Positions 1 through 64,000 of a stretch of DNA of 64,000 nucleotides are shown one piece after another (position 1 is the stretch's first letter; the number at the start of each line of letters is the position of its first letter). The notes under the pieces are model-generated. The model did not search any database and had not been told where the DNA came from. It saw only the letters and a list, made by a program, of their open reading frames with translations. A program made the position numbers and the translations under genes. Source of the stretch: Desulfuromonadaceae bacterium (lineage in GTDB: Bacteria > Desulfobacterota > Desulfuromonadia > Geobacterales > Pseudopelobacteraceae); assembly GCA_028712075.1 (NCBI GenBank), contig JAQTQX010000003.1, positions 62,001 to 126,000 on the forward strand. The letters run 5' to 3'.

Positions 1-1576
1 TTTTATGCAGAGGCAGATACTTCGAACGCCCATTTTCACCGACGAAGCTGGTGATTTCACCATCAGAATCGCAGGTAATATCGGCTATCGATGCCATGAC
101 ATCCGGTTTTTGATTGAGACGCTGGAGCGGCATGATCGGAAAAAGCTGGTCGATTGCCCATGAGTCGGGAATCGACTGGAACAGGGAAAAGTTGGCAAAG
201 TACGTCTGGCGCATATGCAGCTGAAAGTTTTGCAACTCTTCCGGGATCGGCTTTATTTTTTCAACGATACTGTTGATTTTTTTGATAATTTTTGTGTACA
301 GCCATTCCGCAATAGCACGGTCGTTGAGCGTCAGGTAACCGAGATTGAAAAGGCTGACCGCTTCGTTGATTAACTGGAGTGTATCGTGATAGTCCTCTCT
401 GAGGGAATATCGGTCAATGCTTTTATAAATGTCCATCAGTTTTTTGACGGTCGGAGCGACCTTTTCGGACTGGGACAGGATCTCTTCAAAGTCCGGCATC
501 AGATGCTGCGTATTAGTATTGAGGACATTGGTAACCATCACTGAGTAGTGGGCAACGGTCGCCCGCCCCGATTCGGAGATGATATTCGGGCAATCCACGC
601 CCGCCTCGTCACAGATGTTCTTGATCTGGTAGATGACATCGTTGGCATACTCTTCAATGGTATAGTTGACACTGGAAAAGTAGCTCGATTTTGAGCCGTC
701 GTAATCAACTCCCAACCCGCCGCCGATATCAAGGTATTCAATGCCTACCCCCAGCTTTTTCATTTCGGTGTAGACGCGGGCGACTTCGATCAGCGCAGTC
801 TTGATTTTGTCGATTTTGGTGATCTGGCTGCCAATGTGCGAATGGAGCAGCTTGACCGAATCGAGCATTCCCTGATCATTAAGCATCCGGATGGCAGCGA
901 TGATTTCGGACATGCGCAGGCCGAACTTTGCATCTTCACCGCCGGAGGTCGCCCACTTACCGGTTCCCTTGGATGAAAGTTTGACCCGGATTCCCAGCTT
1001 CGGGATGATGCCGGTTTTTTTCGATATATCGACAATTTTTTCCAGCTCAAACAGCTTCTCCACAACCAGAGTAATATCAAAGCCGATTTTTGTAGCGTAC
1101 AGCACCGTCTCGATATATTCGGCATCCTTGTAACCGTTGCAGATAATTGGCAGGTTGTTGCCGCTGGAAATTGAAATCCCGGCCACCAGTTCAGGCTTGG
1201 AACCAACTTCAAGGCCAATATTGTAGCGTTTGCCGTAGCCGGCGATAGCTTCAACCACCTGTCGCTGCTGATTGACTTTAATCGGGTAAAAAGTCTGGTA
1301 TTTGGCAGGATAGTCGTTTTCCTGAATGGCATTTTTAAAGACACGGTTGATAGAGGCGATGCGACCCTGCAGCACGTCCATAAAGCGGAGCAGAATAGGT
1401 GGTTTGATTTTACGCTTGATCAGATCATCTACCAACGCCCGCAGGTCGATGGCATGCTTTGAATTTGACGAGGGATGGACACAGATATTGCCCTTCTTAT
1501 TGATCGAGAAGAGATCAGCACCCCAGTTGTCAATATTATACACTTTGACCGAATCATTGATGGACCATTTTTCCAT
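1..1576 (-). CDS. speA: Biosynthetic arginine decarboxylase SpeA (C-terminus cut by window edge)
   Basis: Converts arginine to agmatine with pyridoxal phosphate, the first step of the agmatine route to polyamines. About 525 codons are visible; family members are about 630-660 residues, so the C-terminal part lies outside the window. The N-terminus reads MEKWSINDSVKVYNIDNWG. The PLP-lysine region FYPIKVNQQ and the glycine-rich phosphate-binding stretch GGGLGVDYDG are present, as is HSHIGSQ, typical of the fold III decarboxylases. The start ATG is at 1576-1574, preceded on the minus strand by GAGGAAC. It is divergent from the hsp20-lon pair. The call is firm. Confidence 0.93.
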   Translation of the reverse strand, partial: MEKWSINDSVKVYNIDNWGADLFSINKKGNICVHPSSNSKHAIDLRALVDDLIKRKIKPPILLRFMDVLQGRIASINRVFKNAIQENDYPAKYQTFYPIKVNQQRQVVEAIAGYGKRYNIGLEVGSKPELVAGISISSGNNLPIICNGYKDAEYIETVLYATKIGFDITLVVEKLFELEKIVDISKKTGIIPKLGIRVKLSSKGTGKWATSGGEDAKFGLRMSEIIAAIRMLNDQGMLDSVKLLHSHIGSQITKIDKIKTALIEVARVYTEMKKLGVGIEYLDIGGGLGVDYDGSKSSYFSSVNYTIEEYANDVIYQIKNICDEAGVDCPNIISESGRATVAHYSVMVTNVLNTNTQHLMPDFEEILSQSEKVAPTVKKLMDIYKSIDRYSLREDYHDTLQLINEAVSLFNLGYLTLNDRAIAEWLYTKIIKKINSIVEKIKPIPEELQNFQLHMRQTYFANFSLFQSIPDSWAIDQLFPIMPLQRLNQKPDVMASIADITCDSDGEITSFVGENGRSKYLPLHK

Positions 1577-1768
1577 GACATTGTTCCTCATCTTTCCCGT
1601 TGGCCTCACCCAAAATAGCCATTCTATCTATTGCATAGCTAAGTCAAAGTCAAATTTTTATTCAAACGATCCCGAATACACATTCGACACAATGTCGCCT
1701 TGACTTTGCCAGGGGGAATGATTACCTTCGAGTGCAGTACACGCATGCATCACTGTTGGAGAGCAACG

Positions 1769-2206
1769 ATGACCCGCTTTTCAGGCAAAAAACCGATTAC
1801 TCAGGAAATATTTATTCGGCATGTCGGTGAAATGCGCAGCCTGCTCCATGCCCTTGAGCTCAGGGAATCGTTTGAAGACAATGATTCCCGGCCGAAAATG
1901 GATATGTACGAGACATCTGGAGAGGTTATTATTGAATTTGATCTGCCCGGATTCAGCCTTGATTCGATTGTTTTGAAATTGCACGGCATGACGCTGGTGC
2001 TTGATGCCTGCAGGCCGAAGGATTTGCACGCTGCAGGTCGTTTTATCTGTGTGGAGCGAAGTCATGGCGCTGTTCATCATGCCGTAAGTATCCCTGGTAA
2101 TATTGATTTGGCCTCAATCAGAGCGGAATATCGCAAGGGCGTGCTGCGGGTTATCTGCCCTAAATGTGGTGAACGGTTGGTGCCGATAAAGGAGATTAAG
2201 TTTTGA
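1769..2206 (+). CDS. Small heat-shock protein, Hsp20/alpha-crystallin family
   Basis: A 145-residue ATP-independent holdase chaperone. The alpha-crystallin domain runs from about residue 42 (PKMDMYETSGEVIIEFDLPG) to the C-terminus, with the conserved EYRKGVLRV turn (A-x-x-x-G-V-L). The C-terminal IKEIKF replaces the usual I-x-I tail. An upstream in-frame ATG at 1700 would add 23 residues, but the ATG at 1769 has GGAG about eight bases upstream and the shorter protein fits the family. The stop overlaps the TTG start of lon, so the chaperone and the protease are probably translated together, fitting a joint role in handling damaged protein. Confidence 0.88.
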   Translation: MTRFSGKKPITQEIFIRHVGEMRSLLHALELRESFEDNDSRPKMDMYETSGEVIIEFDLPGFSLDSIVLKLHGMTLVLDACRPKDLHAAGRFICVERSHGAVHHAVSIPGNIDLASIRAEYRKGVLRVICPKCGERLVPIKEIKF

Positions 2207-4647
2207 TAGAAATAGAGCAAGATTCAGAACAAAGTTCGGAAGAGTTGAAGATTCCGGATGTACTGCCGCTGCTTCCGATCAGGGATGTGGTGGTGTACCC
2301 GTTTATGATCATTCCGCTCTTTGTCGGGCGTGAAATGTCGGTAAAGGCTGTAGACAGTGCCCTGGCTGGCGATCGGATGATCCTGCTGGCTACGCAGCAT
2401 GATGTTGGCGATGAAGATCCGCCGGCTGATAAAATATATGAAGTCGGCACGATTGCCATGATCATGCGGATGCTCAAACTGCCGGATGGTCGCGTCAAAA
2501 TTCTCGTGCAGGGTCTGGCCAAGGCCCGCATTACCGAATTTGTGTCCGACAAACCGTTTTACCTCGTTCGTGCCGAACGGCAGCAGGATACGGAGGTTGC
2601 AGAAATTTCTCTGGAAACTGAAGCGTTGATGCGCACCGTGCGCGAACAGTTGACCAAGATTATGGAACTTGGCAAGCAGGTCTCACCAGAGGTGATGGTT
2701 ATTCTGGAAAACATCCAGGAACCGGGCAGTATGGCCGATCTGATTTCCAGCAATCTCGGCATGAAAGTTGCCGATGCCCAGGCTCTCCTTGAAATCAATG
2801 ATCCGATTGCGCGCCTGCTCAAAGTTAATGAATTCATGAATCGGGAATTTGAACTGCTGAGTGTGCAGGCAAAAATCCAGAACACTGCCAGGGAAGAGAT
2901 GGGCAAAAACCATAAGGAATATTACCTGCGCGAGCAGATGAAGGCCATCCAGAGTGAACTGGGTGATAACGAAGGGAAAGAGGAACTCGCCGAAATCAGG
3001 AAGGCAATCGAGGCAGCAAAAATGCCCGAACCGGTGCAAAAAGAGGCGCTCAAGCAGTTGGGGCGACTGGAGAATATGCATCCGGACGCCGGTGAAGCCA
3101 GCATCGTCAGAACCTATCTTGACTGGATGGTGGAACTCCCCTGGAGCAAATCCACCCGAGACAGCCTTGATATCGGGCGGGCCAAGAAAATCCTTGACGA
3201 TGACCACTATTACCTTGAGAAGATCAAAGAGCGCATTCTGGAGTTTCTGGCGGTGCGCAAGCTGAAGAAAAAGATGAAAGGGCCGATTCTCTGCTTTGTC
3301 GGCCCTCCGGGTGTCGGTAAAACATCGCTCGGCAAGTCGATCGCCCGCGCCATGAACCGGAAATTCGTCCGCATTTCGCTTGGTGGAGTGCGTGATGAAG
3401 CAGAAATCCGCGGCCACCGCCGCACCTATATCGGCGCACTGCCGGGGCGCATCCTGCAGGGGTTGAAACAGGCAGGGGCCAACAATCCGGTCTTCATGCT
3501 GGATGAGCTTGACAAGCTTGGCTACGATTACAAGGGAGATCCTTCATCGGCACTTCTTGAAGTCCTTGATCCGGAACAGAACCACTCGTTTTCGGATCAT
3601 TATATAAACCAGGCTTTTGACCTTTCTAACGTGATGTTCGTTGCTACTGCCAACCAGATGGACCCGATTCCATCGGCGTTACGAGACCGGATGGAAGTTA
3701 TCAACCTTGCCGGCTATACCGAAGAAGAGAAGCTTGAGATCGCCAAAAGATATCTCGTTCCACGCCAGATCAAGGAGAACGGGCTCAAGCCGAAACATAT
3801 CAGTTTTGATGACGAAGCCATCACTGAAATAATCTCAAAATACACCCGCGAAGCGGGTCTGCGCAATCTGGAGCGGGAGATCGGCAAGATCAGCCGAAAG
3901 GTGGCAAGGAAAGTGGCGGAAGGAAATGCACGTGCGGTCAAAATCACGGGCAAGAGCCTGCATACCTATCTGGGTGCAGCAAAATATATTCGTGAAGACG
4001 ACCTGGATAAAAATGAAGTCGGTGTTGTCAACGGACTGGCCTGGACGCCGGTAGGGGGTGAAATTCTTCATATTGAGGCCACCCTGATGGCGGGCAAATC
4101 GGCGTTAACACTGACCGGGCAGCTAGGCGACGTCATGAAGGAGTCAGTGCAGGCGGCTCACTCCTACATTCGCGCCCATACCGAAGCGCTGCACCTGAAA
4201 CCGGAAATTTTTCAGGAGAATGAAATTCACGTCCACGTGCCGGCCGGTGCCATACCGAAAGATGGCCCGTCTGCAGGCGTTGCCATGACAGTTGCACTCG
4301 TATCGATTCTGTGTCATATCCCGGTCAAAAAAGATGTTGCCATGACCGGCGAAGTGACGCTGCGTGGTAAGGTGCTCCCCATCGGAGGACTTAAGGAAAA
4401 AATTCTGGCGGCAGTTCGTTCCCGAATGCGCCTGGTGATCATTCCCGAGCAGAACAAGAAGGATCTGGAGGATATCCCCCCGGCTATTCTGAAAAAAGTC
4501 CGCATTGTCGCTGTTTCTGAGGTGGAAGAAGCTCTCAAGCTCGCACTGGAGAAGTACCCGCCTCCCTCACCGGTCGTTAAGAAAAGTCGTGAAACAATCG
4601 CGGCTTCTGGCCGCAAAGCGCGTCCAGGTGCAGCGGTATCAGCTTGA
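2203..4647 (+). CDS. lon: ATP-dependent protease Lon
   Basis: An 814-residue cytosolic AAA+ serine protease that degrades misfolded and regulatory proteins. It has an N-terminal substrate-binding domain (to about residue 210), a helical linker, the AAA+ module with Walker A GPPGVGKT at residues 367-374 and Walker B VFMLDELDK, and a C-terminal peptidase domain. The catalytic dyad is Ser690 in KDGPSAGVAM and Lys733 in GGLKEKI. Length is normal. The start is TTG at 2203, eight bases after GGAG, overlapping the hsp20 stop as TTGA. No other start fits the conserved N-terminus (DVLPLLPIRDVVVYP). Confidence 0.96.
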   Translation: MIEIEQDSEQSSEELKIPDVLPLLPIRDVVVYPFMIIPLFVGREMSVKAVDSALAGDRMILLATQHDVGDEDPPADKIYEVGTIAMIMRMLKLPDGRVKILVQGLAKARITEFVSDKPFYLVRAERQQDTEVAEISLETEALMRTVREQLTKIMELGKQVSPEVMVILENIQEPGSMADLISSNLGMKVADAQALLEINDPIARLLKVNEFMNREFELLSVQAKIQNTAREEMGKNHKEYYLREQMKAIQSELGDNEGKEELAEIRKAIEAAKMPEPVQKEALKQLGRLENMHPDAGEASIVRTYLDWMVELPWSKSTRDSLDIGRAKKILDDDHYYLEKIKERILEFLAVRKLKKKMKGPILCFVGPPGVGKTSLGKSIARAMNRKFVRISLGGVRDEAEIRGHRRTYIGALPGRILQGLKQAGANNPVFMLDELDKLGYDYKGDPSSALLEVLDPEQNHSFSDHYINQAFDLSNVMFVATANQMDPIPSALRDRMEVINLAGYTEEEKLEIAKRYLVPRQIKENGLKPKHISFDDEAITEIISKYTREAGLRNLEREIGKISRKVARKVAEGNARAVKITGKSLHTYLGAAKYIREDDLDKNEVGVVNGLAWTPVGGEILHIEATLMAGKSALTLTGQLGDVMKESVQAAHSYIRAHTEALHLKPEIFQENEIHVHVPAGAIPKDGPSAGVAMTVALVSILCHIPVKKDVAMTGEVTLRGKVLPIGGLKEKILAAVRSRMRLVIIPEQNKKDLEDIPPAILKKVRIVAVSEVEEALKLALEKYPPPSPVVKKSRETIAASGRKARPGAAVSA

Positions 4648-4696
4648 GTAAAGAGAAGATGGTTGAAGGCTGAGAGTTTAGCATCTGGGGGCCATT

Positions 4697-5959
4697 ATGT
4701 CTGCCGAGACCATCTACGCTGCATCCTGGTTGATTAATCCCGATGCCCCACCGCTCGCCGGCGGGGCATTGCTCGTTCGAGACGGTGCCATCATCGCAAC
4801 CGGACCGCTCCATCAACTGCGCAGTTCTTATGCAGCACCGATATGCGAATTTCCCGGCACCGTTCTGCTCCCCGGATTTATCAACGCTCACACCCACCTT
4901 GAGCTGACCCACTTTCCGTCATGGCTGAACCGCTCAAAGGTCGACTACCAACCACACCGTTTTACCGACTGGATCATTCAGCTTATCAAAATCACCCGAG
5001 GCCTGGCAGATGAAGAGCTTTACCGCTCTATCCATGAAGGGGTGAGAATGTGCCTGGAATCGGGAACAACGGCAATCGGCGAAATTGTGACCAACCCGGC
5101 AATGGCTGAACAGTACTATCATTCTCCACTCGCCGGACGGCTGTATTTTGAACTGATCGGGCAGGAGTCCGGTCATTTTCAGAGCAAACTTACTGCCGCC
5201 ATGACTGCCATAGCAAAACGAGACGAAACTGAAAAGCTATTCGCAGGACTCTCCCCGCACTCACCCTATACAATTGCCTTCGAACATCTGCCTGCCATAC
5301 GGGAAGTCGCCATTTCACGCGCCCTGCCGCTTGCCATCCATCTTTCCGAATCACGATCAGAGGCCGATATAATCTTTGACGGCACCGGAGATCTGGCTAC
5401 CAATTTCTACCCCTTTGTCGGGTGGGAGCGTTTTGTCGGTCACTCTGCCCGCTGCAGTTCAACAGAACTGCTTGACCGCTACGGCCTGCTGACGCCGACC
5501 ACAATTGCGGTTCATTGCGTTCACACCTCCGTTGCCGATGCACACATTTTAAAAACACGCGGCGTACATATCGCACTCTGCCCCCGCAGTAACAAGCTGC
5601 TTGATGTCGGGCACGCTCCGGTGAATCTGTTCAAAAAGCTAGGCATTCCCCTGACGCTTGGCACCGATTCTCTTGCCAGCAACAATTCCCTGTCACTCTG
5701 GGATGAACTCCGCTTTGCTTTGGAATGTTTCCCGAATGATCTTTCAGAACAGGACCTTTTCAATATGGTTACGATCGGCGGTGCCGAAGCTCTCGGTATT
5801 TCCGCATCCTGCGGTTCATTGACCGTTGGTAAACGGGCGGATTTCCAGGTTGTGAACATCAATAATTGGACCGAAAACGAAGTTTTGGAACGGGTTATAA
5901 GAGAGGGGAGCGTGCAGGAAGTTTTTGTCGGCGGAGTACGCTACTCGGGCGGGAGTTGA
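4697..5959 (+). CDS. Amidohydrolase family deaminase (SsnA / aminodeoxyfutalosine deaminase-like)
   Basis: A 420-residue metal-dependent hydrolase of the cytosine deaminase/TRZ-ATZ branch. Visible metal and catalytic motifs, in order: NAHTHLEL (residues about 62-69), HLSES near 215, HCVH near 275 and LGTDSLASN near 320. The first beta-sandwich and the C-terminal return strand (VGKRADFQVVNI) are present. Possible substrates include 6-amino-6-deoxyfutalosine in the futalosine menaquinone pathway, but close relatives deaminate guanine, adenosine derivatives or triazines, so the substrate is not settled. It lies 49 bases after lon on the same strand and may be cotranscribed. Confidence 0.75.
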   Translation: MSAETIYAASWLINPDAPPLAGGALLVRDGAIIATGPLHQLRSSYAAPICEFPGTVLLPGFINAHTHLELTHFPSWLNRSKVDYQPHRFTDWIIQLIKITRGLADEELYRSIHEGVRMCLESGTTAIGEIVTNPAMAEQYYHSPLAGRLYFELIGQESGHFQSKLTAAMTAIAKRDETEKLFAGLSPHSPYTIAFEHLPAIREVAISRALPLAIHLSESRSEADIIFDGTGDLATNFYPFVGWERFVGHSARCSSTELLDRYGLLTPTTIAVHCVHTSVADAHILKTRGVHIALCPRSNKLLDVGHAPVNLFKKLGIPLTLGTDSLASNNSLSLWDELRFALECFPNDLSEQDLFNMVTIGGAEALGISASCGSLTVGKRADFQVVNINNWTENEVLERVIREGSVQEVFVGGVRYSGGS

Positions 5960-6067
5960 ACTGGCGATATAATTGTTGACTTAAATATTCAATCGACTAC
6001 TTGTTTCCGAATATAATAGGGGTATATTTAAACGCAAGAGAAATTCGTCTATGAAAAGGGGGCTAAA

Positions 6068-8470
6068 ATGAATAACGGTTACTTCAAATGGCTGTGGTTA
6101 CTGGCGCTGGTCCCGATCGTGATGTTTTCAGGATGTGGCGGTGGTGGTGGAGGAGGCGGTGGGGGTGGTGCTCCCAAAGCAACCATCAGCGGCACTGTCA
6201 CGTTCCCTTCCCTGAACAATCTGGTTGGCAAACGGGTCGCTGCGGATATGGTCAATACCAGTCTGACTGTGAAGGTGTACAGCCTTGACGGAGTTCTGAA
6301 AAAAACGGCAACAGTAACCGGAAGCACTTATACCGCTGACGGCCTTGACAGTGGTGTTGATTATGTCATCAAGGCGGTCGATGGCGACAAGATAATGAAA
6401 GCCTTGATTGATAAAGATTCCATTGCAACAACAACCACCCGTGATATTAATGCCATTGCAACAACGGCAGTTGTCTTGGCAGAGCAGAAGCTTGGTGTTC
6501 CAATTGGCACCATAGGTGAGAAGGCAAACTCAATTTCCTCCACCGGCATTGCCGGAATTCAACCAGGAACCATTGAAACCAATATCACCAATGCCGTTTC
6601 AACGATTAAAAATCTCTCTGCAGCAGCAACAGAAACTGAGGTAAATCTGGTAAATCTGGGCAATATTGTAACCGCTACTATCAAGGCAGGCGTTGACACA
6701 TCAGCTTTCCTCACCGGAACCGGGACCACTGAAACTGTGGTAACGACACAATATACTTTTGTCAGCGGTGCCGCACCTACACCGACAACTGCCCCGGTAA
6801 CTCAGACAGAAGCGAAGACTGTCGTAACAACTGCTGCTCCGACGCAAGCGTTTATCCAGTATAGAACAACTGAAGGCAGCCCATATTTGCAAGGTTGGAT
6901 TATGGCCGACACTACGGCTTACCAAAGTCCAACACTTAAGGATACTTCCGGAAACACGATCCCGCCAGCTTCTGCCACAAGCAAAGGTAAATCAGTCGTT
7001 GATTATCAAATGTACAACTGTACAAATGGTTCAGCCTGTACACTGGATTCTCCATATCAGGAAAATGGGTATTATATTAGCCTACCCGTTACATTAGCTA
7101 TCGGAAACTACAGCTTTGAGATGTTGACTGGCACCACCACAGTCGTCACGCCCGTGAGTTACGCAGGTGTTGTAATAGTGCCGGCAATCAGCAGCAACAC
7201 TATGAATGCCACTAAAACAAACACTGATTTCAATTTTACCTGGCAGAACCCCACAACAGGCGTAGGTTGGAGTTCTGTTGCAATGATTAGAATTGAACTT
7301 AAAGACCAAAATGTTTCTGACAAAGGTGTGCTGATAAACTTGAAAACCACCGCGCAGTCGGTAAGCTTGCCACGCTCTGTCGTTACCCTTGCAGGGCTAA
7401 ATCCGAACTCAACGACTTTGCAATGGCGCATTCAGACAAGACACAGCCAGAATGCCTTAGCCAGAGGCATATCAAACTGGAAAACAATACCTGCGATTAC
7501 CACTGTAGTAAGTACGAGTGAGATGCTGGTATCCGGGTTGTATTATATTGACAGCAATTCGTACGAAAGCAGTACGGCATACCTTGAGGCATACGCAACT
7601 GTGGGTATTACTCTTGCTTCAGACGGCACAAGCCTAGCTCCGACTTATACGTACTATGACCGTACGACCGGGACCTGGTCTACCACTCTTCCGTCTGGTG
7701 TTCCGGCAGGCCTGTTTGATGAATCATCGGACTATGCCCTGACCGCTACCGGGTGGGTAAGTAAATCGGGCGGGCCTGAAGGTGTGACTTTAAGCTTCAA
7801 TAGCGACGGTTCCGTCACTTTGACTGATAAAGTTGGCAGCGGGAGCAATAAAATGTCGGTGACTGCTTCCGATATTTCGGGTCAAACCATCAGTTCTCAG
7901 GGGGCTGTGCTATCCTGGTGGCCATTTTTGTCGAACGCCGGAGTTTTCCCCTCTGGTTCGAAGCGATATAACGCAACATGGACAACTCTGACTGAAAGCT
8001 TTGATTTATGGGGGGGTGACAGTGTCCCTAGTGTAAGCTCAATTTCTGAGATACCCAATTCAGGTGAATCCGGGTGGATTGATTCAAATGACGGAGCTGC
8101 AGATTATTATGCCCTGTTTGTCAGCGGCAGCACAACGGTCGATATCCATAAATGGTCAAGTGTCACCAGCCAGGACGTGAAGATCGGCACCGGAAGCTAT
8201 GCCATTTCAACGGTATCAGGCCAACAAATTCTGGAGATTACCATCCCGTCTGCTTTGCGCGCTCAGTATGCACTGGGAGGCAATCCTATTTTCGGCATCG
8301 TAGGCAACACTGTTTATCATGGCGTACATAATATTCCAGGGAGTAACTACGGCAACAGCAACTATTTCTGGAACAGCGTAGCAATCCAGCATTTACGGAA
8401 CATTATTAATACCTCTGTTGCCAAACCTGTCATGGCCAAATCTATCTCCAAAGCGATCCTTGGTCGGTAG
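6068..8470 (+). CDS. Large secreted lipoprotein with polyglycine linker, function unknown
   Basis: An 800-residue protein with a signal peptide and lipobox (VMFSGC, Cys near residue 23), followed by an uninterrupted run of eleven glycines, then a carboxypeptidase-like or fibronectin-like beta domain (KATISGTVTFPS). The rest is rich in Thr, Ser and Val and looks extracellular and all-beta; TTAAPTPTT-like stretches resemble linkers. Gly-rich lipoprotein tethers of this kind are frequent in Geobacter outer-surface proteins. I do not recognise a catalytic domain. It appears monocistronic, between the amidohydrolase and a hairpin at 8492-8525. AGGGGGCT upstream could serve as ribosome site. Confidence 0.7.
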   Translation: MNNGYFKWLWLLALVPIVMFSGCGGGGGGGGGGGAPKATISGTVTFPSLNNLVGKRVAADMVNTSLTVKVYSLDGVLKKTATVTGSTYTADGLDSGVDYVIKAVDGDKIMKALIDKDSIATTTTRDINAIATTAVVLAEQKLGVPIGTIGEKANSISSTGIAGIQPGTIETNITNAVSTIKNLSAAATETEVNLVNLGNIVTATIKAGVDTSAFLTGTGTTETVVTTQYTFVSGAAPTPTTAPVTQTEAKTVVTTAAPTQAFIQYRTTEGSPYLQGWIMADTTAYQSPTLKDTSGNTIPPASATSKGKSVVDYQMYNCTNGSACTLDSPYQENGYYISLPVTLAIGNYSFEMLTGTTTVVTPVSYAGVVIVPAISSNTMNATKTNTDFNFTWQNPTTGVGWSSVAMIRIELKDQNVSDKGVLINLKTTAQSVSLPRSVVTLAGLNPNSTTLQWRIQTRHSQNALARGISNWKTIPAITTVVSTSEMLVSGLYYIDSNSYESSTAYLEAYATVGITLASDGTSLAPTYTYYDRTTGTWSTTLPSGVPAGLFDESSDYALTATGWVSKSGGPEGVTLSFNSDGSVTLTDKVGSGSNKMSVTASDISGQTISSQGAVLSWWPFLSNAGVFPSGSKRYNATWTTLTESFDLWGGDSVPSVSSISEIPNSGESGWIDSNDGAADYYALFVSGSTTVDIHKWSSVTSQDVKIGTGSYAISTVSGQQILEITIPSALRAQYALGGNPIFGIVGNTVYHGVHNIPGSNYGNSNYFWNSVAIQHLRNIINTSVAKPVMAKSISKAILGR

Positions 8471-8491
8471 CAATCTGGCTGTATAAATATT

Positions 8492-8525
8492 TATGCCGTA
8501 ATGGGGCATTACCCATTACGGCATA
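8492..8525. terminator. Hairpin between convergent genes
   Basis: Perfect 14-bp stem (TATGCCGTAATGGG with its complement) and 6-base loop, between the convergent lipoprotein and lspA genes. There is no strong T run on the plus side and only a mixed A/T tract on the minus side, so it may terminate in both directions weakly or work with Rho. Confidence 0.6.
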
Positions 8526-8557
8526 TTCACCGACAAGTGCTTGGCACCATACAACTA

Positions 8558-9043
8558 TCATCCATTTTTCGCCCGCTTCTCTTCAAGCATCATATCAATC
8601 GCCAGCAGAAAAACTCCGACGCAAATAAGAGAATCAGCCACGTTAAAGGCTGGCCAGTGGTGGCGGTACCAGTGTGCGTCCAGGAAATCGATGACTTCCC
8701 CCAAGCGAACCCGATCAATCAGGTTGCCAACCGCACCGGAAAATATCATGGCCAGCGATATATGCGCGAGTTTCTGATCGTCACGCAGCCGGTTAAAGGC
8801 CACCAGAATGACAATTGCCGCAATAAACGAGACCGCAATAAAAAACGGCAGACGCCACGATGCATTGGAGAGAAAACTGAAGGCAGCTCCCTTGTTTCTG
8901 ACGTACGTCAGATGAAAAAAATTTTCAATGATCGGGATCGAATCAAACAGCTGCATGCTGCGATCGACAGCAATCTTAGTGATCTGATCAACGATGATGC
9001 CAATGATCGCAATTGAGGCAAACAGGGGGTAGCGTAATTTCAT
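8558..9043 (-). CDS. lspA: Lipoprotein signal peptidase (signal peptidase II)
   Basis: A 161-residue inner-membrane aspartyl protease that removes the signal peptide from diacylglyceryl-modified prolipoproteins. Four membrane segments are visible. Both catalytic aspartates are in place: NLIDR (GAVGNLIDRV) and FNVADS. The conserved VDQITK in the first segment is present. The frame is open further upstream, but that part only translates the C-rich repeat at 9071-9182; the ATG at 9043 (MKLRYPLF) gives the normal length. It follows ileS on the minus strand, the usual ileS-lspA pairing. Confidence 0.94.
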   Translation of the reverse strand: MKLRYPLFASIAIIGIIVDQITKIAVDRSMQLFDSIPIIENFFHLTYVRNKGAAFSFLSNASWRLPFFIAVSFIAAIVILVAFNRLRDDQKLAHISLAMIFSGAVGNLIDRVRLGEVIDFLDAHWYRHHWPAFNVADSLICVGVFLLAIDMMLEEKRAKNG

Positions 9044-9070
9044 GGAAACCCTTATCAATAAATTCTGGAG

Positions 9071-9182
9071 AAATGCCCCCGCCCCTTGCGGGAGGGGGAC
9101 AGGGGGTGGGGGAATTTGCCATGTTTGATGCGATGGCAGCGTCACCCACCCCTCGCTCCCCTCCCGTCAAGGGAGGGGAAGT
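9071..9182. repeat. Palindromic C/G-rich repeat pair between ileS and lspA
   Basis: Two G/C-rich arms (around 9076-9112 and 9148-9180) each hold a small inverted repeat of the type CCCC..GGGG, separated by about 40 bases. Similar arms are seen elsewhere in the window. It sits between two cotranscribed genes, so its transcript would fold into strong hairpins. Confidence 0.6.
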
Positions 9183-9188
9183 TATTCT

Positions 9189-11963
9189 TTATGCAACTGC
9201 TTTGGTACATTTTGGACAGATAGTCGGATGATCGGCATCAGTGCCGAGTTCTTCGCTGTAATACCAGCAGCGCTCGCATTTTTCTCCCGGAGCAGCACTG
9301 ACCTGAACCTTCAACCCTTCCACCGTTTCCGACGCCCAGAATTCCCCTGCCAACTCTGTTCCCAACGTTGCTTTTGATACAATAAAGATGCTGTTCAGTT
9401 CCGCCTCGTAATGTTTCAGAAAGGTGAACAGTTCCGGCTCGGCGGAGATGGTCACCGCCGCATCCAGAGAGTGCCCGATTGTTTTGGCAACACGGGCCAG
9501 TTCCAGCGCTTTGGACACATCGGAGCGAACTTGTATAATGCGATCCCAGCGCGCTGCCAGGTCGTCATCCCGCCACTCCGGATTAAGAGGAGGAAATGCT
9601 GCCAAATGCACGCTTTCTTCGCGTTTTCCCGGCATGAACTGCCAGACCTCATCAGATGTGAACGAAAGTATCGGGGCAAGAGTCCGCACCAGCGTATCCA
9701 GAATATTGAACATTACCGTCTGGGCGCTCAGGCGCTCAAGAGATGTGGCTTTGCTGGTGTACATACGGTCTTTAAGGATATCGAGATAAAATGAGCTCAT
9801 TTCCGTTGTGCAGAAACCGTTGACTTCCTGATAGATGACATGGAACTCAAGGTCCTGATAGGCGGTCAGAACGCGCTCTTTCAGAATTTCCAACTGGTGC
9901 AGCGCCCAGCGGTCAATCTCCGGCATGTCAGAAAAGGCGATCGCTTGGGTGGCCGGATCAAAATCGTTGATGTTGCCAAGAATATAGCGGCAGGTATTGC
10001 GGATGCGACGGTACGCTTCGGCAACCCTTGTCAGGATTTCCTGCGAAATGCGAGTGTCATCCTGATAGTCCATCGCGGCGACCCAAAGGCGGAGGATATC
10101 GGCACCGAACTTTTTGATGACATCTTCAGGCGCAACAACGTTGCCTACCGATTTGCTCATCTTGCGCCCCTGCCCGTCCAGAACAAAACCGTGGGTCAGC
10201 ACGCTTTTATACGGCGCAACGCCGCGAGTGCCGACGCTTTCCAGCAGCGATGAATGAAACCAGCCGCGGTGCTGATCGCTCCCCTCAAGATACATGTCAG
10301 CCGGCGAACGGAGCGTGGCGCTTGGCTCAAGGACGGCAGCATGCGAAACACCGGAATCAAACCAGACATCCAGAATGTCATGCTCTTTTTCAAACGCTGC
10401 CGCACCGCATTTCGGACAGACTGAACCGGCGGGAAGAAGTTTTTCAGCACTCCAGTCGAACCAGACATCGGAGCTTTCCTTTTTAAATATCTCCGCAACA
10501 TGATCCATGATGGCACCGTCGGCAATATATTCGCCGCAGGCGCTGCAGGAGAACGCGGTAATCGGCACGCCCCAGGAACGCTGACGGGAAACGCACCAGT
10601 CGGGGCGATTCTCGATCATGCCGTAAATCCGCTCGCGTCCCCATTTCGGAATCCACAGCACTTTGTCGATGGCTTTAAGTGCCTTGTCGCGCAGCTCGTT
10701 AGCCTTCATGCTGATAAACCACTGTTCGGTGGCCCGGAAGATGATCGGCTTTTTACAGCGCCAGCAGTGGGGGTAGGAATGGCTGATGTTTGAGGTCTGG
10801 AGCAGCGCGCCGACCTCAGTCAGTTTGTCGATGACACTCTGATTGGCCGGAAACACCTGCTGACCGGCAAAGAATTCAACAGTTGCAAGATATTTCCCGT
10901 AATTATCCACCGGATTGTAGATTTCCAACCCTTCCTTCAGCCCCAGTTCATAGTCTTCCTGTCCATGGCCGGGGGCGGTGTGAACACAGCCGGTACCCGC
11001 TTCCAGAGTGACATGCTCTCCGAGAAGCACGACCGAGTCACGCTCATAAAAGGGATGTTTGCAGAGCTTGCGCTCCAAAACGCCGGCTTTGAATGTTGCG
11101 AGTACCTGACCGGTCAGCCCCACAGTGGCCAGAAAGGAATCCTTGAGCCCCTCGGCAACAATGAGCACACCTTTTTCCGTCTCGACCGCCACATAATCAA
11201 AGTCAGGATGAAGTGCGACTGCAAGATTGGCGGGAATAGTCCATGGAGTTGTGGTCCAGATTACGACGTACGCCTGCTTACCGGCCAGGGCCGGAATTAC
11301 TGATGACACATCGTCCCTGAAGGCAAAACGGACAAAGATGGAGGGTGATGTATGATCTGCATACTCAACTTCAGCCTCTGCCAGGGCGGTGACGCAGGAT
11401 GAGCACCAGTGCACCGGTTTGCGGCCGCGATACAATCCGCCATTGTGGGCAAAACGCGCCAGTTCGGCCGCAGTCAATCCCTCGTATTCATAGTTCATGG
11501 TCAGATACGGATTTTCCCAATCACCAAGGATGCCCAGCCGCTTGAATTCCTCTTTCTGGATGTCCACAAATTTGGCCGCGTAACTGCGGCATTCACGGCG
11601 CATCTCCAGCTTGCTGATGGTCTGCTTTTTCGACCCGAGGTTTTTCTCGACCTGCAACTCAATCGGCAGACCATGACAATCCCACCCCGGCACGTATGGC
11701 GCATGAAACCCTTCCATCCGTTTGACCTTGAGCACGATGTCCTTCAATGTTTTGTTCAGGGCGTGGCCGATATGTATATGCCCGTTAGCGTAGGGAGGGC
11801 CGTCATGCAGAACGTACAGAGGTTTGTCGGCGCCGGACGTTTCCAGTTTGGCGTAAAGTCCATTCTGCTCCCATTTTGCAAGGATTTCCGGCTCCCGTTG
11901 ATTCAGGTTGGCTTTCATGGCAAAATCGGTCTGCGGCAGGTTGAGCGTCTCTTTATATTCCAT
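9189..11963 (-). CDS. ileS: Isoleucyl-tRNA synthetase
   Basis: A 924-residue class I synthetase that charges tRNA-Ile and edits mischarged valine. Class I signatures GHIHIGHALNK (residues about 60-70) and GRKMSKSVGN (about 605) are present. The CP1 editing domain (VIWTTTPWTIPANLAVA) lies near residues 230-250. The C-terminus carries a zinc-binding knuckle, CERCWYY with CPKC. Length is normal for the bacterial zinc-containing form. Start ATG at 11963. It is the first gene of ileS-lspA. Confidence 0.97.
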   Translation of the reverse strand: MEYKETLNLPQTDFAMKANLNQREPEILAKWEQNGLYAKLETSGADKPLYVLHDGPPYANGHIHIGHALNKTLKDIVLKVKRMEGFHAPYVPGWDCHGLPIELQVEKNLGSKKQTISKLEMRRECRSYAAKFVDIQKEEFKRLGILGDWENPYLTMNYEYEGLTAAELARFAHNGGLYRGRKPVHWCSSCVTALAEAEVEYADHTSPSIFVRFAFRDDVSSVIPALAGKQAYVVIWTTTPWTIPANLAVALHPDFDYVAVETEKGVLIVAEGLKDSFLATVGLTGQVLATFKAGVLERKLCKHPFYERDSVVLLGEHVTLEAGTGCVHTAPGHGQEDYELGLKEGLEIYNPVDNYGKYLATVEFFAGQQVFPANQSVIDKLTEVGALLQTSNISHSYPHCWRCKKPIIFRATEQWFISMKANELRDKALKAIDKVLWIPKWGRERIYGMIENRPDWCVSRQRSWGVPITAFSCSACGEYIADGAIMDHVAEIFKKESSDVWFDWSAEKLLPAGSVCPKCGAAAFEKEHDILDVWFDSGVSHAAVLEPSATLRSPADMYLEGSDQHRGWFHSSLLESVGTRGVAPYKSVLTHGFVLDGQGRKMSKSVGNVVAPEDVIKKFGADILRLWVAAMDYQDDTRISQEILTRVAEAYRRIRNTCRYILGNINDFDPATQAIAFSDMPEIDRWALHQLEILKERVLTAYQDLEFHVIYQEVNGFCTTEMSSFYLDILKDRMYTSKATSLERLSAQTVMFNILDTLVRTLAPILSFTSDEVWQFMPGKREESVHLAAFPPLNPEWRDDDLAARWDRIIQVRSDVSKALELARVAKTIGHSLDAAVTISAEPELFTFLKHYEAELNSIFIVSKATLGTELAGEFWASETVEGLKVQVSAAPGEKCERCWYYSEELGTDADHPTICPKCTKAVA

Positions 11964-12070
11964 ATTGGTGCGGTCTCCGTTCGTAATTCGTTAAAACTTT
12001 GTCAAATTACAGATATATGGCCAAAATGTCAAGAAATCGGCTATATCGAGCCCTGAACACAAATATCACC

Positions 12071-12100
12071 TTAACTTTTTAAGGATAGATGTGCTATAAG
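12071..12100 (+). promoter_or_regulatory. Possible sigma70 promoter for the membrane protein-fabI transcript
   Basis: TTAACT (12071) and TATAAG (12095) separated by 18 bases, about 27 bases before the ATG at 12127. The spacing is slightly long and the -35 is imperfect. Confidence 0.35.
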
Positions 12101-12126
12101 GTGGCTCTTAAATCGCGGGAGTTGAT

Positions 12127-12447
12127 ATGGAAATTGTCGGTGGTTTCATGGTGATGATGAGTATTATCGGTTTTTTCCTGGCGGTGGTCTGGCTGGTCAT
12201 GCCGTTTGTCGTCTTCACAATCAAGGGAAAACAGGATCGAACCCTGGAGGTGCTCGAAGCGATGGAAAAACGGCTTGCCGCCATCGAAACCCGCCTTCAG
12301 CCGGTTGTGCAAAGTCGAAGCAGCACTGAAGCGGAGTGCTGTACCGGATCAGTCGACATACAGGAATCACACTCGACCAATAATTCAGTGGTGCATCCCG
12401 ACCCCGCAGCAGGAAAGTGCGGGGAGGAAGTGACGCCTGCAGGGTAA
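12127..12447 (+). CDS. Small membrane protein with coiled-coil segment, unknown function
   Basis: A 106-residue protein. Residues about 4-32 form one strongly hydrophobic membrane segment, followed by KGKQDRTLEVLEAMEKRL, an amphipathic helix likely to form a coiled coil, and a polar, low-complexity tail with several cysteines. The start is ATG at 12127, preceded by GGGAG. It ends 18 bases before fabI on the same strand, so the two are probably cotranscribed. I do not recognise a family. Confidence 0.6.
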   Translation: MEIVGGFMVMMSIIGFFLAVVWLVMPFVVFTIKGKQDRTLEVLEAMEKRLAAIETRLQPVVQSRSSTEAECCTGSVDIQESHSTNNSVVHPDPAAGKCGEEVTPAG

Positions 12448-12465
12448 TAACGGAGGAGTATATCG

Positions 12466-13233
12466 ATGTTGCTACAGGGTAAAAAAGTTATCATTTTTGG
12501 TGTTGCAAATGACAAAAGTATCGCCTGGGCAATTGCCCGGCTTTTTCATGAGCAGGGAGCCGAACTGGCCATAACGTACGCCGGTGAAGCATTTGAAAAG
12601 CGGGTACGTCCGCTTGCCGAGTCGCTCAATGCCACAGCTATTCTGCCCTGCAATGTTACCAGTGATGCCGAGATCGCAGCCGTTTTCAGCGAGCTCGGCA
12701 CTATGTGGGATGGTATTGATATTGTTATCCATGCAGTTGCCTTCGCCAACAAGGAAGAACTCAAGGGAACAATCCTCAATACCACACGCGATGGTTTCGC
12801 CACGGCAATGGACATCAGCGTCTATTCCTACCTGGCGATTATGAAGGCGGCACAACCGATGATGCAGGGGAGGAACGGATCTTCCCTGACGCTGAGCTAC
12901 TACGGCGCAATGAAGGTATTCCCGAGTTACAACGTCATGGGTATTGCCAAAGCAGCCCTGGAAGCATCAGTCCGCTACCTGTCAGAAGCATTTGGACCGG
13001 AAGGAATCAGAGTGAATGCGATTTCAGCAGGACCGATTCGTACTCTGGCTGCCGCCGGGGTCAATGGTTTCCATACGATCCTCAACCATGTCGAGTCGAA
13101 AGCTCCCCTACGCCGTACCGTTACTCAGGAAGATGTCGCCGGCGCTGCACTTTATCTCTGCAGCGATCTGGCCAGCGGCGTCAGCGGCGAGATTCATTAT
13201 GTCGACGGCGGCTACAACATCATCGGCCTGTAA
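12466..13233 (+). CDS. fabI: Enoyl-[acyl-carrier-protein] reductase FabI
   Basis: A 255-residue short-chain dehydrogenase that performs the NAD(P)H-dependent last reduction in each cycle of type II fatty acid synthesis. The nucleotide-binding start KKVIIFGVANDKSIAWAIA is the FabI form of the Rossmann motif. The catalytic Tyr-x6-Lys pattern is visible in SYNVMGIAKAALE, and ISAGPIRTLAA follows. The start at 12466 has GGAGGAG upstream. The stop TAA lies in the same frame as the following hflX reading frame. Confidence 0.95.
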   Translation: MLLQGKKVIIFGVANDKSIAWAIARLFHEQGAELAITYAGEAFEKRVRPLAESLNATAILPCNVTSDAEIAAVFSELGTMWDGIDIVIHAVAFANKEELKGTILNTTRDGFATAMDISVYSYLAIMKAAQPMMQGRNGSSLTLSYYGAMKVFPSYNVMGIAKAALEASVRYLSEAFGPEGIRVNAISAGPIRTLAAAGVNGFHTILNHVESKAPLRRTVTQEDVAGAALYLCSDLASGVSGEIHYVDGGYNIIGL

Positions 13234-13248
13234 CCCCGGAGTAATCCT

Positions 13249-14919
13249 ATCAAAGAAGTATTCGGAAATCTTGCCGGCCTTAAATCGAGCCAGCTCCAGT
13301 CTCTGGAACGCCTCTACCGCAGGCGGATACCTGTTGCTGAATTCTGTTCCCTAGAGCTGGCTACCCGCCTCATAGAACTCTCCGGCGACCTCCGCCGTCA
13401 GATCGGCATCCTCGTCAATCGCACCGGCAATGTTGAGTACGTCATCGTCGGTGATGAAAAAGGGGTCGTCATTCCTGATCTGCGTGACTATCCGCTTGGC
13501 AAACGGGTTTTGCGCGGCCTGCGGCTGATTCATACCCATTTGAAAAATGAACCGCTCTCCGAGGACGACTTAACCGATCTCTCCCTGCTGCGCCTGGACA
13601 TTTTGGCAGCGCTGCTCTTTACCCCCGGCAAGAACCAGATTTTCGCCCAGTTGGCGTGGCTGTCACCTGAACAGAGAGGCGCAAGTACCGTCCATGAGCC
13701 GGTTACTCCGTTTGAGCGGATTGATCTTGATTGCGTCCACTTTATACCGGAGCTGGAAGCCGATCTTGAGAAAGCGGCCCGCTCGACAACGAAAGCTGAT
13801 AATGCCCTTGAACGAGCAATCCTGATCTCCGTGACAACCTCCGGAACCCGCCAGGAAGCCGAAGATTCAATGGCTGAACTGCGGGAACTGGCACGCACCG
13901 CACAGGTAGAGGCGCTGGACGAATTCATCCAGCGCCCCAAAACGCTTAATCCCCGTTTTCTGATGGGAGAAGGGATGATGCGGGATGTTGTCATCAGAGC
14001 AATGCAGCGGGGCGCAAGCATGCTGATTTTCGATCAGGAGCTGACTCCGGCCCAGATCCGCTCCATCTCTGCGATGACAGAGCTGAAAGTTATCGATCGC
14101 AGCCAGCTGATCCTTGATATCTTTGCCCGGCGGGCAAAAACGCTGGACGGCAAGGTGCAGGTTGAACTGGCGCAGCTCAAATATCTGCTGCCGCGTCTGA
14201 CCGGCCGTGGTGTGCAGATGTCTCGGTTGATGGGGGGTATCGGCGGACGCGGACCGGGTGAAACAAAACTGGAGACGGATCGCCGGCGAATTCGCGATCG
14301 GATCGCCAGTCTGGAGCGGGAACTGAAAGAGCTTTCCCAGGGGCGTGATCAACGGCGCAAGCAGCGGGTGAAGGCGGGAGTCCCGATCATATCGATTGTC
14401 GGCTACACCAACGCCGGAAAATCAACCTTGCTGAACGCTCTGACCAAAAGCGATGTCTTTACCGAAGATCTCCTCTTTGCAACACTTGATACATCAACCA
14501 GACGTCTCCGCTTCCCACGTGAACGCGAGGTGATCATCACTGACACGGTCGGTTTTATCCGCTCGCTGCCGAAATCTTTGCTGGGCGCATTCAAGGCAAC
14601 TCTGGAAGAGATGCGTGACGCCGATCTGCTACTGCATGTAGTCGACGTTTCCCATCCCCGTTTTGAAGACCAGATATCCCAGGTTCGCGCAATATTAACA
14701 GAACTTGACCTGGGAGAGAAACAGGAACTGCTGGTGTACAACAAGTCTGATCTGCTTCAGGAATTGAAAAAAAAGGATACCGTTGCGTTCCTCCGCGTGC
14801 GCCAATCAGCCAGAACCAGGAATTCCGTCACCGTCTCTGCCCGTGACCGAAAAAGCCTCAAACCGCTGATGGATGAACTGCAGCGCAGGTTCTGGACGGA
14901 AGAGACTGAACAGCCATGA
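13249..14919 (+). CDS. hflX: GTPase HflX, ribosome-associated, long N-terminal form
   Basis: A GTPase that binds the large subunit and splits stalled or heat-damaged ribosomes. G1 is VGYTNAGKST, G2/G3 includes DTVGFIRSLP and G4 is YNKSDLL; the HflX glycine-rich linker GGIGGRGPGETKLE is present. The first standard start in frame is GTG or ATG near 13510, but the frame is open and protein-like back to 13249 (reading KEVFGNLAGLKSSQ, then LERLYRRRIP). GGAG at 13238-13241 lies seven bases before an ATC codon at 13249, so I place the start there: 556 residues. The gene overlaps the next by ATGA. See findings for the start codon. Confidence 0.82.
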   Translation: MKEVFGNLAGLKSSQLQSLERLYRRRIPVAEFCSLELATRLIELSGDLRRQIGILVNRTGNVEYVIVGDEKGVVIPDLRDYPLGKRVLRGLRLIHTHLKNEPLSEDDLTDLSLLRLDILAALLFTPGKNQIFAQLAWLSPEQRGASTVHEPVTPFERIDLDCVHFIPELEADLEKAARSTTKADNALERAILISVTTSGTRQEAEDSMAELRELARTAQVEALDEFIQRPKTLNPRFLMGEGMMRDVVIRAMQRGASMLIFDQELTPAQIRSISAMTELKVIDRSQLILDIFARRAKTLDGKVQVELAQLKYLLPRLTGRGVQMSRLMGGIGGRGPGETKLETDRRRIRDRIASLERELKELSQGRDQRRKQRVKAGVPIISIVGYTNAGKSTLLNALTKSDVFTEDLLFATLDTSTRRLRFPREREVIITDTVGFIRSLPKSLLGAFKATLEEMRDADLLLHVVDVSHPRFEDQISQVRAILTELDLGEKQELLVYNKSDLLQELKKKDTVAFLRVRQSARTRNSVTVSARDRKSLKPLMDELQRRFWTEETEQP

Positions 14920-15518
14920 CACCGCATACCCGCATCCATCTCATCCGTCACGGCCAGGTAGCCGGCTATACCCAACCCCGATATAATGGACAAGCTGATG
15001 TTGCGTTGACCGATTACGGCGTCGGACAGTATCACCAGCTTAAAAAGCGTCTCGCCGAAACCGGAATATCCGCCTGTTACACAAGTGACCTCTCGCGTTG
15101 CACGACAGGCGCCGGAATTATCTGCAGGGAGTTCGGCATCGAACCGGTTGCCCGCCCTGAACTGCGCGAGCTGAATATCGGCGTCTGGGAGGGGCTGACC
15201 TGGCAGGAGATCCAGGAAAACTGGCCCGACGGATGGCAGGCGCGACTTGCCGATCTCGTCAACTACCGGGTGCCGGGAGGAGAAAATCTGCTGGACTTAG
15301 GAGCGCGGGTCATGCCGGTTATCAACGAAATCGTTGAGCGTCATAAAGGGCAGAACGTTCTGGTGGTTGCGCATGGTGGCGTCAACCGGATTATCCTGCT
15401 GAACGCCATCGGAGCGCCGCTGGCCGGACTGTTCAATATTGAGCAGGCCTACGGTTGTCTGAACATCATCGACTATTACGCAGATGATCGTGCAACGGTA
15501 AAATTGCTGAACGGGTAA
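14916..15518 (+). CDS. Histidine phosphatase family protein (alpha-ribazole phosphatase / phosphoglycerate mutase-like)
   Basis: A 200-residue phosphatase of the branch that includes CobC. The phosphohistidine motif LIRHGQ is near the N-terminus, the second arginine is in SDLSRC, the acid is in ELNIGVWEGLTW, and the C-terminal VVAHGGVNRI supplies the second histidine. ELNIGVWEGLTW is typical of CobC and of sugar phosphatases. No cobalamin genes are nearby, so the substrate is open. Its ATG overlaps the hflX stop (ATGA), so translation is probably coupled. Confidence 0.82.
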   Translation: MTPHTRIHLIRHGQVAGYTQPRYNGQADVALTDYGVGQYHQLKKRLAETGISACYTSDLSRCTTGAGIICREFGIEPVARPELRELNIGVWEGLTWQEIQENWPDGWQARLADLVNYRVPGGENLLDLGARVMPVINEIVERHKGQNVLVVAHGGVNRIILLNAIGAPLAGLFNIEQAYGCLNIIDYYADDRATVKLLNG

Positions 15519-15523
15519 GCGGT

Positions 15524-16231
15524 TTATCTGAGAATGGAACCAATTGCTTTTGAGATTATGGCGAACAGATCGGGATCCGACCTTTTTAACGCCCCTCCGA
15601 ACAGGTCAAAGTCACTGTCTCCGCCATAATAGCCGCCGCCTGCCGGTTGACTCAGCTGTTTTCGTTTTTCACGCTCCAACTCCCGTAAGGCATTTTTTCT
15701 CAGTTCTTCTTCTCTCTGCTTCTGAAGCAGTTTTCCGCCCGCTTTCATCCACTCAAAAAGTTGCCGCAACTCCCCGCCGTCAAGCCACACACCATGCTCT
15801 TTGCAGCGATCAATAATAACGCCGCTGTTCGTGCCGAAGTTGACACGGTTCATGATAGTGGCACAAACCGGGCACTTGATGTAAACCGCTCCCGATTCGC
15901 TGGCCTTTCTCATTGTTCTGACAGCTTCCAGCTGACTTTTGTTGATCGTAAACACATTCGTGACAGTTTCTTCCAGCAGCACTTCCAGCTCATTCGGATC
16001 AAAGAAAAGCCCCAGGCATTCATCACAGCGTTCTACCAGAAACCTGCCATTAAGCTTCAGATCGATGCTTCTGAGCGAAATACCGCAGCGCGGGCAGATA
16101 CGTTCAGATTCAAGCTCGTGGGTGGTAAAATAGTGAACCCCTTTAAGATCAGTATCGTTCCTGCTGCCGCAGTAGTCGCAGCGTATTGAATCCATCGGCA
16201 GAGGTGCCGAGCAGTAGGTGCAATGTGCCAC
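15524..16231 (-). CDS. TFIIB-type zinc-ribbon protein
   Basis: About 235 residues. Four CxxC-type pairs form two or three zinc ribbons: CTYCSAPL with CDYC near the start, CPRC with CDEC around residue 65, and CPVC followed by DRCKEHGVWLDGGEL, the recognised zf-TFIIB pattern. A charged, probably helical region rich in Glu/Arg/Lys and a Gly/Tyr-rich tail follow. The start is GTG at 16231, with GGAGGG a few bases upstream; the longer open frame overlaps the neighbouring SPFH gene and reads unlike the family. It lies 17 bases downstream of the SPFH gene and the two probably act together. Confidence 0.78.
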   Translation of the reverse strand: MAHCTYCSAPLPMDSIRCDYCGSRNDTDLKGVHYFTTHELESERICPRCGISLRSIDLKLNGRFLVERCDECLGLFFDPNELEVLLEETVTNVFTINKSQLEAVRTMRKASESGAVYIKCPVCATIMNRVNFGTNSGVIIDRCKEHGVWLDGGELRQLFEWMKAGGKLLQKQREEELRKNALRELEREKRKQLSQPAGGGYYGGDSDFDLFGGALKRSDPDLFAIISKAIGSILR

Positions 16232-16248
16232 GGTTCCCTCCTGGCTTG

Positions 16249-17355
16249 TTACAACGGCAGCGGCGGCGGGGTAGCCTGAAACAGCGCCTGTAATTCGCTG
16301 AACGCAGCAGCTTTTTCCCAGGCAGCCATGCCTTTCTTCCACAGCAGGGTTTCTCCGGTTACGGCACCCGAGGCAACTTTGTCTGCGATGGTCCGGAGAT
16401 CAAACGGTCCGCTCTTTACTCCGCTTTCACCGATAAAATACAGAACGGCCTCCCCTTTCCCCGGTACTAATGGAGGAGTGGCAGCAGCCGATTCCATCGG
16501 AGCAGCCAGTATTTTCCCCATTTGGCTGGCCATGGCAAAACCCATGCCCATCCCCACACCTGCCGATGCGTCTCCACCGGGATTCTTTGCAGCGTTCTCC
16601 ATAGCCTGGGCAGCCTGATATTTGGCAAAATTATCCAGGTTGCCGATGATCCCCATGCTGCTCCGCTTGTCCAGCGCTTCCTCAACTTCCAATGGCAGCG
16701 AGATGTTCTCAATCAGCAACGTGGTGACTTCAAGACCATATTCAAGGAATTCCGAGGCAATCTTCTTCGTCAGAAAGATCGAAAGTTCATTATAATTCGC
16801 AGCCAGTTCGAGAACCGGAATGCCGCATTCACCAAGCAGATCGGCCAATCGGCTGACAATCAGATTCCGCAACTGCTCGCTGATATCATTTAAGGTAAAA
16901 TGCCCCCCGGTGCCGACAATCTCTTTAATAAACAGCGCCGGTTCACTGATCCGCACCACATACGTCCCGAATGAGCGGAGTCGCACCGGTCCGAATTCCT
17001 GATCACGAAGTATGACAGGATTTTTTGTTCCCCACTTGAGGTTGGTAAAATTGCGGGTATTGACGAAGTAGACCTCTGCCTTGAACGGGCTGTGAAAGCC
17101 GTATTTCCACCCCATAATGGTAGTAAGGAGAGGAAGGTTCTTGGTCGTCAGACTGTATTGACCGGATGCAAACACATCGGCAATAGTGCCCCTGTCCACG
17201 AACACAGCAGCCTGGGCCTGCCTGACAATCAGTTGTGCGCCGTATTTTATTTCGTTGTCAAAGCGTGGAAAGCGCCACACCATGGTATCGCTTGAATCGT
17301 CAGTCCACTCGATGATATCGAGTAATTCCGCAACAGCTTTTTCCCAAAGTGACAT
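16249..17355 (-). CDS. SPFH-domain protein with C-terminal GYF_2 domain (YdjI-like)
   Basis: About 368 residues. The N-terminal two thirds is an SPFH/band-7-like domain of the virion core protein/YdjI type (WRFPRFDNEIKYGAQLIVR; later ENISLPLEVEEALDKRSSMG). A Gly/Ala/Met-rich linker (about residues 255-285) leads to a GYF_2 domain, seen as YFIGESGVKSGPFDLRTI with LLWKKGMAAWEKA. Start ATG at 17355 with GGAGGA upstream; an upstream in-frame start is possible but has no ribosome site. Such proteins scaffold membrane-stress complexes; the exact role here is unknown. Confidence 0.78.
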   Translation of the reverse strand: MSLWEKAVAELLDIIEWTDDSSDTMVWRFPRFDNEIKYGAQLIVRQAQAAVFVDRGTIADVFASGQYSLTTKNLPLLTTIMGWKYGFHSPFKAEVYFVNTRNFTNLKWGTKNPVILRDQEFGPVRLRSFGTYVVRISEPALFIKEIVGTGGHFTLNDISEQLRNLIVSRLADLLGECGIPVLELAANYNELSIFLTKKIASEFLEYGLEVTTLLIENISLPLEVEEALDKRSSMGIIGNLDNFAKYQAAQAMENAAKNPGGDASAGVGMGMGFAMASQMGKILAAPMESAAATPPLVPGKGEAVLYFIGESGVKSGPFDLRTIADKVASGAVTGETLLWKKGMAAWEKAAAFSELQALFQATPPPLPL

Positions 17356-17505
17356 GAGTATCCTCCCGTATGAAGCATTGCACGTCCTGAGTATAGGGTA
17401 GCGCAAATTGGGCTGAGATCAAGCGGGAATCTGTTGAAATGTGCTTGCCACCGCGCGCAAGCCGATTTACTATGAAGAAAAACTATGCAGTGAAAGAAGA
17501 TTCCT

Positions 17506-17823
17506 ATGAAACAAAGAGGTCCAAGAACCGTGGTTCTCCCAAGCGCAGAACGGGCAGCTGCGCTGGTGAAAAAAATGCGCGGTGAGGTTGACAGCAATGA
17601 AAATTACCGCACAAGATCAATCCGGATTCATGGCGCTATGTGTGCCAAATGTGGCAGGGAGTTTGATGCCGCCAGCATCAATCTGCTGACCGTTCACCAT
17701 AAGGACGGCAACCATCACAATAACCCGCCTGATGGTTCAAACTGGGAAAATCTCTGTACGCATTGCCATGATGACGAACATTCGCGTGGTGTACTGGGGG
17801 AGTATTTTTCAAAATCTACTTGA
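17506..17823 (+). CDS. yajD: YajD family HNH nuclease
   Basis: A 105-residue protein with an HNH fold: CAKCGREF, then LTVHHKDGNHHNNPPDGS (the His-His and Asn positions), then NLCTHCHDDEH. The two CxxC pairs would hold a structural zinc. It matches the small housekeeping YajD family, whose biological role is poorly defined. It is convergent with the YfcA gene; the 3' ends overlap by eight bases, leaving no room for a separate terminator. Confidence 0.85.
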   Translation: MKQRGPRTVVLPSAERAAALVKKMRGEVDSNENYRTRSIRIHGAMCAKCGREFDAASINLLTVHHKDGNHHNNPPDGSNWENLCTHCHDDEHSRGVLGEYFSKST

Positions 17824-18571
17824 AGTTTTGGTACATAAGCCGAGCGACCAGCGCCAGTACCATGGTGATGAACACCGGCCTGATAAAGGAGGTTCCGCGT
17901 TTTATGACCAGTTTTGAACCGACACGCGCTCCCATAAACTGCCCGACACCCATCACAATTCCCTCGATAAAACGCACCTGTCCGACCGATAGAAAAAAGA
18001 TCAGCGCTACGAAGTTGCTGGTGAAATTCATCACCTTGGTGGTAGCCGTGGCACGCATCATGGAATAGCCGAGCAGCATCATCAGTGCCATCGTCCAGAA
18101 TGAACCGGTTCCCGGGCCAAAAAAACCGTCATAAAAGCCGATTGCAAGACCAAACAGCAGATAGAATGGCCCCTGCTTCATGCGGGCATGTGAATCTTCA
18201 GCGCCGAGACGGGGCGAAAGCAGGGTGTAAATCGCTATGGCAGCCAGCAGCCACGGTATCATCACCTTAAGCAGCGAAGCATCAAGGAGCTGCACCGCCC
18301 AGACACCAAGTGCTGCGCCAATGGCCGTCCAGATGATGCCGTTCCAGCAGTCGCTCAACTTCACCGTTCCGGCCCGGACAAAGTGGAGCATGGCGCTGCC
18401 GGAGCCGAATGAGGCCTGGAGCTTGTTGGTGCCAAGCGCTACCTGTGGAGGGAGGCCGATGCCCATCAGTACCGGGACGGTGATAAGTCCGCCACCACCG
18501 GCGATCGAGTCAACCAGGCCGGCAATAAAGGCAGCTCCGAAGAGCAGGAGCAGGAGGATTTCAGAGGACAC
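17816..18571 (-). CDS. TauE/SafE family membrane exporter, YfcA-like
   Basis: About 251 residues with seven or eight membrane segments. The family signature GLVDSIAGGGGLITVPVL is near the N-terminus, with ALGTNKLQA and GFYDGFFGPGTGSF in the second half. The start is most likely GTG at 18571 (VSSEILLLLL), just after the stop of the upstream permease; no good ribosome site is visible, so translation may be coupled. It is the last gene of the amino acid transporter operon. Members are proposed to move sulfite, sulfoacetate or other organic anions; the substrate here is unknown. Confidence 0.82.
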   Translation of the reverse strand: MSSEILLLLLFGAAFIAGLVDSIAGGGGLITVPVLMGIGLPPQVALGTNKLQASFGSGSAMLHFVRAGTVKLSDCWNGIIWTAIGAALGVWAVQLLDASLLKVMIPWLLAAIAIYTLLSPRLGAEDSHARMKQGPFYLLFGLAIGFYDGFFGPGTGSFWTMALMMLLGYSMMRATATTKVMNFTSNFVALIFFLSVGQVRFIEGIVMGVGQFMGARVGSKLVIKRGTSFIRPVFITMVLALVARLMYQNFK

Positions 18572-18572
18572 G

Positions 18573-19271
18573 TTATATCGCTTTTGACCACGACAAGCGC
18601 TGTTCAAGCCATCGGGAGAGACTGGTGAAGGCGTAGCAGAGAATAAAGTAGACAAGCGCGATGAAGATAAAAATTTCAGTCGGAAACGCCATGGTGCGGT
18701 TGTTGATCTGGGTAGCAACATGGGTCAGTTCGGATACTCCGACGATGAAAGCAAGGGAGGTATCTTTTATCAGTGACACAAATTGGTTAACAAAGGAGGG
18801 AATCATGTTGCGCAACCCTTGCGGCAGAACAATATACAACATGACCTGCCATGATTTCAGGCCTGTCGACAGGGCCGCCTCGGTCTGCCCTTTGGGAATT
18901 CCCTCGATTCCGGCCACAACAATGCGGGACATGTAGGCTGAAGTGAAGAGGGTCAGGGCCATGATGACAGTATTGTTTTCCGCAATCTTGCCGAACAGCG
19001 CCGGCAACAGGAAATACATCCAGAAAATGACCATCAGGAGCGGCATGCCGCGCACCAGATTAATAAAGGCCAGCGCCGGGTAGCGCACCGCCGGGAAGCG
19101 TGAAATGCTGAGCAGCCCCAGAATCAGACCACCAAAGAATGAGAGGATGCAGGACACAACAGCAAGATACAGGGTCAGGCCGACTCCGCCCAAAGGGCCG
19201 TGGGGAAAACGGCCGATCATGAAATAGGTGAAGTTGTCTGAAATGACTGAAAAATTGAACATCTGTTCCAT
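18573..19271 (-). CDS. Polar amino acid ABC transporter permease (GltK-like)
   Basis: About 232 residues with five or six membrane segments. The family signature LVRGMPLLMVIFW and the cytoplasmic EAA loop (EAALSTGLKSWQVMLYIVLPQGLR) are clear. The start ATG at 19271 overlaps the region of the preceding permease stop (TGATATG), so translation is coupled; a second ATG nine bases later is possible. It pairs with the next permease to form the membrane channel of a His/Glu/Gln/Asp-type importer. Confidence 0.85.
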   Translation of the reverse strand: MEQMFNFSVISDNFTYFMIGRFPHGPLGGVGLTLYLAVVSCILSFFGGLILGLLSISRFPAVRYPALAFINLVRGMPLLMVIFWMYFLLPALFGKIAENNTVIMALTLFTSAYMSRIVVAGIEGIPKGQTEAALSTGLKSWQVMLYIVLPQGLRNMIPSFVNQFVSLIKDTSLAFIVGVSELTHVATQINNRTMAFPTEIFIFIALVYFILCYAFTSLSRWLEQRLSWSKAI

Positions 19272-19272
19272 A

Positions 19273-19980
19273 TCAGGCGGCCTTGTGAATATTAAGAACT
19301 TTTTCGTTGTACAGGTTGACCATCGCAGTGATGACAATCGAGAGGACCAGATAAACCACAGTGGCAGCGGTAAACGCCTCAAACCCCTTAAAGGTATAGC
19401 TTTCAACCTGGCGCGCCTGGTAGGTCATCTCCATAACACCGATGGTCATTGCCAGCGATGAATTTTTCGCCAGATTGAGAAACTGGTTGACCAGAGGCGG
19501 AATAGTGATGCGCACAGCCTGCGGCAGGATGATGTACTGCATTGAGCGGAGATACGAGAAGCCGGCGCTTCGAGCCGCCTCCATCTGTTCTTTTGGAATA
19601 GAGAGGACCCCGGAGCGAATATCTTCGGCAATAAACGCAGAAGTGTATATGGTCAGGGCAATTGCCGCAGCGGCAAACTCAAAACCGGTTTTGTTAAGCC
19701 AGTCATTGATAACAGTTGGCAGGATTTTGTATGAACCGAAATACCAGAAAAAAATCTGTACCAGCAGCGGAGTGTTGCGGAAAAACTCCAGGTAAATATG
19801 GGCGAACCAGCGCACCGGCTTGTTGTGAGACATGCGCATGACCGCAATAACCAGCCCCAGAATGAAGGCCATTACTATAGAGATAGCCGAAAGTTTAAGG
19901 GTTGTGATCAGCCCGGAAACCAGCCAGTCGAAATACTGCCCGGATGTTATGATTGACCAGTCAAAAGTGTAGTTAAGCAC
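19273..19980 (-). CDS. Polar amino acid ABC transporter permease (GltJ-like)
   Basis: About 235 residues. FFRNTPLLVQIFFWYFG is the conserved first permease signature, and EAARSAGFSYLRSMQYIILPQAVR is the EAA loop contacting the ATPase. A TTG at 20001 is in frame, but the GTG at 19980 has AAGG at good distance and gives the N-terminus VLNYTFDW, similar to other GltJ proteins. It lies after the binding-protein gene and the stem-loop at 19994-20053. Confidence 0.84.
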   Translation of the reverse strand: MLNYTFDWSIITSGQYFDWLVSGLITTLKLSAISIVMAFILGLVIAVMRMSHNKPVRWFAHIYLEFFRNTPLLVQIFFWYFGSYKILPTVINDWLNKTGFEFAAAAIALTIYTSAFIAEDIRSGVLSIPKEQMEAARSAGFSYLRSMQYIILPQAVRITIPPLVNQFLNLAKNSSLAMTIGVMEMTYQARQVESYTFKGFEAFTAATVVYLVLSIVITAMVNLYNEKVLNIHKAA

Positions 19981-19993
19981 TGAAAAACCTTCG

Positions 19994-20053
19994 AGAGGCA
20001 AGGGTAAAAGTCAGGAGCAGGTTATACCTGCATGTCTCCTTGCCCTTGCCTCT
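19994..20053 (-). promoter_or_regulatory. Long intercistronic stem-loop after the binding-protein gene
   Basis: AGAGGCAAGGG (19994-20004) pairs with CCCTTGCCTCT (20043-20053). Nested inside are AGGAG/CTCCT and GCAGGTTATACCTGC. It has no T run and lies between the binding-protein and permease genes, so it probably protects the upstream mRNA end and lowers permease expression. Confidence 0.65.
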
Positions 20054-20062
20054 GCTGTAGTC

Positions 20063-20878
20063 TTATTTGTCTGCAGTAATCTTGAAGGTACGCTCAAGGT
20101 GGAACGGCGTGCTCGGTCCGAACCACTTATTAAAGATTGCCTTCGCTTCGCCATTTTTTTCCATCTCAAGAATGGTTTTGTTGACAAAGTTGACGAAATT
20201 TGTGTCGCCTTTGCGCATGCCGAGTCCGTACGGCTCGTCGGAGATCTGAATATTCGGTATTTCAAACTGACCTTTGTTGGGGGCTTTGGCAAGAATACCG
20301 GCCAGAATTGCCTCATCAGTTGTTACTGCTGAAACTTTGCCCTGCATCAATGCAAGAAATGCCTGGGGATAGTCATCAAATGACAGTATGGTTGCAGTCG
20401 GAATGGCTGCTGCTGCATTTTTTTCCGATGTGGAGCCTTTGGCAGTACCGATCCGCTTTCCTTCAAGATCTTTCAGACTTTTGACGCTGCCCTTTTTCGT
20501 AATGAATTTTTGACCGGTCAGGAAGTAGGCGTGACTGAAATCGATAACTTTTGCCCGCTCGGCATTCTTGGTCATGGTTGCGGCGATGATATCGATATGT
20601 CCTTCCTGCAGTTGCGGCATACGGCTTGCGGAGGTAACCGGCTTGAGCTCAACTTTTACACCCAGTTTTTTTGCAATTGCGTTCACAAAATCAATGTCAT
20701 AGCCGACAATTCGACGGGAACTCTCATCAATGTAGCCAAATGGGGGGAGTGAATCCTTGCACCCCACCGTCAATACTCCCTTTTTCTTTACATCAGCCAG
20801 AGTATCCCCGGCCTGAGCCGTTTTAACGGTAATTGCTGCGAGGACCATGATCATACACAGGGTTACAAGCTTTTTCAT
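20063..20878 (-). CDS. Polar amino acid ABC transporter substrate-binding protein
   Basis: About 271 residues, periplasmic. The signal peptide is MKKLVTLCMIMVLAAITVK with cleavage after AQA. The mature chain has the SBP_bac_3 pattern: GVLTVGCKDSLPPFGYID, then GYDIDFVNAIAKKLG, then the hinge region with LEGKRIGTAKGSTSEK. The start ATG at 20878 has AGGAG upstream; a further in-frame ATG 16 codons earlier lacks a site. The ligand is likely glutamate, aspartate or glutamine, judged from similarity to the Glt/Gln group. Confidence 0.86.
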   Translation of the reverse strand: MKKLVTLCMIMVLAAITVKTAQAGDTLADVKKKGVLTVGCKDSLPPFGYIDESSRRIVGYDIDFVNAIAKKLGVKVELKPVTSASRMPQLQEGHIDIIAATMTKNAERAKVIDFSHAYFLTGQKFITKKGSVKSLKDLEGKRIGTAKGSTSEKNAAAAIPTATILSFDDYPQAFLALMQGKVSAVTTDEAILAGILAKAPNKGQFEIPNIQISDEPYGLGMRKGDTNFVNFVNKTILEMEKNGEAKAIFNKWFGPSTPFHLERTFKITADK

Positions 20879-20929
20879 TGTGCTGTCTCCTTTTTGTGTT
20901 GGTAGATTACAGGAATACCGGATCAAGTG

Positions 20930-21670
20930 TTATCCGGCCTGCATCGGTGTTAATAGTTGACGAAGGAATTGTTGCGCCCGTTCGTGTTGAGGTCGCAGGA
21001 AAAAATCTTCGGGGGGGGCCTCTTCCAATATTACGCCATAATCCATAAAAACGACCCGGTGCGCCACTTCACGGGCGAAACCCATCTCATGGGTTACCAC
21101 TACCATGGTCATGCCGGATCGAGCCAGATCCTTCATTACTTCCAGAACTTCCCCGATCATCTCGGGATCAAGAGCCGAGGTTGGCTCATCGAACAGCATT
21201 ATGCGCGGTTTCATCGCAAGACCACGGGCAATAGCCACCCGTTGCTGCTGACCACCGGAAAGCTGTAGTGGGTACGCATCCCGTTTTTCGGCGAGACCGA
21301 CCCGGGTAAGCAGCTCCATGGCCTGTTCTTCAGCCTCTTTTTTCGGAATGTTGCGAATCTTGATGGGAGCCAGAGTGATGTTGCCGATAACAGACAGGTG
21401 TGGATACAGATTGAACTGTTGAAAAACAAAACCGACCTCGGCGCGGAGCTTGTTGATATCGGTTTTTTTATCGGAGAGATCCATGCCGTCAACAATCAGG
21501 GTACCCTGGTTGATCGGCTCCAGCTGATTGATCGTACGAATCAGGGTTGACTTGCCAGAACCGGATGGGCCACACACCACCAGCACCTCGCCGGGGCTGA
21601 CATGCAGATTGATATCGTTAAGCACGTGCAAACTTTTAAACCACTTGTGCACGCCCTTGAAAGTAATCAT
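20930..21670 (-). CDS. Polar amino acid ABC transporter ATP-binding protein (GlnQ/GltL-like)
   Basis: About 246 residues. Walker A is [10 protein letters not shown], the Q loop is [12 protein letters not shown], the ABC signature is [16 protein letters not shown], and Walker B is [15 protein letters not shown] with the switch His in [14 protein letters not shown]. The start ATG at 21670 has GGAG six bases upstream. Transcription probably begins upstream of this gene, making the order ATPase, binding protein, two permeases, YfcA exporter. The domains are complete. Confidence 0.88.
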
Positions 21671-21810
21671 AACTGACTCCAAATAATCTAGAACGATGTT
21701 CGCAATGGCGTTCTTGTACCATTAACTGCCGCACAATGGAAGCATTTTAGTCCCGTCATGCAGCTCGTTCGACAGGGGAAACAACACGATTCCCCGTGAC
21801 CGTGCCCCTG

Positions 21811-22182
21811 TTACGCCTGTCCGCCACCCCCCGACTGTTCAAACACGGCGCGGGCTTTCTGCATCTCTTCAACTTCGCGCAGTTTGTCTCCAAGCCAGGC
21901 GTGAAATACTTTGGCATTATCAACACTCATGACAACACCGGTATCGACAAAACGGACCATACTGCCAGAAAGGTCAGTTGGATCAACGCTTGTTTCACGG
22001 CCGATTGCACCCTCAGGGGTAATTTCATGCGTGATGGCATTCGGTAGAGGCGGGCGCTCAAGATAGAAATTTATCACAATATCACCTCGCGGGGAAAGCC
22101 CACCCTGGGCACCGTTGACATAACTGGGGTTGTAGGCGTAATTGAAAATATACTTGAAGGTAAATTCGGGTCTCTTGCTCAT
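21811..22182 (-). CDS. Conserved-looking hypothetical protein
   Basis: A 123-residue soluble protein without signal peptide or membrane segments. The start ATG at 22182 (MSKRPEFTFKYIFNYAYNPS) has AGGAG well placed; an earlier in-frame start has none. The C-terminal half (VRFVDTGVVMSVDNAKVF, then a charged helix) loosely resembles DUF3467-type proteins, but I cannot assign it. The tail is a glycine-rich run. It is monocistronic, ahead of the transporter operon on the same strand. Confidence 0.6.
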   Translation of the reverse strand: MSKRPEFTFKYIFNYAYNPSYVNGAQGGLSPRGDIVINFYLERPPLPNAITHEITPEGAIGRETSVDPTDLSGSMVRFVDTGVVMSVDNAKVFHAWLGDKLREVEEMQKARAVFEQSGGGGQA

Positions 22183-22494
22183 CGGTATTCTCCTTATTTT
22201 CAGAAATTGACTGGGTATCACTCCTCGATTCAGTCTGCCCAGATATCTAGCATACTCCGCTGAGCAAGGAAAATAATTTCTTGTTCAGAAAGTACGTGGC
22301 ACCGGTATAAATCGATGTAATTTAAGACCGCGAAGCCACTGCACATTATGATTGACATAAGCAGACGTATGTTTGTAGAAACGAATAACTGAAATAATTA
22401 CTGGGGGTACCGTCGTGAAAACGACTGTATATGCGACGCGGCTTACAGTTTGTCAGTAACTATCATCAATGGAGAAAACTCACGGGGGAACAGA
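22183..22494. other. Intergenic region upstream of proC
   Basis: No convincing gene. It holds the ribosome site of the upstream minus-strand gene (AAGGAG near 22190), a TTGACA at 22362-22367 without a good -10 at the right distance, and a short hairpin GTCGT-GAAA-ACGAC near 22414-22427. It probably carries divergent promoters for proC and the hypothetical gene. Confidence 0.5.
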
Positions 22495-23307
22495 ATGATG
22501 AATATCAGAAAAATTGCTTTTATCGGCGGAGGCAACATGGCTGAGGCAATCATACGCGGCCTGTTGCGCGAAGATGTCGGGGTCGGCATCTGCGTAGCGG
22601 ATATCAACCCCGGACGAAGGGACGAACTCTCTGTAAAATTCCCTCATGTCCGGGTGGTTGATGATGCGGCTGAGGCTGCTGATTGGGGAGAAGTGGTCAT
22701 TCTGGCTGTCAAACCGCAGCAGGCAGAAGGAGCTCTTGATCTGATAGAGCGGGTTGTCACCCCGCAAAAACTGGTAATTTCCATCATGGCCGGCATACCC
22801 TGCTCCAAGATCGAAAAAGATCTCGCTCCCGGATGTCGGGTTATTCGGGCAATGCCCAATACCCCCGCTCTGATCGGTGCCGGTGCGACTGCAGTCTGCT
22901 CCGGACGCAAATCAACAATTGAGGATCTTGATACTGCCCGGCAGATTTTTGCCCTGGTCGGCTCCTCCGTCTCCGTTGAGGAAAAACTGATGGACGCGGT
23001 TACGGGACTCTCCGGTAGTGGCCCGGCGTATGTATTTATCTTCATTGAAGCGCTGACTGATGCCGGAGTCAAACATGGCCTGCCGCGGGATGTTGCTGCA
23101 CAACTTGCCGCCCAGACAGTGCTTGGTGCCGCGCAAATGGTAACTGAAACCAGTGAACATCCGACTCTGCTGAAAGAGAAAGTGACCTCACCAGGGGGGA
23201 CGACCATTGCCGCGCTGCATACCTTGGAGAACGGCTGTTTCCGAGGCGTCATCATGAATGCCGTTGAAACGGCCTGCCTGAAATCAAAGGAGCTGGCCGG
23301 AAAGTAA
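22495..23307 (+). CDS. proC: Pyrroline-5-carboxylate reductase
   Basis: About 270 residues; reduces pyrroline-5-carboxylate to proline in the last biosynthetic step. The N-terminal Rossmann motif is AFIGGGNMAEAIIRG. VIRAMPNTPALIGAGATAV and the C-terminal signature (ALTDAGVKHGLPRDVA, then TSPGGTTIAALHTLE) are all present. Two adjacent ATG codons (22495 and 22498) follow GGGGGAA; the second has the better spacing, so the true start may be one codon later. An upstream start at 22450 lacks a site. Monocistronic as far as seen. Confidence 0.94.
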   Translation: MMNIRKIAFIGGGNMAEAIIRGLLREDVGVGICVADINPGRRDELSVKFPHVRVVDDAAEAADWGEVVILAVKPQQAEGALDLIERVVTPQKLVISIMAGIPCSKIEKDLAPGCRVIRAMPNTPALIGAGATAVCSGRKSTIEDLDTARQIFALVGSSVSVEEKLMDAVTGLSGSGPAYVFIFIEALTDAGVKHGLPRDVAAQLAAQTVLGAAQMVTETSEHPTLLKEKVTSPGGTTIAALHTLENGCFRGVIMNAVETACLKSKELAGK

Positions 23308-23360
23308 ATTGCTGGTATACTTGATTCCGGATTGATCAGACTGGACGTTCAGGAGGCTGT

Positions 23361-24845
23361 ATGTTTGAATCCGCCGAACTGGGACACAAGATCAGCAAGG
23401 AAGTCTGGAAACAGGAGGTACCGGGTGTTCGCGAGGGCTTGCTCGATGCCCAGCTCGACCTGTTCCAGTCAAAAAAGTTTCAGGTGATTATTCTGGTGGC
23501 CGGCGTCGATTGTGCCGGCAAAGGCGAAACCGTCAATCTGCTGAACGAATGGATGGATCCCCGACACATCGAGACCCATGCAATCCGCGACCTGACCGAC
23601 GAGGAGCTGGAACGTCCCCAGATGTGGCGTTACTGGCGGGTACTCCCCCCTGCCGGAAAAATCGGGGTGTTCATCGGGACCTGGTATTCAGCACCGTTGG
23701 TGGAAAATGTTTACGGCACGATCAAGAACGCCGAACTGGATCAGCGGTTGGAGCGGATCACCCGTTTTGAAAAAATGCTCTGCAACGAGGGGGCGCTGGT
23801 ACTTAAATTCTGGTTGCACCTGTCAAAGGAAGAACAGAAAAAACGTCTCAAACTTCTGGAGAAAGATGCAAAAACCCGCTGGCGGGTCACTGATACCGAC
23901 TGGGATCACTACAAGCAGTACGATACATTTCGAAACGTATCCGAACGGATGCTTCGCACGACCAGCACAACCGAATCCCCCTGGACGATCGTAGAGGGAA
24001 CCGACCCGCGCTACCGCTACCTGACTATCGGCAAGGCGATTCTTACCGCCATGCGCCAGCGGCTTGATGCCCCCGAACCACCTTGCCATGAGGAGCCGAT
24101 CCCCCCCATCCTGCCAACCATCGACAACCTGTTGATCCTGCAAACATTGGATATGTCAAAACAACTGAGAAAATCCGATTACGAAAGTGAGTTGGAAAAG
24201 TATCAGGGCAAGCTCAATCTGCTGACCCGCCATCCCGATTTTAAAAAATTGTCGGTAGTTGTGGCCTTTGAAGGAAACGACGCTGCCGGAAAAGGTGGCA
24301 GCATCCGCCGTATCATCCAGGCGCTGGATGCCCGCCAATACCGGGTCATCCCGGTTGCCGCCCCGACCGAGGAAGAGCGCGCCCAACCCTATATGTGGCG
24401 GTTCTGGCGGAGCATCCCGCGCAAAAGCCGCTTTGCCATTTTCGATCGCACCTGGTACGGACGCGTCCTGGTCGAGCGGGTTGAAGGATATTGCGAGCAT
24501 ACGGACTGGATGCGCGCCTACGGTGAAATCAACGACTTTGAAGAACAGATGGTGCGGAACAAGACGGTCGTCGTCAAATTCTGGCTCTCAATCACCAAGG
24601 ACGAACAGCTCCGGCGCTTCAAGGAACGCGAAAAAATCGGCTTCAAGCGGTATAAAATTACCGATGAGGATTGGCGCAATCGCGACAAGTGGGATGAATA
24701 CGAACGCGCCGTCTGCGACATGATTGACCGTACCAGCACAGAGATCGCCCCCTGGACACTGGTTGAGGCAAATGACAAATATTATGCCAGGATCAAGGTA
24801 TTGAAAACGTTATGTGAGAGGATTGAGAAGGCGCTGGGGAAATAA
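23361..24845 (+). CDS. pap: Polyphosphate:AMP phosphotransferase (two fused PPK2 domains)
   Basis: A 494-residue protein made of two tandem PPK2 kinase domains, the class II arrangement that transfers phosphate from polyphosphate to AMP to give ADP. Each half has a Walker A: GVDCAGKGE near residue 49 and GNDAAGKGG near residue 308. The second half keeps the full lid and Walker B features (FDRTWYGRVLVERVEG), while the first half is diverged at that site (IGTWYSAPLVENVYG), as expected if only the C-terminal domain is catalytic. It ends at a strong terminator (24873-24908). Confidence 0.92.
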   Translation: MFESAELGHKISKEVWKQEVPGVREGLLDAQLDLFQSKKFQVIILVAGVDCAGKGETVNLLNEWMDPRHIETHAIRDLTDEELERPQMWRYWRVLPPAGKIGVFIGTWYSAPLVENVYGTIKNAELDQRLERITRFEKMLCNEGALVLKFWLHLSKEEQKKRLKLLEKDAKTRWRVTDTDWDHYKQYDTFRNVSERMLRTTSTTESPWTIVEGTDPRYRYLTIGKAILTAMRQRLDAPEPPCHEEPIPPILPTIDNLLILQTLDMSKQLRKSDYESELEKYQGKLNLLTRHPDFKKLSVVVAFEGNDAAGKGGSIRRIIQALDARQYRVIPVAAPTEEERAQPYMWRFWRSIPRKSRFAIFDRTWYGRVLVERVEGYCEHTDWMRAYGEINDFEEQMVRNKTVVVKFWLSITKDEQLRRFKEREKIGFKRYKITDEDWRNRDKWDEYERAVCDMIDRTSTEIAPWTLVEANDKYYARIKVLKTLCERIEKALGK

Positions 24846-24872
24846 GTTCTTGTGCTCTATGAAGCAGGTTTG

Positions 24873-24908
24873 AAGCGCCTCCCGGTTTTTGGGGAGGCGC
24901 TTTTTTTC
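24873..24908 (+). terminator. Rho-independent terminator after pap
   Basis: AGCGCCTCCC pairs with GGGAGGCGCT around a short T/G loop, followed by seven T. It is 27 bases after the pap stop and is a textbook intrinsic terminator. Confidence 0.9.
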
Positions 24909-25083
24909 GGCATTTTTCGGGCGACGACGTATCTTGTCATACCTGTGTGGTAGGGTTGCCTATCCGGATTTTGATGGTGCGGGAAAAGAATTGTTAGAAT
25001 GCTTTGTGTGTTTATTGCAGTGTGTTAGGGTGACCGCAAAGCCCTGACTATCCCCTCACAATGCTGCAGGAGAAATATACGGC

Positions 25084-25596
25084 ATGTTGCGAACGGTAAT
25101 TGTAGATGTAGAAACGACCGGGCTGTCAGCCTCTCGGGGAGGACGGGTGATTGAACTCGGGGCCGTTTCGGTTGTGGGTGGATTGATTACTGATGAGATG
25201 AATAGCCTGATTTATACCGGTGCGTCGATACATTACGGCGCATACCGGGTACATGGCATTTCCGAAGCAATGCTGTCCGGCCAGCCGTCAGCGGATGAAG
25301 TCTGGAGCCGCTTCCATGTCTTTGCGGGAGATGCGCCGCTGGTTGCGCACAACGCGCCATTCGACCGCTCGTTTGTCAGGCATGAGCTGGGATTGATTCG
25401 CCTCGAACTGCCGAACACCTGGCACTGTACCGTTCGCCTGGCCCGTCAAAAACTGCCGCATCTGCCCAATCACAAGCTGGACACCGTCTATCGGTATCTG
25501 TTCGGCACATTACCTGCTTCGGTGCAGCGGCACCGCGCGCTTGATGACGCACGGCTGGCAGCGCGGATCTGGATAAAGTTGCGGGAGAATTATTAG
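25084..25596 (+). CDS. DEDDh 3'-5' exonuclease, DnaQ/PolC epsilon-like
   Basis: A 170-residue protein equal to a stand-alone exonuclease domain. ExoI motif VDVETTGL supplies Asp and Glu, ExoII is VAHNAPFDRSF, and ExoIII is HRALDDARLAARI with the DEDDh histidine. Members proofread or trim DNA or RNA; without other domains the exact role cannot be set. GGAGAAA lies 11 bases before the ATG. It lies directly before the CRISPR region, but shares no operon with it, since the cas genes have their own promoter. Confidence 0.85.
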   Translation: MLRTVIVDVETTGLSASRGGRVIELGAVSVVGGLITDEMNSLIYTGASIHYGAYRVHGISEAMLSGQPSADEVWSRFHVFAGDAPLVAHNAPFDRSFVRHELGLIRLELPNTWHCTVRLARQKLPHLPNHKLDTVYRYLFGTLPASVQRHRALDDARLAARIWIKLRENY

Positions 25597-25685
25597 AAAT
25601 ATTTGTCGCGGGTTGGATGTGTAGTGGCGCTGCTTGATGTGACGGTGTTGGGGTGAATGTTCAGTCTGAATTTGCTTTTGGTTTT

Positions 25686-25723
25686 ATCCTCCCCCTTTGA
25701 GAAAGGGGGATTGAGGGGGATTT
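25686..25723. repeat. Dispersed palindromic repeat
   Basis: CCCCCTTTGAGAAAGGGGG (perfect 8-bp arms, 25691-25709) followed by ATTGAGGGGGATTT. The same element occurs after cas6e and on both sides of the DUF559 gene. Confidence 0.7.
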
Positions 25724-25761
25724 GCCTTTGATCTGGAGATATTGGGGGTAGGCGGAGAGGG

Positions 25762-25791
25762 AAAAGAGCCGGACAATTGCTTGCCCGGCTC
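25762..25791 (-). terminator. Intrinsic terminator of the mini-CRISPR RNA
   Basis: On the minus strand GAGCCGGGCAA pairs with TTGTCCGGCTC across a GCAA tetraloop (11 pairs, one G-U), followed by TTTT. The first arm uses the last bases of repeat R2, whose A-to-G change (ATGAGCCG) helps form the stem. Confidence 0.85.
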
Positions 25792-25864
25792 ATCCCCGCG
25801 TTTGCGGGGAACGCAATTTCGTGCTGTTTTTTGCACGGTTCATCCCTTTTTTCAAAGGGAACAT
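25762..25864 (-). ncRNA. Mini-CRISPR RNA gene (CreR/CreA-like) upstream of the cas operon
   Basis: Read on the minus strand: degenerate I-E repeat R1 (25864-25836), a 21-nt spacer (25835-25815), degenerate repeat R2 (25814-25786), and an overlapping terminator. R1 differs from the array repeat mainly in its stem, where CCCCGC/GCGGGG has become CCCTTT/AAAGGG, keeping a 6-4-6 hairpin by three compensatory pairs; the 3' handle ATGAACCG is intact. R2 matches 24 of 29 positions and keeps the original stem. The spacer matches a site next to the cas promoter with an AAG PAM. Expected product: a short crRNA (8-nt handle, 21-nt guide, 3' hairpin) loaded into Cascade. Sequence facts are direct; the regulatory role is inference from described CreR and CreTA systems. 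Confidence 0.82.
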
Positions 25865-25868
25865 TTAG

Positions 25869-25897
25869 ATCATAATTGGATTACGATTTTTTAGCAA
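25869..25897 (-). promoter_or_regulatory. Promoter of the mini-CRISPR RNA
   Basis: Minus strand -35 TTGCTA (25897-25892), 17-bp spacer, -10 TATGAT (25874-25869). Predicted start near 25862-25864, which is the first base of repeat R1. Confidence 0.75.
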
Positions 25898-25906
25898 GCA
25901 TACCAT

Positions 25907-25932
25907 GCAATTTCCTGCTGTTTTTTACACTT
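25907..25932 (-). promoter_or_regulatory. Predicted Cascade target site of the mini-CRISPR RNA
   Basis: On the minus strand, PAM AAG (25932-25930) is followed by a 23-base protospacer (25929-25907) that matches the guide plus two bases of R2 at 21 of 23 positions. Mismatches are at guide positions 3 and 15. The PAM overlaps the -35 box of the cas promoter. Confidence 0.78.
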
Positions 25933-25959
25933 GACTTTTTATTGTGGTGCCACTACCCT
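25931..25959 (+). promoter_or_regulatory. Promoter of the cas operon
   Basis: TTGACT (25931-25936), 17-bp spacer, TACCCT (25954-25959). The -10 is weak. A small inverted repeat GTGG-TG-CCAC lies in the spacer. The transcript would start about 20 bases before the small ORF at 25985. Confidence 0.55.
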
Positions 25960-25984
25960 TTTGCTTAACAGGAGGGAAGCGACT

Positions 25985-26125
25985 ATGAAAAATGTTGTTT
26001 GTTGGGTTGGTAATCTTATTCAGGTGGTCAACAGCGTAAGCCCTATGGGGCTTGCAGCCCTCACGATGGTGGTGCTGTTGGTTGTCGTGTTGTTGGCTGG
26101 TTATATCGTTGTACATGCCATGTAG
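25985..26125 (+). CDS. 46-aa single-span membrane peptide, first gene of the cas operon
   Basis: The peptide starts MKNVVCWVGNLIQVVNS; residues about 20-43 form one very hydrophobic segment rich in Val and Leu, and the end is HAM. The ATG has GGAGGG eight bases upstream, the best ribosome site in the region, and lies 18 bases before cas3. A longer frame from 25931 begins inside the promoter and is not credible. I recognise no family. Size and hydrophobicity resemble type I membrane toxins, and its promoter is the predicted target of the mini-CRISPR RNA, so a CreT-like toxin is one possibility; a membrane helper or sensor of Cas function is another. Confidence 0.65.
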   Translation: MKNVVCWVGNLIQVVNSVSPMGLAALTMVVLLVVVLLAGYIVVHAM

Positions 26126-26143
26126 GCGAGAAAGGTAGTTAAA

Positions 26144-28726
26144 ATGACCAGCACACTTTTTGACTTCTGGGGTAAGGCGGAACGAAGCGGGCCGGGATGG
26201 CATCCTGCGGTATGTCATATGCTTGATGTCGGCATCGTGGTTCGTGAGATTCTTTCCTTGCAACCCCTTGCTTTTCGCCAGAGATTAACCTCGCTTTTTG
26301 ACCCGGACGAGGCGAAGGCGCTGAACGTGTTGGCGTTTGTAGCTGCGCTCCACGATATTGGTAAAATCAGCCCCGGCTTTCAGTTGAAGCGCGAAGACCT
26401 TTGCGCTCACCTGAAAGAGCGGGGCTTTACATTTCCATCGACATCAGAATCAAAACATGGCCGGATTGTGCTTGATGCATTGACCGGGATTCTTGAAGAG
26501 AAATATTGTTGCGGTCGATATGATGCGGATGCTCTGGCGCGTATTCTTGCGGCTCACCATGGTGTCTTTGAAGAATGCCGGGATGTGGAGGCGGGTGACC
26601 GTATTTGGCAGGAAGCAAGGGAAGAAGCGGTTGCCTTTCTTGCCCGGATTTTCGGGGTTACTTCCCTTGCGTCACTGCGGTTGGAAAGTGTCCCGGAACT
26701 TTTTCTGCTTGCCGGGCTGATTTCGGTTGCCGACTGGATCGCTTCTGACGAGGAAACTTTTGGCTATCTGAATTCAGCGCCAGCGGACATTGAAACATAT
26801 ATTCTGGAACGCACCGGCATAGCACGTACGCTGCTTGAGCGTCTTTCAATGGGAACAACGGTGGATGCTGAAAAGCCGTTCTCCGAACTTTTCGATTTTG
26901 GCACTCCAAATTCCTGCCAACAGGCAACACTCGACGTACTCTCCCGCCTAACCCACCCAATGTTGATAGTTGTAGAAACACCCATGGGAAGCGGCAAGAC
27001 AGAGGCGGCTCAAGCCGCTTATGCCCGTCTTGCGGTACGGGACGGGCTGCGTGGGATGTATTGCGCCTTGCCAACCCAGGCGACCGGAAACGCCATGTTC
27101 GACCGGATGCGGAGATTTCTGGCGCGGCTTCACGACGAGAAGGCGGTGGAACTACACCTGCTTCATGCCAATGCCGGAATGCATCCGGAATACGATAAAC
27201 TCAAGATCAAATCCGGCGTTGAAACCAGTGACACCGTTATTGCCTCGTCCTGGTTTACCCAGAAGAAACGCGGGTTGCTGGCTGCCTACGGCACCGGCAC
27301 CATCGATCAGGCGTTGTTGTCCATACTGCGGGTACGCCACTTTTTTGTCCGTCTTTTCGGCCTGGGCGGCAAGATGATTATTCTTGACGAGGTTCACGCC
27401 TATGACGCCTACATGTCCGAAGAAATCTATAACTTGATCGGCTGGGCCTCCCGCTGCGGTTCGTCGATAGTCCTGCTTTCCGCAACTCTTCCGGCAAATA
27501 AGCGAAAGAAACTGGTCACCGCATTCCGGCCAGATGTTCATCTGCCGGATGGGCTTACGTATCCCTGTGTGTTTGGCGTGGATCTTCAGGGTCCGCCGGT
27601 ATATGAGCCGGTTGTGATGACGCCAAGCACTCTTGAAATATCGCCGGTGCTGGCGGAAAAATCGGAGAAGGTGCGTAAGATGGCCGATATGGTCATGGAT
27701 ATTGTAGCTAATGATGGCTGCCTTGCTTGCATTGTGAACACTGTCACCGAGGCGCAAGAATTGTACGATCTTCTGAAAGACCGGCTTCCCGAGGACGAGT
27801 TGATCCTGTTTCATTCCCGCTTCACCATTGAACGTCGTCTCGAAATCGAACAGGCAATTGTCAGTAAATACGGTAAGGACGGCAAACGCCCGCAGCGCGG
27901 GGTTGTGGTGGCAAGCCCGGTGTTGCAGGAAAGTCTGGATGTCTGCTTCGATGCCATGTTGTCAGAGCTTGCCCCTTTTGACCTGCTGCTGCAACGGGCT
28001 GGACGTTTGCATCGCCATAAGAACGAACGCCCGCCGCATCTCCAAGCGCGGCGACTTTATGTGTTTCTGCCCGACCTTAACACCGTTAAACCGGATTTCG
28101 GCTGGAGCGGTCTGATCTATTTCCCAGACCTTCTCTATCGGAGCGGAACGTTGTTCATGAAAGACGGCAAGTATTATTCACTGCCGGTTGAAATCCCCAA
28201 CGGAGTTTCTGCGTTGATAGAGGCGGTGTATGACGGCGAAGACTTGAAAGGGGTTGATGACGAGCGGGAAAAATGGCTGGAGAAACGGACGGAAGAACGT
28301 GACGGGGCTGAGTATGCGAGTAAGTTTCATGCTCGAACGGCAGCCATTATGAGTGTTCACGAAAAAGGTAATGACCCGGATTATCTGGGAGGTCTACAGA
28401 ATGGCAGCGACGATGAGACAATGCCTTCAACTCGTATTGGACGGCAACGGATCACTCTAATTATTCTGGAACAGGGCGAAGATATTTCCATCCCGAACAG
28501 GGCGGCTGAACGGCGGCTATACATGCAGAGCATATCTACTGATAATGTTCGATTGGTGAAGCATTTTGCAGATATTTCCGGGCCGGTCGAATGGAGCGAA
28601 TCGCCGCTGCTCCGCTATTGTCACCCGGTTTTCTTTGCTGGCGGAATCGCCAGTGAAGGAGAATTTATGTTGGCGTATGACAGGATCAGAGGTCTTTCCA
28701 TGTTACGAAAAGGAGGAAATGAATGA
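26144..28726 (+). CDS. cas3: CRISPR-associated helicase-nuclease Cas3 (type I-E)
   Basis: An 860-residue protein recruited by Cascade to nick and shred target DNA. The N-terminal HD nuclease domain shows WHPAVCHMLDV, then His70-Asp71 in ALHDIGK, and later a His-His pair (ILAAHHG). The SF2 helicase follows: Walker A PMGSGKTEAA near residue 285, DEVHAYD near 415, SATLP near 445, and motif VI LLQRAGRLHRH near 620. All catalytic motifs look intact. Its stop overlaps the cas8e start (ATGA). It is preceded by the small membrane peptide gene. Confidence 0.95.
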   Translation: MTSTLFDFWGKAERSGPGWHPAVCHMLDVGIVVREILSLQPLAFRQRLTSLFDPDEAKALNVLAFVAALHDIGKISPGFQLKREDLCAHLKERGFTFPSTSESKHGRIVLDALTGILEEKYCCGRYDADALARILAAHHGVFEECRDVEAGDRIWQEAREEAVAFLARIFGVTSLASLRLESVPELFLLAGLISVADWIASDEETFGYLNSAPADIETYILERTGIARTLLERLSMGTTVDAEKPFSELFDFGTPNSCQQATLDVLSRLTHPMLIVVETPMGSGKTEAAQAAYARLAVRDGLRGMYCALPTQATGNAMFDRMRRFLARLHDEKAVELHLLHANAGMHPEYDKLKIKSGVETSDTVIASSWFTQKKRGLLAAYGTGTIDQALLSILRVRHFFVRLFGLGGKMIILDEVHAYDAYMSEEIYNLIGWASRCGSSIVLLSATLPANKRKKLVTAFRPDVHLPDGLTYPCVFGVDLQGPPVYEPVVMTPSTLEISPVLAEKSEKVRKMADMVMDIVANDGCLACIVNTVTEAQELYDLLKDRLPEDELILFHSRFTIERRLEIEQAIVSKYGKDGKRPQRGVVVASPVLQESLDVCFDAMLSELAPFDLLLQRAGRLHRHKNERPPHLQARRLYVFLPDLNTVKPDFGWSGLIYFPDLLYRSGTLFMKDGKYYSLPVEIPNGVSALIEAVYDGEDLKGVDDEREKWLEKRTEERDGAEYASKFHARTAAIMSVHEKGNDPDYLGGLQNGSDDETMPSTRIGRQRITLIILEQGEDISIPNRAAERRLYMQSISTDNVRLVKHFADISGPVEWSESPLLRYCHPVFFAGGIASEGEFMLAYDRIRGLSMLRKGGNE

Positions 28727-30270
28727 GCAGTTTTTCTTACAATCTGATTGATGAACCATGGATTAACTGTACCAGTCGTGACGGAACCCGAAGCATGGGA
28801 CTGCGCGAACTTTTGTTGTCAGCCCACGAACTGCGCGGGATTGAATCAGCCAACCCGCTTTTTGTGGCGGCACTGTTGAGGGTGCTGCTTGCCTTGGTTC
28901 ATCGCATTGCAGATGGCCCGCGCAGCGCACGGGACTGGGGTAGCCTCTATTCAGCCGGGCGCTTTCCCGAGGAGCAGGTCAATGCATATTTTCAGCGTGT
29001 TCAAGACCGATTCGATTTATTCTCTGAGGCGTATCCGTTTTATCAGACGGCTGGTCTTTCAATTCTCGATGCGAACGGGAATGAAGCGCCGGTTTCAGCA
29101 ACGGTAATCATGCATGAACGGGCCAGCGGCAACAACAAGACCATCTTTGACCATACCACCGACGATACGCCATCCGCATTGACACCGGCTCAGGCTGCTC
29201 ACGCCTTGCTAACGACCCAGATGTTCGCGCTTGGGGGACTCAACAAGAAGAGTACCAACCATTTTGGCTTTCAGCAAAGTTACCTGAATGCGGCTATGGT
29301 CAGCGGCATATTCATTGCCCTTACGGGGGCATCCCTGTTTGAAACGCTCATGCTCAATCTGCTTCTGCCCGAGTCGCACATGATGGGAAGTGACCCCGTT
29401 GACAAACCGGTCTGGGAGCGGGACGAGATTGGCACTGATAAAGCGAGGACGCCTTCCGGTTATCTTGGTTTTCTCACCTGCAAATGCCGTCATGTCAGGC
29501 TGTTGCCCGAACAGAACGGTAACGCGGTAACGGTTTCGAAGCTTCATATTGCACAGGGGGAAGCGTTTCCGGATGTTGCCAACCCATCATTCATGCGTAA
29601 AAAAAATAACAAGACAGGCGAGTGGTACTGTCCGCAACTTAACCCTGATCGGCTTGTCTGGCGGGACAGTGTATCGCTTTTCGCCTTTGAGCAAGGCATT
29701 GATGAACGGCCTGCGGCGTTCCGCCAAGCAGTAGCCATGCATCGGGACGTCCCTTTTACGTCACGCTATCTTTGTACTGCAATCGCCTTGGCTAATGACA
29801 AGGCGAATCCTCTCGCCTGGCGGGCTGAATCGCTTCCAGTGCCGCTTGCATTGCTGGAGCAAAAAGAAACGGTTAACATTCTCATTTCCGGCATGGAACG
29901 GGCAGAAAATGTTGTGCGCATTCTGGACGGCGCCGTGAAGACATTCATGCGGCACGCATTGCCACCAAACTCCAAGGATATAAATGAAAAGGCCGCAGCA
30001 ACCGGGGCTCTGCGGTTTTTCTGGGATCGCCTTGAAGGTCATTTCAATGCGTTTCTTTCAAATATTGCTTCGGATGAAACGGCTCTTACGGAGTGGCACG
30101 ACAAGATTGCCAATGTTGCACATGATTCCCTCAAGTCCTGTGTCCGGCAGCGTTACGCCGATTCAGCCGCTACTCTCAAAGGGTGGGCGGCAGCCGTTGA
30201 TGAACTGAACAGAAAACTTGCAGCATTTAACTCCAAACAAGGAGGTGGAAACAGTGAAGGAAAACTATGA
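28723..30270 (+). CDS. cas8e: Cascade large subunit Cas8e (Cse1/CasA)
   Basis: A 515-residue subunit that reads the PAM and positions Cas3. The N-terminus YNLIDEPWINCTSRDGT is the family hallmark; GLNKKSTNHFGFQQSYLNAA and the C-terminal helical bundle region follow. Length fits the family (about 500 residues). AAAGGAGG precedes the ATG, and the start overlaps the cas3 stop. The 3' end overlaps the start of cse2 by 17 bases, so the Cascade genes are tightly coupled. Confidence 0.94.
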   Translation: MSSFSYNLIDEPWINCTSRDGTRSMGLRELLLSAHELRGIESANPLFVAALLRVLLALVHRIADGPRSARDWGSLYSAGRFPEEQVNAYFQRVQDRFDLFSEAYPFYQTAGLSILDANGNEAPVSATVIMHERASGNNKTIFDHTTDDTPSALTPAQAAHALLTTQMFALGGLNKKSTNHFGFQQSYLNAAMVSGIFIALTGASLFETLMLNLLLPESHMMGSDPVDKPVWERDEIGTDKARTPSGYLGFLTCKCRHVRLLPEQNGNAVTVSKLHIAQGEAFPDVANPSFMRKKNNKTGEWYCPQLNPDRLVWRDSVSLFAFEQGIDERPAAFRQAVAMHRDVPFTSRYLCTAIALANDKANPLAWRAESLPVPLALLEQKETVNILISGMERAENVVRILDGAVKTFMRHALPPNSKDINEKAAATGALRFFWDRLEGHFNAFLSNIASDETALTEWHDKIANVAHDSLKSCVRQRYADSAATLKGWAAAVDELNRKLAAFNSKQGGGNSEGKL

Positions 30271-30784
30271 AAGTCCATTCGTAAAATCACTGGAAAAACT
30301 GTACCACGATAGGGATCGCGCGGCTCTGGCAAAGCTTCGCAGAGGTCTTGGCAAGAAAGAAGGAACGCCGGAGATGTGCCGGTATGTGGCACGTTTTCTT
30401 CCCGACGATGCCAAACAGTACGTTATCGAGCGCTATTTTTTGATTGCGTCACTTTTTGCGCTCCATCCGGAACCGGCGGCTCGCGGTGTTAGTTTGGGCA
30501 AGGTATTCAGGGCTATGGTGGAGAAAAGCCCTAGCGTTGAGAAGCGTTTTGAACATCTGCTTTCGGTAGATGCTGAGGATCTTGGCGGCCATCTCCGTCA
30601 AGCCGTCTCGCTGGCAAAGAGCAAAGGTGTACATGTGGATTTTCACCAACTGTTCGATGATTTGGGTAAATGGAATTATAGCGACCGTCGTGTGCAGCTC
30701 CGCTGGGCGCGCGACTTCTGGGGTTATGAAAAGGAATTAACTGAAAACAACAACGAAACCGAATCGAAAGGAGACGTACAATGA
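30254..30784 (+). CDS. cse2: Cascade small subunit Cse2 (CasB/Cas11e)
   Basis: A 176-residue helical subunit that holds the displaced strand in the R-loop. Family features: LAKLRRGLGK near the N-terminus, ending with the FWGYE motif after VQLRWARDF. I place the start at GTG 30254, eight bases after GGAGG, inside the cas8e end; an upstream in-frame start at 30218 has no site. The stop overlaps the cas7e ATG. Confidence 0.92.
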   Translation: MKENYESPFVKSLEKLYHDRDRAALAKLRRGLGKKEGTPEMCRYVARFLPDDAKQYVIERYFLIASLFALHPEPAARGVSLGKVFRAMVEKSPSVEKRFEHLLSVDAEDLGGHLRQAVSLAKSKGVHVDFHQLFDDLGKWNYSDRRVQLRWARDFWGYEKELTENNNETESKGDVQ

Positions 30785-31932
30785 TTGTCGAACTGCACAT
30801 TATTCAGAATTTTGCCCCCTCCAACCTCAACCGGGATGACTCCAACACACCCAAAGATTGCGAATTTGGCGGCTACCGCCGTGCCCGGATTTCCAGCCAA
30901 TGCATCAAGCGTTCGGTGCGCCGTCATTCAGCCTTTGCCGATACGGTAAAATCAGGTGGCGGCGAGGTTGGCATAAGGACGAAGCGGCTCAAGATGCGGC
31001 TGGTGGAACTGCTTGTCGAGAAACATGGCAAACTCGCTGAAGAATCGGAAAAGGCTGCGGTTGCCATTATCGACCTGCTGGGCTTCAAGCTGGGCGAAGC
31101 GGAAAAAACCGAATACCTGCTTTATCTGGGTGAAGGAGAAGTGAAAGAGTTGGCCGATATAGCGCTGTCAGCCTGGGATGGGCTTGTTACTCTTGAAATC
31201 GGTAAAGAAAAGAAAAAGAAAGATGCTCCGCCTGAAGCGCTCAAGCAGGCGCAGGATGCTTTGAAATCGGTGGTCGCCAAGTCCCGCAAAGATGCACGGT
31301 GCTATGCCGCCGATATTGCCCTGTTTGGCCGCATGGTGGCGGATAACAAAAACATGAATGTCGATGCCGCCTGTCAGGTGGCGCATGCGCTTTCCACTCA
31401 CAAGGTGGAAATGGAGATGGATTATTTCACCGCTATTGACGACCTCCAGCCGGGTGAAGACTCCGGTTCCGACATGATCGGCGTGGTTGAGTTCGACAGC
31501 TCCTGCTTTTACCGCTACTCAGCCATTGACCTGAACAAGTTGAATGAAAACCTGGGTTTTAACAGCGATTTGTTGGCGGCCACTGTTAAAGGTTACATCG
31601 ACGCCTCGGTCAAGGCGGTTCCCACCGGCAAACAGAACAGCATGGCTGCCCAGAACCCTCCCGGCTATGTGCGGGTGGTGGTACGTAAAGACGGTTTTCC
31701 GTGGTCCTTGGCAAATGCTTTCCAGAAACCGGTGCTTGCCAAGGGAGAACAGTCGCTGGAAGAGCGTTCGATTACCGAACTGAAGAAGTATATGGATCAA
31801 TTGAAGAAAGTTTACGGTGACGAATCAATCGTCTGCGACGCTTCGTTCAATCTCTACGATGAGAACACAGCCGGGTTGACCGGTCTGTTGGCAACGGTTG
31901 AATCCTCACTTGCCAAGGGGGCGACAGCATGA
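30781..31932 (+). CDS. cas7e: Cascade backbone subunit Cas7e (Cse4/CasC)
   Basis: A 383-residue RNA-binding subunit that polymerises along the crRNA guide, about one copy per six bases. The N-terminus reads VELHIIQNFAPSNLNRDD, and GGYRRARISSQCIKRSVRR is the characteristic conserved stretch. FSTHKVEMEMDYFTAIDD-like sequence (here LSTHKVEMEMDYFTAIDD) is present. AAAGGAG precedes the ATG, which overlaps the cse2 stop. The stop overlaps the cas5e start. Confidence 0.95.
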   Translation: MIVELHIIQNFAPSNLNRDDSNTPKDCEFGGYRRARISSQCIKRSVRRHSAFADTVKSGGGEVGIRTKRLKMRLVELLVEKHGKLAEESEKAAVAIIDLLGFKLGEAEKTEYLLYLGEGEVKELADIALSAWDGLVTLEIGKEKKKKDAPPEALKQAQDALKSVVAKSRKDARCYAADIALFGRMVADNKNMNVDAACQVAHALSTHKVEMEMDYFTAIDDLQPGEDSGSDMIGVVEFDSSCFYRYSAIDLNKLNENLGFNSDLLAATVKGYIDASVKAVPTGKQNSMAAQNPPGYVRVVVRKDGFPWSLANAFQKPVLAKGEQSLEERSITELKKYMDQLKKVYGDESIVCDASFNLYDENTAGLTGLLATVESSLAKGATA

Positions 31933-32660
31933 ATGGCGTACTGCTCATTCCATGCGTTGGTCCCATGCAGTCATGGGGAACGCGCAGCCGTTTTCAGGAA
32001 CGGGACACCGAGCGGGAACCGAGCAAAAGCGGGATGATCGGCATGTTATGCGCCGCTTTGGGACGTGACCGAAACGAGCCGGTGGACGATTTGGCATCAT
32101 TGACAATGGCTGTTCGGGTTGACCGGGAAGGAAAGCTGGAAAAGGATTTTCAGACCGCTCAGGACGTGGCGGTTGCCAGTGGCGGAACAACCCAGAACCT
32201 GCTTTCCAATCGGTATTATCTTGCCGACGCAGCCTTTCTGGTTGGTTTGGAAGGGCCGATTGAGCAGCTCGAAAAACTCTCTAAGGCCTTAAAGAATCCC
32301 GTTTGGCCGATGTTTTTAGGGCGCAAATCTTATGTGCCATCCAAGCCGTTCTATCTCCGGGACGGATTGTTGCGTGACGTTGCATTGGATGCCGCATTGT
32401 CTGCGTATCCGCTTCTCATCAGGGAGGAAGAATACGACCGGCTTCTCAGCGCTCGTAACCGGGGGAATGACATCAAGATTCGTCTGGTGTGCGAAACAGA
32501 AGTAGTTACCCACGAGGTGCGCAACGATCAGCCGAAATGTTTTGCCTTGGGGCGGCGTGAGTTCGGACAGCGTTACGTGTTCACCAGCTATGAAGAAATC
32601 AGCCGGTTTCCAGCGCCAAAAGAGGAGGGAGACGATGTACCTTTCACAGTTGAATCTTAA
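31929..32660 (+). CDS. cas5e: Cascade subunit Cas5e (CasD)
   Basis: A 243-residue RAMP protein that caps the 5' handle of the crRNA. The N-terminal signature is LIPCVGPMQSWGTRSRF, followed by REPSKSGMIGMLCAALG, and the C-terminal GRREFGQRYVFTSYEE region is typical. Its ATG overlaps the cas7e stop and its 3' end overlaps the start of cas6e by 26 bases. Intact handle sequences in the array and in R1 of the mini-array fit recognition by this subunit. Confidence 0.94.
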   Translation: MNGVLLIPCVGPMQSWGTRSRFQERDTEREPSKSGMIGMLCAALGRDRNEPVDDLASLTMAVRVDREGKLEKDFQTAQDVAVASGGTTQNLLSNRYYLADAAFLVGLEGPIEQLEKLSKALKNPVWPMFLGRKSYVPSKPFYLRDGLLRDVALDAALSAYPLLIREEEYDRLLSARNRGNDIKIRLVCETEVVTHEVRNDQPKCFALGRREFGQRYVFTSYEEISRFPAPKEEGDDVPFTVES

Positions 32661-33243
32661 GCGTATGGACAGGAGGGCAATGAAAACCCTGGCTGATGTC
32701 TACCGGTTACACCAGTTGGTCATGAAGGGGTTTGCCGCCTATTCGAGTACAGACAGGGTTCTCTATCGTGTCGAGCCAGAAGAGCGAAACGGGCAGGTAA
32801 CCGTTCTGGTGCAAAGTCTGCAAATACCGGACTGGAGCTGCTTTACTGATGGAAATAGCGGTGTAGCGTCAGCGAGAGTCAAAGACTTTTCAACGACTTT
32901 CAAAGTAGGGGATACCTATAACTTCCGTTTGCGTGCGAACCCGGTTGTAACGCGGGATGGCAAACGTCATGGGCTTATTCGTGACGAGTCGCTTCTTGAG
33001 TGGCTTGGCAAGAAAGAAACTACCGTTGGCGCACGCTTCTGCTCAATGTCGGTTATTGATGAAGGCTATGTGACCGGTACCAAGGGGAATCAGGAAAAGC
33101 AGCATCGGATGAGTCTCAAGGTTGCGCGTTTTGAAGGAACGCTTGAAGTGGTTGATCCGGTTGTATTCGCGGAAACATTTTCGTCCGGTATTGGCCCGGC
33201 AAAGGCCTTTGGTTGTGGGTTGTTGTCGTTGGCGCGGGGGTGA
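32635..33243 (+). CDS. cas6e: CRISPR RNA endonuclease Cas6e (Cse3/CasE)
   Basis: A 202-residue RNase that cuts below the repeat hairpin and stays bound to it. Tyr23, His26 and Lys31 fall at the catalytic positions known from Thermus Cas6e (context DVYRLHQLVMKGF). The C-terminal glycine-rich loop is present as SSGIGPAKAFGCGLLSL. The start ATG at 32635 follows GAGGAGGGAGACG; a longer frame from 32542 is out of family. It ends in the repeat-rich gap. Confidence 0.94.
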   Translation: MYLSQLNLKRMDRRAMKTLADVYRLHQLVMKGFAAYSSTDRVLYRVEPEERNGQVTVLVQSLQIPDWSCFTDGNSGVASARVKDFSTTFKVGDTYNFRLRANPVVTRDGKRHGLIRDESLLEWLGKKETTVGARFCSMSVIDEGYVTGTKGNQEKQHRMSLKVARFEGTLEVVDPVVFAETFSSGIGPAKAFGCGLLSLARG

Positions 33244-33245
33244 AT

Positions 33246-33452
33246 CAAATCCCCCCTGCCCCCCCTTTCGTAAAGGGGGGGGTAAATTTAAAGGCTTCTT
33301 TTTACTGAGGTTTTGTGTGGATGGTTCCAAAAGTGCCCCATTAGTAAAAGGGGGGTAAATTTAAAGACTTTTTTATTACTGAGGTTTTGTGTGGACGGTT
33401 CTAAAGTCCGCCTTTATGAATTTTGGGTCTTTTGAGGATGCTTCTAAAAGTC
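33246..33452. repeat. Palindromic repeat plus tandem 73-bp repeats after cas6e
   Basis: Begins with a C/G palindrome (33246-33282). Then a unit starting GGGTAAATTTAAAG and containing ACTGAGGTTTTGTGTGGA is present at about 33280 and again 73 bases later, with a decayed third copy from about 33410. No gene is credible here. Confidence 0.75.
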
Positions 33453-33485
33453 CCCCTTTACGAAAGGGGGATTTAGGGGGATTTG
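33451..33485 (+). repeat. Left inverted-repeat copy flanking the DUF559 gene
   Basis: TCCCCCTTTACGAAAGGGGG followed by ATTTAGGGGGATTT. It is the inverse of the copy at 33863-33897. Confidence 0.75.
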
Positions 33486-33508
33486 GGTTTGAATTGTATA
33501 GGTGCAGC

Positions 33509-33889
33509 ATGCGTGAATATCGCCATAACCTGAGAACTCCATCCCGTGAGCTTCGCGGAGCTATGACTGATGCCGAACAATTGCTTTGGTCTCGTCTGCG
33601 TAGAAAGCAACTGCACGGAGTGCAATTTTACCGTCAGAAACCGATTGGGCCGTACATTGTCGATTTTTTTGCACCCGGTGCAGGTTTGGTTATTGAGCTT
33701 GACGGCGGTCAGCATCTTAAACCGGAGCATTCAGAAAAAGACCGGCAACGAGATCAATGTCTGGCGGATATGGATTTGCTGGTGTTGCGCTTCAATAACC
33801 GGGAGGCGCTACTGGAAACGGATGTTGTCGTGGAGCGGATTGCGGAAGAAGTGCAGCGTAGGAAATCCCCCCCTGCCCCCCTTTCGTAA
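33509..33889 (+). CDS. DUF559 endonuclease-like protein (Vsr/PD-(D/E)XK fold)
   Basis: About 126 residues. The pattern follows PF04480: MTDAEQLLWSRLRRKQLHG, then QKPIGPYIVDFFAP, then LVIELDGGQHLKPE, giving the Asp and Glu-x-Asp of the nuclease core. I start it at ATG 33509; the upstream frame only translates repeats. The last eight residues (KSPPAPLS) are encoded by the repeat that follows, so the original stop was replaced by one inside the repeat. It lies between cas6e and cas1, and is bracketed by inverted repeats, which suggests it arrived as a unit. No evidence shows a role in CRISPR immunity. Confidence 0.78.
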   Translation: MREYRHNLRTPSRELRGAMTDAEQLLWSRLRRKQLHGVQFYRQKPIGPYIVDFFAPGAGLVIELDGGQHLKPEHSEKDRQRDQCLADMDLLVLRFNNREALLETDVVVERIAEEVQRRKSPPAPLS

Positions 33890-33897
33890 AGGGGGGT
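33863..33897 (-). repeat. Right inverted-repeat copy flanking the DUF559 gene
   Basis: AAATCCCCCCCTGCCCCCC followed by TTTCGTAAAGGGGGG, the reverse complement form of the 33451-33485 element. It supplies the DUF559 stop codon. Confidence 0.75.
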
Positions 33898-33941
33898 AAC
33901 GTCAAAGCGGATTGATGCTGGTGCGGCGGGCATAAACAAAA

Positions 33942-34006
33942 GGCGGGCGCGGCAAGCAGCGCCCCTACAATGTGGCGGGATGTTTAAGGGGGAACACCCC
34001 CCCCTT
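33942..34006. repeat. Two further small palindromic repeats
   Basis: GGGCGC-GGCAAGCA-GCGCCC (33945-33964) followed by CTACAA, and a second C/G hairpin AAGGGGG...CCCCCTT (about 33986-34006). With the operators at 34087-34139 they fill the 300-base gap before the DUF1016 gene. Confidence 0.6.
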
Positions 34007-34086
34007 GGAACTGAACTGTCCGGCAATATCGAACGGTTGGAACCAAGTCCGCGACATTTTGTCACAGGTTGTCTTGTCTGTTAAGC

Positions 34087-34105
34087 GGGGTACAAATTGT
34101 ACCCC
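34087..34105. promoter_or_regulatory. Perfect palindrome, possible operator
   Basis: GGGGTACAAATTGTACCCC, arms of nine bases around one central A, 91 bases before the ATG at 34196. Confidence 0.55.
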
Positions 34106-34114
34106 AGTAGTATG

Positions 34115-34139
34115 AGTTGTCCGATATTTTCGTACAACT
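34115..34139. promoter_or_regulatory. Second inverted repeat, possible operator
   Basis: AGTTGTCCG and CGTACAACT (8 of 9 paired) separated by ATATTTT. It shares the TTGT-AC core with the palindrome at 34087, so both may bind one repressor. Confidence 0.5.
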
Positions 34140-34229
34140 GAACGTATGGACGATTATTGTGAAACAGTTCGTAAAAAGTGGCAGGGAGGTCAAACATGGT
34201 AGGTAAAGTGAAAACATTAAAAAAAACAG

Positions 34230-35284
34230 GTGCCAGCAACCACTGACTACGATGCAATGCTTCTCGGCGTTGTCGATCTACTGGAACAGGCTCGCAGCAC
34301 GTCAGCTCGTGCGGTCAACACCATTATGACTGCCACCTATTGGGAGGTCGGGCGGCGGATTGTGGAGTTTGAGCAGGGAGGAGAAGCCAGGGCGGAATAT
34401 GGTTCCGTGTTGCTTAAAAAACTTTCAAAAGATCTTCTCCCGATATTTGGACGTGGTTTCGGCTGGCGCAACATCTACCAGATGCGTCTGTTCTATCAAG
34501 CGTATCCCGAGATTTTGCAGACAGCGTCTGCAAAATCTGGTGGCGGCAGTGCTACTCGTTTTCCTCTTCCCTGGTCGTGTTATGTTCGACCCATTGCGGT
34601 GGATAATCCTGATGTACGTACGTTTTACGAAGCAGAGGCCCTGCGTGGAGGTTGGAAGGTGCGCCAGCTCGACCGCCAGATTTCCACGCTTTTCTACGAG
34701 TGCACCGCCCTTTCCCGCAACAAGGCAGCTATGCTGAAAAACGGACAAAAAGCGTTGCCGGAGGACGTAGTAACACCAGAAGAGGAGATTCGCGATCCGC
34801 TGGTGTTGGAGTTTCTGGGATTAAAGGATGAGTATTCGGAAAAAGACCTGGAAGAGGCTTTGATCCTGCATCTGGAAAGTTTTTTACTGGAACTTGGTGG
34901 CGATTTCACCTTTGTTGGCCGACAGCGCCGCTTGCGGATCGGTGATTCATGGTATCGGGTTGATCTGCTTTTCTTCCACCGCCGTCTGCGCTGCCTGGTG
35001 GTGATCGACCTGAAGCTGGGCAAGTTTACTCATGCTGATGCCGGACAGATGCATATGTATCTGAACTATGCCAGTGAACATTGGACAAACCCGGAAGAAA
35101 ACCCTCCGGTGGGGCTGATTATCTGCGCTCAGAAGGATCACGCCCTGGCTCATTACACCCTGGAAAATCTGCCAAATAAAGTGCTGGCAGCAGAATATAA
35201 GCTGGCTTTACCTGACGAAAAGGCTTTGGTGGCGGAGATCGACAAAACCCGCGCAATTCTGGAAAAACAACGAAAGGCCAAACC

Positions 35285-35288
<4 letters not shown>
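34230..35288 (+). CDS. DUF1016 (YhcG-type) PD-(D/E)XK nuclease-domain protein
   Basis: At least 352 residues. The N-terminal DUF1016_N domain is clear (ARAVNTIMTATYWEVGRRIV, then YGSVLLKKLSKDLLPIFGRGF). The C-terminal nuclease domain shows GDSWYRVDLLFFHRRLRCLV followed by VIDLKLGKF, giving the D and D-x-K of the core. The GTG at 34230 has no ribosome site; a much better start is ATG 34196 after GGGAGGT, but it runs out of frame through an A8 tract at 34219-34226. Removing one A would join the two frames. The stop overlaps the cas1 ATG (ATGA). Known relatives occur in defence islands and restriction loci. Confidence 0.8.
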
Positions 35289-36500
<1,212 letters not shown>

Positions 36501-36568
36501 GGTGGTAAAAAATCGGTACATTTTCTGATGCCGGAATTGCTCAATGATTTTGAGGAAGTAGAAGAAGT
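36501..36568 (+). promoter_or_regulatory. CRISPR leader
   Basis: A 68-base A/T-rich stretch between cas2 and the first repeat, in the position and orientation usual for type I-E. I see no clear IHF consensus or strong promoter in it, so transcription from the cas genes is possible. Confidence 0.6.
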
Positions 36569-39037
36569 ATGTTCCCCGCACGCGCGGGGATGAACCGATA
36601 ATAAATATCCCTGTGGAACTTGGATATGTATGTTCCCCGCACGCGCGGGGATGAACCGTAGGCCAAATTTTCTTTAGTGCCGATTTACCCATGTTCCCCG
36701 CACGCGCGGGGATGAACCGCTGAAAATACATCTGAAACGGGCGGAGACGGAATGTTCCCCGCACGCGCGGGGATGAACCGAAGGTGTGCACCGTACTTCA
36801 TGCTGATCGTATATGTTCCCCGCACGCGCGGGGATGAACCGGCAGAGAAGCAGACGCGGTTGATGTCAATGTCATGTTCCCCGCACGCGCGGGGATGAAC
36901 CAACGGGCTGTTTCCTGAGGAAAGAAGATAACGGATGTTCCCCGCACGCGCGGGGATGAACCGCCTGTTCCAAACCTCTAAATACAAACGTAGTAATGTT
37001 CCCCGCACGCGCGGGGATGAACCTAAGGACTTCGGGCAGTTCAGCGGTGGCAACAAATGTTCCCCGCACGCGCGGGGATGAACCGAGGCTGCCGACAAAA
37101 TAACCGCCGCGCTGCAGATGTTCCCCGCACGCGCGGGGATGAACCGTATATCCTTTCCGCTGACGTGGATGCCACCGCATGTTCCCCGCACGCGCGGGGA
37201 TGAACCGGCGATAATCTCCGGCCTCATCCCATATCCGGAATGTTCCCCGCACGCGCGGGGATGAACCGGTATTAGGCTTAGGTCAACCAGGCATAAAACA
37301 ATGTTCCCCGCACGCGCGGGGATGAACCGCTGGAGCACCGTTCATACAAACTTCTTTCGCAATGTTCCCCGCACGCGCGGGGATGAACCGCTGGAGCACC
37401 GTTCATACAAACTTCTTTCGCAATGTTCCCCGCACGCGCGGGGATGAACCGTACAAACTACGAAATGAAAGGAAATTGCAATGATGTTCCCCGCACGCGC
37501 GGGGATGAACCGGGTAACGGTACATACAGCATGACTAACATTAAATGTTCCCCGCACGCGCGGGGATGAACCGCTCTGGGTATTGCAGTCAGACGAGTGA
37601 GCAGTATGTTCCCCGCACGCGCGGGGATGAACCGAAACTGCTCGAGGCTGACCCCGGTTATCTGGCATGTTCCCCGCACGCGCGGGGATGAACCGGTGAC
37701 AAACGCTTTTCAGCCTTTTACGCCAGAATGTTCCCCGCACGCGCGGGGATGAACCATCACGTCATGGGCCGTGATGAATATATAAGCCATGTTCCCCGCA
37801 CGCGCGGGGATGAACCTTGAGCTCTACAACAAAGCGCGGACCCGTGCGCATGTTCCCCGCACGCGCGGGGATGAACCGAGTAAACTCAGGGTTCATCTGG
37901 TCTTTAAAACATGTTCCCCGCACGCGCGGGGATGAACCGTTAGATCTTCCGTGACGCGTCACATCAAGGCAATGTTCCCCGCACGCGCGGGGATGAACCG
38001 GCGCAGACGGATGTCACTCCGTTCCGCCGCTGATGTTCCCCGCACGCGCGGGGATGAACCGGTAAGCCGACGCCCGCGCAGGCGGGTTTTCATATGTTCC
38101 CCGCACGCGCGGGGATGAACCGCAACTTAGCGATGCTCAACAGCAGGTTGCCACATGTTCCCCGCACGCGCGGGGATGAACCGCGGTAGGGAACAGACCA
38201 CTATGGTCAATCTCCATGTTCCCCGCACGCGCGGGGATGAACCGCCCTGCTCGAACGCCTCGTTACTGGCGTTGGCATGTTCCCCGCACGCGCGGGGATG
38301 AACCGAAGGGCAAAGTAGTTCCCGGCTCTGCTACCCCATGTTCCCCGCACGCGCGGGGATGAACCGGCATACCGGCATTCACGGAACTGTTTTTCTCGAT
38401 GTTCCCCGCACGCGCGGGGATGAACCGGTGACATACGAAAATTCATGATCAATCGCCCAATGTTCCCCGCACGCGCGGGGATGAACCGTGTCATGCCCTC
38501 CTGAATCTCGGTGTCCGGCAATGTTCCCCGCACGCGCGGGGATGAACCGAAGTCAATGGCCCCGTGGCCTATTACGAATACATGTTCCCCGCACGCGCGG
38601 GGATGAACCGTTTCCACATGGATTTAGGTGCTTTCCACCATAATGTTCCCCGCACGCGCGGGGATGAACCGCTGATGAGCTTACCGGTATTATCGCTGGT
38701 GGTATGTTCCCCGCACGCGCGGGGATGAACCGTTTGCATAATTCTTCAGACAAAGATTTAATTGATGTTCCCCGCACGCGCGGGGATGAACCGGAATTAC
38801 CACCATGATGAAACCACAAGAAATAATGTTCCCCGCACGCGCGGGGATGAACCGTCTGGCGCCCGTAACTACATCAGCATCAGCACATGTTCCCCGCACG
38901 CGCGGGGATGAACCGCCGCCAACCTCAAAGGCTAACGGCTTTTATCAATGTTCCCCGCACGCGCGGGGATGAACCGCCACAGTTTGCAGGCGCAGGCGGC
39001 TATCCGGTATGTTCCCCGCACGCGCGGGGATGAACCG
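36569..39037 (+). CRISPR. Type I-E CRISPR array, 41 repeats and 40 spacers
   Basis: A 29-base repeat, beginning ATGTTCCCCGCACGCG and ending GGGGATGAACCG, recurs every 61 bases without exception; spacers are all 32 bases. The stem is CCCCGC/GCGGGG with an ACGC loop. Base 29 is G in 37 repeats, A in repeats 6 and 20, and T in repeats 8 and 21. Otherwise repeats appear identical, including the last one. Spacers 13 (37330-37361) and 14 (37391-37422) are identical. Uniformity and the full cas set suggest an active array. Long reading frames across it are artefacts. Confidence 0.98.
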
Positions 39038-39083
39038 GATCTAAAACCAAATGATTGATTGCAGGGTGGGCGAGGATTGAAAC

Positions 39084-39794
39084 CTACTCTTTTTCGCCGA
39101 CGTAGATTGTAGCGATACCGAACGTCAATTCATGGAGATGGATATTACGGAAGCCTGCGTCGCCAATCATGCGGGAGAAATCGGCCTGTGAAGGGAATTC
39201 AAGTACGGAGTCCGGGAGGTATTTATAGGCATTGTAACGGGAGAACAGTCCGCCTATCATCGGCAGCAGACGGCGGAAATAGAAATAGTACAGCTGCCTG
39301 AACAGTTGTGAGCGGGGGGTGGAAAATTCAAGTATGATCATCCTCCCGCCGGGACGCAACACCCGCCACATCTCCGCCAGACCCAGCTTTCTGTCAACCA
39401 CATTTCTGATGCCGAACGCAATGGTGATCGAATCAAACACATCATTGGCAAACGGCAGGTCCTCGCACGGTGCGACCTTGAAATCAATCCTGCCGGCATA
39501 CGGTGACGCAGCGACCTTCACAGCCCCAAGATCGACCATCTCCTTGCAAAAATCAGCTCCGGTTATTTTTACCGATCGGGGTGTCTGACGGGCAATTTCC
39601 AGGGCTACGTCACCGGTACCGGTGGCAACATCAAGGATACGCGCACCTTCGCGGTATTTGAGCAACCTGACAGCTTTGGTGCGCCAGCGTCGGTCAATGC
39701 CGAAGCTCAGCAGACGGTTGAGAAAATCGTACCGGGGAGCAATCGCCCCGAACATATTCTGGATTTTTTCCCCTTTATCAGAAAGCCTGAACAT
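39084..39794 (-). CDS. ubiE: Demethylmenaquinone methyltransferase (MenG/UbiE)
   Basis: A 236-residue SAM-dependent C-methyltransferase for the last step of menaquinone (or a late step of ubiquinone) synthesis. Motif I is ILDVATGTGDVALE; DKGEKIQNMFGAIAPRYDFLN and RVLRPGGRMIILEFS are family signatures. Menaquinone is the expected quinone in this lineage. The ATG is at 39794. The gene ends about 46 bases from the last CRISPR repeat, convergent with the array. Divergent from cdaA. Confidence 0.92.
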   Translation of the reverse strand: MFRLSDKGEKIQNMFGAIAPRYDFLNRLLSFGIDRRWRTKAVRLLKYREGARILDVATGTGDVALEIARQTPRSVKITGADFCKEMVDLGAVKVAASPYAGRIDFKVAPCEDLPFANDVFDSITIAFGIRNVVDRKLGLAEMWRVLRPGGRMIILEFSTPRSQLFRQLYYFYFRRLLPMIGGLFSRYNAYKYLPDSVLEFPSQADFSRMIGDAGFRNIHLHELTFGIATIYVGEKE

Positions 39795-39912
39795 TCGTTT
39801 CCGCTACCTTTTGTCGGATTTAAGTGCTATAAAATTGGCGCATCTGTGTAGCACATTTTACCTGCCATTAACCAGAAAAATCCAAACCGCCTCTATCAGG
39901 AGCTGTCGTAAC

Positions 39913-41325
39913 GTGATCCCAACCATCCGCATTCAGGATATTGCAGACATACTTATCATGACCTTTCTGCTGTACCAGCTCTATTCCTGGTTTCGCGGCA
40001 CCCGGGCCATTCAGGTGCTGCTGGGACTGGGGTTCGTCACGATGATTTTTTTTGCGACACGCTCTCTGGATCTGTATATGACGAGCTGGGTCCTGCAAGA
40101 GCTGGGTACTGTCTTAATCGTCCTTATAATTGTTGTGTTCCAGACAGAAATTCGCCAGGCGCTTTACCGGTTCAGCTTGCTGCGCCATATGCTTGATACC
40201 CGGCAGGAAACCCGTCACAGCCAGTTTCAGGATATCGCCGAGACTCTTTTTCGGATGGCGGCACATAAAACAGGTGCCTTGATCGTTTTTCAGGGAAACG
40301 AATCTCTGCACGATCTTATGACAAACGGGGTGGCAATCAACGGCGAAATTTCACCGCAATTGCTTGAATCCATTTTTTATCAAGGGGCGCCTTTTCATGA
40401 CGGGGCTGCTCTCATCTGTGACGGCAAAATTGAAAAAGCCTCCTGCCATCTCCCTCTCTCGGTCAATCCCGATCTCCCACAATACATGGGTACCCGCCAC
40501 CGTGCTGCTCTCGGGCTGTCGGAGCGGAGTGATGCCGTTGTCGTCGTGATTTCCGAGGAGCGTGGTGATGTGTCACTGGTTACAGCGGGAACATTTCATA
40601 GTATGGCCACTCCGTCAGAATTGATTGCCGCGCTTGATGGGCTGTTGAGGAGTGAGACAGAACGTCCACGTGCTTCTCTGCGGCAGCGTTTTTTCTCAAA
40701 TATGCTCCCGAAGGCGTTCCTCCTGCTTGGCGTGTGCGTATTCTGGGTGCTTATCACAACACGCCAGGGACAGATTACCTCCGTAGTGGTTCCGGTGCAG
40801 CTGCGTGGTATTCCTGAAAATCTGATACTCATCCGGACAATGCCGGAAGACGTTACCGTTCAGATAAAAACCTTGTCAAGCCTTACCCCACCTCCTTCCA
40901 AACTTGACTTGACGGCCGAACTTGACGCTTCAAAACTTATTGATGGCAGCAACTCCATACGCGTCAATCATTCGGACATTTCATCTCCAGCCGGGATGAT
41001 AATTACGTCGATTTCACCCACAGCCGTTCGAATCACAGCAGAAAAAAAAGTGCGCAAAAAGGTGCCGGTAAAAATATCCGTCCGGGGCAGACTGCCGACC
41101 AGAATTGCGTCATACCGTGTTGCAAGTGAGCCAACCGCAATAGAGATTGAGGGACCAGCCAGTCAAGTCGCGCAAGTGTCCTCTGTGTCAACCGAGGAAA
41201 TTGACATCGGCAGGCTTAAAACAGGAAATGAGTATCGGAGGAATTTACGCTTGCCGGACAAGCAGATAACAGTGCTTCGTGAAAGCCCGATCATAATCAG
41301 GCTTTTACCACTTTCCAGGCGTTAA
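39913..41325 (+). CDS. Membrane diadenylate cyclase CdaA fused to YbbR (CdaR-like) domains
   Basis: About 470 residues, making cyclic di-AMP from two ATP. Three N-terminal membrane segments (from ADILIMTFLLYQLYSWF) precede the DAC domain with GAPFHDGAALI and MGTRHRAALGLSE, the catalytic DGA and RHR motifs. Another membrane segment (AFLLLGVCVFWVLITT, near residue 265) leads into extracytoplasmic YbbR repeats, seen as VVPVQLRGIPENL and VTVQIK. In many bacteria CdaA and the YbbR regulator CdaR are separate; here they are one chain. Start GTG at 39913 with AGGAG upstream; the earlier frame overlaps ubiE and is not protein-like. Confidence 0.85.
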   Translation: MIPTIRIQDIADILIMTFLLYQLYSWFRGTRAIQVLLGLGFVTMIFFATRSLDLYMTSWVLQELGTVLIVLIIVVFQTEIRQALYRFSLLRHMLDTRQETRHSQFQDIAETLFRMAAHKTGALIVFQGNESLHDLMTNGVAINGEISPQLLESIFYQGAPFHDGAALICDGKIEKASCHLPLSVNPDLPQYMGTRHRAALGLSERSDAVVVVISEERGDVSLVTAGTFHSMATPSELIAALDGLLRSETERPRASLRQRFFSNMLPKAFLLLGVCVFWVLITTRQGQITSVVVPVQLRGIPENLILIRTMPEDVTVQIKTLSSLTPPPSKLDLTAELDASKLIDGSNSIRVNHSDISSPAGMIITSISPTAVRITAEKKVRKKVPVKISVRGRLPTRIASYRVASEPTAIEIEGPASQVAQVSSVSTEEIDIGRLKTGNEYRRNLRLPDKQITVLRESPIIIRLLPLSRR

Positions 41326-41385
41326 TACAAAAGGGTTGGCATACATTGTGCTTTTCAGAAAGCTTATTAAAATGCGGTCGGCAGG

Positions 41386-41414
41386 TTGACATTTTATTTA
41401 TTTTGTTATATAAG
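41386..41414 (+). promoter_or_regulatory. Sigma70 promoter for the LysM-NlpC/P60 gene
   Basis: TTGACA (41386), exactly 17 bases, TATAAG (41409), 44 bases before the ATG. About 35 bases upstream lies TGGCATACATTGTGCT (41336-41351), a GG-N10-GC match to a sigma54 site, which may be chance. Confidence 0.75.
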
Positions 41415-41457
41415 CTTGGCACAAATTCACAAAATATAAAACAAACACGGAGGGAAC

Positions 41458-42486
41458 ATGGCTTATATGCGTATTGCTGTTGCGATTAGCCTTATACTCC
41501 TGGCATTGCCCCAGTTCGTTTTGGCATCGAAATCACACGTAGTCCGTACAAGTGAATCCCTCCAGTCGATTGCACGTAAATATCACGTATCAATTGATGA
41601 ACTTAAATCAACCAACAACCTGACCGCCTCCCGTATCTCCAAAGGCATGCGCCTGATAATTCCGGAACGTGCCGAAGCCGCGCTTAAAAAACCGACCGCA
41701 TCTGCCAAACAGGAAACATATAAAGTTGCTAAGGGTGATACCCTCCCCAAAATTGCCAAAAAAACCGGCATAAAGATGTCTGATATCAGACAATTCAATA
41801 AACTTAGGGGAAACAGAATAAAGGCAGGTCAAGTACTTGCCCTCGCAGCTCTGAAGACGGTCGAACAACCGATCGCCGTGAGCAGACTTAAGCTTATCAA
41901 TAAGGACCTCCTGAACGAGCAGGAATTGACTGACACGTTAGCCGAACTGACCGACCTTGGTTCCGACAAACCGGTTGATCTTGCAAAAACACTTGAAACC
42001 AACCAATCAAGCAACAGCTTGAAAAAAAGTGCGTACAGTTTTCTTGGTGCGCGCTACAAATTCGGCGGCAGCAGTCGCAGCGCTCTGGACTGTTCAAGCT
42101 TTACCCAGCAGGTGTTCCGTGAGCAGAGTGTCACGCTTCCCCGTACAGCACGTGAGCAGTTTTATGTTGGCGATGAGGTGATGCGCGGCGACCTCAGAAG
42201 AGGAGATCTTGTATTTTTTCAAACGTACGCGCGATTTCCTTCACATGTCGGCATCTATCTCGGCAATCGCAAGATGATCCATGCCTCCTCTCATGAACAC
42301 CGGGTAGTTATTTCATCCATGGACACTCCCTACTATCTGTCACGATACCTTGGCGCCAGACGCATGACGGACGCTATTTCTGATTCGATAAATTTTGATG
42401 AATTGCTGCTTGGAGTTGAAGAAGAGAGTGACAGTGAAATCCCCGCCAATGACATCATGGGCGTGTCGCTTAATGCGGCAAAATAA
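41458..42486 (+). CDS. Secreted LysM and NlpC/P60 peptidoglycan hydrolase
   Basis: A 342-residue cell-wall endopeptidase. A signal peptide ends near LASKS (residue 24). Two LysM domains follow: HVVRTSESLQSIARKYHVS and YKVAKGDTLPKIAKKTGIK. After a linker the NlpC/P60 domain has the catalytic Cys in ALDCSSFTQQVF, His in FPSHVGIYLG, and the third polar residue in MIHASSHEHRV. GGAGGGA precedes the ATG. It ends at the hairpin 42517-42547. Confidence 0.9.
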   Translation: MAYMRIAVAISLILLALPQFVLASKSHVVRTSESLQSIARKYHVSIDELKSTNNLTASRISKGMRLIIPERAEAALKKPTASAKQETYKVAKGDTLPKIAKKTGIKMSDIRQFNKLRGNRIKAGQVLALAALKTVEQPIAVSRLKLINKDLLNEQELTDTLAELTDLGSDKPVDLAKTLETNQSSNSLKKSAYSFLGARYKFGGSSRSALDCSSFTQQVFREQSVTLPRTAREQFYVGDEVMRGDLRRGDLVFFQTYARFPSHVGIYLGNRKMIHASSHEHRVVISSMDTPYYLSRYLGARRMTDAISDSINFDELLLGVEEESDSEIPANDIMGVSLNAAK

Positions 42487-42516
42487 CACCCGTTCCGTAT
42501 GATATCACCATCCTCC

Positions 42517-42547
42517 ATATCCGGGTCAAACGACCCGGATATTTTTT
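42517..42547 (+). terminator. Intrinsic terminator or attenuator before the radical SAM gene
   Basis: ATATCCGGGTC pairs with GACCCGGATAT (11 bp), loop AAAC, followed by TTTTT. It ends only four bases before the ATG of the next gene. Confidence 0.85.
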
Positions 42548-42551
42548 CGCC

Positions 42552-44093
42552 ATGAAAGTACTGCTTGCCTATCAATCCGGATTACCAGACCGCCACGATC
42601 CCTACATAAACCTTGTACCAACCGGCTTATGCTACCTGCATGCATATGTGCGGGAATCCGGTCATGACTCGCTTCTGGCAAATTTTTCCGCCTGGAGCGC
42701 ACAAGAAATTACCCGGGAAGTACGCAACTTCAAACCTGCTGTTATCGGCATTTCTCAATGGACTCACAACCGGCACACGTCCATGGAACTTGCCCGAATG
42801 TGCCGAGCTATCCTTCCAGAATGTATAATAATAATGGGGGGCGGCCACGCAACGTTCTGCTACGAAGATATTCTGACCGAAGACTCGCCCGTAACAATCG
42901 TGGTTCGCGGAGAAGCAGAAGAGACACTGCTGGAGTTGGTGACTCTGCTGGCAGCAGGAGATGACTGGCGGGGCTGTGCCGGGATTGCATTCCGGCAGGA
43001 GGGGACTGTTTCCGTCACCCCACCACGAAAAGCGCTTGCAGACCTTGATCGGTTGCCGCTGCCGGGTTATTATAATAACATATCGATCGGTGTTGATCTT
43101 GAATTGCAGTCCGAGTTTATAGTCACCACACGCGGCTGCCCATCGACCTGTAATTTTTGCAGTTCTCCAAACTTTTGGGGCAGAAAAGTACGCTTTCGTT
43201 CGCCGGAGGCAATTGTCGAAGAGATTCGGTTCCTTCGGCAAACATGTGGTCTGATCTATTTTTCAATTCGCGATGACACCTTTACTGCCGACCGGAGTAG
43301 AGTGCTTGACTTCTGTGTGCGGCTTCAGGAAGAGAACATACATATTCTCTGGAACTGCCAGTCGCGGGTTTCGGCAATTGATGAAGAGCTGCTTATAGCG
43401 ATGAAACGCGCTGGCTGCGAATGCATTCAACTCGGGATTGAATCCGGATCGCCACGAATTCTCAAACAGTTAGGAAAGCATATCACGCCGGACCAGGCAA
43501 TCAAGGCCTGTGCATTGATCAAATCGATCGGCATACATCTTTCGGTTTTTTTAATCAGTGACATTCCGGGAGAAACTGACGATGATATGCGCCAGACTGT
43601 TGCGCTTATTCGCACTATTCATCCCGATGACGGCTACGTTTCCCCTCTTGCCTATTATCCGGGCACCCAGCTGTACACTGATGCGGTTAACAACGGCAGT
43701 ACCACATCCGGCCTGTTTGCTGAAAATGCTCAAAACGCCCTGTATGTGACAGCTGCATCCGGTAAGGCCTCCGCTCTCCTTTTGCGGGAGCTGGCAAAGA
43801 ATCGCCACTGCGATCCGGAAAACTTCCATCAGCAGAAAGAGAAGCTCGGATTCTGCTACACAACCAACATTATTGCCGGAGAATGGTATCGGCAACAGGG
43901 TGACTATGTCAATTCCGAGCTGCAATTACATGAGATTACAATGATACAGCCACACAATCCGTGGGGATGGTTCCTTCTTGGAGACTTGTATTCGGAATGG
44001 GGGAAGAGAAAGAAAGGAGCAGCATGCTATGCCAAGGTACTACAGATCGTACCGAAACATGCGCCGTCAAAGGCGGGTATAACTACAGCATAA
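42552..44093 (+). CDS. B12-binding radical SAM protein with C-terminal TPR
   Basis: A 513-residue protein. Residues 1-140 are a cobalamin-binding-like domain (VLLAYQSGLPD..., VIGISQWTHNRH, IIMGGGHATF). The radical SAM core follows, with cluster motif CPSTCNFC near residue 198 and the GGE-like and EXGS strands (CIQLGIESGSPRIL). The C-terminal 80 residues (GWFLLGDLYSEWGKRKKG...AKVLQIVPKH) form TPR-like helices. The substrate is unknown; such proteins often methylate or rearrange unreactive carbon. It has no ribosome site, because the upstream hairpin occupies that place. Confidence 0.82.
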   Translation: MKVLLAYQSGLPDRHDPYINLVPTGLCYLHAYVRESGHDSLLANFSAWSAQEITREVRNFKPAVIGISQWTHNRHTSMELARMCRAILPECIIIMGGGHATFCYEDILTEDSPVTIVVRGEAEETLLELVTLLAAGDDWRGCAGIAFRQEGTVSVTPPRKALADLDRLPLPGYYNNISIGVDLELQSEFIVTTRGCPSTCNFCSSPNFWGRKVRFRSPEAIVEEIRFLRQTCGLIYFSIRDDTFTADRSRVLDFCVRLQEENIHILWNCQSRVSAIDEELLIAMKRAGCECIQLGIESGSPRILKQLGKHITPDQAIKACALIKSIGIHLSVFLISDIPGETDDDMRQTVALIRTIHPDDGYVSPLAYYPGTQLYTDAVNNGSTTSGLFAENAQNALYVTAASGKASALLLRELAKNRHCDPENFHQQKEKLGFCYTTNIIAGEWYRQQGDYVNSELQLHEITMIQPHNPWGWFLLGDLYSEWGKRKKGAACYAKVLQIVPKHAPSKAGITTA

Positions 44094-44127
44094 AAAGAAG
44101 AACGGGGCCATCAGTGTGACCCCGTTC
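44090..44127 (-). terminator. Terminator of the minus-strand lipoprotein gene
   Basis: GAACGGGG pairs with CCCCGTTC (44100-44127) and on the minus strand is followed by TTCTTTTTATG. A perfect 12-bp palindrome, GTAACCGGTTAC, lies at 44133-44144 between it and the gene. Confidence 0.7.
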
Positions 44128-44153
44128 CTTGTGTAACCGGTTACCTCTGAAAT

Positions 44154-44573
44154 TTACTTCTGAATCCTGATACCAGGAATGAAGAGAATCTTCTCAAAAG
44201 TCTTGTTCAGAGTTTTGCTGTTGAAGTTAACCATCGGGGGAGTTTCCGGATACTCGATTTTGTCGCCTTTGGCAACTTTGGTTTCCGGGAGAGCCAGCCA
44301 GACTTTTTCACCTTTCTCATCAACAGCTTCCACATATGTGTAGCCGCCTGAGTTCATAGTCTGCGATACGGTACCCTTTTTGCCGACTCCTGCAGGAATC
44401 TCCTGAGCCTTCATGCCCGCATGCGGATCGCCCCCCGGAGCAGCAGCACCTGGAGCTGCACCTGGCATCTGACCCTGTTGCGGAGCAGCTGGAGCCTCCG
44501 TTTTTGGCTTGTCTTTACAGCCTGCAATTGCAAGAGCTACAATACTGAGTGCTACTAATGCTGTTTTTTTCAC
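44154..44573 (-). CDS. NrfJ-like lipoprotein
   Basis: A 139-residue lipoprotein. The signal peptide ends in the lipobox AIAGC (Cys19), followed by a Pro/Ala/Gly-rich linker (residues 25-50). The globular part (GTVSQTMNSGGYTYVEAVDE, then VWLALPETKVAKGDKIEY) resembles the small OB-fold proteins found beside cytochrome nitrite reductase genes (NrfJ). No cytochromes are near, so the partner is not shown. Start ATG at 44573 with GGAGGTC upstream. Monocistronic. Confidence 0.75.
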   Translation of the reverse strand: MKKTALVALSIVALAIAGCKDKPKTEAPAAPQQGQMPGAAPGAAAPGGDPHAGMKAQEIPAGVGKKGTVSQTMNSGGYTYVEAVDEKGEKVWLALPETKVAKGDKIEYPETPPMVNFNSKTLNKTFEKILFIPGIRIQK

Positions 44574-44724
44574 CTGCGACCTCCTGATTTTTTTTAGCGT
44601 AGGTACTCATTATCATACTAGCGCAACTTGTTCAAAGAAAAATATTATAACACCCGAAAATATAACGTAATTTCCATATTTCATCACCGACGGCACTCAC
44701 AAGAACACACGTGGGACATGTTCG

Positions 44725-44913
44725 TCATTTTTTCTGGGTACCTGCTTCAGATGAGTTGATTGTATCATACGCCGCAATCTGCTCTGCAATTGAACGCTTG
44801 CGTCGACAGCACATGGCTGACTGGCTCAGACAGACCTTGCACCTGTCGTCAGCACACCACTGACAATAGATGCAGTCCGGGCACGGATGTTTTTTCGGTG
44901 TCTCGTCGGGCAT
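44725..44913 (-). CDS. Small cysteine-rich protein
   Basis: A 62-residue protein with eight cysteines in CPDCIYCQWCADDRCKVC and a following CC, suggesting a metal site (zinc or iron-sulfur). The rest is a short charged helix. Its ATG overlaps the stop of the deacetylase gene (TGATG), so it is likely real and translationally coupled. I recognise no family; it could also be a small ferredoxin-like or zinc-finger fragment. Confidence 0.55.
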   Translation of the reverse strand: MPDETPKKHPCPDCIYCQWCADDRCKVCLSQSAMCCRRKRSIAEQIAAYDTINSSEAGTQKK

Positions 44914-45719
44914 CAATAAACGGTATTCCGTTTAACAGCGTTGCCTTCGAGCAGTTGCACGAAGGCCTTGCCGTTATCGCCATTCACCAGCAGGTAGCGG
45001 GGGAGTTTCAATACGGAATCGGCTGCGGTCGCATGCCGTCGTTCAATGGTAAAAGTTGCAGCATAACCGGCTTCAGTGGCCTTGGTTATCAGATAATCGT
45101 CATAAATACCGAAAGGCCAGGCAAGCATGTCCACCTTCACCCCCAATTCGGTTTCCAGACGGCTCTTCGATTTATTCAATTGTGTCATAACAAGCGCATT
45201 AAACCCAGATTGGCTCAGTTTTTTTCGCTCTTTTTTAAAATTCGGGTGCCAGTAGGTATGGGACTGGATATCAACAAGACCCGTTTTTGTCAGCTCCCTC
45301 ATCTGATCCCAGGTCATGGCATACTTCGCGTTGGAAATGGCGGACGGATATGTAAACACCGTAACCGGGTAGCGGTATTTCTTTATAACAGGCAGCATTT
45401 CGCTGTAGACCGATTTATGAGCGTCGTCCTCAACAATGACGACCGATTTGGGGCCGGGTGCCGGAGCCTTCCCCCGATAATGGTCAACAAGCCGCCGGAG
45501 CGGAATCACCGTATAACCGTTGTCGTGCAGGTATTTCATCTGCGCTTCGAAGACCGGAGTTGTTATTGTCATGCTATCGGCAACAGTCGCACCAAAGCGG
45601 TGATACAACAAAACGGGCACACGAAATGCTTCTGCTGCATAAGCGGAGTGACACGGTGCCAGCAGAACCAATATTACCAGCAACCGGAAAACAGTAGCGA
45701 ACGGTACGGTATTCACCAC
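44913..45719 (-). CDS. Polysaccharide deacetylase (NodB domain), secreted
   Basis: About 268 residues. A signal peptide (FRLLVILVLLAPCHSAYA) precedes the NodB domain. Motif 1 is VIVEDDAHKS, with the base and metal aspartates but without the usual TFDDG context; motif 2 SHTYWHP supplies the two metal histidines; motif 3 is AWPFGIYDD. It removes acetyl groups from an envelope sugar, probably peptidoglycan or a polysaccharide. The start is GTG at 45719 (or 45716) after AGAGG, just behind the usp stop. Confidence 0.8.
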   Translation of the reverse strand: MVNTVPFATVFRLLVILVLLAPCHSAYAAEAFRVPVLLYHRFGATVADSMTITTPVFEAQMKYLHDNGYTVIPLRRLVDHYRGKAPAPGPKSVVIVEDDAHKSVYSEMLPVIKKYRYPVTVFTYPSAISNAKYAMTWDQMRELTKTGLVDIQSHTYWHPNFKKERKKLSQSGFNALVMTQLNKSKSRLETELGVKVDMLAWPFGIYDDYLITKATEAGYAATFTIERRHATAADSVLKLPRYLLVNGDNGKAFVQLLEGNAVKRNTVY

Positions 45720-45721
45720 TG

Positions 45722-46177
45722 TCAGCCTCTGACGATATAAACGGAGCACCCTGCATTACTGGCCACTTTGTGAGAAACACTCCCTTTGATGCGACGCTGC
45801 AGAAAACCCTTGCCTGAACTGCCAATTACAATGACATCAATCTCCTCACGTTTGGCAAGAGTAATGATCTTATCAGCCGGGTCACCGTATTCAACAATCA
45901 TCTCAAGCGGGATGTCATGTTCTGCGGCACATTTTTCTACCACATAAAATATTCGTTCTCGCAATTCATTCCATTTATTTGTTTCGGTCATAGGTGCCGC
46001 CGGTACAAAGTCGGTGTAGGTTGCGCTTGGCGCATTAGGTAGAACAAGCAACGCATAGACCCGGCTTTTAAACTGGCTCTGATTTCCTGCGGCAAGACGA
46101 ACAGCCTCCTCGGCGGCCTTATCCGACTGGGGAGAACCATCAATTGCCACCAGAATTTTTTTACGCAGGTTAAGCAT
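45722..46177 (-). CDS. Universal stress protein
   Basis: A 151-residue UspA-family protein. KILVAIDGSPQSDKAAEEA is the first strand and helix; the ATP-binding motif G-x2-G-x9-G-S is complete in VIGSSGKGFLQRRIKGSVS. It is the first gene of a minus-strand group (usp, deacetylase, Cys-rich protein) driven by the promoter at 46243-46271. Confidence 0.9.
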   Translation of the reverse strand: MLNLRKKILVAIDGSPQSDKAAEEAVRLAAGNQSQFKSRVYALLVLPNAPSATYTDFVPAAPMTETNKWNELRERIFYVVEKCAAEHDIPLEMIVEYGDPADKIITLAKREEIDVIVIGSSGKGFLQRRIKGSVSHKVASNAGCSVYIVRG

Positions 46178-46242
46178 AGTACCCTCGTTCGTGTTTTATA
46201 TAGAAACTATCAGGCGGATATAGACACTGCTTCTGCTTCCGG

Positions 46243-46271
46243 AATATAATGCAATTTTTCACACTTGACAA
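46243..46271 (-). promoter_or_regulatory. Promoter of usp, overlapping the divergent iclR region
   Basis: Minus strand TTGTCA (46271-46266), 17 bases, TATATT (46248-46243). On the plus strand TTGACA (46265-46270) overlaps it and may be the -35 of the regulator gene. ATTGTAAAACAAT (46271-46283) is a small inverted repeat suited to a regulator. Confidence 0.7.
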
Positions 46272-46409
46272 TTGTAAAACAATATTCTAGCTTTTTATAA
46301 ATTTGTTGCATAAAACGTGATATTAGGTTATTTCATAATTAATTGCGTTATTTTGGTACGTTGCGTATCTTCACAAAATCACCATCATTCAAGAAAAGGA
46401 ATCCATATC

Positions 46410-47192
46410 ATGGCTAAGAAGGAAAAATCAGAATATCTTATTCAGGCGGTTTCGCATGCCCTCGACCTGCTTGAGCAGTTTCATGGAGAAGTTGACGAGC
46501 TCGGGGTGACTGAACTGAGCAAACGCCTGAAACTTCATAAAAATAATGTGTTCAGGCTGCTTGCAACACTCGAGTCCCGCAGCTACATTGAGCAGAACAA
46601 AGTGACGGAAAACTACCGTCTCGGCCTGAAAACCCTGGAACTGGGACAGACTTTTATCAAACAAATGGGCCTGCTCAGGCAATCAAAACCGGTGCTTGAA
46701 TCGTTGGTTTCAAGCTGTAACGAAACAACTTACGTTTCGATCCTCAAAGACTTTAATATCGTCTACCTTGATGTCGTCGAAACGGCTATGACCGTGCGGG
46801 TCGTGCCGAGGGTAGGCTCACGGCTTCCGGCCTACTGTACAGCGGCAGGCAAAGTGCAGATTGCCTACATGAGTGATGAAGAGCTTGAAACCTACCTGCC
46901 GGCAAAAGAGCTGAAAAGCTATACCCCCAACACCATTACTGATCGCGATGCACTGAAAAAGCAGCTGAAAGAGATCGCCGAACTTGGCTATGCATATGAC
47001 AATGAAGAGCTTGACACCGGCGTCCGGTGTGTCAGCGCTCCAATCCGTGATTACACGCGCCGCATAATTGGCGCAGTCAGCATTTCCGGTCCATCGATGC
47101 GTTTTTCCGATGAGCGGATCAAAATTGAACTGATTCCGTTAGTACTAAAGGCCGGAGAGGAAATATCCGCAAAACTCGGTTTCCAAAAATAG
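46410..47192 (+). CDS. IclR family transcriptional regulator
   Basis: About 260 residues. The winged-helix N-terminal domain (YLIQAVSHALDLLEQF, then VTELSKRLKLHKNNVFRLLATLE) is followed by the IclR effector domain (LKDFNIVYLDVVET..., YCTAAGKVQIAYMSDEELE, then YAYDNEELDTGVRCVSAPI). The start ATG at 46410 has AAGGA about ten bases upstream; an earlier in-frame ATG adds unlikely residues. Divergent from usp with overlapping promoters, so it may control that group and itself. It ends at a terminator. Confidence 0.88.
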   Translation: MAKKEKSEYLIQAVSHALDLLEQFHGEVDELGVTELSKRLKLHKNNVFRLLATLESRSYIEQNKVTENYRLGLKTLELGQTFIKQMGLLRQSKPVLESLVSSCNETTYVSILKDFNIVYLDVVETAMTVRVVPRVGSRLPAYCTAAGKVQIAYMSDEELETYLPAKELKSYTPNTITDRDALKKQLKEIAELGYAYDNEELDTGVRCVSAPIRDYTRRIIGAVSISGPSMRFSDERIKIELIPLVLKAGEEISAKLGFQK

Positions 47193-47215
47193 TCGGATTA
47201 CGTTCTAGATTGTGT

Positions 47216-47243
47216 AAAGGCGGCTTTAAAGCCGCCTTTTTTA
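47216..47243 (+). terminator. Rho-independent terminator after the IclR gene
   Basis: Perfect palindrome AAAGGCGGCTTTAAAGCCGC plus CTTT, followed by a T run. It lies 24 bases after the stop. Confidence 0.9.
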
Positions 47244-47298
47244 TTCTTAGATTCAGCTGTAACAGCTTCCCCCAATAGTACCTCAGGGACATTTGCTT

Positions 47299-47490
47299 AT
47301 GGTTTCATACAAAGTTGTCGAAATTTCCACCGTTACCGAAGATGTCCTTGAGGAAACACTCAACAAGTGGACGGAACAAGGATGGCACTTCGACGGTCTG
47401 CAGTTTGCCATGCGCGAATCGAGCAAGCGGCCGGCTATGGCCTTTGTTCTGTTCACTCGCGAACCAGATAGCACCAAAGAGGCGCCATGA
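47299..47490 (+). CDS. DUF4177 family small protein
   Basis: A 63-residue protein: VSYKVVEIS..., LEETLNKWTEQGWHFDGLQF, then FVLFTRE, the DUF4177 pattern (beta-helix-beta, with W-E-L-V-type residues). The function is unknown. AGGGA precedes ATG 47299; a TTG two codons earlier is possible. Its stop overlaps the polA ATG (ATGA), so the two are coupled. Confidence 0.75.
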   Translation: MVSYKVVEISTVTEDVLEETLNKWTEQGWHFDGLQFAMRESSKRPAMAFVLFTREPDSTKEAP

Positions 47491-50267
47491 CCACCGTACA
47501 AGATACGCTTTTCCTGGTTGACGGTTCGTCCTACATTTACCGCGCGTACTATGCCATCCGCCACCTTTCATCGCCGACCGGCCACCCGACCAATGCCATT
47601 TACGGTTTTATCCAGATGCTGCTCAAACTGCTTAAAGACTACAACCCGCAGCAACTGGCCGTTGTATTCGACGCCGGCCGCACCACGTTTCGCACAGAAC
47701 TGTACCCGGAGTACAAGGCTAACCGAACTGCCATGCCGGATGAGCTTCGCCTGCAGATGGAACCGATTCGTGATGTGGTACGAGCTTTCAATATCGCGGC
47801 ACTGGAACTGCAGGGCTATGAGGCAGATGACATCATCGGCGATCTGGCCGGACGCTATACGCGTCAGGGAGGGAAAGTCGTAGTCGTCACCGGAGACAAG
47901 GACTTGATGCAGATTGTCACCGACCGCGTTACCCTGCTGGACACCATGAAGGGGAAAGAGTCCGGCATTGCGGACGTAGTCGAACGGTTTGGCGTACCAC
48001 CGAAATTGGTTATTGATATACTCGGGCTTGCGGGCGATGCCTCGGACAATATCCCGGGAGTGCCCGGTATCGGTGAAAAAACTGCCGCCAAGCTTATTCA
48101 GGAGTTCGGGTCGCTTGATCAGCTTCTGGAACGAGCAGGTGAAGTCAAAGGGAAAAATGGCGAAAAATTGCGTGAATTTCGGGAGCAAGCGCTGCTCTCA
48201 CGCCTTCTTGCAACTATTGAGTGCAACGTCCCTCTCGACATTGATTTTGAGACGCTGAAGGTCCGGGAAGCTGATCAAGTTACTCTCAATACTATATTCA
48301 ATAAGTTCGGTTTTACCTCGCTGATCAAGGAACTGACCGGGACTGCGACCCTTTCAACTGAACAGTATCATACCGTTGGCACAGCGGAACAGCTTGAAGC
48401 TCTGGCCCGGTCTCTCGAACAGGCGGGAGAATTCGCCTTTGATCTGGAGACGACCAGCCTCGACCCGCGCCTTGCCGAAATTGTAGGATTATCTTTTTCC
48501 TTTCAAGATCATGAAGCGTATTACATCCCGGTAGGACATCTGGTTGCCGGCAATCCGCACCCTACCCCTCCCCCTGCAGAGGAAGGTTCCCTGTTTAGCT
48601 ACGACCCGCGCCATGCCCAGAATGAAATCCAGGGTAACGCAGCCGACGTACCGGCCCAGGGACAGCTGGTGCGTTCTGCCGTACTTGAGCGTCTGCGGCC
48701 ACTCCTCGAAAATCCTGCCCTGCACAAGGTTGGGCAGAACATCAAGTTCGATATGCAAGTGCTTGCCAATAATGGTGTGCTGGTAGCAGGCGTCTGGTTT
48801 GACACAATGGTCGCTTCGTATCTGCTTAACCCTGCGCGTACCGGTCATGGACTGGATGCCCTGGCACAGGAGCATCTTAATCACAAGATGGTTGCCTACT
48901 CGGACGTCACCGGCAGTGGTAAACAGCAGATAAACTTTGCTCATGTACCGATTGAGGCAGCTGCTCACTATGCTGCCGAAGATGCCGATGCTACCTGGCT
49001 TCTGCGTCAGAAATTTGCGCCTCGGCTGGCAGAACAGTGCCTGGAAGAGCTCTTTCACTCGGTTGAGATGCCGCTGGTATCAATTCTGGCAGCCATGGAA
49101 AATCATGGCGTGCTGTTGAACAGCCAGCTTTTAGGCGAGCTTTCTGCTGATTTCGCTGCGCGCATGGCCATCCTTGAAGAACAGGTGTTCACTATTGCCG
49201 GCGAACGTTTCAATCTCAATTCTCCAAAACAACTGGGTGACGTGTTCTTTGAACGGATGGGGCTGAAAAGCGTCAAAAAATCAAAGGGGAAAACCGGGTG
49301 GTCGACTGATAACGAGGTGCTCTCTGCCCTGGCAGATGAACACGAAATTGCCCGGCTGGTCCTTGACTATCGCAGCACTGCCAAGCTCAAATCCACCTAC
49401 ACCGATGCTTTGCCGCGCCTTGTCAATGCCCGTACCGGACGGGTGCATACATCATATAACCAGACCGTCACCAATACCGGCAGACTGTCGTCATCCGATC
49501 CCAATTTGCAGAATATCCCGATCCGCAGTGACGAGGGCCGCCGCATCCGCCATGCCTTCATTGCACCGACCGGTCACGTTATAATGTCCGCCGACTATTC
49601 ACAGATCGAGTTGCGCGTACTTGCGCACCTGTCCGGCGACAAGGTATTCTGTCACGCCTTTGCCAATGATGAGGATATCCATACCCGCACTGCGGCCGAA
49701 GTATTCGGCCTGTTTCCGGAGATGGTAACAACGGAAATGCGCCGCCAGGCCAAAGCCATCAATTTTGGAGTTATTTACGGCCAGGGCGCCTTCTCTCTGG
49801 CGAAACAGCTCGGCATTTCCCGCAAGACTGCCGAAGATTTTATCGCCACCTACCGTGAACGTCACAGCGGTGCCATGGCATACCTCGACTCCTGCATCCG
49901 GCAGGCAGAGGAAACCGGATTCGTTACGACGATCCTTGGCCGCCGTTTGCCGATCCCGGAGATTCACAGTTCCAATGGAAACATTCTTGCCTTCGCCCGC
50001 CGCAACGCCATCAACTATCCGATTCAGGGTTCGGCAGCCGACATCATCAAGATGGCGATGATTCGGGTTGACCGGCGCATCCATACGGAAGGGGCACGCA
50101 GCCGTCTGATCATGCAGGTACATGATGAGTTGGTCTTTGAAGTTGCCGATGATGAACTGCTGCAGATGGAGAGACTGATAGAGGAAGAGATGGAAAAAGC
50201 TGTCGCAAGCAGTGTGCCGTTAAAGGTCGATATCAACCATGGTGCTAACTGGAGTGAGGCGCACTAA
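47487..50267 (+). CDS. polA: DNA polymerase I
   Basis: A 926-residue repair and Okazaki-fragment polymerase with all three domains. The 5' nuclease starts LFLVDGSSYIYRAYYAI and has GYEADDIIGDLA with the helix-hairpin-helix GVPGIGEKTAAKLI. The 3'-5' exonuclease has FDLETTSLDP, VGQNIKFDMQVL and HYAAEDADAT. The polymerase has SADYSQIELRVLAHLSGD, RRQAKAINFGVIYGQG and MQVHDELVFEV. An extra segment of about 34 residues (from GNPHPTPPPAEEGS) sits in the exonuclease domain, absent from E. coli Pol I. The 3' end overlaps livF by four bases, convergent. Confidence 0.97.
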   Translation: MTTVQDTLFLVDGSSYIYRAYYAIRHLSSPTGHPTNAIYGFIQMLLKLLKDYNPQQLAVVFDAGRTTFRTELYPEYKANRTAMPDELRLQMEPIRDVVRAFNIAALELQGYEADDIIGDLAGRYTRQGGKVVVVTGDKDLMQIVTDRVTLLDTMKGKESGIADVVERFGVPPKLVIDILGLAGDASDNIPGVPGIGEKTAAKLIQEFGSLDQLLERAGEVKGKNGEKLREFREQALLSRLLATIECNVPLDIDFETLKVREADQVTLNTIFNKFGFTSLIKELTGTATLSTEQYHTVGTAEQLEALARSLEQAGEFAFDLETTSLDPRLAEIVGLSFSFQDHEAYYIPVGHLVAGNPHPTPPPAEEGSLFSYDPRHAQNEIQGNAADVPAQGQLVRSAVLERLRPLLENPALHKVGQNIKFDMQVLANNGVLVAGVWFDTMVASYLLNPARTGHGLDALAQEHLNHKMVAYSDVTGSGKQQINFAHVPIEAAAHYAAEDADATWLLRQKFAPRLAEQCLEELFHSVEMPLVSILAAMENHGVLLNSQLLGELSADFAARMAILEEQVFTIAGERFNLNSPKQLGDVFFERMGLKSVKKSKGKTGWSTDNEVLSALADEHEIARLVLDYRSTAKLKSTYTDALPRLVNARTGRVHTSYNQTVTNTGRLSSSDPNLQNIPIRSDEGRRIRHAFIAPTGHVIMSADYSQIELRVLAHLSGDKVFCHAFANDEDIHTRTAAEVFGLFPEMVTTEMRRQAKAINFGVIYGQGAFSLAKQLGISRKTAEDFIATYRERHSGAMAYLDSCIRQAEETGFVTTILGRRLPIPEIHSSNGNILAFARRNAINYPIQGSAADIIKMAMIRVDRRIHTEGARSRLIMQVHDELVFEVADDELLQMERLIEEEMEKAVASSVPLKVDINHGANWSEAH
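48550..48650 (+). repeat. Probable repeat-derived insertion inside polA
   Basis: The DNA begins CCGCACCCTACCCCTCCCCC and resembles the C-rich arm of the repeat at 9148-9180. It encodes low-complexity NPHPTPPPAEEGS within the exonuclease domain, in frame. Identification as a repeat rests on similarity by eye. Confidence 0.45.
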
Positions 50268-50974
50268 TCGCCGAGATAGGCGCGCAGAACCCGTTCATCT
50301 GAAAGCAGCTCCTGAGACAGCCCGGAGAAAGTGATCTGCCCCGCTTCCAGCACATACGTCCGATGCGAATGCTGCATCGCAAGTTTTGCATTCTGTTCAA
50401 CGAGAAGAATAGTCGTCCCTCCGGCATTCAGGTCCCGGATGATTGAAAATATTTCAAGCACGATGAGAGGGGCAAGACCGAGGCTAGGTTCGTCGAGCAG
50501 CAGCAGACGAGGTCGGCTCATCAGCGCGCGGGCAATCGCCAGCATCTGCTGTTCGCCACCCGAAAGAGTCCCGGCCGACTGCTCACGACGCTCCTCAAGG
50601 CGGGGAAAGAGCCGGTACATACGGGCAATGTCTTCCTTGATCGCCACATGGTCATGACGGACATACGCACCAAGTTCAAGATTGTCCTGCACCGTTTGTA
50701 GAGCAAGTACCTGCCGTCCTTCCGGACTTTGAGCAATCCCGAGCCGCACCACCGCATCCGGCGCATGACCGGTAATATCACAACCATCAAAACGAATCCG
50801 TCCCGTCTGAACTTTCAGCAACCGTGAAACAGCCCGGAGCGTCGTGCTCTTGCCTGCCCCATTGGCACCGATCAGCGTTACAATTTCACCTTCCCGCACC
50901 TCCAGACTAAGATTGCGAACAGCCTGAATCGCTTCGTAGGAAACGGTGAGATTTTCCAGCTCCAAAAGCGCCAT
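50264..50974 (-). CDS. livF: Branched-chain amino acid ABC transporter ATP-binding protein LivF
   Basis: A 236-residue ATPase. Walker A is IGANGAGKST, the Q-loop region is IAQSPEGRQVL (the LivF form), the signature is LSGGEQQMLAIARALM, and Walker B is LLLLDEPSLGLAP, followed by ILLVEQNAKLAM. It is the last gene of a complete livKHMGF operon on the minus strand, right after livG with no gap. Confidence 0.93.
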   Translation of the reverse strand: MALLELENLTVSYEAIQAVRNLSLEVREGEIVTLIGANGAGKSTTLRAVSRLLKVQTGRIRFDGCDITGHAPDAVVRLGIAQSPEGRQVLALQTVQDNLELGAYVRHDHVAIKEDIARMYRLFPRLEERREQSAGTLSGGEQQMLAIARALMSRPRLLLLDEPSLGLAPLIVLEIFSIIRDLNAGGTTILLVEQNAKLAMQHSHRTYVLEAGQITFSGLSQELLSDERVLRAYLGD

Positions 50975-51745
50975 TTACTCAGCTCCCAGATACGCGTCAA
51001 TAACCGCCTGACTCTGCTGAACTTCAGCCGGCGCTCCTATCGCAATCAGCTTGCCGAAATTAAGCACTGCAATACGGTCGCAGAGCCCCATGACCAGCGG
51101 AACATGGTGTTCGATCAGCAGCACGGTAAGGTGAAACTGCTCGCGAATCTCACGGATAAATGCGGTAAGAGTGTGTTTTTCAGCGGCATTCATTCCGGCA
51201 GCAGGTTCATCAAGCAGCAGTACCTTCGGGTCAAGAGCCAGCGCACGACCAATCTCCAGGCGACGTTGGTCACCATATGAAAAATTCCCGGCCAGTTCGA
51301 CGGCACGACCAGACAAACCGACCAGCTTCAGCAGTTCCCAGGCTTTCTCCTCTACGACACGCTCTTCATGACGACTGGCAGGGAGGCCCAGAACACCGCT
51401 CATAAGTCCCGAGCCGGTTCGGGAATGCTGGGGAATTTTCACATTTTCAAGAGCGCTGAGCCCCTTGAACAGTCTGATGTTCTGAAAAGTTCGGCCAATC
51501 CCCTGCCCGGCAACACAGTGCGGCGCCAGTCCGGTCAACAGCTTTCCCCGATAGCTGAAGGTGCCGCTGCTCACCGGCGTCAGACCGGTAATCAGGTTGA
51601 ACAGAGTCGTCTTGCCAGCGCCATTAGGGCCGATCAGTCCGAAAATTTCACCTTCTTCAACGGTAAACGACACATTATCAACTGCCTGTAATCCGCCAAA
51701 GTTGCGGCTTAACCGGTCAGCCTGCAGGATGTGGCTCATGCTCAT
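50975..51745 (-). CDS. livG: Branched-chain amino acid ABC transporter ATP-binding protein LivG
   Basis: About 256 residues. Walker A is IGPNGAGKTTLFNLITG; GIGRTFQNIRLF is the LivG Q-loop; the signature is atypical, NFSYGDQRRLEIGRALA, as is usual for LivG; Walker B is VLLLDEPAAGMNAAE and the switch region is LLIEHHVPLVMGLC. Several ATG codons lie together (51748, 51745, 51739); 51745 has the best distance to GGGGAGG. It overlaps the livM stop. Confidence 0.92.
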   Translation of the reverse strand: MSMSHILQADRLSRNFGGLQAVDNVSFTVEEGEIFGLIGPNGAGKTTLFNLITGLTPVSSGTFSYRGKLLTGLAPHCVAGQGIGRTFQNIRLFKGLSALENVKIPQHSRTGSGLMSGVLGLPASRHEERVVEEKAWELLKLVGLSGRAVELAGNFSYGDQRRLEIGRALALDPKVLLLDEPAAGMNAAEKHTLTAFIREIREQFHLTVLLIEHHVPLVMGLCDRIAVLNFGKLIAIGAPAEVQQSQAVIDAYLGAE

Positions 51746-52653
51746 CATTCGCCTCCCCTAGCCGCCGAAGGTGTAGAAAAAAAACTCCACAGACGGCTCA
51801 GGGCGCCAACTATACCGTGCGGAAGATATATACTTGCCACCACCAGCACCAGACCATTCATAATCAACCGCGCATCCCTGAGAGGCCGCAGCAGCTCCGG
51901 AAGTGCAGCCAGCAGAGCCGCCCCGAGCAGCGGCCCCCACAGTGAACGGCTGCCGCCGATAAGGACGTATGCCAGATAGGATACCGATGCGTCAAAGGTG
52001 CCCTGCCGGGCATTCCAGGTATTGAGTAAAGGAGCGCTCATTGCTCCGACAATTCCGGCCAGAACTGCACCGATAACGAAAGCTTGAACTTTATAGTAGG
52101 TAGGATTGATACCCATCGCCCCGGCCGCCAGCTCATCCTCACGGATTGCCTTGAAGGCTCTCCCGGTTCGCGAGTGCTGCAGGCGGTGAATAAACAGCAG
52201 CACCACAACCAGCAATGGGCCAAATATCAGAATATAGGACCAACGCTCCTCAAACAGCTGTGGTATGTCGAAAATGCCTATAGCGCCGCCGGTAATGTCC
52301 AGATTCAGGAAGAGTACCCGCAGTATTTCCACAAAAGCAATCGTGCCGAGCGCCAGGTATATACCGCGTAGACGGAGAGAAGGGATACCGACGATCAGGG
52401 CCAGGATTCCGCTGACCAGGGCCGCAACAAGCCATTCCAACGGGAAGATGGTCCAGCCGAGAGCATTCCGCAATGAGGCACAGCTGTCGACAGTCGCCAT
52501 GATTGCAGCAATATAGCCGCCCAGCGCATAAAAACCGGGACTGGCCAGACTTAGTTGGCCTGCCATGAAAGGAAAATAGAGGCTCAAAGCCAGAAGCGCC
52601 TGTTGTACAAGCGTTACCAGCAAAAATCCGTAATTTTGCAGAAAACCTTCCAT
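51745..52653 (-). CDS. livM: Branched-chain amino acid ABC transporter permease LivM
   Basis: A 302-residue inner-membrane protein with eight or nine membrane segments. Family features: GQLSLASPGFYALGGYIAA near the N-terminus and the cytoplasmic loop SRTGRAFKAIREDELAAGAMGIN, which contacts the ATPase. The C-terminal GGSRSLWGPLLGAALL is typical. Four bases separate it from livH, so the two permeases are coupled. Confidence 0.92.
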   Translation of the reverse strand: MEGFLQNYGFLLVTLVQQALLALSLYFPFMAGQLSLASPGFYALGGYIAAIMATVDSCASLRNALGWTIFPLEWLVAALVSGILALIVGIPSLRLRGIYLALGTIAFVEILRVLFLNLDITGGAIGIFDIPQLFEERWSYILIFGPLLVVVLLFIHRLQHSRTGRAFKAIREDELAAGAMGINPTYYKVQAFVIGAVLAGIVGAMSAPLLNTWNARQGTFDASVSYLAYVLIGGSRSLWGPLLGAALLAALPELLRPLRDARLIMNGLVLVVASIYLPHGIVGALSRLWSFFSTPSAARGGE

Positions 52654-52656
52654 GAC

Positions 52657-53607
52657 TTAAACCTTCTGAATATGGGAACGGCCCAGCAGACCCTGAGGCC
52701 GAATTAACAGCGCTGCAAACAGAAAGGCAAAAGCAACCGCTTCTTTGTAGGCGCTGTATTCTGAAGGAACAAAAGCTTCTGCCAGACCGATGACCATCCC
52801 CCCCAGCACCGCCCCGGGAATGCTTCCAAGCCCCCCCATGACTATTACCGCCAGCCCCTTGAGGCCGTAGGAAACGCCGAAGTACGGCCCGGCAATGCCG
52901 AAACTTGTACCGACAAGACTTCCCGCCAAACCGCCAAGAAACCCGGAGAGAAAAAAGGTATAGAGAATAAAACGATCGACGTTAATCCCAAGTAGACTGG
53001 CTGTAGCAGCATTTTCGGCTACTGCCCGCAGCGCCTTGCCTATTCTGGTCCAGCCGATCAGATACCCCAACAGAGCAAGTACCACCATGCAGACCGAAAA
53101 AATAATAATCTGCACCGTGCGTATTACTACGAGTTTTTCGCCAAAATGGAGAACAAATGCGGGGCGGATGTCACCATAGACATCAGAGGGGAACGAATAT
53201 ATCTCGGAACCAACCAGATACTGAAGAACATTAACCGTAACAAGCGCCACACCGAGACTGCTGACCAAAGCCAGCAACGGATCGGCTCCACGTTTGCGCA
53301 AAGGTCTGAAGGCACAGCGTTCGACCAGAACACCGGCAAATCCGGAGAGTATGGAACCGGTCAGCAGGGCAAACGGAAATGAAAAATGAAACGGAAGTTG
53401 CAAGTCTGCGAACAAGCCGCCGATACCAAACTGGCCGACAGCCAGACTGTAGGTAAGATAGGCGCCAAGGGTGAAAACTGCGCCATGAGCAAAGTTTATT
53501 ATACCGAGGATTGAAAAAACCAACGTATAGCCAAGGGCAAAGATCGCGTACACGCTGCCGATACTGATGCCGTTGAGAAAGTTTTGAAGGAACTGTACTG
53601 CGGTCAT
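52657..53607 (-). CDS. livH: Branched-chain amino acid ABC transporter permease LivH
   Basis: A 316-residue membrane protein. GISIGSVYAIFALGYTLVF and LGIINFAHGAVFTLGAYLTY are the LivH N-terminal hallmarks. The cytoplasmic loop is WTRIGKALRAVAENAATASLL, and the C-terminus has KGLAVIVMGGLGSIPGAVLGG. It lies after livK, separated by the hairpin at 53614-53644. Confidence 0.93.
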   Translation of the reverse strand: MTAVQFLQNFLNGISIGSVYAIFALGYTLVFSILGIINFAHGAVFTLGAYLTYSLAVGQFGIGGLFADLQLPFHFSFPFALLTGSILSGFAGVLVERCAFRPLRKRGADPLLALVSSLGVALVTVNVLQYLVGSEIYSFPSDVYGDIRPAFVLHFGEKLVVIRTVQIIIFSVCMVVLALLGYLIGWTRIGKALRAVAENAATASLLGINVDRFILYTFFLSGFLGGLAGSLVGTSFGIAGPYFGVSYGLKGLAVIVMGGLGSIPGAVLGGMVIGLAEAFVPSEYSAYKEAVAFAFLFAALLIRPQGLLGRSHIQKV

Positions 53608-53613
53608 ATTTCT

Positions 53614-53644
53614 GCGGGGGAGAACAATTCAGTCTCTCCCCCGC
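53614..53644 (-). promoter_or_regulatory. Intercistronic stem-loop between livK and livH
   Basis: GCGGGGGAGA pairs perfectly with TCTCCCCCGC around an 11-base loop, without a T run. It likely stabilises the livK message and lowers downstream expression, as at 19994-20053. Confidence 0.65.
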
Positions 53645-53656
53645 TCTCCTGTCAGC

Positions 53657-54829
53657 TTATTTTACGATAACAAATTTTCCAACTTTACCGGCTGAATCCA
53701 TCTTAATCTGCGATACATAGAATGTTTTCTGGTTGATATCGCCTTCCTTATCAAGGGAAATTTCACCGAGAGGGGTTATGTAGGAACCTTTTCTGAGTGC
53801 TTTGTTGAGCTCAGTGCGAACTGTGGCAAGGTCCAGCTGAGTAATCTTTTTCTTGGTGGCTGCCTCTACTTTCCGTAATCCCTCGACAAAAACCTGAACA
53901 GCAGTAAATGCCTGCGCAGAAAACTGGGGTGGATCCTTTTTGTATGCAGCCCGATAAGCGGCAACAAAAGCCTTGTTCGTCGGGTTATCGGCTTCGGGGC
54001 TGTATGCCTGGGCAACTAAAATACCATCACAGTTGGAACCGCATACCGAAAACACATTGGCGGTATTAAAGCCGTTCCCACCAATAACGATACCCTTGTA
54101 ACCAAGCTGGCGCAGCTGTTTAACCAGGTTTCCGCCATCAGCGGCAAGACCCGAAACGATAACAAGATCCACATTAGCGTTCAGAACAGCTGTTGCCTGC
54201 GTAGTGAAATCAGTGTCCGTAGTCATGAATTTCTGCACGGTAACGGTCTCAAGTTTCATATTTTTTACCGTTTCCTGGAATGTAACGGTCTCGGAGGAGC
54301 TAAAAGCATCGTTTTGCGCATACAGAATTGCAACCCGCTTTATTTTCTGATTCTGTTTCAAAGCCTGTTTGACAGCATAGGGGGCAACTTTTGCAACTGG
54401 AGCCGAAACGCGGCCAATATATTCACCAATCTGGGGAACACCCTTGGCGGTATTGGATGGTCCAATGACCGGTACCTGCAGCCTGTTAGCGATCGGGTCG
54501 GCTCCGAAAGCCTGCTGTGAAAGCGTCGGGCCGACAATGCCGACAACCTTTTCCTTACTGATCAGATTTTGAACAGCATTAATGGCCCCTGCCTCATCTC
54601 CACCGGTATCCTGTGTCACCAGCTTTATGGGGGTACCATTAACGCCTTTTTTAATATTGAAATAGGTTTCCGCAATTTTGGCGCCGATGATTTGTTCTTG
54701 ACCGAATAGCGCAACATTACTGGTCTGCGCAACCGCTATTCCTACCGGAATAGGTGGCGCAACATTTTCGGCATACACCGTGCCTGCACAGAGCGTCAAC
54801 AACAACGTAATACCCCCGAGCTTCCTCAT
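53657..54829 (-). CDS. livK: Branched-chain amino acid ABC transporter substrate-binding protein LivK
   Basis: About 390 residues, periplasmic. A signal peptide (LGGITLLLTLCAGTVYA) precedes a type I binding-protein fold: VAQTSNVALFGQEQIIGAKI, then GIVGPTLSQQAFGADPIANRL and VAILYAQNDAFSSSE. The start ATG at 54829 has GGAGGAT upstream. First gene of the liv operon. The ligand is probably a branched-chain or related amino acid; family members also bind amides and urea. Confidence 0.9.
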   Translation of the reverse strand: MRKLGGITLLLTLCAGTVYAENVAPPIPVGIAVAQTSNVALFGQEQIIGAKIAETYFNIKKGVNGTPIKLVTQDTGGDEAGAINAVQNLISKEKVVGIVGPTLSQQAFGADPIANRLQVPVIGPSNTAKGVPQIGEYIGRVSAPVAKVAPYAVKQALKQNQKIKRVAILYAQNDAFSSSETVTFQETVKNMKLETVTVQKFMTTDTDFTTQATAVLNANVDLVIVSGLAADGGNLVKQLRQLGYKGIVIGGNGFNTANVFSVCGSNCDGILVAQAYSPEADNPTNKAFVAAYRAAYKKDPPQFSAQAFTAVQVFVEGLRKVEAATKKKITQLDLATVRTELNKALRKGSYITPLGEISLDKEGDINQKTFYVSQIKMDSAGKVGKFVIVK

Positions 54830-54944
54830 GTGATCCTCCAACCATCAGATTTTCCGGCTTTTGCCGGTTCAGCGCACAGCACTGAATGACAACGGTTTAT
54901 ACATCTTGTTCATCAATAATGTCAAATTCAAACAGCGCTTTATA

Positions 54945-55310
54945 TCAGTCTTTCAACGCTTCTGAGTGAGGCATGGCTCGCCTTCTGCGACGGTCTTTTT
55001 GTTTGCGCAGCTTGATAAGCCGTTTGGTGTCCGCTGTCACGACTCCGGAAGCTTCCTCGATGCGCTCCAGAAGTTCACGGCGGGCCAAAAAACGGTTCAC
55101 GGACTGGCTCCGCTCCCGCATGCAGACAACTTGAATGCCGGTTTTCACATACTTCAACTGCACACAGCTGGAAGTTTTGTTGATATGTTGACCACCGTTG
55201 CCGGAAGAGCGGATAAAGGTTTCCACGAAATCTTCTTCACGGACTCCCAAGTCAGCCATTTTTTGTTTCAACCAGCGATTTTTTTCCTCACTAACAGCAA
55301 ATTCAACCAT
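54945..55310 (-). CDS. Release factor-like peptidyl-tRNA hydrolase (GGQ domain, ArfB/PrfH-like)
   Basis: A 121-residue protein that consists of the RF-1 catalytic domain: ETFIRSSGNGGQHINKTSS carries the GGQ motif, and the C-terminal tail LIKLRKQKDRRRRR is strongly basic, as in ArfB (YaeJ), where it enters the mRNA channel of stalled ribosomes. No codon-recognition domain is present. It could rescue stalled ribosomes; a PrfH-type role is less likely because no RtcB is near. Confidence 0.82.
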   Translation of the reverse strand: MVEFAVSEEKNRWLKQKMADLGVREEDFVETFIRSSGNGGQHINKTSSCVQLKYVKTGIQVVCMRERSQSVNRFLARRELLERIEEASGVVTADTKRLIKLRKQKDRRRRRAMPHSEALKD

Positions 55311-55502
55311 GATTAGAAGCTTCCCTGCTGCGAATATTTATCCGCAGTCTGCGCTCGATAGAACCGTATGAGCTGTACCTATACCACATCACCTGTGTTT
55401 CCAATATTTATTTGCCTATGCCAGCGGCATATTGCCCGATCCGCTCCGGTATGGTATAAGCGCACGTGGTTACATACTACCGTTGGACAATAAAGGCTTC
55501 AA

Positions 55503-56156
55503 GTGAAGACAACAATTATACAACGCTGCTGGGTAACTTTTTCCGTGTATGTCGTCGGAATCTATGCCTCGTTACTAAACAGATTCGTTATTAACGGCGG
55601 TGGCAACATCCCGAAAAACGGACCTGTTTTGATAGCGTCCAATCATATTTCAGCGTATGACACTGTTTTTCTGCCCTGGGCGGTTATCAAACATAACCGT
55701 CTTCAGATGCTCTGGGCACCGGCCAAGGAGGAGTTGTTTGAAAATGCGCTGCTGCGCCTGATCTACACTTCATGGGGAGCCTTTCCGGTAAGGCGCAAGC
55801 GGGACATGCGGGCAGGACGCAAACTAAACGATCTGTTGATCGATCAGAAAGTTATGCTGTTTCCGGAGGGAACGCGTCATAAAGATGGACAGTTGGGGCC
55901 GGGCAATCGCGGAGTCGGGAAAATAATATATGATACCCGCCCGGCCGTTGTTCCGTCCGCTTTAAGCGGACTGAACCGTTGGAAATTCCCAGGGTTCGGC
56001 CAGGAAGCAGCAGTTACTTTTGGTGCTGCACTGGATTTCAGCGACCTGTTTCAACGAGAAGACTGCAAGGAGACCCATCTGCTGATAGTCGAACGTGTCA
56101 TGCAGGCTATTGCTGAGTTATTAGCCGAGGAAGGAACCGCTTGTGGCAGTAAGTGA
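55503..56156 (+). CDS. plsC: 1-acyl-sn-glycerol-3-phosphate acyltransferase (PlsC family)
   Basis: A 217-residue membrane-associated acyltransferase. The catalytic NHxxxxD box is NHISAYD (near residue 48), and the glycerol phosphate-binding box is [11 protein letters not shown]. An N-terminal hydrophobic helix anchors it. It makes phosphatidic acid from lysophosphatidic acid, though the acceptor has not been shown. The start is GTG at 55503 after AAGG. The 3' end overlaps rnhA by 14 bases. Confidence 0.85.
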
Positions 56157-56586
56157 CTATCAACTTGTCGAAATCTTCTGTGACGGCGCCTGCAGCGGTA
56201 ACCCTGGGCCTGGCGGCTATGGGGCAATTCTTCGCTTTGGCAGACACACAAAAGAGATCTCTGGAGGCGCCAAAGAAACCACCAACAACCGTATGGAACT
56301 AACGGCCGCCGTTGAAGCACTGCGCCAACTGAAACGACCATGTCGGGTGCAGATAACCACCGATTCCCAGTATCTGGTCAAAGGCATGACCGAATGGATC
56401 GCGGGTTGGCAGCGTAAAAATTGGCGTAACAGCAAGAAGGAGCCGGTCGTCAATAAAGATCTTTGGGTTCAGTTGCTTACCCTGAGCGCACCACACTCGG
56501 TGCAATGGCAATGGGTAAAGGGACATGCCGGGCATACAGAAAATGAACGGTGTGATCAGTTGGCCAGAGAGGCAATTCCCCAGTGA
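56143..56586 (+). CDS. rnhA: Ribonuclease HI
   Basis: A 147-residue enzyme that cuts RNA in RNA-DNA hybrids. The four carboxylates are visible: Asp in [14 protein letters not shown], Glu in [13 protein letters not shown], Asp in [10 protein letters not shown] and Asp in [11 protein letters not shown]. The basic handle region [14 protein letters not shown] is present. Start GTG at 56143, inside the plsC end. Confidence 0.94.
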
Positions 56587-56604
56587 TTATGACAAGATGG
56601 GCCT

Positions 56605-57096
56605 TTACCTGACAACAGGCACTGCCCCGACCAGACCGAACCCGTACTTCCGGTGTGTAGCAGCAAGCCTGTTTGGGAATTTGCTAAAGAGCCACCCCTG
56701 AAAGACAGGGGAACCATGTTCGTATATCCTCACCCAGGCACTCGGATTTATCAGTTCGTTTGAAGAGGAGGTAATTGTTGTTCCTTCCATGGTGAAGGCG
56801 GGGAGAAAAGCATCTACCGCAATGGAAAGCTCTGAAGCATGAATAAACGTAGTAGAGCCGATCGGAAGCGTGTAGGTGCTTTCCATCCCGCGGACTTTAT
56901 CGACGATCGAAAGCCTTACCGCTTTCCACTGCTGCGAAACTTCCGGGGGAACAATAATCAGCTTTTCTTTAACACGGCTGTGCGATTTAGCCGGACGGAG
57001 GGTGATGGGACTGTCTGTGCCTTCTTGAGCGGCATACAGCACGGACACCGGAAAAATAACTGATATGATTAACTGTAGAATTCGGGTTGAGATCAA
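56605..57096 (-). CDS. DUF2155 family secreted protein
   Basis: About 163 residues with a signal peptide (LQLIISVIFPVSVLYA). The core follows the DUF2155 pattern: AVRLSIVDKVRGMESTYTLP, IGSTTFIHASELSIAVDAFL, then HGSPVFQGWLFSKFPNRLA. The function is unknown; the family is common in Proteobacteria and is exported. Start TTG at 57096 is the best in frame but is weak. Convergent with rnhA. Confidence 0.72.
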   Translation of the reverse strand: MISTRILQLIISVIFPVSVLYAAQEGTDSPITLRPAKSHSRVKEKLIIVPPEVSQQWKAVRLSIVDKVRGMESTYTLPIGSTTFIHASELSIAVDAFLPAFTMEGTTITSSSNELINPSAWVRIYEHGSPVFQGWLFSKFPNRLAATHRKYGFGLVGAVPVVR

Positions 57097-57116
57097 TGCC
57101 GTATCCGATAAAATGG

Positions 57117-57209
57117 TGGCGGAGAGAGAGGGATTCGAACCCTCGATACCGGTTTCCCAGTATACTCGCTTAGCAGGCGAGCGCCTTCGACCTACTCGGC
57201 CATCTCTCC
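57117..57209 (-). tRNA. tRNA-Ser (anticodon GCT)
   Basis: On the minus strand, GGAGAGA (57209) pairs with TCTCTCC, followed by discriminator G and an encoded CCA. The anticodon stem-loop is CTCGC-CTGCTAA-GCGAG, giving anticodon GCT (reads AGC/AGU). The long variable arm and GGTTCGAATCC T-loop fit a serine tRNA. Confidence 0.96.
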
Positions 57210-57274
57210 ATATATGAACAAAGTCACTCTACGGCGGGACGAAATGTTTAGCACGCTCCGCTTAACAAATCAAG

Positions 57275-57862
57275 CTATTTCCCTTTTTTCAAATCAACCA
57301 GAATAAGCTTTGCCACCGCTTTAAGCGTTTCAAAAACCCCCTCCCCCGTTGTGGCACATGCCTCAAATTCAGGAACATTAGTGGGGTTCAGTTCACGGTG
57401 CAACTCTTCAATAGTCATGACGTCAGGCAAATCACGCTTGTTATACTGGATAATATACGGCAGATTATCGAGGTCATAGCCTTGCTCCTTAAGGTTAATT
57501 CTCAGATTTTCAAGCGATTCAATATTTGCATCTATTCGCTCTTCCTGAGAATCAGCAACAAAAACAACGCCGTCAACACCCTTTAAAATCAATTTCCGGG
57601 ACGCATCATAAAAGACCTGTCCCGGTACGGTATAGAGATGGAACCGGGTCTTGAAGCCTCGAATTTCACCCAGAGAAAGCGGTAGAAAGTCAAAAAACAG
57701 GGTCCGCTCGGTCTCGGTCGCAAGGCTTATCATCTTCCCTTTGGCCTCCGGTGCAGTTTTTTGATAAATAAACTGCAGGTTGGTCGTTTTACCACAGAGG
57801 CCGGGTCCGTAATATACTATCTTACAGTTTATTTCACGAGAAGCGTAGTTGATGAAGGACAT
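57275..57862 (-). CDS. mglA: MglA, Ras-like polarity GTPase
   Basis: A 195-residue small GTPase that sets the cell pole for motility machinery such as type IV pili. The P-loop is [12 protein letters not shown]; the switch II region is [13 protein letters not shown], with the unusual threonine-proline context of MglA; the specificity motif is NKRD. It lies downstream of mglB, its GTPase-activating partner, on the same strand (101-base gap). Confidence 0.93.
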
Positions 57863-57963
57863 CGTGGGCTTTCCCCGTTACTGTTTGGTGTGTGTAAAAT
57901 TGCGCAAAATGTCAGTCGTAAAACTTTTAGTCTGCCGGTAGCTCGCATGGACTCACAGCTATT

Positions 57964-58455
57964 TCAGCTGAATAGGTTGTCAATGTCATCATCAGTGATC
58001 TCGGCAAAAGGAAAATCTGAAGAACCCCGTTTTTCACGTTCCTCAGATTTTTTCTTCAGCTTTGCAAAAATCGCCGACAGCTCCTCTGAAGATTTTTTCA
58101 CGCGCAAGCGGACAAGACCCAAAGAAGAACGAGCATCAAACAGGACAACGAGAATAACCCTGCCACCAACGATGGAGATATGGAGATTGTCTTTTTCACC
58201 CTCGTGAAAAAGAATTGAGAATTCCTTTTCTCCGATAAGCTTTGCAAGACCACCCGTAGCAGCAATATTTCCAGCGGTCAACGAAGCGAGCGATGTTGTA
58301 TCAAAGCGGTCGGTTTCACCGACGCCAGATATGAGTTGCCCATTTTTGTCGACGAGAAAAATTACTTTGGCGTTGGCCTCAGTCAGCAAACGACCAATCA
58401 CATCGTTAACTTCCTGAAACTCCTCATCGTACATGACTAGTGTCGGATTGGACAT
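57964..58455 (-). CDS. mglB: MglB, Roadblock/LC7 GTPase-activating protein
   Basis: A 163-residue Roadblock/LC7 protein that stimulates MglA GTP hydrolysis. MYDEEFQEVNDVIGRLLTEA and VIFLVDKNGQLISGVGE open the fold; SLASLTAGNIAATGGLAKLIGE is the conserved helix. A charged C-terminal helix (LRVKKSSEELSAIFAKLKKK) extends it. The ATG is at 58455. mglBA order is as in Myxococcus. Confidence 0.92.
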   Translation of the reverse strand: MSNPTLVMYDEEFQEVNDVIGRLLTEANAKVIFLVDKNGQLISGVGETDRFDTTSLASLTAGNIAATGGLAKLIGEKEFSILFHEGEKDNLHISIVGGRVILVVLFDARSSLGLVRLRVKKSSEELSAIFAKLKKKSEEREKRGSSDFPFAEITDDDIDNLFS

Positions 58456-58684
58456 CCCCTGCCTCCCTGCCCGGTGGCAATAGTATCTTCACAGCTAAAC
58501 CAGATATGAATTACCGAAGGGTTATAGCAAACCTCCTGCAAGCTTTCAAGCTTATTCGATGCATCTGGTACCGCACGGCGAGCCAATCAGGACGGGGAAA
58601 TCACCTGTTTGCTTTACGTTGAATGCTATGATACTGTGCCGCCACACACAATCAAGTACATTAGAATCGGAAGGCAGATCAGTT

Positions 58685-59725
58685 ATGGAATTGAGTTTTT
58701 CCAGAAGCAATGATCGGATTGACCAGATAATCGAACAGTTGGTTGAAACGTCGGGAGGGATTTATCACCCGTCCATAATAAAAGAAATGATACTTGCGAC
58801 ACTTAAAATCGGTCAAGACGTCGATTATCTCGCCGATCTGAAGCTGATCAACCGCACTTTGCGCGAAATGCGCTATACAGCAAAAGTATTCGGGCCCTAT
58901 CGCAACCGGAAAAAAGTTACCATCTTCGGCTCGGCCCGCACTGAAAAATCTGATGAAATGTATAAAAAATGTGTGCGCTTCAGCCGCAGCCTTGCAGAGA
59001 ACAACTACATGGTTATCACCGGCGGCGGCCCAGGCATCATGCAGGCAGGCAATGAGGGGGCGGGAAGTGACAACTCGTTTGCAGTAAACATTCGGCTTCC
59101 GTTCGAACAAAAACCCAACCCGATCATGTACCGCAACCCGCGACTGGTTACCTACAAGTACTTTTTTAATCGAAAAGTCGCTTTCGTCAAAGAATCTGAT
59201 GCTATCGTTGTATTTCCGGGAGGGTTTGGCACACTGGATGAAGCGATGGAAGTTTTTACTCTGATCCAAACCGGAAAAACAGCTCCCAAACCCCTTATCC
59301 TGATGGATGACCAGGATGGCTACTGGGAGCGCTTTCTCAATTTCATCAAAGAGAGCCTGCTGGTAAACGGATTTATTTCTGGTGAAGACTTTTCACTTTT
59401 CACCATCACAAAAAATGAGCAGGAAGCACTTCAGGCCATTAACACCTTCTATAGCGTTTACCATTCACTTCGCTTCATTGAAAACCGGCTGGTTATACGA
59501 CTGCTGCACACACTTACACCAAAGCAGCTTGCAATATTGACCGAGGAATTCCCCGAGTTAATCGAGGAGGGGAACCAAATTCACTGCTGCGATGCCTATC
59601 CTGAAGAGGGCGACGAACCAGATCTCGCTCATTTGCCGCGTGTTTCCCTGTTGTTTGACCATCACCACTACGGTTTATTGGTGGCATTTATTAATCGCAT
59701 TAATTCTTTCCATAAAGCGGAATGA
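58685..59725 (+). CDS. LOG family protein (nucleotide phosphoribohydrolase-like)
   Basis: About 346 residues. The LOG core holds GGGPGIMQAGNEGAG and FPGGFGTLDEAMEV, the substrate-binding motifs of cytokinin-activating and nucleotide 5'-monophosphate ribohydrolases. It has extra helical parts: an N-terminal 75-residue extension (SNDRIDQIIEQLVETSGGIYH) and a C-terminal region of about 100 residues. Length is above the minimal LOG (about 190), like the PpnN-type long form. Start ATG at 58685 with GAAGG upstream. Confidence 0.85.
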   Translation: MELSFSRSNDRIDQIIEQLVETSGGIYHPSIIKEMILATLKIGQDVDYLADLKLINRTLREMRYTAKVFGPYRNRKKVTIFGSARTEKSDEMYKKCVRFSRSLAENNYMVITGGGPGIMQAGNEGAGSDNSFAVNIRLPFEQKPNPIMYRNPRLVTYKYFFNRKVAFVKESDAIVVFPGGFGTLDEAMEVFTLIQTGKTAPKPLILMDDQDGYWERFLNFIKESLLVNGFISGEDFSLFTITKNEQEALQAINTFYSVYHSLRFIENRLVIRLLHTLTPKQLAILTEEFPELIEEGNQIHCCDAYPEEGDEPDLAHLPRVSLLFDHHHYGLLVAFINRINSFHKAE

Positions 59726-59814
59726 CCCTGACGCATGCGGGCTGTCATCAGGTGCGTTGACAAGGGCGGACACTTAACGATATAGTTCCACAACCATCGA
59801 ACTTTCGGGACATC

Positions 59815-61206
59815 ATGCAGGATTTAAAATATTTATCGCAAAAAAAAACGCACCTCGGCTCAGGGCTTTTTAACAAGGGTCCACGTAACAGACAGCGCAC
59901 ACAGCTCGGTGAGACCATGCGGATCAGGCTGTCGATTCCGACGGGAAAACGCCTGCAGCACCTGAAGCTGACGCTGCTCTTCATTGCCATTGTGCTGGTT
60001 TTATCGCCGCTCTGTTTTTTGGTGCTGCACAAAACCGAGTCGTTCAGAACATCCCTGGTGACATGGCTTGCATCTGTAACGGCATCCGCTCCCAAACCGG
60101 CTGAAGCGGCACGGCCCCCGGTTTCTGCCAGCCACTTTGAAATGGCAAGCGACCTGCTTGTGGATGCAGACATCAGTGGCCCGAGCGTTTCCGTACAAAC
60201 GCCGCACGGACAGCAGCACACGTACACTATTCAAGGTGACTTGCAACGCAGAATCCACGGTTATCTGGAAAAGTATCAGGTACCGTACGGTGTTTTTGTC
60301 GCCATTGAACCATCGACTGGCCGTATCCTTGGAATGACCGCATATTCGGCAACTGATCCGGAATGGGCCCAAAGATCCGCCTACCGACTGTATCCGATGG
60401 CCTCGCTGTTTAAAATAATTACCGCGTCTGCAGCGTTGGAAAGCCGCAAGATCACACCGGATTCCGTAATTGAGTTCCGAGGCAACTCCTACTCGGAAAA
60501 CCCGCGTTACTGGGACATTAATCCGCGCGGCGGAAATAACCAAATGGATGCCACGTACGCCATGGGAAAGTCTATCAACCCTGTGTACGGCAGGGTAGCA
60601 AGCGATATTGCGGGAAAAGCATCCGTCATGGCATCCATTTCCCGCTTCGGCTTTAATCAGGAACTGTTTCCAGGCATTCCGGCTGTGCCAAGTCAGGCGA
60701 CTGAGCCTGTCAGCAGTCACGGGCTGAAACTGATGGGAGCTGGCCTGGACCACGACGTGAAGATATCCCCCCTGCACGCTGCGGTAATCATGTCGGCGAT
60801 TGCAAACAAAGGGATCATGATGGCTCCGGGGTTGACTGACAGACTGGTAGACGAGCAGGGAGTTGAGAAAGAGCGTTTTTCTCCCCATGAACTGCGCCGG
60901 CTGGTCACATCCGAAACCTCGGCATCGTTATCGCGCATGCTTTCCAGTACTGTCCTGACCGGCACATCGCGTAAAGCGTTTCATGACCGACGTGGTCGCC
61001 CGCTCGTCGATGTTCCGATCGCAGCAAAGACCGGTTCGATAGACGGCACTGATCCGAAGGGGCATTATTCGTGGTTTGCCGCTTTTGCGCCCATTCAGGA
61101 CCCACGCATTGCGCTGGTCGCACTGGTTATCAATACTGACAGGTGGAAAATAAAAGCATCCCAGGTGGGAGAACAGGCGTTGGAGGAGTTTTTCAGGGAG
61201 CGGTGA
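59815..61206 (+). CDS. Penicillin-binding transpeptidase-domain protein
   Basis: A 463-residue protein with an N-terminal membrane anchor (LKLTLLFIAIVLVLSPLCFLV) and a class B-like transpeptidase domain. The serine motif S-x-x-K is MASLFK (near residue 203), the second motif is SIN in GKSINP, and the third is KTG in AAKTGSID. There is no glycosyltransferase domain and the usual dimerisation domain is short, so it is smaller than FtsI or PBP2. Its 3' end overlaps lpxH (convergent) by 14 bases. Confidence 0.85.
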   Translation: MQDLKYLSQKKTHLGSGLFNKGPRNRQRTQLGETMRIRLSIPTGKRLQHLKLTLLFIAIVLVLSPLCFLVLHKTESFRTSLVTWLASVTASAPKPAEAARPPVSASHFEMASDLLVDADISGPSVSVQTPHGQQHTYTIQGDLQRRIHGYLEKYQVPYGVFVAIEPSTGRILGMTAYSATDPEWAQRSAYRLYPMASLFKIITASAALESRKITPDSVIEFRGNSYSENPRYWDINPRGGNNQMDATYAMGKSINPVYGRVASDIAGKASVMASISRFGFNQELFPGIPAVPSQATEPVSSHGLKLMGAGLDHDVKISPLHAAVIMSAIANKGIMMAPGLTDRLVDEQGVEKERFSPHELRRLVTSETSASLSRMLSSTVLTGTSRKAFHDRRGRPLVDVPIAAKTGSIDGTDPKGHYSWFAAFAPIQDPRIALVALVINTDRWKIKASQVGEQALEEFFRER

Positions 61207-61930
61207 CGGTATCAGGCCAGATCGAAAGACTGAGTTTCCCATTCCGCATTTCACCGTACGTAGACTGCCCGATCCAGTCGCCTAGAGACAGTACCGTAAA
61301 GTCAGAGCCTGGCAGGTTTTCGCACATAGCGAGATGGAAATGACCGGTGATCAGTCCGTCACACCCCTGTTGCTGAATGTGACACGCAAAATTCTGAATA
61401 ATCCGGCGATAGTCCCATCGAGCAGCGCTCACTCTATACCCTGACCGACTCCGCTTCTGCAGCAGCATTCTGATGAGCTGAGCCCATGAAGGCGGAACAT
61501 AGCCCACACCTGCGGCAACGGCCGGAGAACGCAACAGGAAGCGCAGCAGACGATACTGCCGGTCCTTCACGTTGATCTGGTCGCCATGACAAAGGTAGAG
61601 ACGTTTCCCCTGAATTACCGTGATCGCCGGTTCGGTATGAATTTCTGCTTGCAGGTGTTCGGAAAATAACGGGCCAAGATGGAAATCGTGATTTCCTTCA
61701 AAATAAACCAGCCTGCAACCGTTCAGCACCAACCGCTCCAAAGCATCAAGCACCGGTTCATACTGGGTAAAGGGGCGTGATGGAAAACCAAGCCAGAAGT
61801 CGAACAGGTCGCCCATTATATACAGAGTGTCCACGTTTCCCTCCAGTGTATGGAGAAAACGAAGCAGTTGCTGGTAGTTGGTATCGTCAGGTGAGATTAA
61901 GTGAGCATCAGCTATAAATACGGTTCGCAT
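61193..61930 (-). CDS. lpxH: UDP-2,3-diacylglucosamine diphosphatase-like calcineurin phosphatase (LpxH)
   Basis: A 245-residue metallophosphatase for the fourth step of lipid A synthesis. Metal-binding motifs in order: FIADAHL, MGDLFDFWLGF, YFEGNHDFHLG, LCHGDQIN and ITGHFHLA. These match the LpxH order (D-x-H, GD, GNHD, H, GHxH). The start ATG at 61930 overlaps the beginning of the next plus-strand frame. Substrate is inferred from the pattern. Confidence 0.82.
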   Translation of the reverse strand: MRTVFIADAHLISPDDTNYQQLLRFLHTLEGNVDTLYIMGDLFDFWLGFPSRPFTQYEPVLDALERLVLNGCRLVYFEGNHDFHLGPLFSEHLQAEIHTEPAITVIQGKRLYLCHGDQINVKDRQYRLLRFLLRSPAVAAGVGYVPPSWAQLIRMLLQKRSRSGYRVSAARWDYRRIIQNFACHIQQQGCDGLITGHFHLAMCENLPGSDFTVLSLGDWIGQSTYGEMRNGKLSLSIWPDTVTAP

Positions 61931-61988
61931 GGCGCAGATTGTGATGCAAGCGGTAGCAAAAAGTCAACAGGAAGAACTGAGGAAACAG

Positions 61989-62447
61989 ATGATGGCAAAG
62001 ATTCATAGTGTTGAGATTTCCTGGGAGGATCTTATTGCTGCATTTACCAGTGGGCAGCTTGACAGAGCCCATTATCTCGACCGCCTGACGGGTGAAATTT
62101 TTTCCGTCCCCGCCACCCCTGACAGCACGGAGACACTCCAGCAGCTTCAAAGCAATGAAGATCGTTTTCTGGAAATTCCACCGTTTGATTATCGGAGCGA
62201 ACGCCAGATTGTTGCAGAGTTCATTTTGCAGATAACTGACTCCGAGTTGAGGATACTGCTGAACAACTCCCTTGCGGGAAAAAAACCGTTCGGGAAACCA
62301 GAGGATATCCTGTCGTTCTATCCAAACGAGGAAGAACGCTTCGCGTTGCTGAAAGATCAATTTCTCTCCAATCGTCTGAAAACCTGGATGGAAGAGAACA
62401 ACCTGTTCACAGCTGATTCACTGATACAAGGAATAACGCAGATATAG
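61989..62447 (+). CDS. UPF0158 family protein
   Basis: About 152 residues. EISWEDLIAAFTSGQLDRAHYLDRLTGEI is split over the typical N-terminal box (SWEDL, then YLDRLTGEI), followed by FLEIPPFDYRSERQ, matching UPF0158. The function is unknown. Two adjacent ATG codons (61989, 61992) follow GAGGAAAC; an earlier frame start at 61929 has no ribosome site. It ends nine bases before the next gene. Confidence 0.75.
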   Translation: MMAKIHSVEISWEDLIAAFTSGQLDRAHYLDRLTGEIFSVPATPDSTETLQQLQSNEDRFLEIPPFDYRSERQIVAEFILQITDSELRILLNNSLAGKKPFGKPEDILSFYPNEEERFALLKDQFLSNRLKTWMEENNLFTADSLIQGITQI

Positions 62448-62455
62448 GAGAACAC

Positions 62456-63517
62456 GTGGAGCACATTCACCACGCACATCTGCCGCGCAACGACTACGGC
62501 AAATTAATAGCCATGATCATGTTGTTCTGTCTGCTGGCCATTTCCGGTTATGCCCTGCAGCATACTATTTCCTGTTTTTTGCTCTCCTGGATTATTGCCT
62601 ATCTTCTCGATCCGCTTGTTGTAAATGCTGAGCGGCGCGGTATTAAACGCAACTACTCGCTCGGGCTCCTGTATGTCTTACTGGGGGTTTTGACCGTCTT
62701 TTTTATGACATTTATCGTCCCGGCGCTCACAATCAGCTGGAACACGTTCGTCCGTGACCTCCCCACCTATATCATGAAAATCAAACAGATGGCACAAGAG
62801 TGGAAAGCCCTCCTGCCTGACCGTTATGGTTCAGATGAAATCCAGTGGCTGATTGACAAGGCCTCGGGAAATATCGACACCGCAGCGGAAAAGGTCGGTT
62901 TACGGGTATATAATTTCGGAACCCGGATTTTTTTCAACCTCTTCAATATTATTCTCTCGCCAATTCTGGTTTTCTTTATGCTTTATTACAAGAAAACGGT
63001 CATAGAAACTGTAACCTCCTGGCTTCCTGACGGACGGCGCGCTCTGATTCTTGGCATCGCGCACGAGGTAGACAGCAGCATTGGCGGCTATCTGCGCGGT
63101 CAAGTAGCGGTTTCAATTATTGTGGCTGTGCTGTCGACCGTAGCGTTGCTGGTACTCGGCATTCCCCACCCGTTTTTTTGTGGCATCTTTGCCGGTGCAG
63201 CTTCAGTTCTGCCGTTCATAGGAGTCATCATAGCAACACTCCCTGCACTTTTCTTTGCCTGGTTCAAGGTCCAGACAACCGCACTGCTCGGTCAAACCAT
63301 TATGGCTTTTGCCGTTATTTACTTCATAGAAGGGTACATCATCAAACCGCTGGTGTTCAAAGAATCAATGAACCTGAACCCGCTGGTAACCATTATCATG
63401 GTCATGGCACTTGGTGAAACGCTCGGATTCTGGGGCATCTTGCTGGCACTGCCCATTGCCTCAGCCATCAAAATAACCTGGGGTCATTTTGTTCGTGGCG
63501 ACTTCACGCCAAGGTAA
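62456..63517 (+). CDS. AI-2E family transporter (PerM-like permease)
   Basis: A 353-residue membrane protein with about eight membrane segments. The hallmark second half is present: LPFIGVIIATLPALFFAWF, then YFIEGYIIKPLVFKESMNLNPL and LGETLGFWGILLALPIAS. The middle soluble domain (about residues 95-150) is polar and helical. Members export autoinducer-2 or act as Na+/H+ antiporters; the substrate here is unknown. Start GTG at 62456 after AGGAG. Confidence 0.85.
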   Translation: MEHIHHAHLPRNDYGKLIAMIMLFCLLAISGYALQHTISCFLLSWIIAYLLDPLVVNAERRGIKRNYSLGLLYVLLGVLTVFFMTFIVPALTISWNTFVRDLPTYIMKIKQMAQEWKALLPDRYGSDEIQWLIDKASGNIDTAAEKVGLRVYNFGTRIFFNLFNIILSPILVFFMLYYKKTVIETVTSWLPDGRRALILGIAHEVDSSIGGYLRGQVAVSIIVAVLSTVALLVLGIPHPFFCGIFAGAASVLPFIGVIIATLPALFFAWFKVQTTALLGQTIMAFAVIYFIEGYIIKPLVFKESMNLNPLVTIIMVMALGETLGFWGILLALPIASAIKITWGHFVRGDFTPR

Positions 63518-63522
63518 GGGAT

Positions 63523-64000
63523 ATGGACGGGAAAATTTTTGCCATTTCCGGGATGTCCTGCGCGAATTGCGCAGCCCGAATCGAAAAAAATCTCTGCCAG
63601 AGCGATGGGATACAGAGTGCCGTCGTCAATTTTGCCCTTGCAGAGCTATCTGTCAGCCACGACCCTGCCGTTATTCCTGAAGAGCAGATCGTCAAGATAA
63701 TAAAGGAGCTTGGCTATGGCGTCATCCTGCCGGAACCGGTCGGCGAACTGACATTTGGCGTACGCGGGTTACATTGCGCCTCCTGCGTGAATACTCTCGA
63801 AAGCAGGCTCACTGAACATCCCGCTATTACCACCGCAATCGTCAATTTGGCCGCAGAAACCGGCTTCGTCACATTTGACCCCCAGCAACTCGGCACAGCC
63901 GATATATTCGCTATTGTCCACGCTGCCGGATATACTCCGGTGGAACTTCACGGTTCCGAAACAGCCCAGAATGACGATCTGCGCTCCCAACGCAATTGGC
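63523..64000 (+). CDS. copA: Copper-translocating P-type ATPase, N-terminal part (cut by window edge)
   Basis: The first 159 codons are visible. Two heavy-metal-associated domains: GMSCANCAARIEK (Cys-x-x-Cys near residues 12-15) and GLHCASCVNTLES (near residues 87-90). The pattern and spacing fit CopA-type Cu(I) exporters; the catalytic ATPase core would lie outside the window. The ATG at 63523 has AAGG upstream and is five bases after the permease stop, so it is cotranscribed with it. A cadmium or zinc exporter is less likely given the two-domain arrangement. Confidence 0.82.
   Translation, partial: MDGKIFAISGMSCANCAARIEKNLCQSDGIQSAVVNFALAELSVSHDPAVIPEEQIVKIIKELGYGVILPEPVGELTFGVRGLHCASCVNTLESRLTEHPAITTAIVNLAAETGFVTFDPQQLGTADIFAIVHAAGYTPVELHGSETAQNDDLRSQRNW

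Follow-up and report, generated by a model that had tools for sequence, protein, structure and literature searches.

A two-repeat mini-CRISPR predicted to guide Cascade to the promoter of its own type I-E cas operon, and its linkage to a small hydrophobic ORF

Introduction

Why would a type I-E CRISPR-Cas locus keep, in addition to its 41-repeat array, a stand-alone mini-CRISPR of two repeats, and could the guide encoded there be aimed at the promoter of the cas genes themselves? The question is raised by a 64,000-nucleotide stretch of DNA from a Desulfuromonadaceae bacterium (hereafter the window), which belongs to a genome of 4.15 Mb in 53 contigs (G000). The plus strand of the window carries a type I-E locus in the order cas3-cse1-cse2-cas7-cas5-cas6e, nuclease genes, cas1e, cas2e, and CRISPR array. 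To the left of cas3, and divergent to the cas operon, a stand-alone two-repeat mini-CRISPR occupies positions 25766-25864 of the minus strand.

A cas-regulating RNA, CreR, was reportedly described by Liu et al. in Cell Host Microbe in 2023. Excerpts of the papers cited here and below portray CreRs as crRNA-like RNAs that derive from ectopic mini-CRISPRs and partly match their own cas promoter (PMC12737573, PMC13131331, PMC12948488), and as known from types I-B, I-E, and V-A (PMC13131331). Because CreRs have already been reported for type I-E, the kind of system considered here is a known one.

Results

Anatomy of the mini-CRISPR and its cas locus

The features of the window to which we refer are listed by position and strand.

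25766-25791, minus: stem of the mini-CRISPR's intrinsic terminator (T run at 25765-25762; GAGCCG shared with R2)
25786-25814, minus: repeat R2, a near-canonical hairpin (24/29 bases match the array repeat)
25794-25843, minus: predicted mature RNA of 50 nt, as expected from the two repeats (8-nt handle, 21-nt guide, and 21-nt 3' hairpin after Cas6e cleavage)
25815-25835, minus: spacer (guide), 21 nt
25836-25864, minus: repeat R1, degenerate (stem CCCTTT/AAAGGG; handle ATGAACCG retained)
25869-25897, minus: putative promoter of the mini-CRISPR, TTGCTA-17-TATGAT (-35 at 25897-25892, -10 at 25874-25869; 9/12 consensus bases)
25909-25929, minus: target (protospacer) of the guide, between two divergent putative promoters (25929-25907 for the 23-base match)
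25930-25932, minus: PAM AAG (AAG in 5/5 loci with such a unit)
25931-25959, plus: putative promoter of the small-ORF-cas operon, TTGACT-17-TACCCT (8/12 consensus bases)
25985-26125, plus: 46-aa hydrophobic ORF with one strongly hydrophobic stretch (mean 2.95) and Shine-Dalgarno AGGAGG
26144-28726, plus: cas3 (below the curated cut-off of NF007248, above the cut-offs of cas3_core and cas3_HD)
28723-30270, plus: cse1 (cas8e), TIGR02547
30218-30784, plus: cse2 (cas11), listed ORF; the real start is probably more internal
30781-31932, plus: cas7e, TIGR01869
31929-32660, plus: cas5e, TIGR01868
32542-33243, plus: cas6e, TIGR01907, listed ORF; the real start is probably more internal
33389-33889, downstream of cas6e: DUF559 (vsr-like nuclease) ORF
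34230-35288, between cas6e and cas1: YhcG/DUF1016 nuclease (PADLOC PDC-S02 and a Cas-associated PD-DExK profile)
35285-36208, plus: cas1e, TIGR03638
36189-36500, plus: cas2e, PF09707
36569-39037, plus: CRISPR array, 41 repeat matches with a 61-nt period

A sequence-only reading of the window had described a minus-strand unit with a promoter, two I-E repeats, a 21-nt spacer, and a terminator, and all of these elements were found in the sequence. The array repeat, ATGTTCCCCGCACGCGCGGGGATGAACCG, is 29 nt long, which with the period of 61 leaves array spacers of 32 nt; at 37299-37420, two adjacent array spacers are identical. R1 agrees with the array repeat at 19/29 positions and with R2 at 18/29. 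The 10 differences between R1 and the array repeat comprise six bases in three stem pairs and four in the loop. Each of these three pairs is altered on both sides and all are still Watson-Crick (CCCCGC/GCGGGG to CCCTTT/AAAGGG), which is the pattern that a Cas6e-bound hairpin under selection would show. R2 overlaps the terminator, and the single base at which its 3' handle departs from the array, G in place of A, is part of the terminator stem.

The ends of the predicted 50-nt mature RNA were placed by the cleavage position of type I-E Cas6e. The predicted fold of the mini-CRISPR RNA lies 7 SD below that of shuffled sequences, and the hairpins and 8-nt handle of the window are retained, as in the CreR trait of an ectopic mini-array that keeps its Cas6 features. 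No Rfam model matched positions 25500-26200 up to an E value of 0.1.

The guide matches a PAM-flanked site upstream of the cas genes

The window guide, TGCAAAAAACAGCAC, matches its target at 19/21 positions within the spacer proper and at 21/23 when two bases of R2 are included, with mismatches at positions 3 and 15. An earlier claim of a 21/23 match to a nearby AAG-flanked site is thus borne out, with the distance between guide and target measured at 94 bases. The claimed overlap of the PAM with a -35 box was likewise found: AAG (25932-25930) and the plus-strand TTGACT (25931-25936) have two bases in common. The guide (25815-25837, minus) also folds on itself through CGUGC/GCACG. Because positions 3 and 15 both lie within this stem, the two mismatches make the guide hairpin stronger and the target match weaker.

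When the region 25865-26130 was dinucleotide-shuffled 1000 times, the best guide match had three mismatches once and at least five otherwise, and two mismatches were never reached. The second-best site in the 64-kb window has six mismatches. A genome-wide check for other guide matches, which the sequence-only reading had called for, gave a divided answer: the PAM plus 23-base target occurs only once within three mismatches in the 4.15-Mb genome, but AAG followed by target bases 1-11 is also present at two other places, both away from the cas locus, L139 (C17:115659) and L140 (C29:116816). The pattern AAGTGYAANAAACA was found with at most one mismatch at 16 places in the same genome versus 14 for the reversed control, so guide-like sites are not enriched in the genome; two of the 16, besides the target, match the pattern without mismatch. 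Given the two extra AAG plus 11-base places, weaker side targets of the window guide are possible, and since these sites match about as well as some of the true targets in relatives, specificity is not proven.

Guides and targets covary in four relatives

A lack of covariation between guide and promoter site in relatives had been named beforehand as grounds for refutation. Four other genomes of the order carry such a unit (G018, G129, G087, and G093), and in each the guide differs, is unrelated to the others, and fits an AAG-flanked site of its own genome that lies on the same strand and precedes the likely cas-side promoter. In these lines, mismatches refer to guide positions 1-14, the -35 offset is counted in bases from the start of the PAM complement, and the unit -35 gives the target position where the guide unit's best -35 starts.

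Window: guide as above; spacer 21 nt; mismatch at 3; cas-side promoter 8 of 12; -35 offset 1; unit -35 at 33; ORF of 46 residues before cas3
G018: guide AGAAAAATGGCGTTG; spacer 32 nt; mismatch at 12; cas-side promoter 8 of 12; -35 offset 1; unit -35 at 23 or 24; ORF of 39 residues before cas3
G129: guide TGTTCCAGGTTTTTG; spacer 32 nt; mismatch at 6; cas-side promoter 8 of 12; -35 offset 4; unit -35 at 16; ORF of 38 residues before cas3
G087: guide TATCCCAGGTTATTT; spacer 34 nt; mismatches at 6, 12, and 14; cas-side promoter 9 of 12; -35 offset 14; unit -35 at 16; ORF of 40 residues before cas3
G093: guide TAGGTAAGTTTATTA; spacer about 32 nt; mismatch at 12; cas-side promoter 11 of 12; -35 offset 1; unit -35 at 28; ORF of 41 residues before cse1

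All five loci have the same layout, with the unit on the strand opposite to the cas genes and the target between the unit and the cas-side promoter, on the guide strand, 51-67 bases from R1. R1 is degenerate and contains TTCCCT in every locus, and the R2 stem is kept and followed by a terminator-like hairpin; the R2 handle is lost in G093. The R1 hairpin is part of the minimum-energy fold in the window, G018, G129, and G093 and is absent from that fold in G087. In G087 and G129 (loci L137 and L136), the R1 handles (ATGACCCG and ATGGACCG, respectively) differ from the array handle ATGAACCG of each genome, so the repeats of the units drift in the handle too. AAG was recovered in all five loci from target rankings that ignored the PAM.

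The match of the relatives' guides stops after about 11-15 bases; in G018, for instance, 14/15 of positions 1-15 match the target. Positions 6 and 12 account for 5/7 of the mismatches at positions 1-14, which corresponds to 5/10 cells versus 2/60 at the other positions (p 0.0004; five loci), with the caveat that the scan which led to G129 and G087 disregarded positions 6 and 12; G018 and G093 were not found in this way. An I-E crRNA is described, in an excerpt, as leaving every sixth base unpaired (PMC13122317). The interpretation that the guide is aimed at its own cas promoter gains support from the sequences of these four covarying relatives.

Distribution of the unit

Cas1e is present in 31/141 genomes of the order. 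Our survey comprised 32 I-E loci: those of 28 order genomes with a locatable cas3, of another two genomes from the class, and of two named outsiders. Four of the 32 carry a unit (window, G018, G129, and G087), and our scans detected none in the other 28. Among those 28 are G131 and G125, in which Cse1 and Cas7 share 88-92% identity with the G018 proteins. Left out of this count were G010, G038, and a second contig of G033, all of which have no cas3 on the stretch, and G101, where cas1 stands at the contig edge; G033 was counted once, from its other contig. The fifth unit locus, G093, has no cas1 on its stretch and therefore falls outside the survey; it was found via the small ORF described below. 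Considering these omissions and the recovery of G093 from outside the survey, the five unit loci represent a lower bound.

A scan of 428 kb of cas loci outside arrays, permitting any PAM, returned the four units known before G093 and one hit with PAM CGA in G046, 3.5 kb upstream of cas3, which we take for chance; the same scan returned zero units from 1.29 Mb of simulated sequence. A laxer scan that required AAG (handle with at most three mismatches, 10/13 bases) also returned some weak matches, in a few loci and about as often as in simulated regions, where 100 of 640 reached 10 matches, 10 reached 11, and none reached 12. No unit was seen upstream of cas3 in the same-genus I-E loci located through the window Cse1 (G007, G011, G017, G021, and G033). 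The nearest named Cse1 relatives that we saw, a Methylococcaceae MAG (L001; Cse1 36%) for which only about 500 bases upstream of cas3 are present and a Pseudoalteromonas replicon (L014; Cse1 32%), yielded no unit either.

Three sequence patterns were also searched. A short-spacer pattern (GGGATRAWCCG, 14-29 bases, GTTCCC) occurs at 11 places in 10 of the 141 genomes of the order and at 33 places in 29 of 395 genomes of the phylum. Inspection covered these loci minus three phylum places and L040, and the window locus alone has both a pair of hairpin repeats and a near match beside AAG; in L059 (G621) a pair of hairpins is present without such a match. This pattern is blind to 32-nt spacers and so missed the four relatives. 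The pattern TTCCCT..AGGGATG..CCG..TTCCCC was found in G000 only among the 395 phylum genomes, a sample in which the order is thinly represented and the four relatives are absent, and a pattern for the terminator plus R2 was found in G000 and G018 among 277 genomes of the class. Among viral contigs, one pattern hit was taken as chance; the 6.9 kb examined held no cas gene.

Promoter-like elements share their placement

The cas promoter claimed by the sequence-only reading stood in part: the TTGACT -35 box is present, but the paired -10, TACCCT, makes only 8/12 consensus bases, a background-level score. Because 8/12 was reached by 129 of 500 simulated stretches, the cas-side promoter of the window is plausible but weak. 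On the other side of the target, a promoter-like element that scores 7 to 10 of 12 ends 6-11 bases before R1 in 5/5 loci. Taken one at a time, the cas-side scores say little, and therefore the argument is carried by the shared placement of the cas-side elements.

In three of the five loci, CTT together with GACT, TACT, or GACA forms one string, such that the PAM and the best cas-side -35 overlap by two bases. The -35 of G087 begins 14 bases past the start of the PAM complement, which makes occlusion less direct there. The -35 boxes of the guide units fall within, or at the edge of, a full R-loop. The CreR trait of a PAM-flanked partial match to the own cas promoter is found here together with covariation in four relatives, the promoters being predicted.

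Proposed mechanism

Building on the features shown at the level of sequence (the unit, guide-target match, PAM, compensated R1 stem, matching guides of the relatives, and ORF linkage), we consider it highly likely that a minus-strand mini-CRISPR RNA loads Cascade and represses the small-ORF-cas promoter without cutting. The RNA would be transcribed from TTGCTA-17-TATGAT and cut by Cas6e to about 50 nt, and Cascade with this guide RNA would sit on 25909-25932 and cover the -35 box. As Cascade rises, the small hydrophobic ORF and cas3-cse1-cse2-cas7-cas5-cas6e would then be transcribed less. The promoter would be freed again whenever Cascade is taken up by crRNAs of the 41-repeat array or blocked by an anti-CRISPR. 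Because the target lies between both -35 boxes, the Cascade complex may also damp its own guide RNA.

In the window, the short spacer of 21 nt and the mismatches at positions 3 and 15 would together probably prevent cutting; in the relatives, the early end of the match would probably do so. Excerpts report that I-B spacers of 26 nt or less cause repression without cutting (PMC10551041) and that I-E spacers shortened by 6 or 12 bp slow Cas3 degradation but do not abolish it (PMC7296934). Because shortened I-E spacers still allow slow degradation, truncation alone need not protect the chromosome, and the mismatches of the window probably matter. Further points that count against the proposal are the window mismatch at position 3, which falls inside the seed, the background-level score of the cas-side promoter, the less direct occlusion and the R1 fold of G087, the two other genomic places that resemble the target, and the 28 of 32 surveyed loci in which no unit was detected.

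A small hydrophobic ORF is first behind the putative target promoter

The 46-codon ORF stands 18 bases before cas3 and is the first ORF behind the putative cas-side promoter. For the earlier claim that the guide RNA controls cas3-cas6e, the target is indeed at the putative cas promoter, but the first ORF there is this small one rather than cas3. A hydrophobic ORF occupies the same place in the four relatives, cas genes start no more than 31 bases after it in all five loci, and it was found in 0/28 surveyed loci without a detected unit. Because the small ORF separates the likely promoter from the cas genes in 5/5 loci, the circuit may govern more than Cas dosage.

An unrelated 86-aa hydrophobic ORF lies directly before cas3 in G125 (L124, cas-oriented 5547-5807), which has no unit, and a stretch before the unit of G129 (5210-5365) resembles the end of an ORF similar to this one. 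With G125 counted, a hydrophobic ORF precedes cas3 in 4/4 loci with a unit versus 1/28 without (p 0.00014, shared ancestry uncorrected). The units of the window, G129, and G087 were seen independently of the ORF, and those of G018 and G093 were found through it, so the link between unit and ORF holds both ways.

Across 141 genomes of the order, a profile of the ORF gave strong hits in its four source genomes only, and weak hits (E 0.01-0.04) in six more, among which G093 proved to be a unit locus; the unit pattern was absent from 2-3 kb around the other five. As a single query against a protein database, the 46-aa ORF matched only itself, and the four-sequence profile retrieved 16 proteins, which are 38-46 aa long and lack a Pfam domain; the window protein and sequences containing those of G018 and G129 are among the 16. 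The 46-aa ORF has no Pfam match, and thus no KilA-N domain of the CreP type. Hydrophobic residues are conserved across relatives, which suggests that the 38-46-codon ORF encodes a working protein, likely a membrane protein. The C-terminus is basic in 4/5 of the small ORFs. Type I toxins are short, with a hydrophobic stretch and a basic C-terminus.

These observations bear on a different reading, in which the small hydrophobic ORF is the main target, a membrane toxin held down by Cascade plus guide in CreTA- or CrePA-like addiction or as an anti-anti-CRISPR, and the cas genes are passengers. It is consistent with the strict association of ORF and unit among surveyed loci, with a profile that is strong only in its source genomes and whose weak hit in G093 is a unit locus, with the resemblance to type I toxins, and with the joint occurrence of unit and ORF at a different gene junction in G093. 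A pure toxin module would not need cas genes within 31 bases behind the ORF, yet this spacing is seen in 5/5 loci, and we hold the reading to be possible but doubtful. It is compatible with autorepression of Cas dosage, and both may hold.

The guide unit and Cascade genes appear to be exchanged as a block

Homology of the window to the unit-less loci L036 and L013 ends at 25762, which is the T run of the terminator. Compared with G018, the terminator plus R2 (25766-25812) is identical at 46/47 positions and the preceding flank and R1 at 83%, versus 48-49% for the spacer, promoter region, and ORF. Cas1 is 93-96% identical within the genus (one broken copy 91-96%), and Cse1 27-35%. These breaks in identity suggest that a single block comprising the guide, its target promoter, the small ORF, and the Cascade genes was exchanged, and that the flank and cas1 are native. 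The unit and small ORF of G093 are placed between cas3 and cse1 and oriented toward cse1, and thus the unit tracks the Cascade genes.

Repeated CCCCCTTT..AAAGGGGG elements at 25690-25724, 33246-33282, 33451-33492, and 33863-33896 flank the effector cassette; they recur in related cas loci and are possible exchange points. The segment 25734-25762 is a remnant resembling the cas3-start region of L013 and L036, perhaps left after replacement of the effector genes.

Both functions might be combined, and we put this forward tentatively: one Cascade-guided RNA and one promoter would form a two-in-one guard that sets Cas dosage and restrains a membrane toxin encoded by the first gene, the guide-toxin module passing as a whole from one Cascade lineage or gene junction to another and refitting its guide to the local promoter. 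If so, a phage protein or mutation that disables Cascade would raise Cas supply and free the toxin.

Readings that do not involve regulation by Cascade

Repression of the small-ORF-cas promoter by Cascade and its guide was also weighed against readings in which the match has no such role. The unit could be a self-targeting relic, in which an old spacer against the cas promoter persists in a decaying, functionless mini-array. A single acquisition event could yield the match, and R1 and R2 have indeed diverged from the array repeat. However, the five loci combine unrelated guides with the same strand, order, and spacing, promoter-like elements and terminators are kept, the R1 stem of the window is compensated, and a seed match would not survive decay; we judge a relic to be very improbable. 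A duplication of a promoter segment at the DNA level (direct repeat 25813-25836 / 25907-25930), unrelated to Cascade, would fit the length and direct orientation of the window match, but it can be set aside almost entirely, as the match in relatives begins at the first spacer base beside the handle, has AAG on the other copy, ends early, and has its mismatches clustered at 6 and 12. Equally hard to credit is an antisense RNA acting on cas mRNA, for which predicted divergent transcription beside the operon from a promoter-like element would speak, since the predicted cas transcript would not include the target, which precedes the putative -35 box, and repeats and handle would be superfluous.

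Discussion

The five loci resemble CreR in having an ectopic mini-CRISPR whose guide partly matches its own, predicted cas-side promoter. CreR is generally uncoupled from a toxin gene, according to an excerpt (PMC12737573), whereas here a small hydrophobic ORF is first behind the target promoter in 5/5 loci. Set beside CreR, there is also the two-base overlap of PAM and likely -35 in 3/5 loci and, for the window, a near-complete match by a spacer of 21 nt. From its sequence, the unit would work like CreR, and the coupled ORF sets these loci apart.

In CreTA, as outlined in excerpts, a creA RNA antitoxin is paired with a creT RNA toxin, CreT toxins acting as RNAs that tie up rare tRNAs, and the module lies upstream of the cas operon in H. 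hubeiense (PMC8501985, PMC9458426). The likeness to CreTA is that two divergent, degenerate repeats flank a spacer with a partial match to a PAM-flanked promoter close by; unlike CreTA, the site here fronts a 38-46-codon ORF with conserved hydrophobic residues and then cas genes. CrePA has a protein toxin, CreP, with a KilA-N domain, and Cascade plus a crRNA-like RNA represses this protein-coding gene (PMC12737573, excerpt). Repression of a protein-coding gene by Cascade and a crRNA-like RNA is likewise predicted here, but the protein is short, hydrophobic, without Pfam domain, and encoded directly before the cas genes. Among the listed papers on CreR, cas-regulating RNAs, and CreTA, no title or abstract opening describes a small membrane protein in such an operon.

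The guide in Cas9 autorepression is tracr-L, a class 2, long-form tracrRNA without a mini-array. As with tracr-L, a natural guide is predicted here to direct the effector to its own promoter; unlike it, the system of the window has Cascade and a mini-array. Autorepression of Cas9 by a natural guide is noted in an excerpt (PMC13131331).

Five natural type I-E loci with covarying guide and upstream site make RNA-guided autorepression testable by guide swaps. The bases shared by PAM and likely -35 in three of these loci would make it hard for the promoter to escape through mutation. Finally, the pairing with a domain-less family of small hydrophobic proteins would join control of Cas dosage, as in CreR, and addiction, as in CreTA and CrePA, which are kept apart in reviews.
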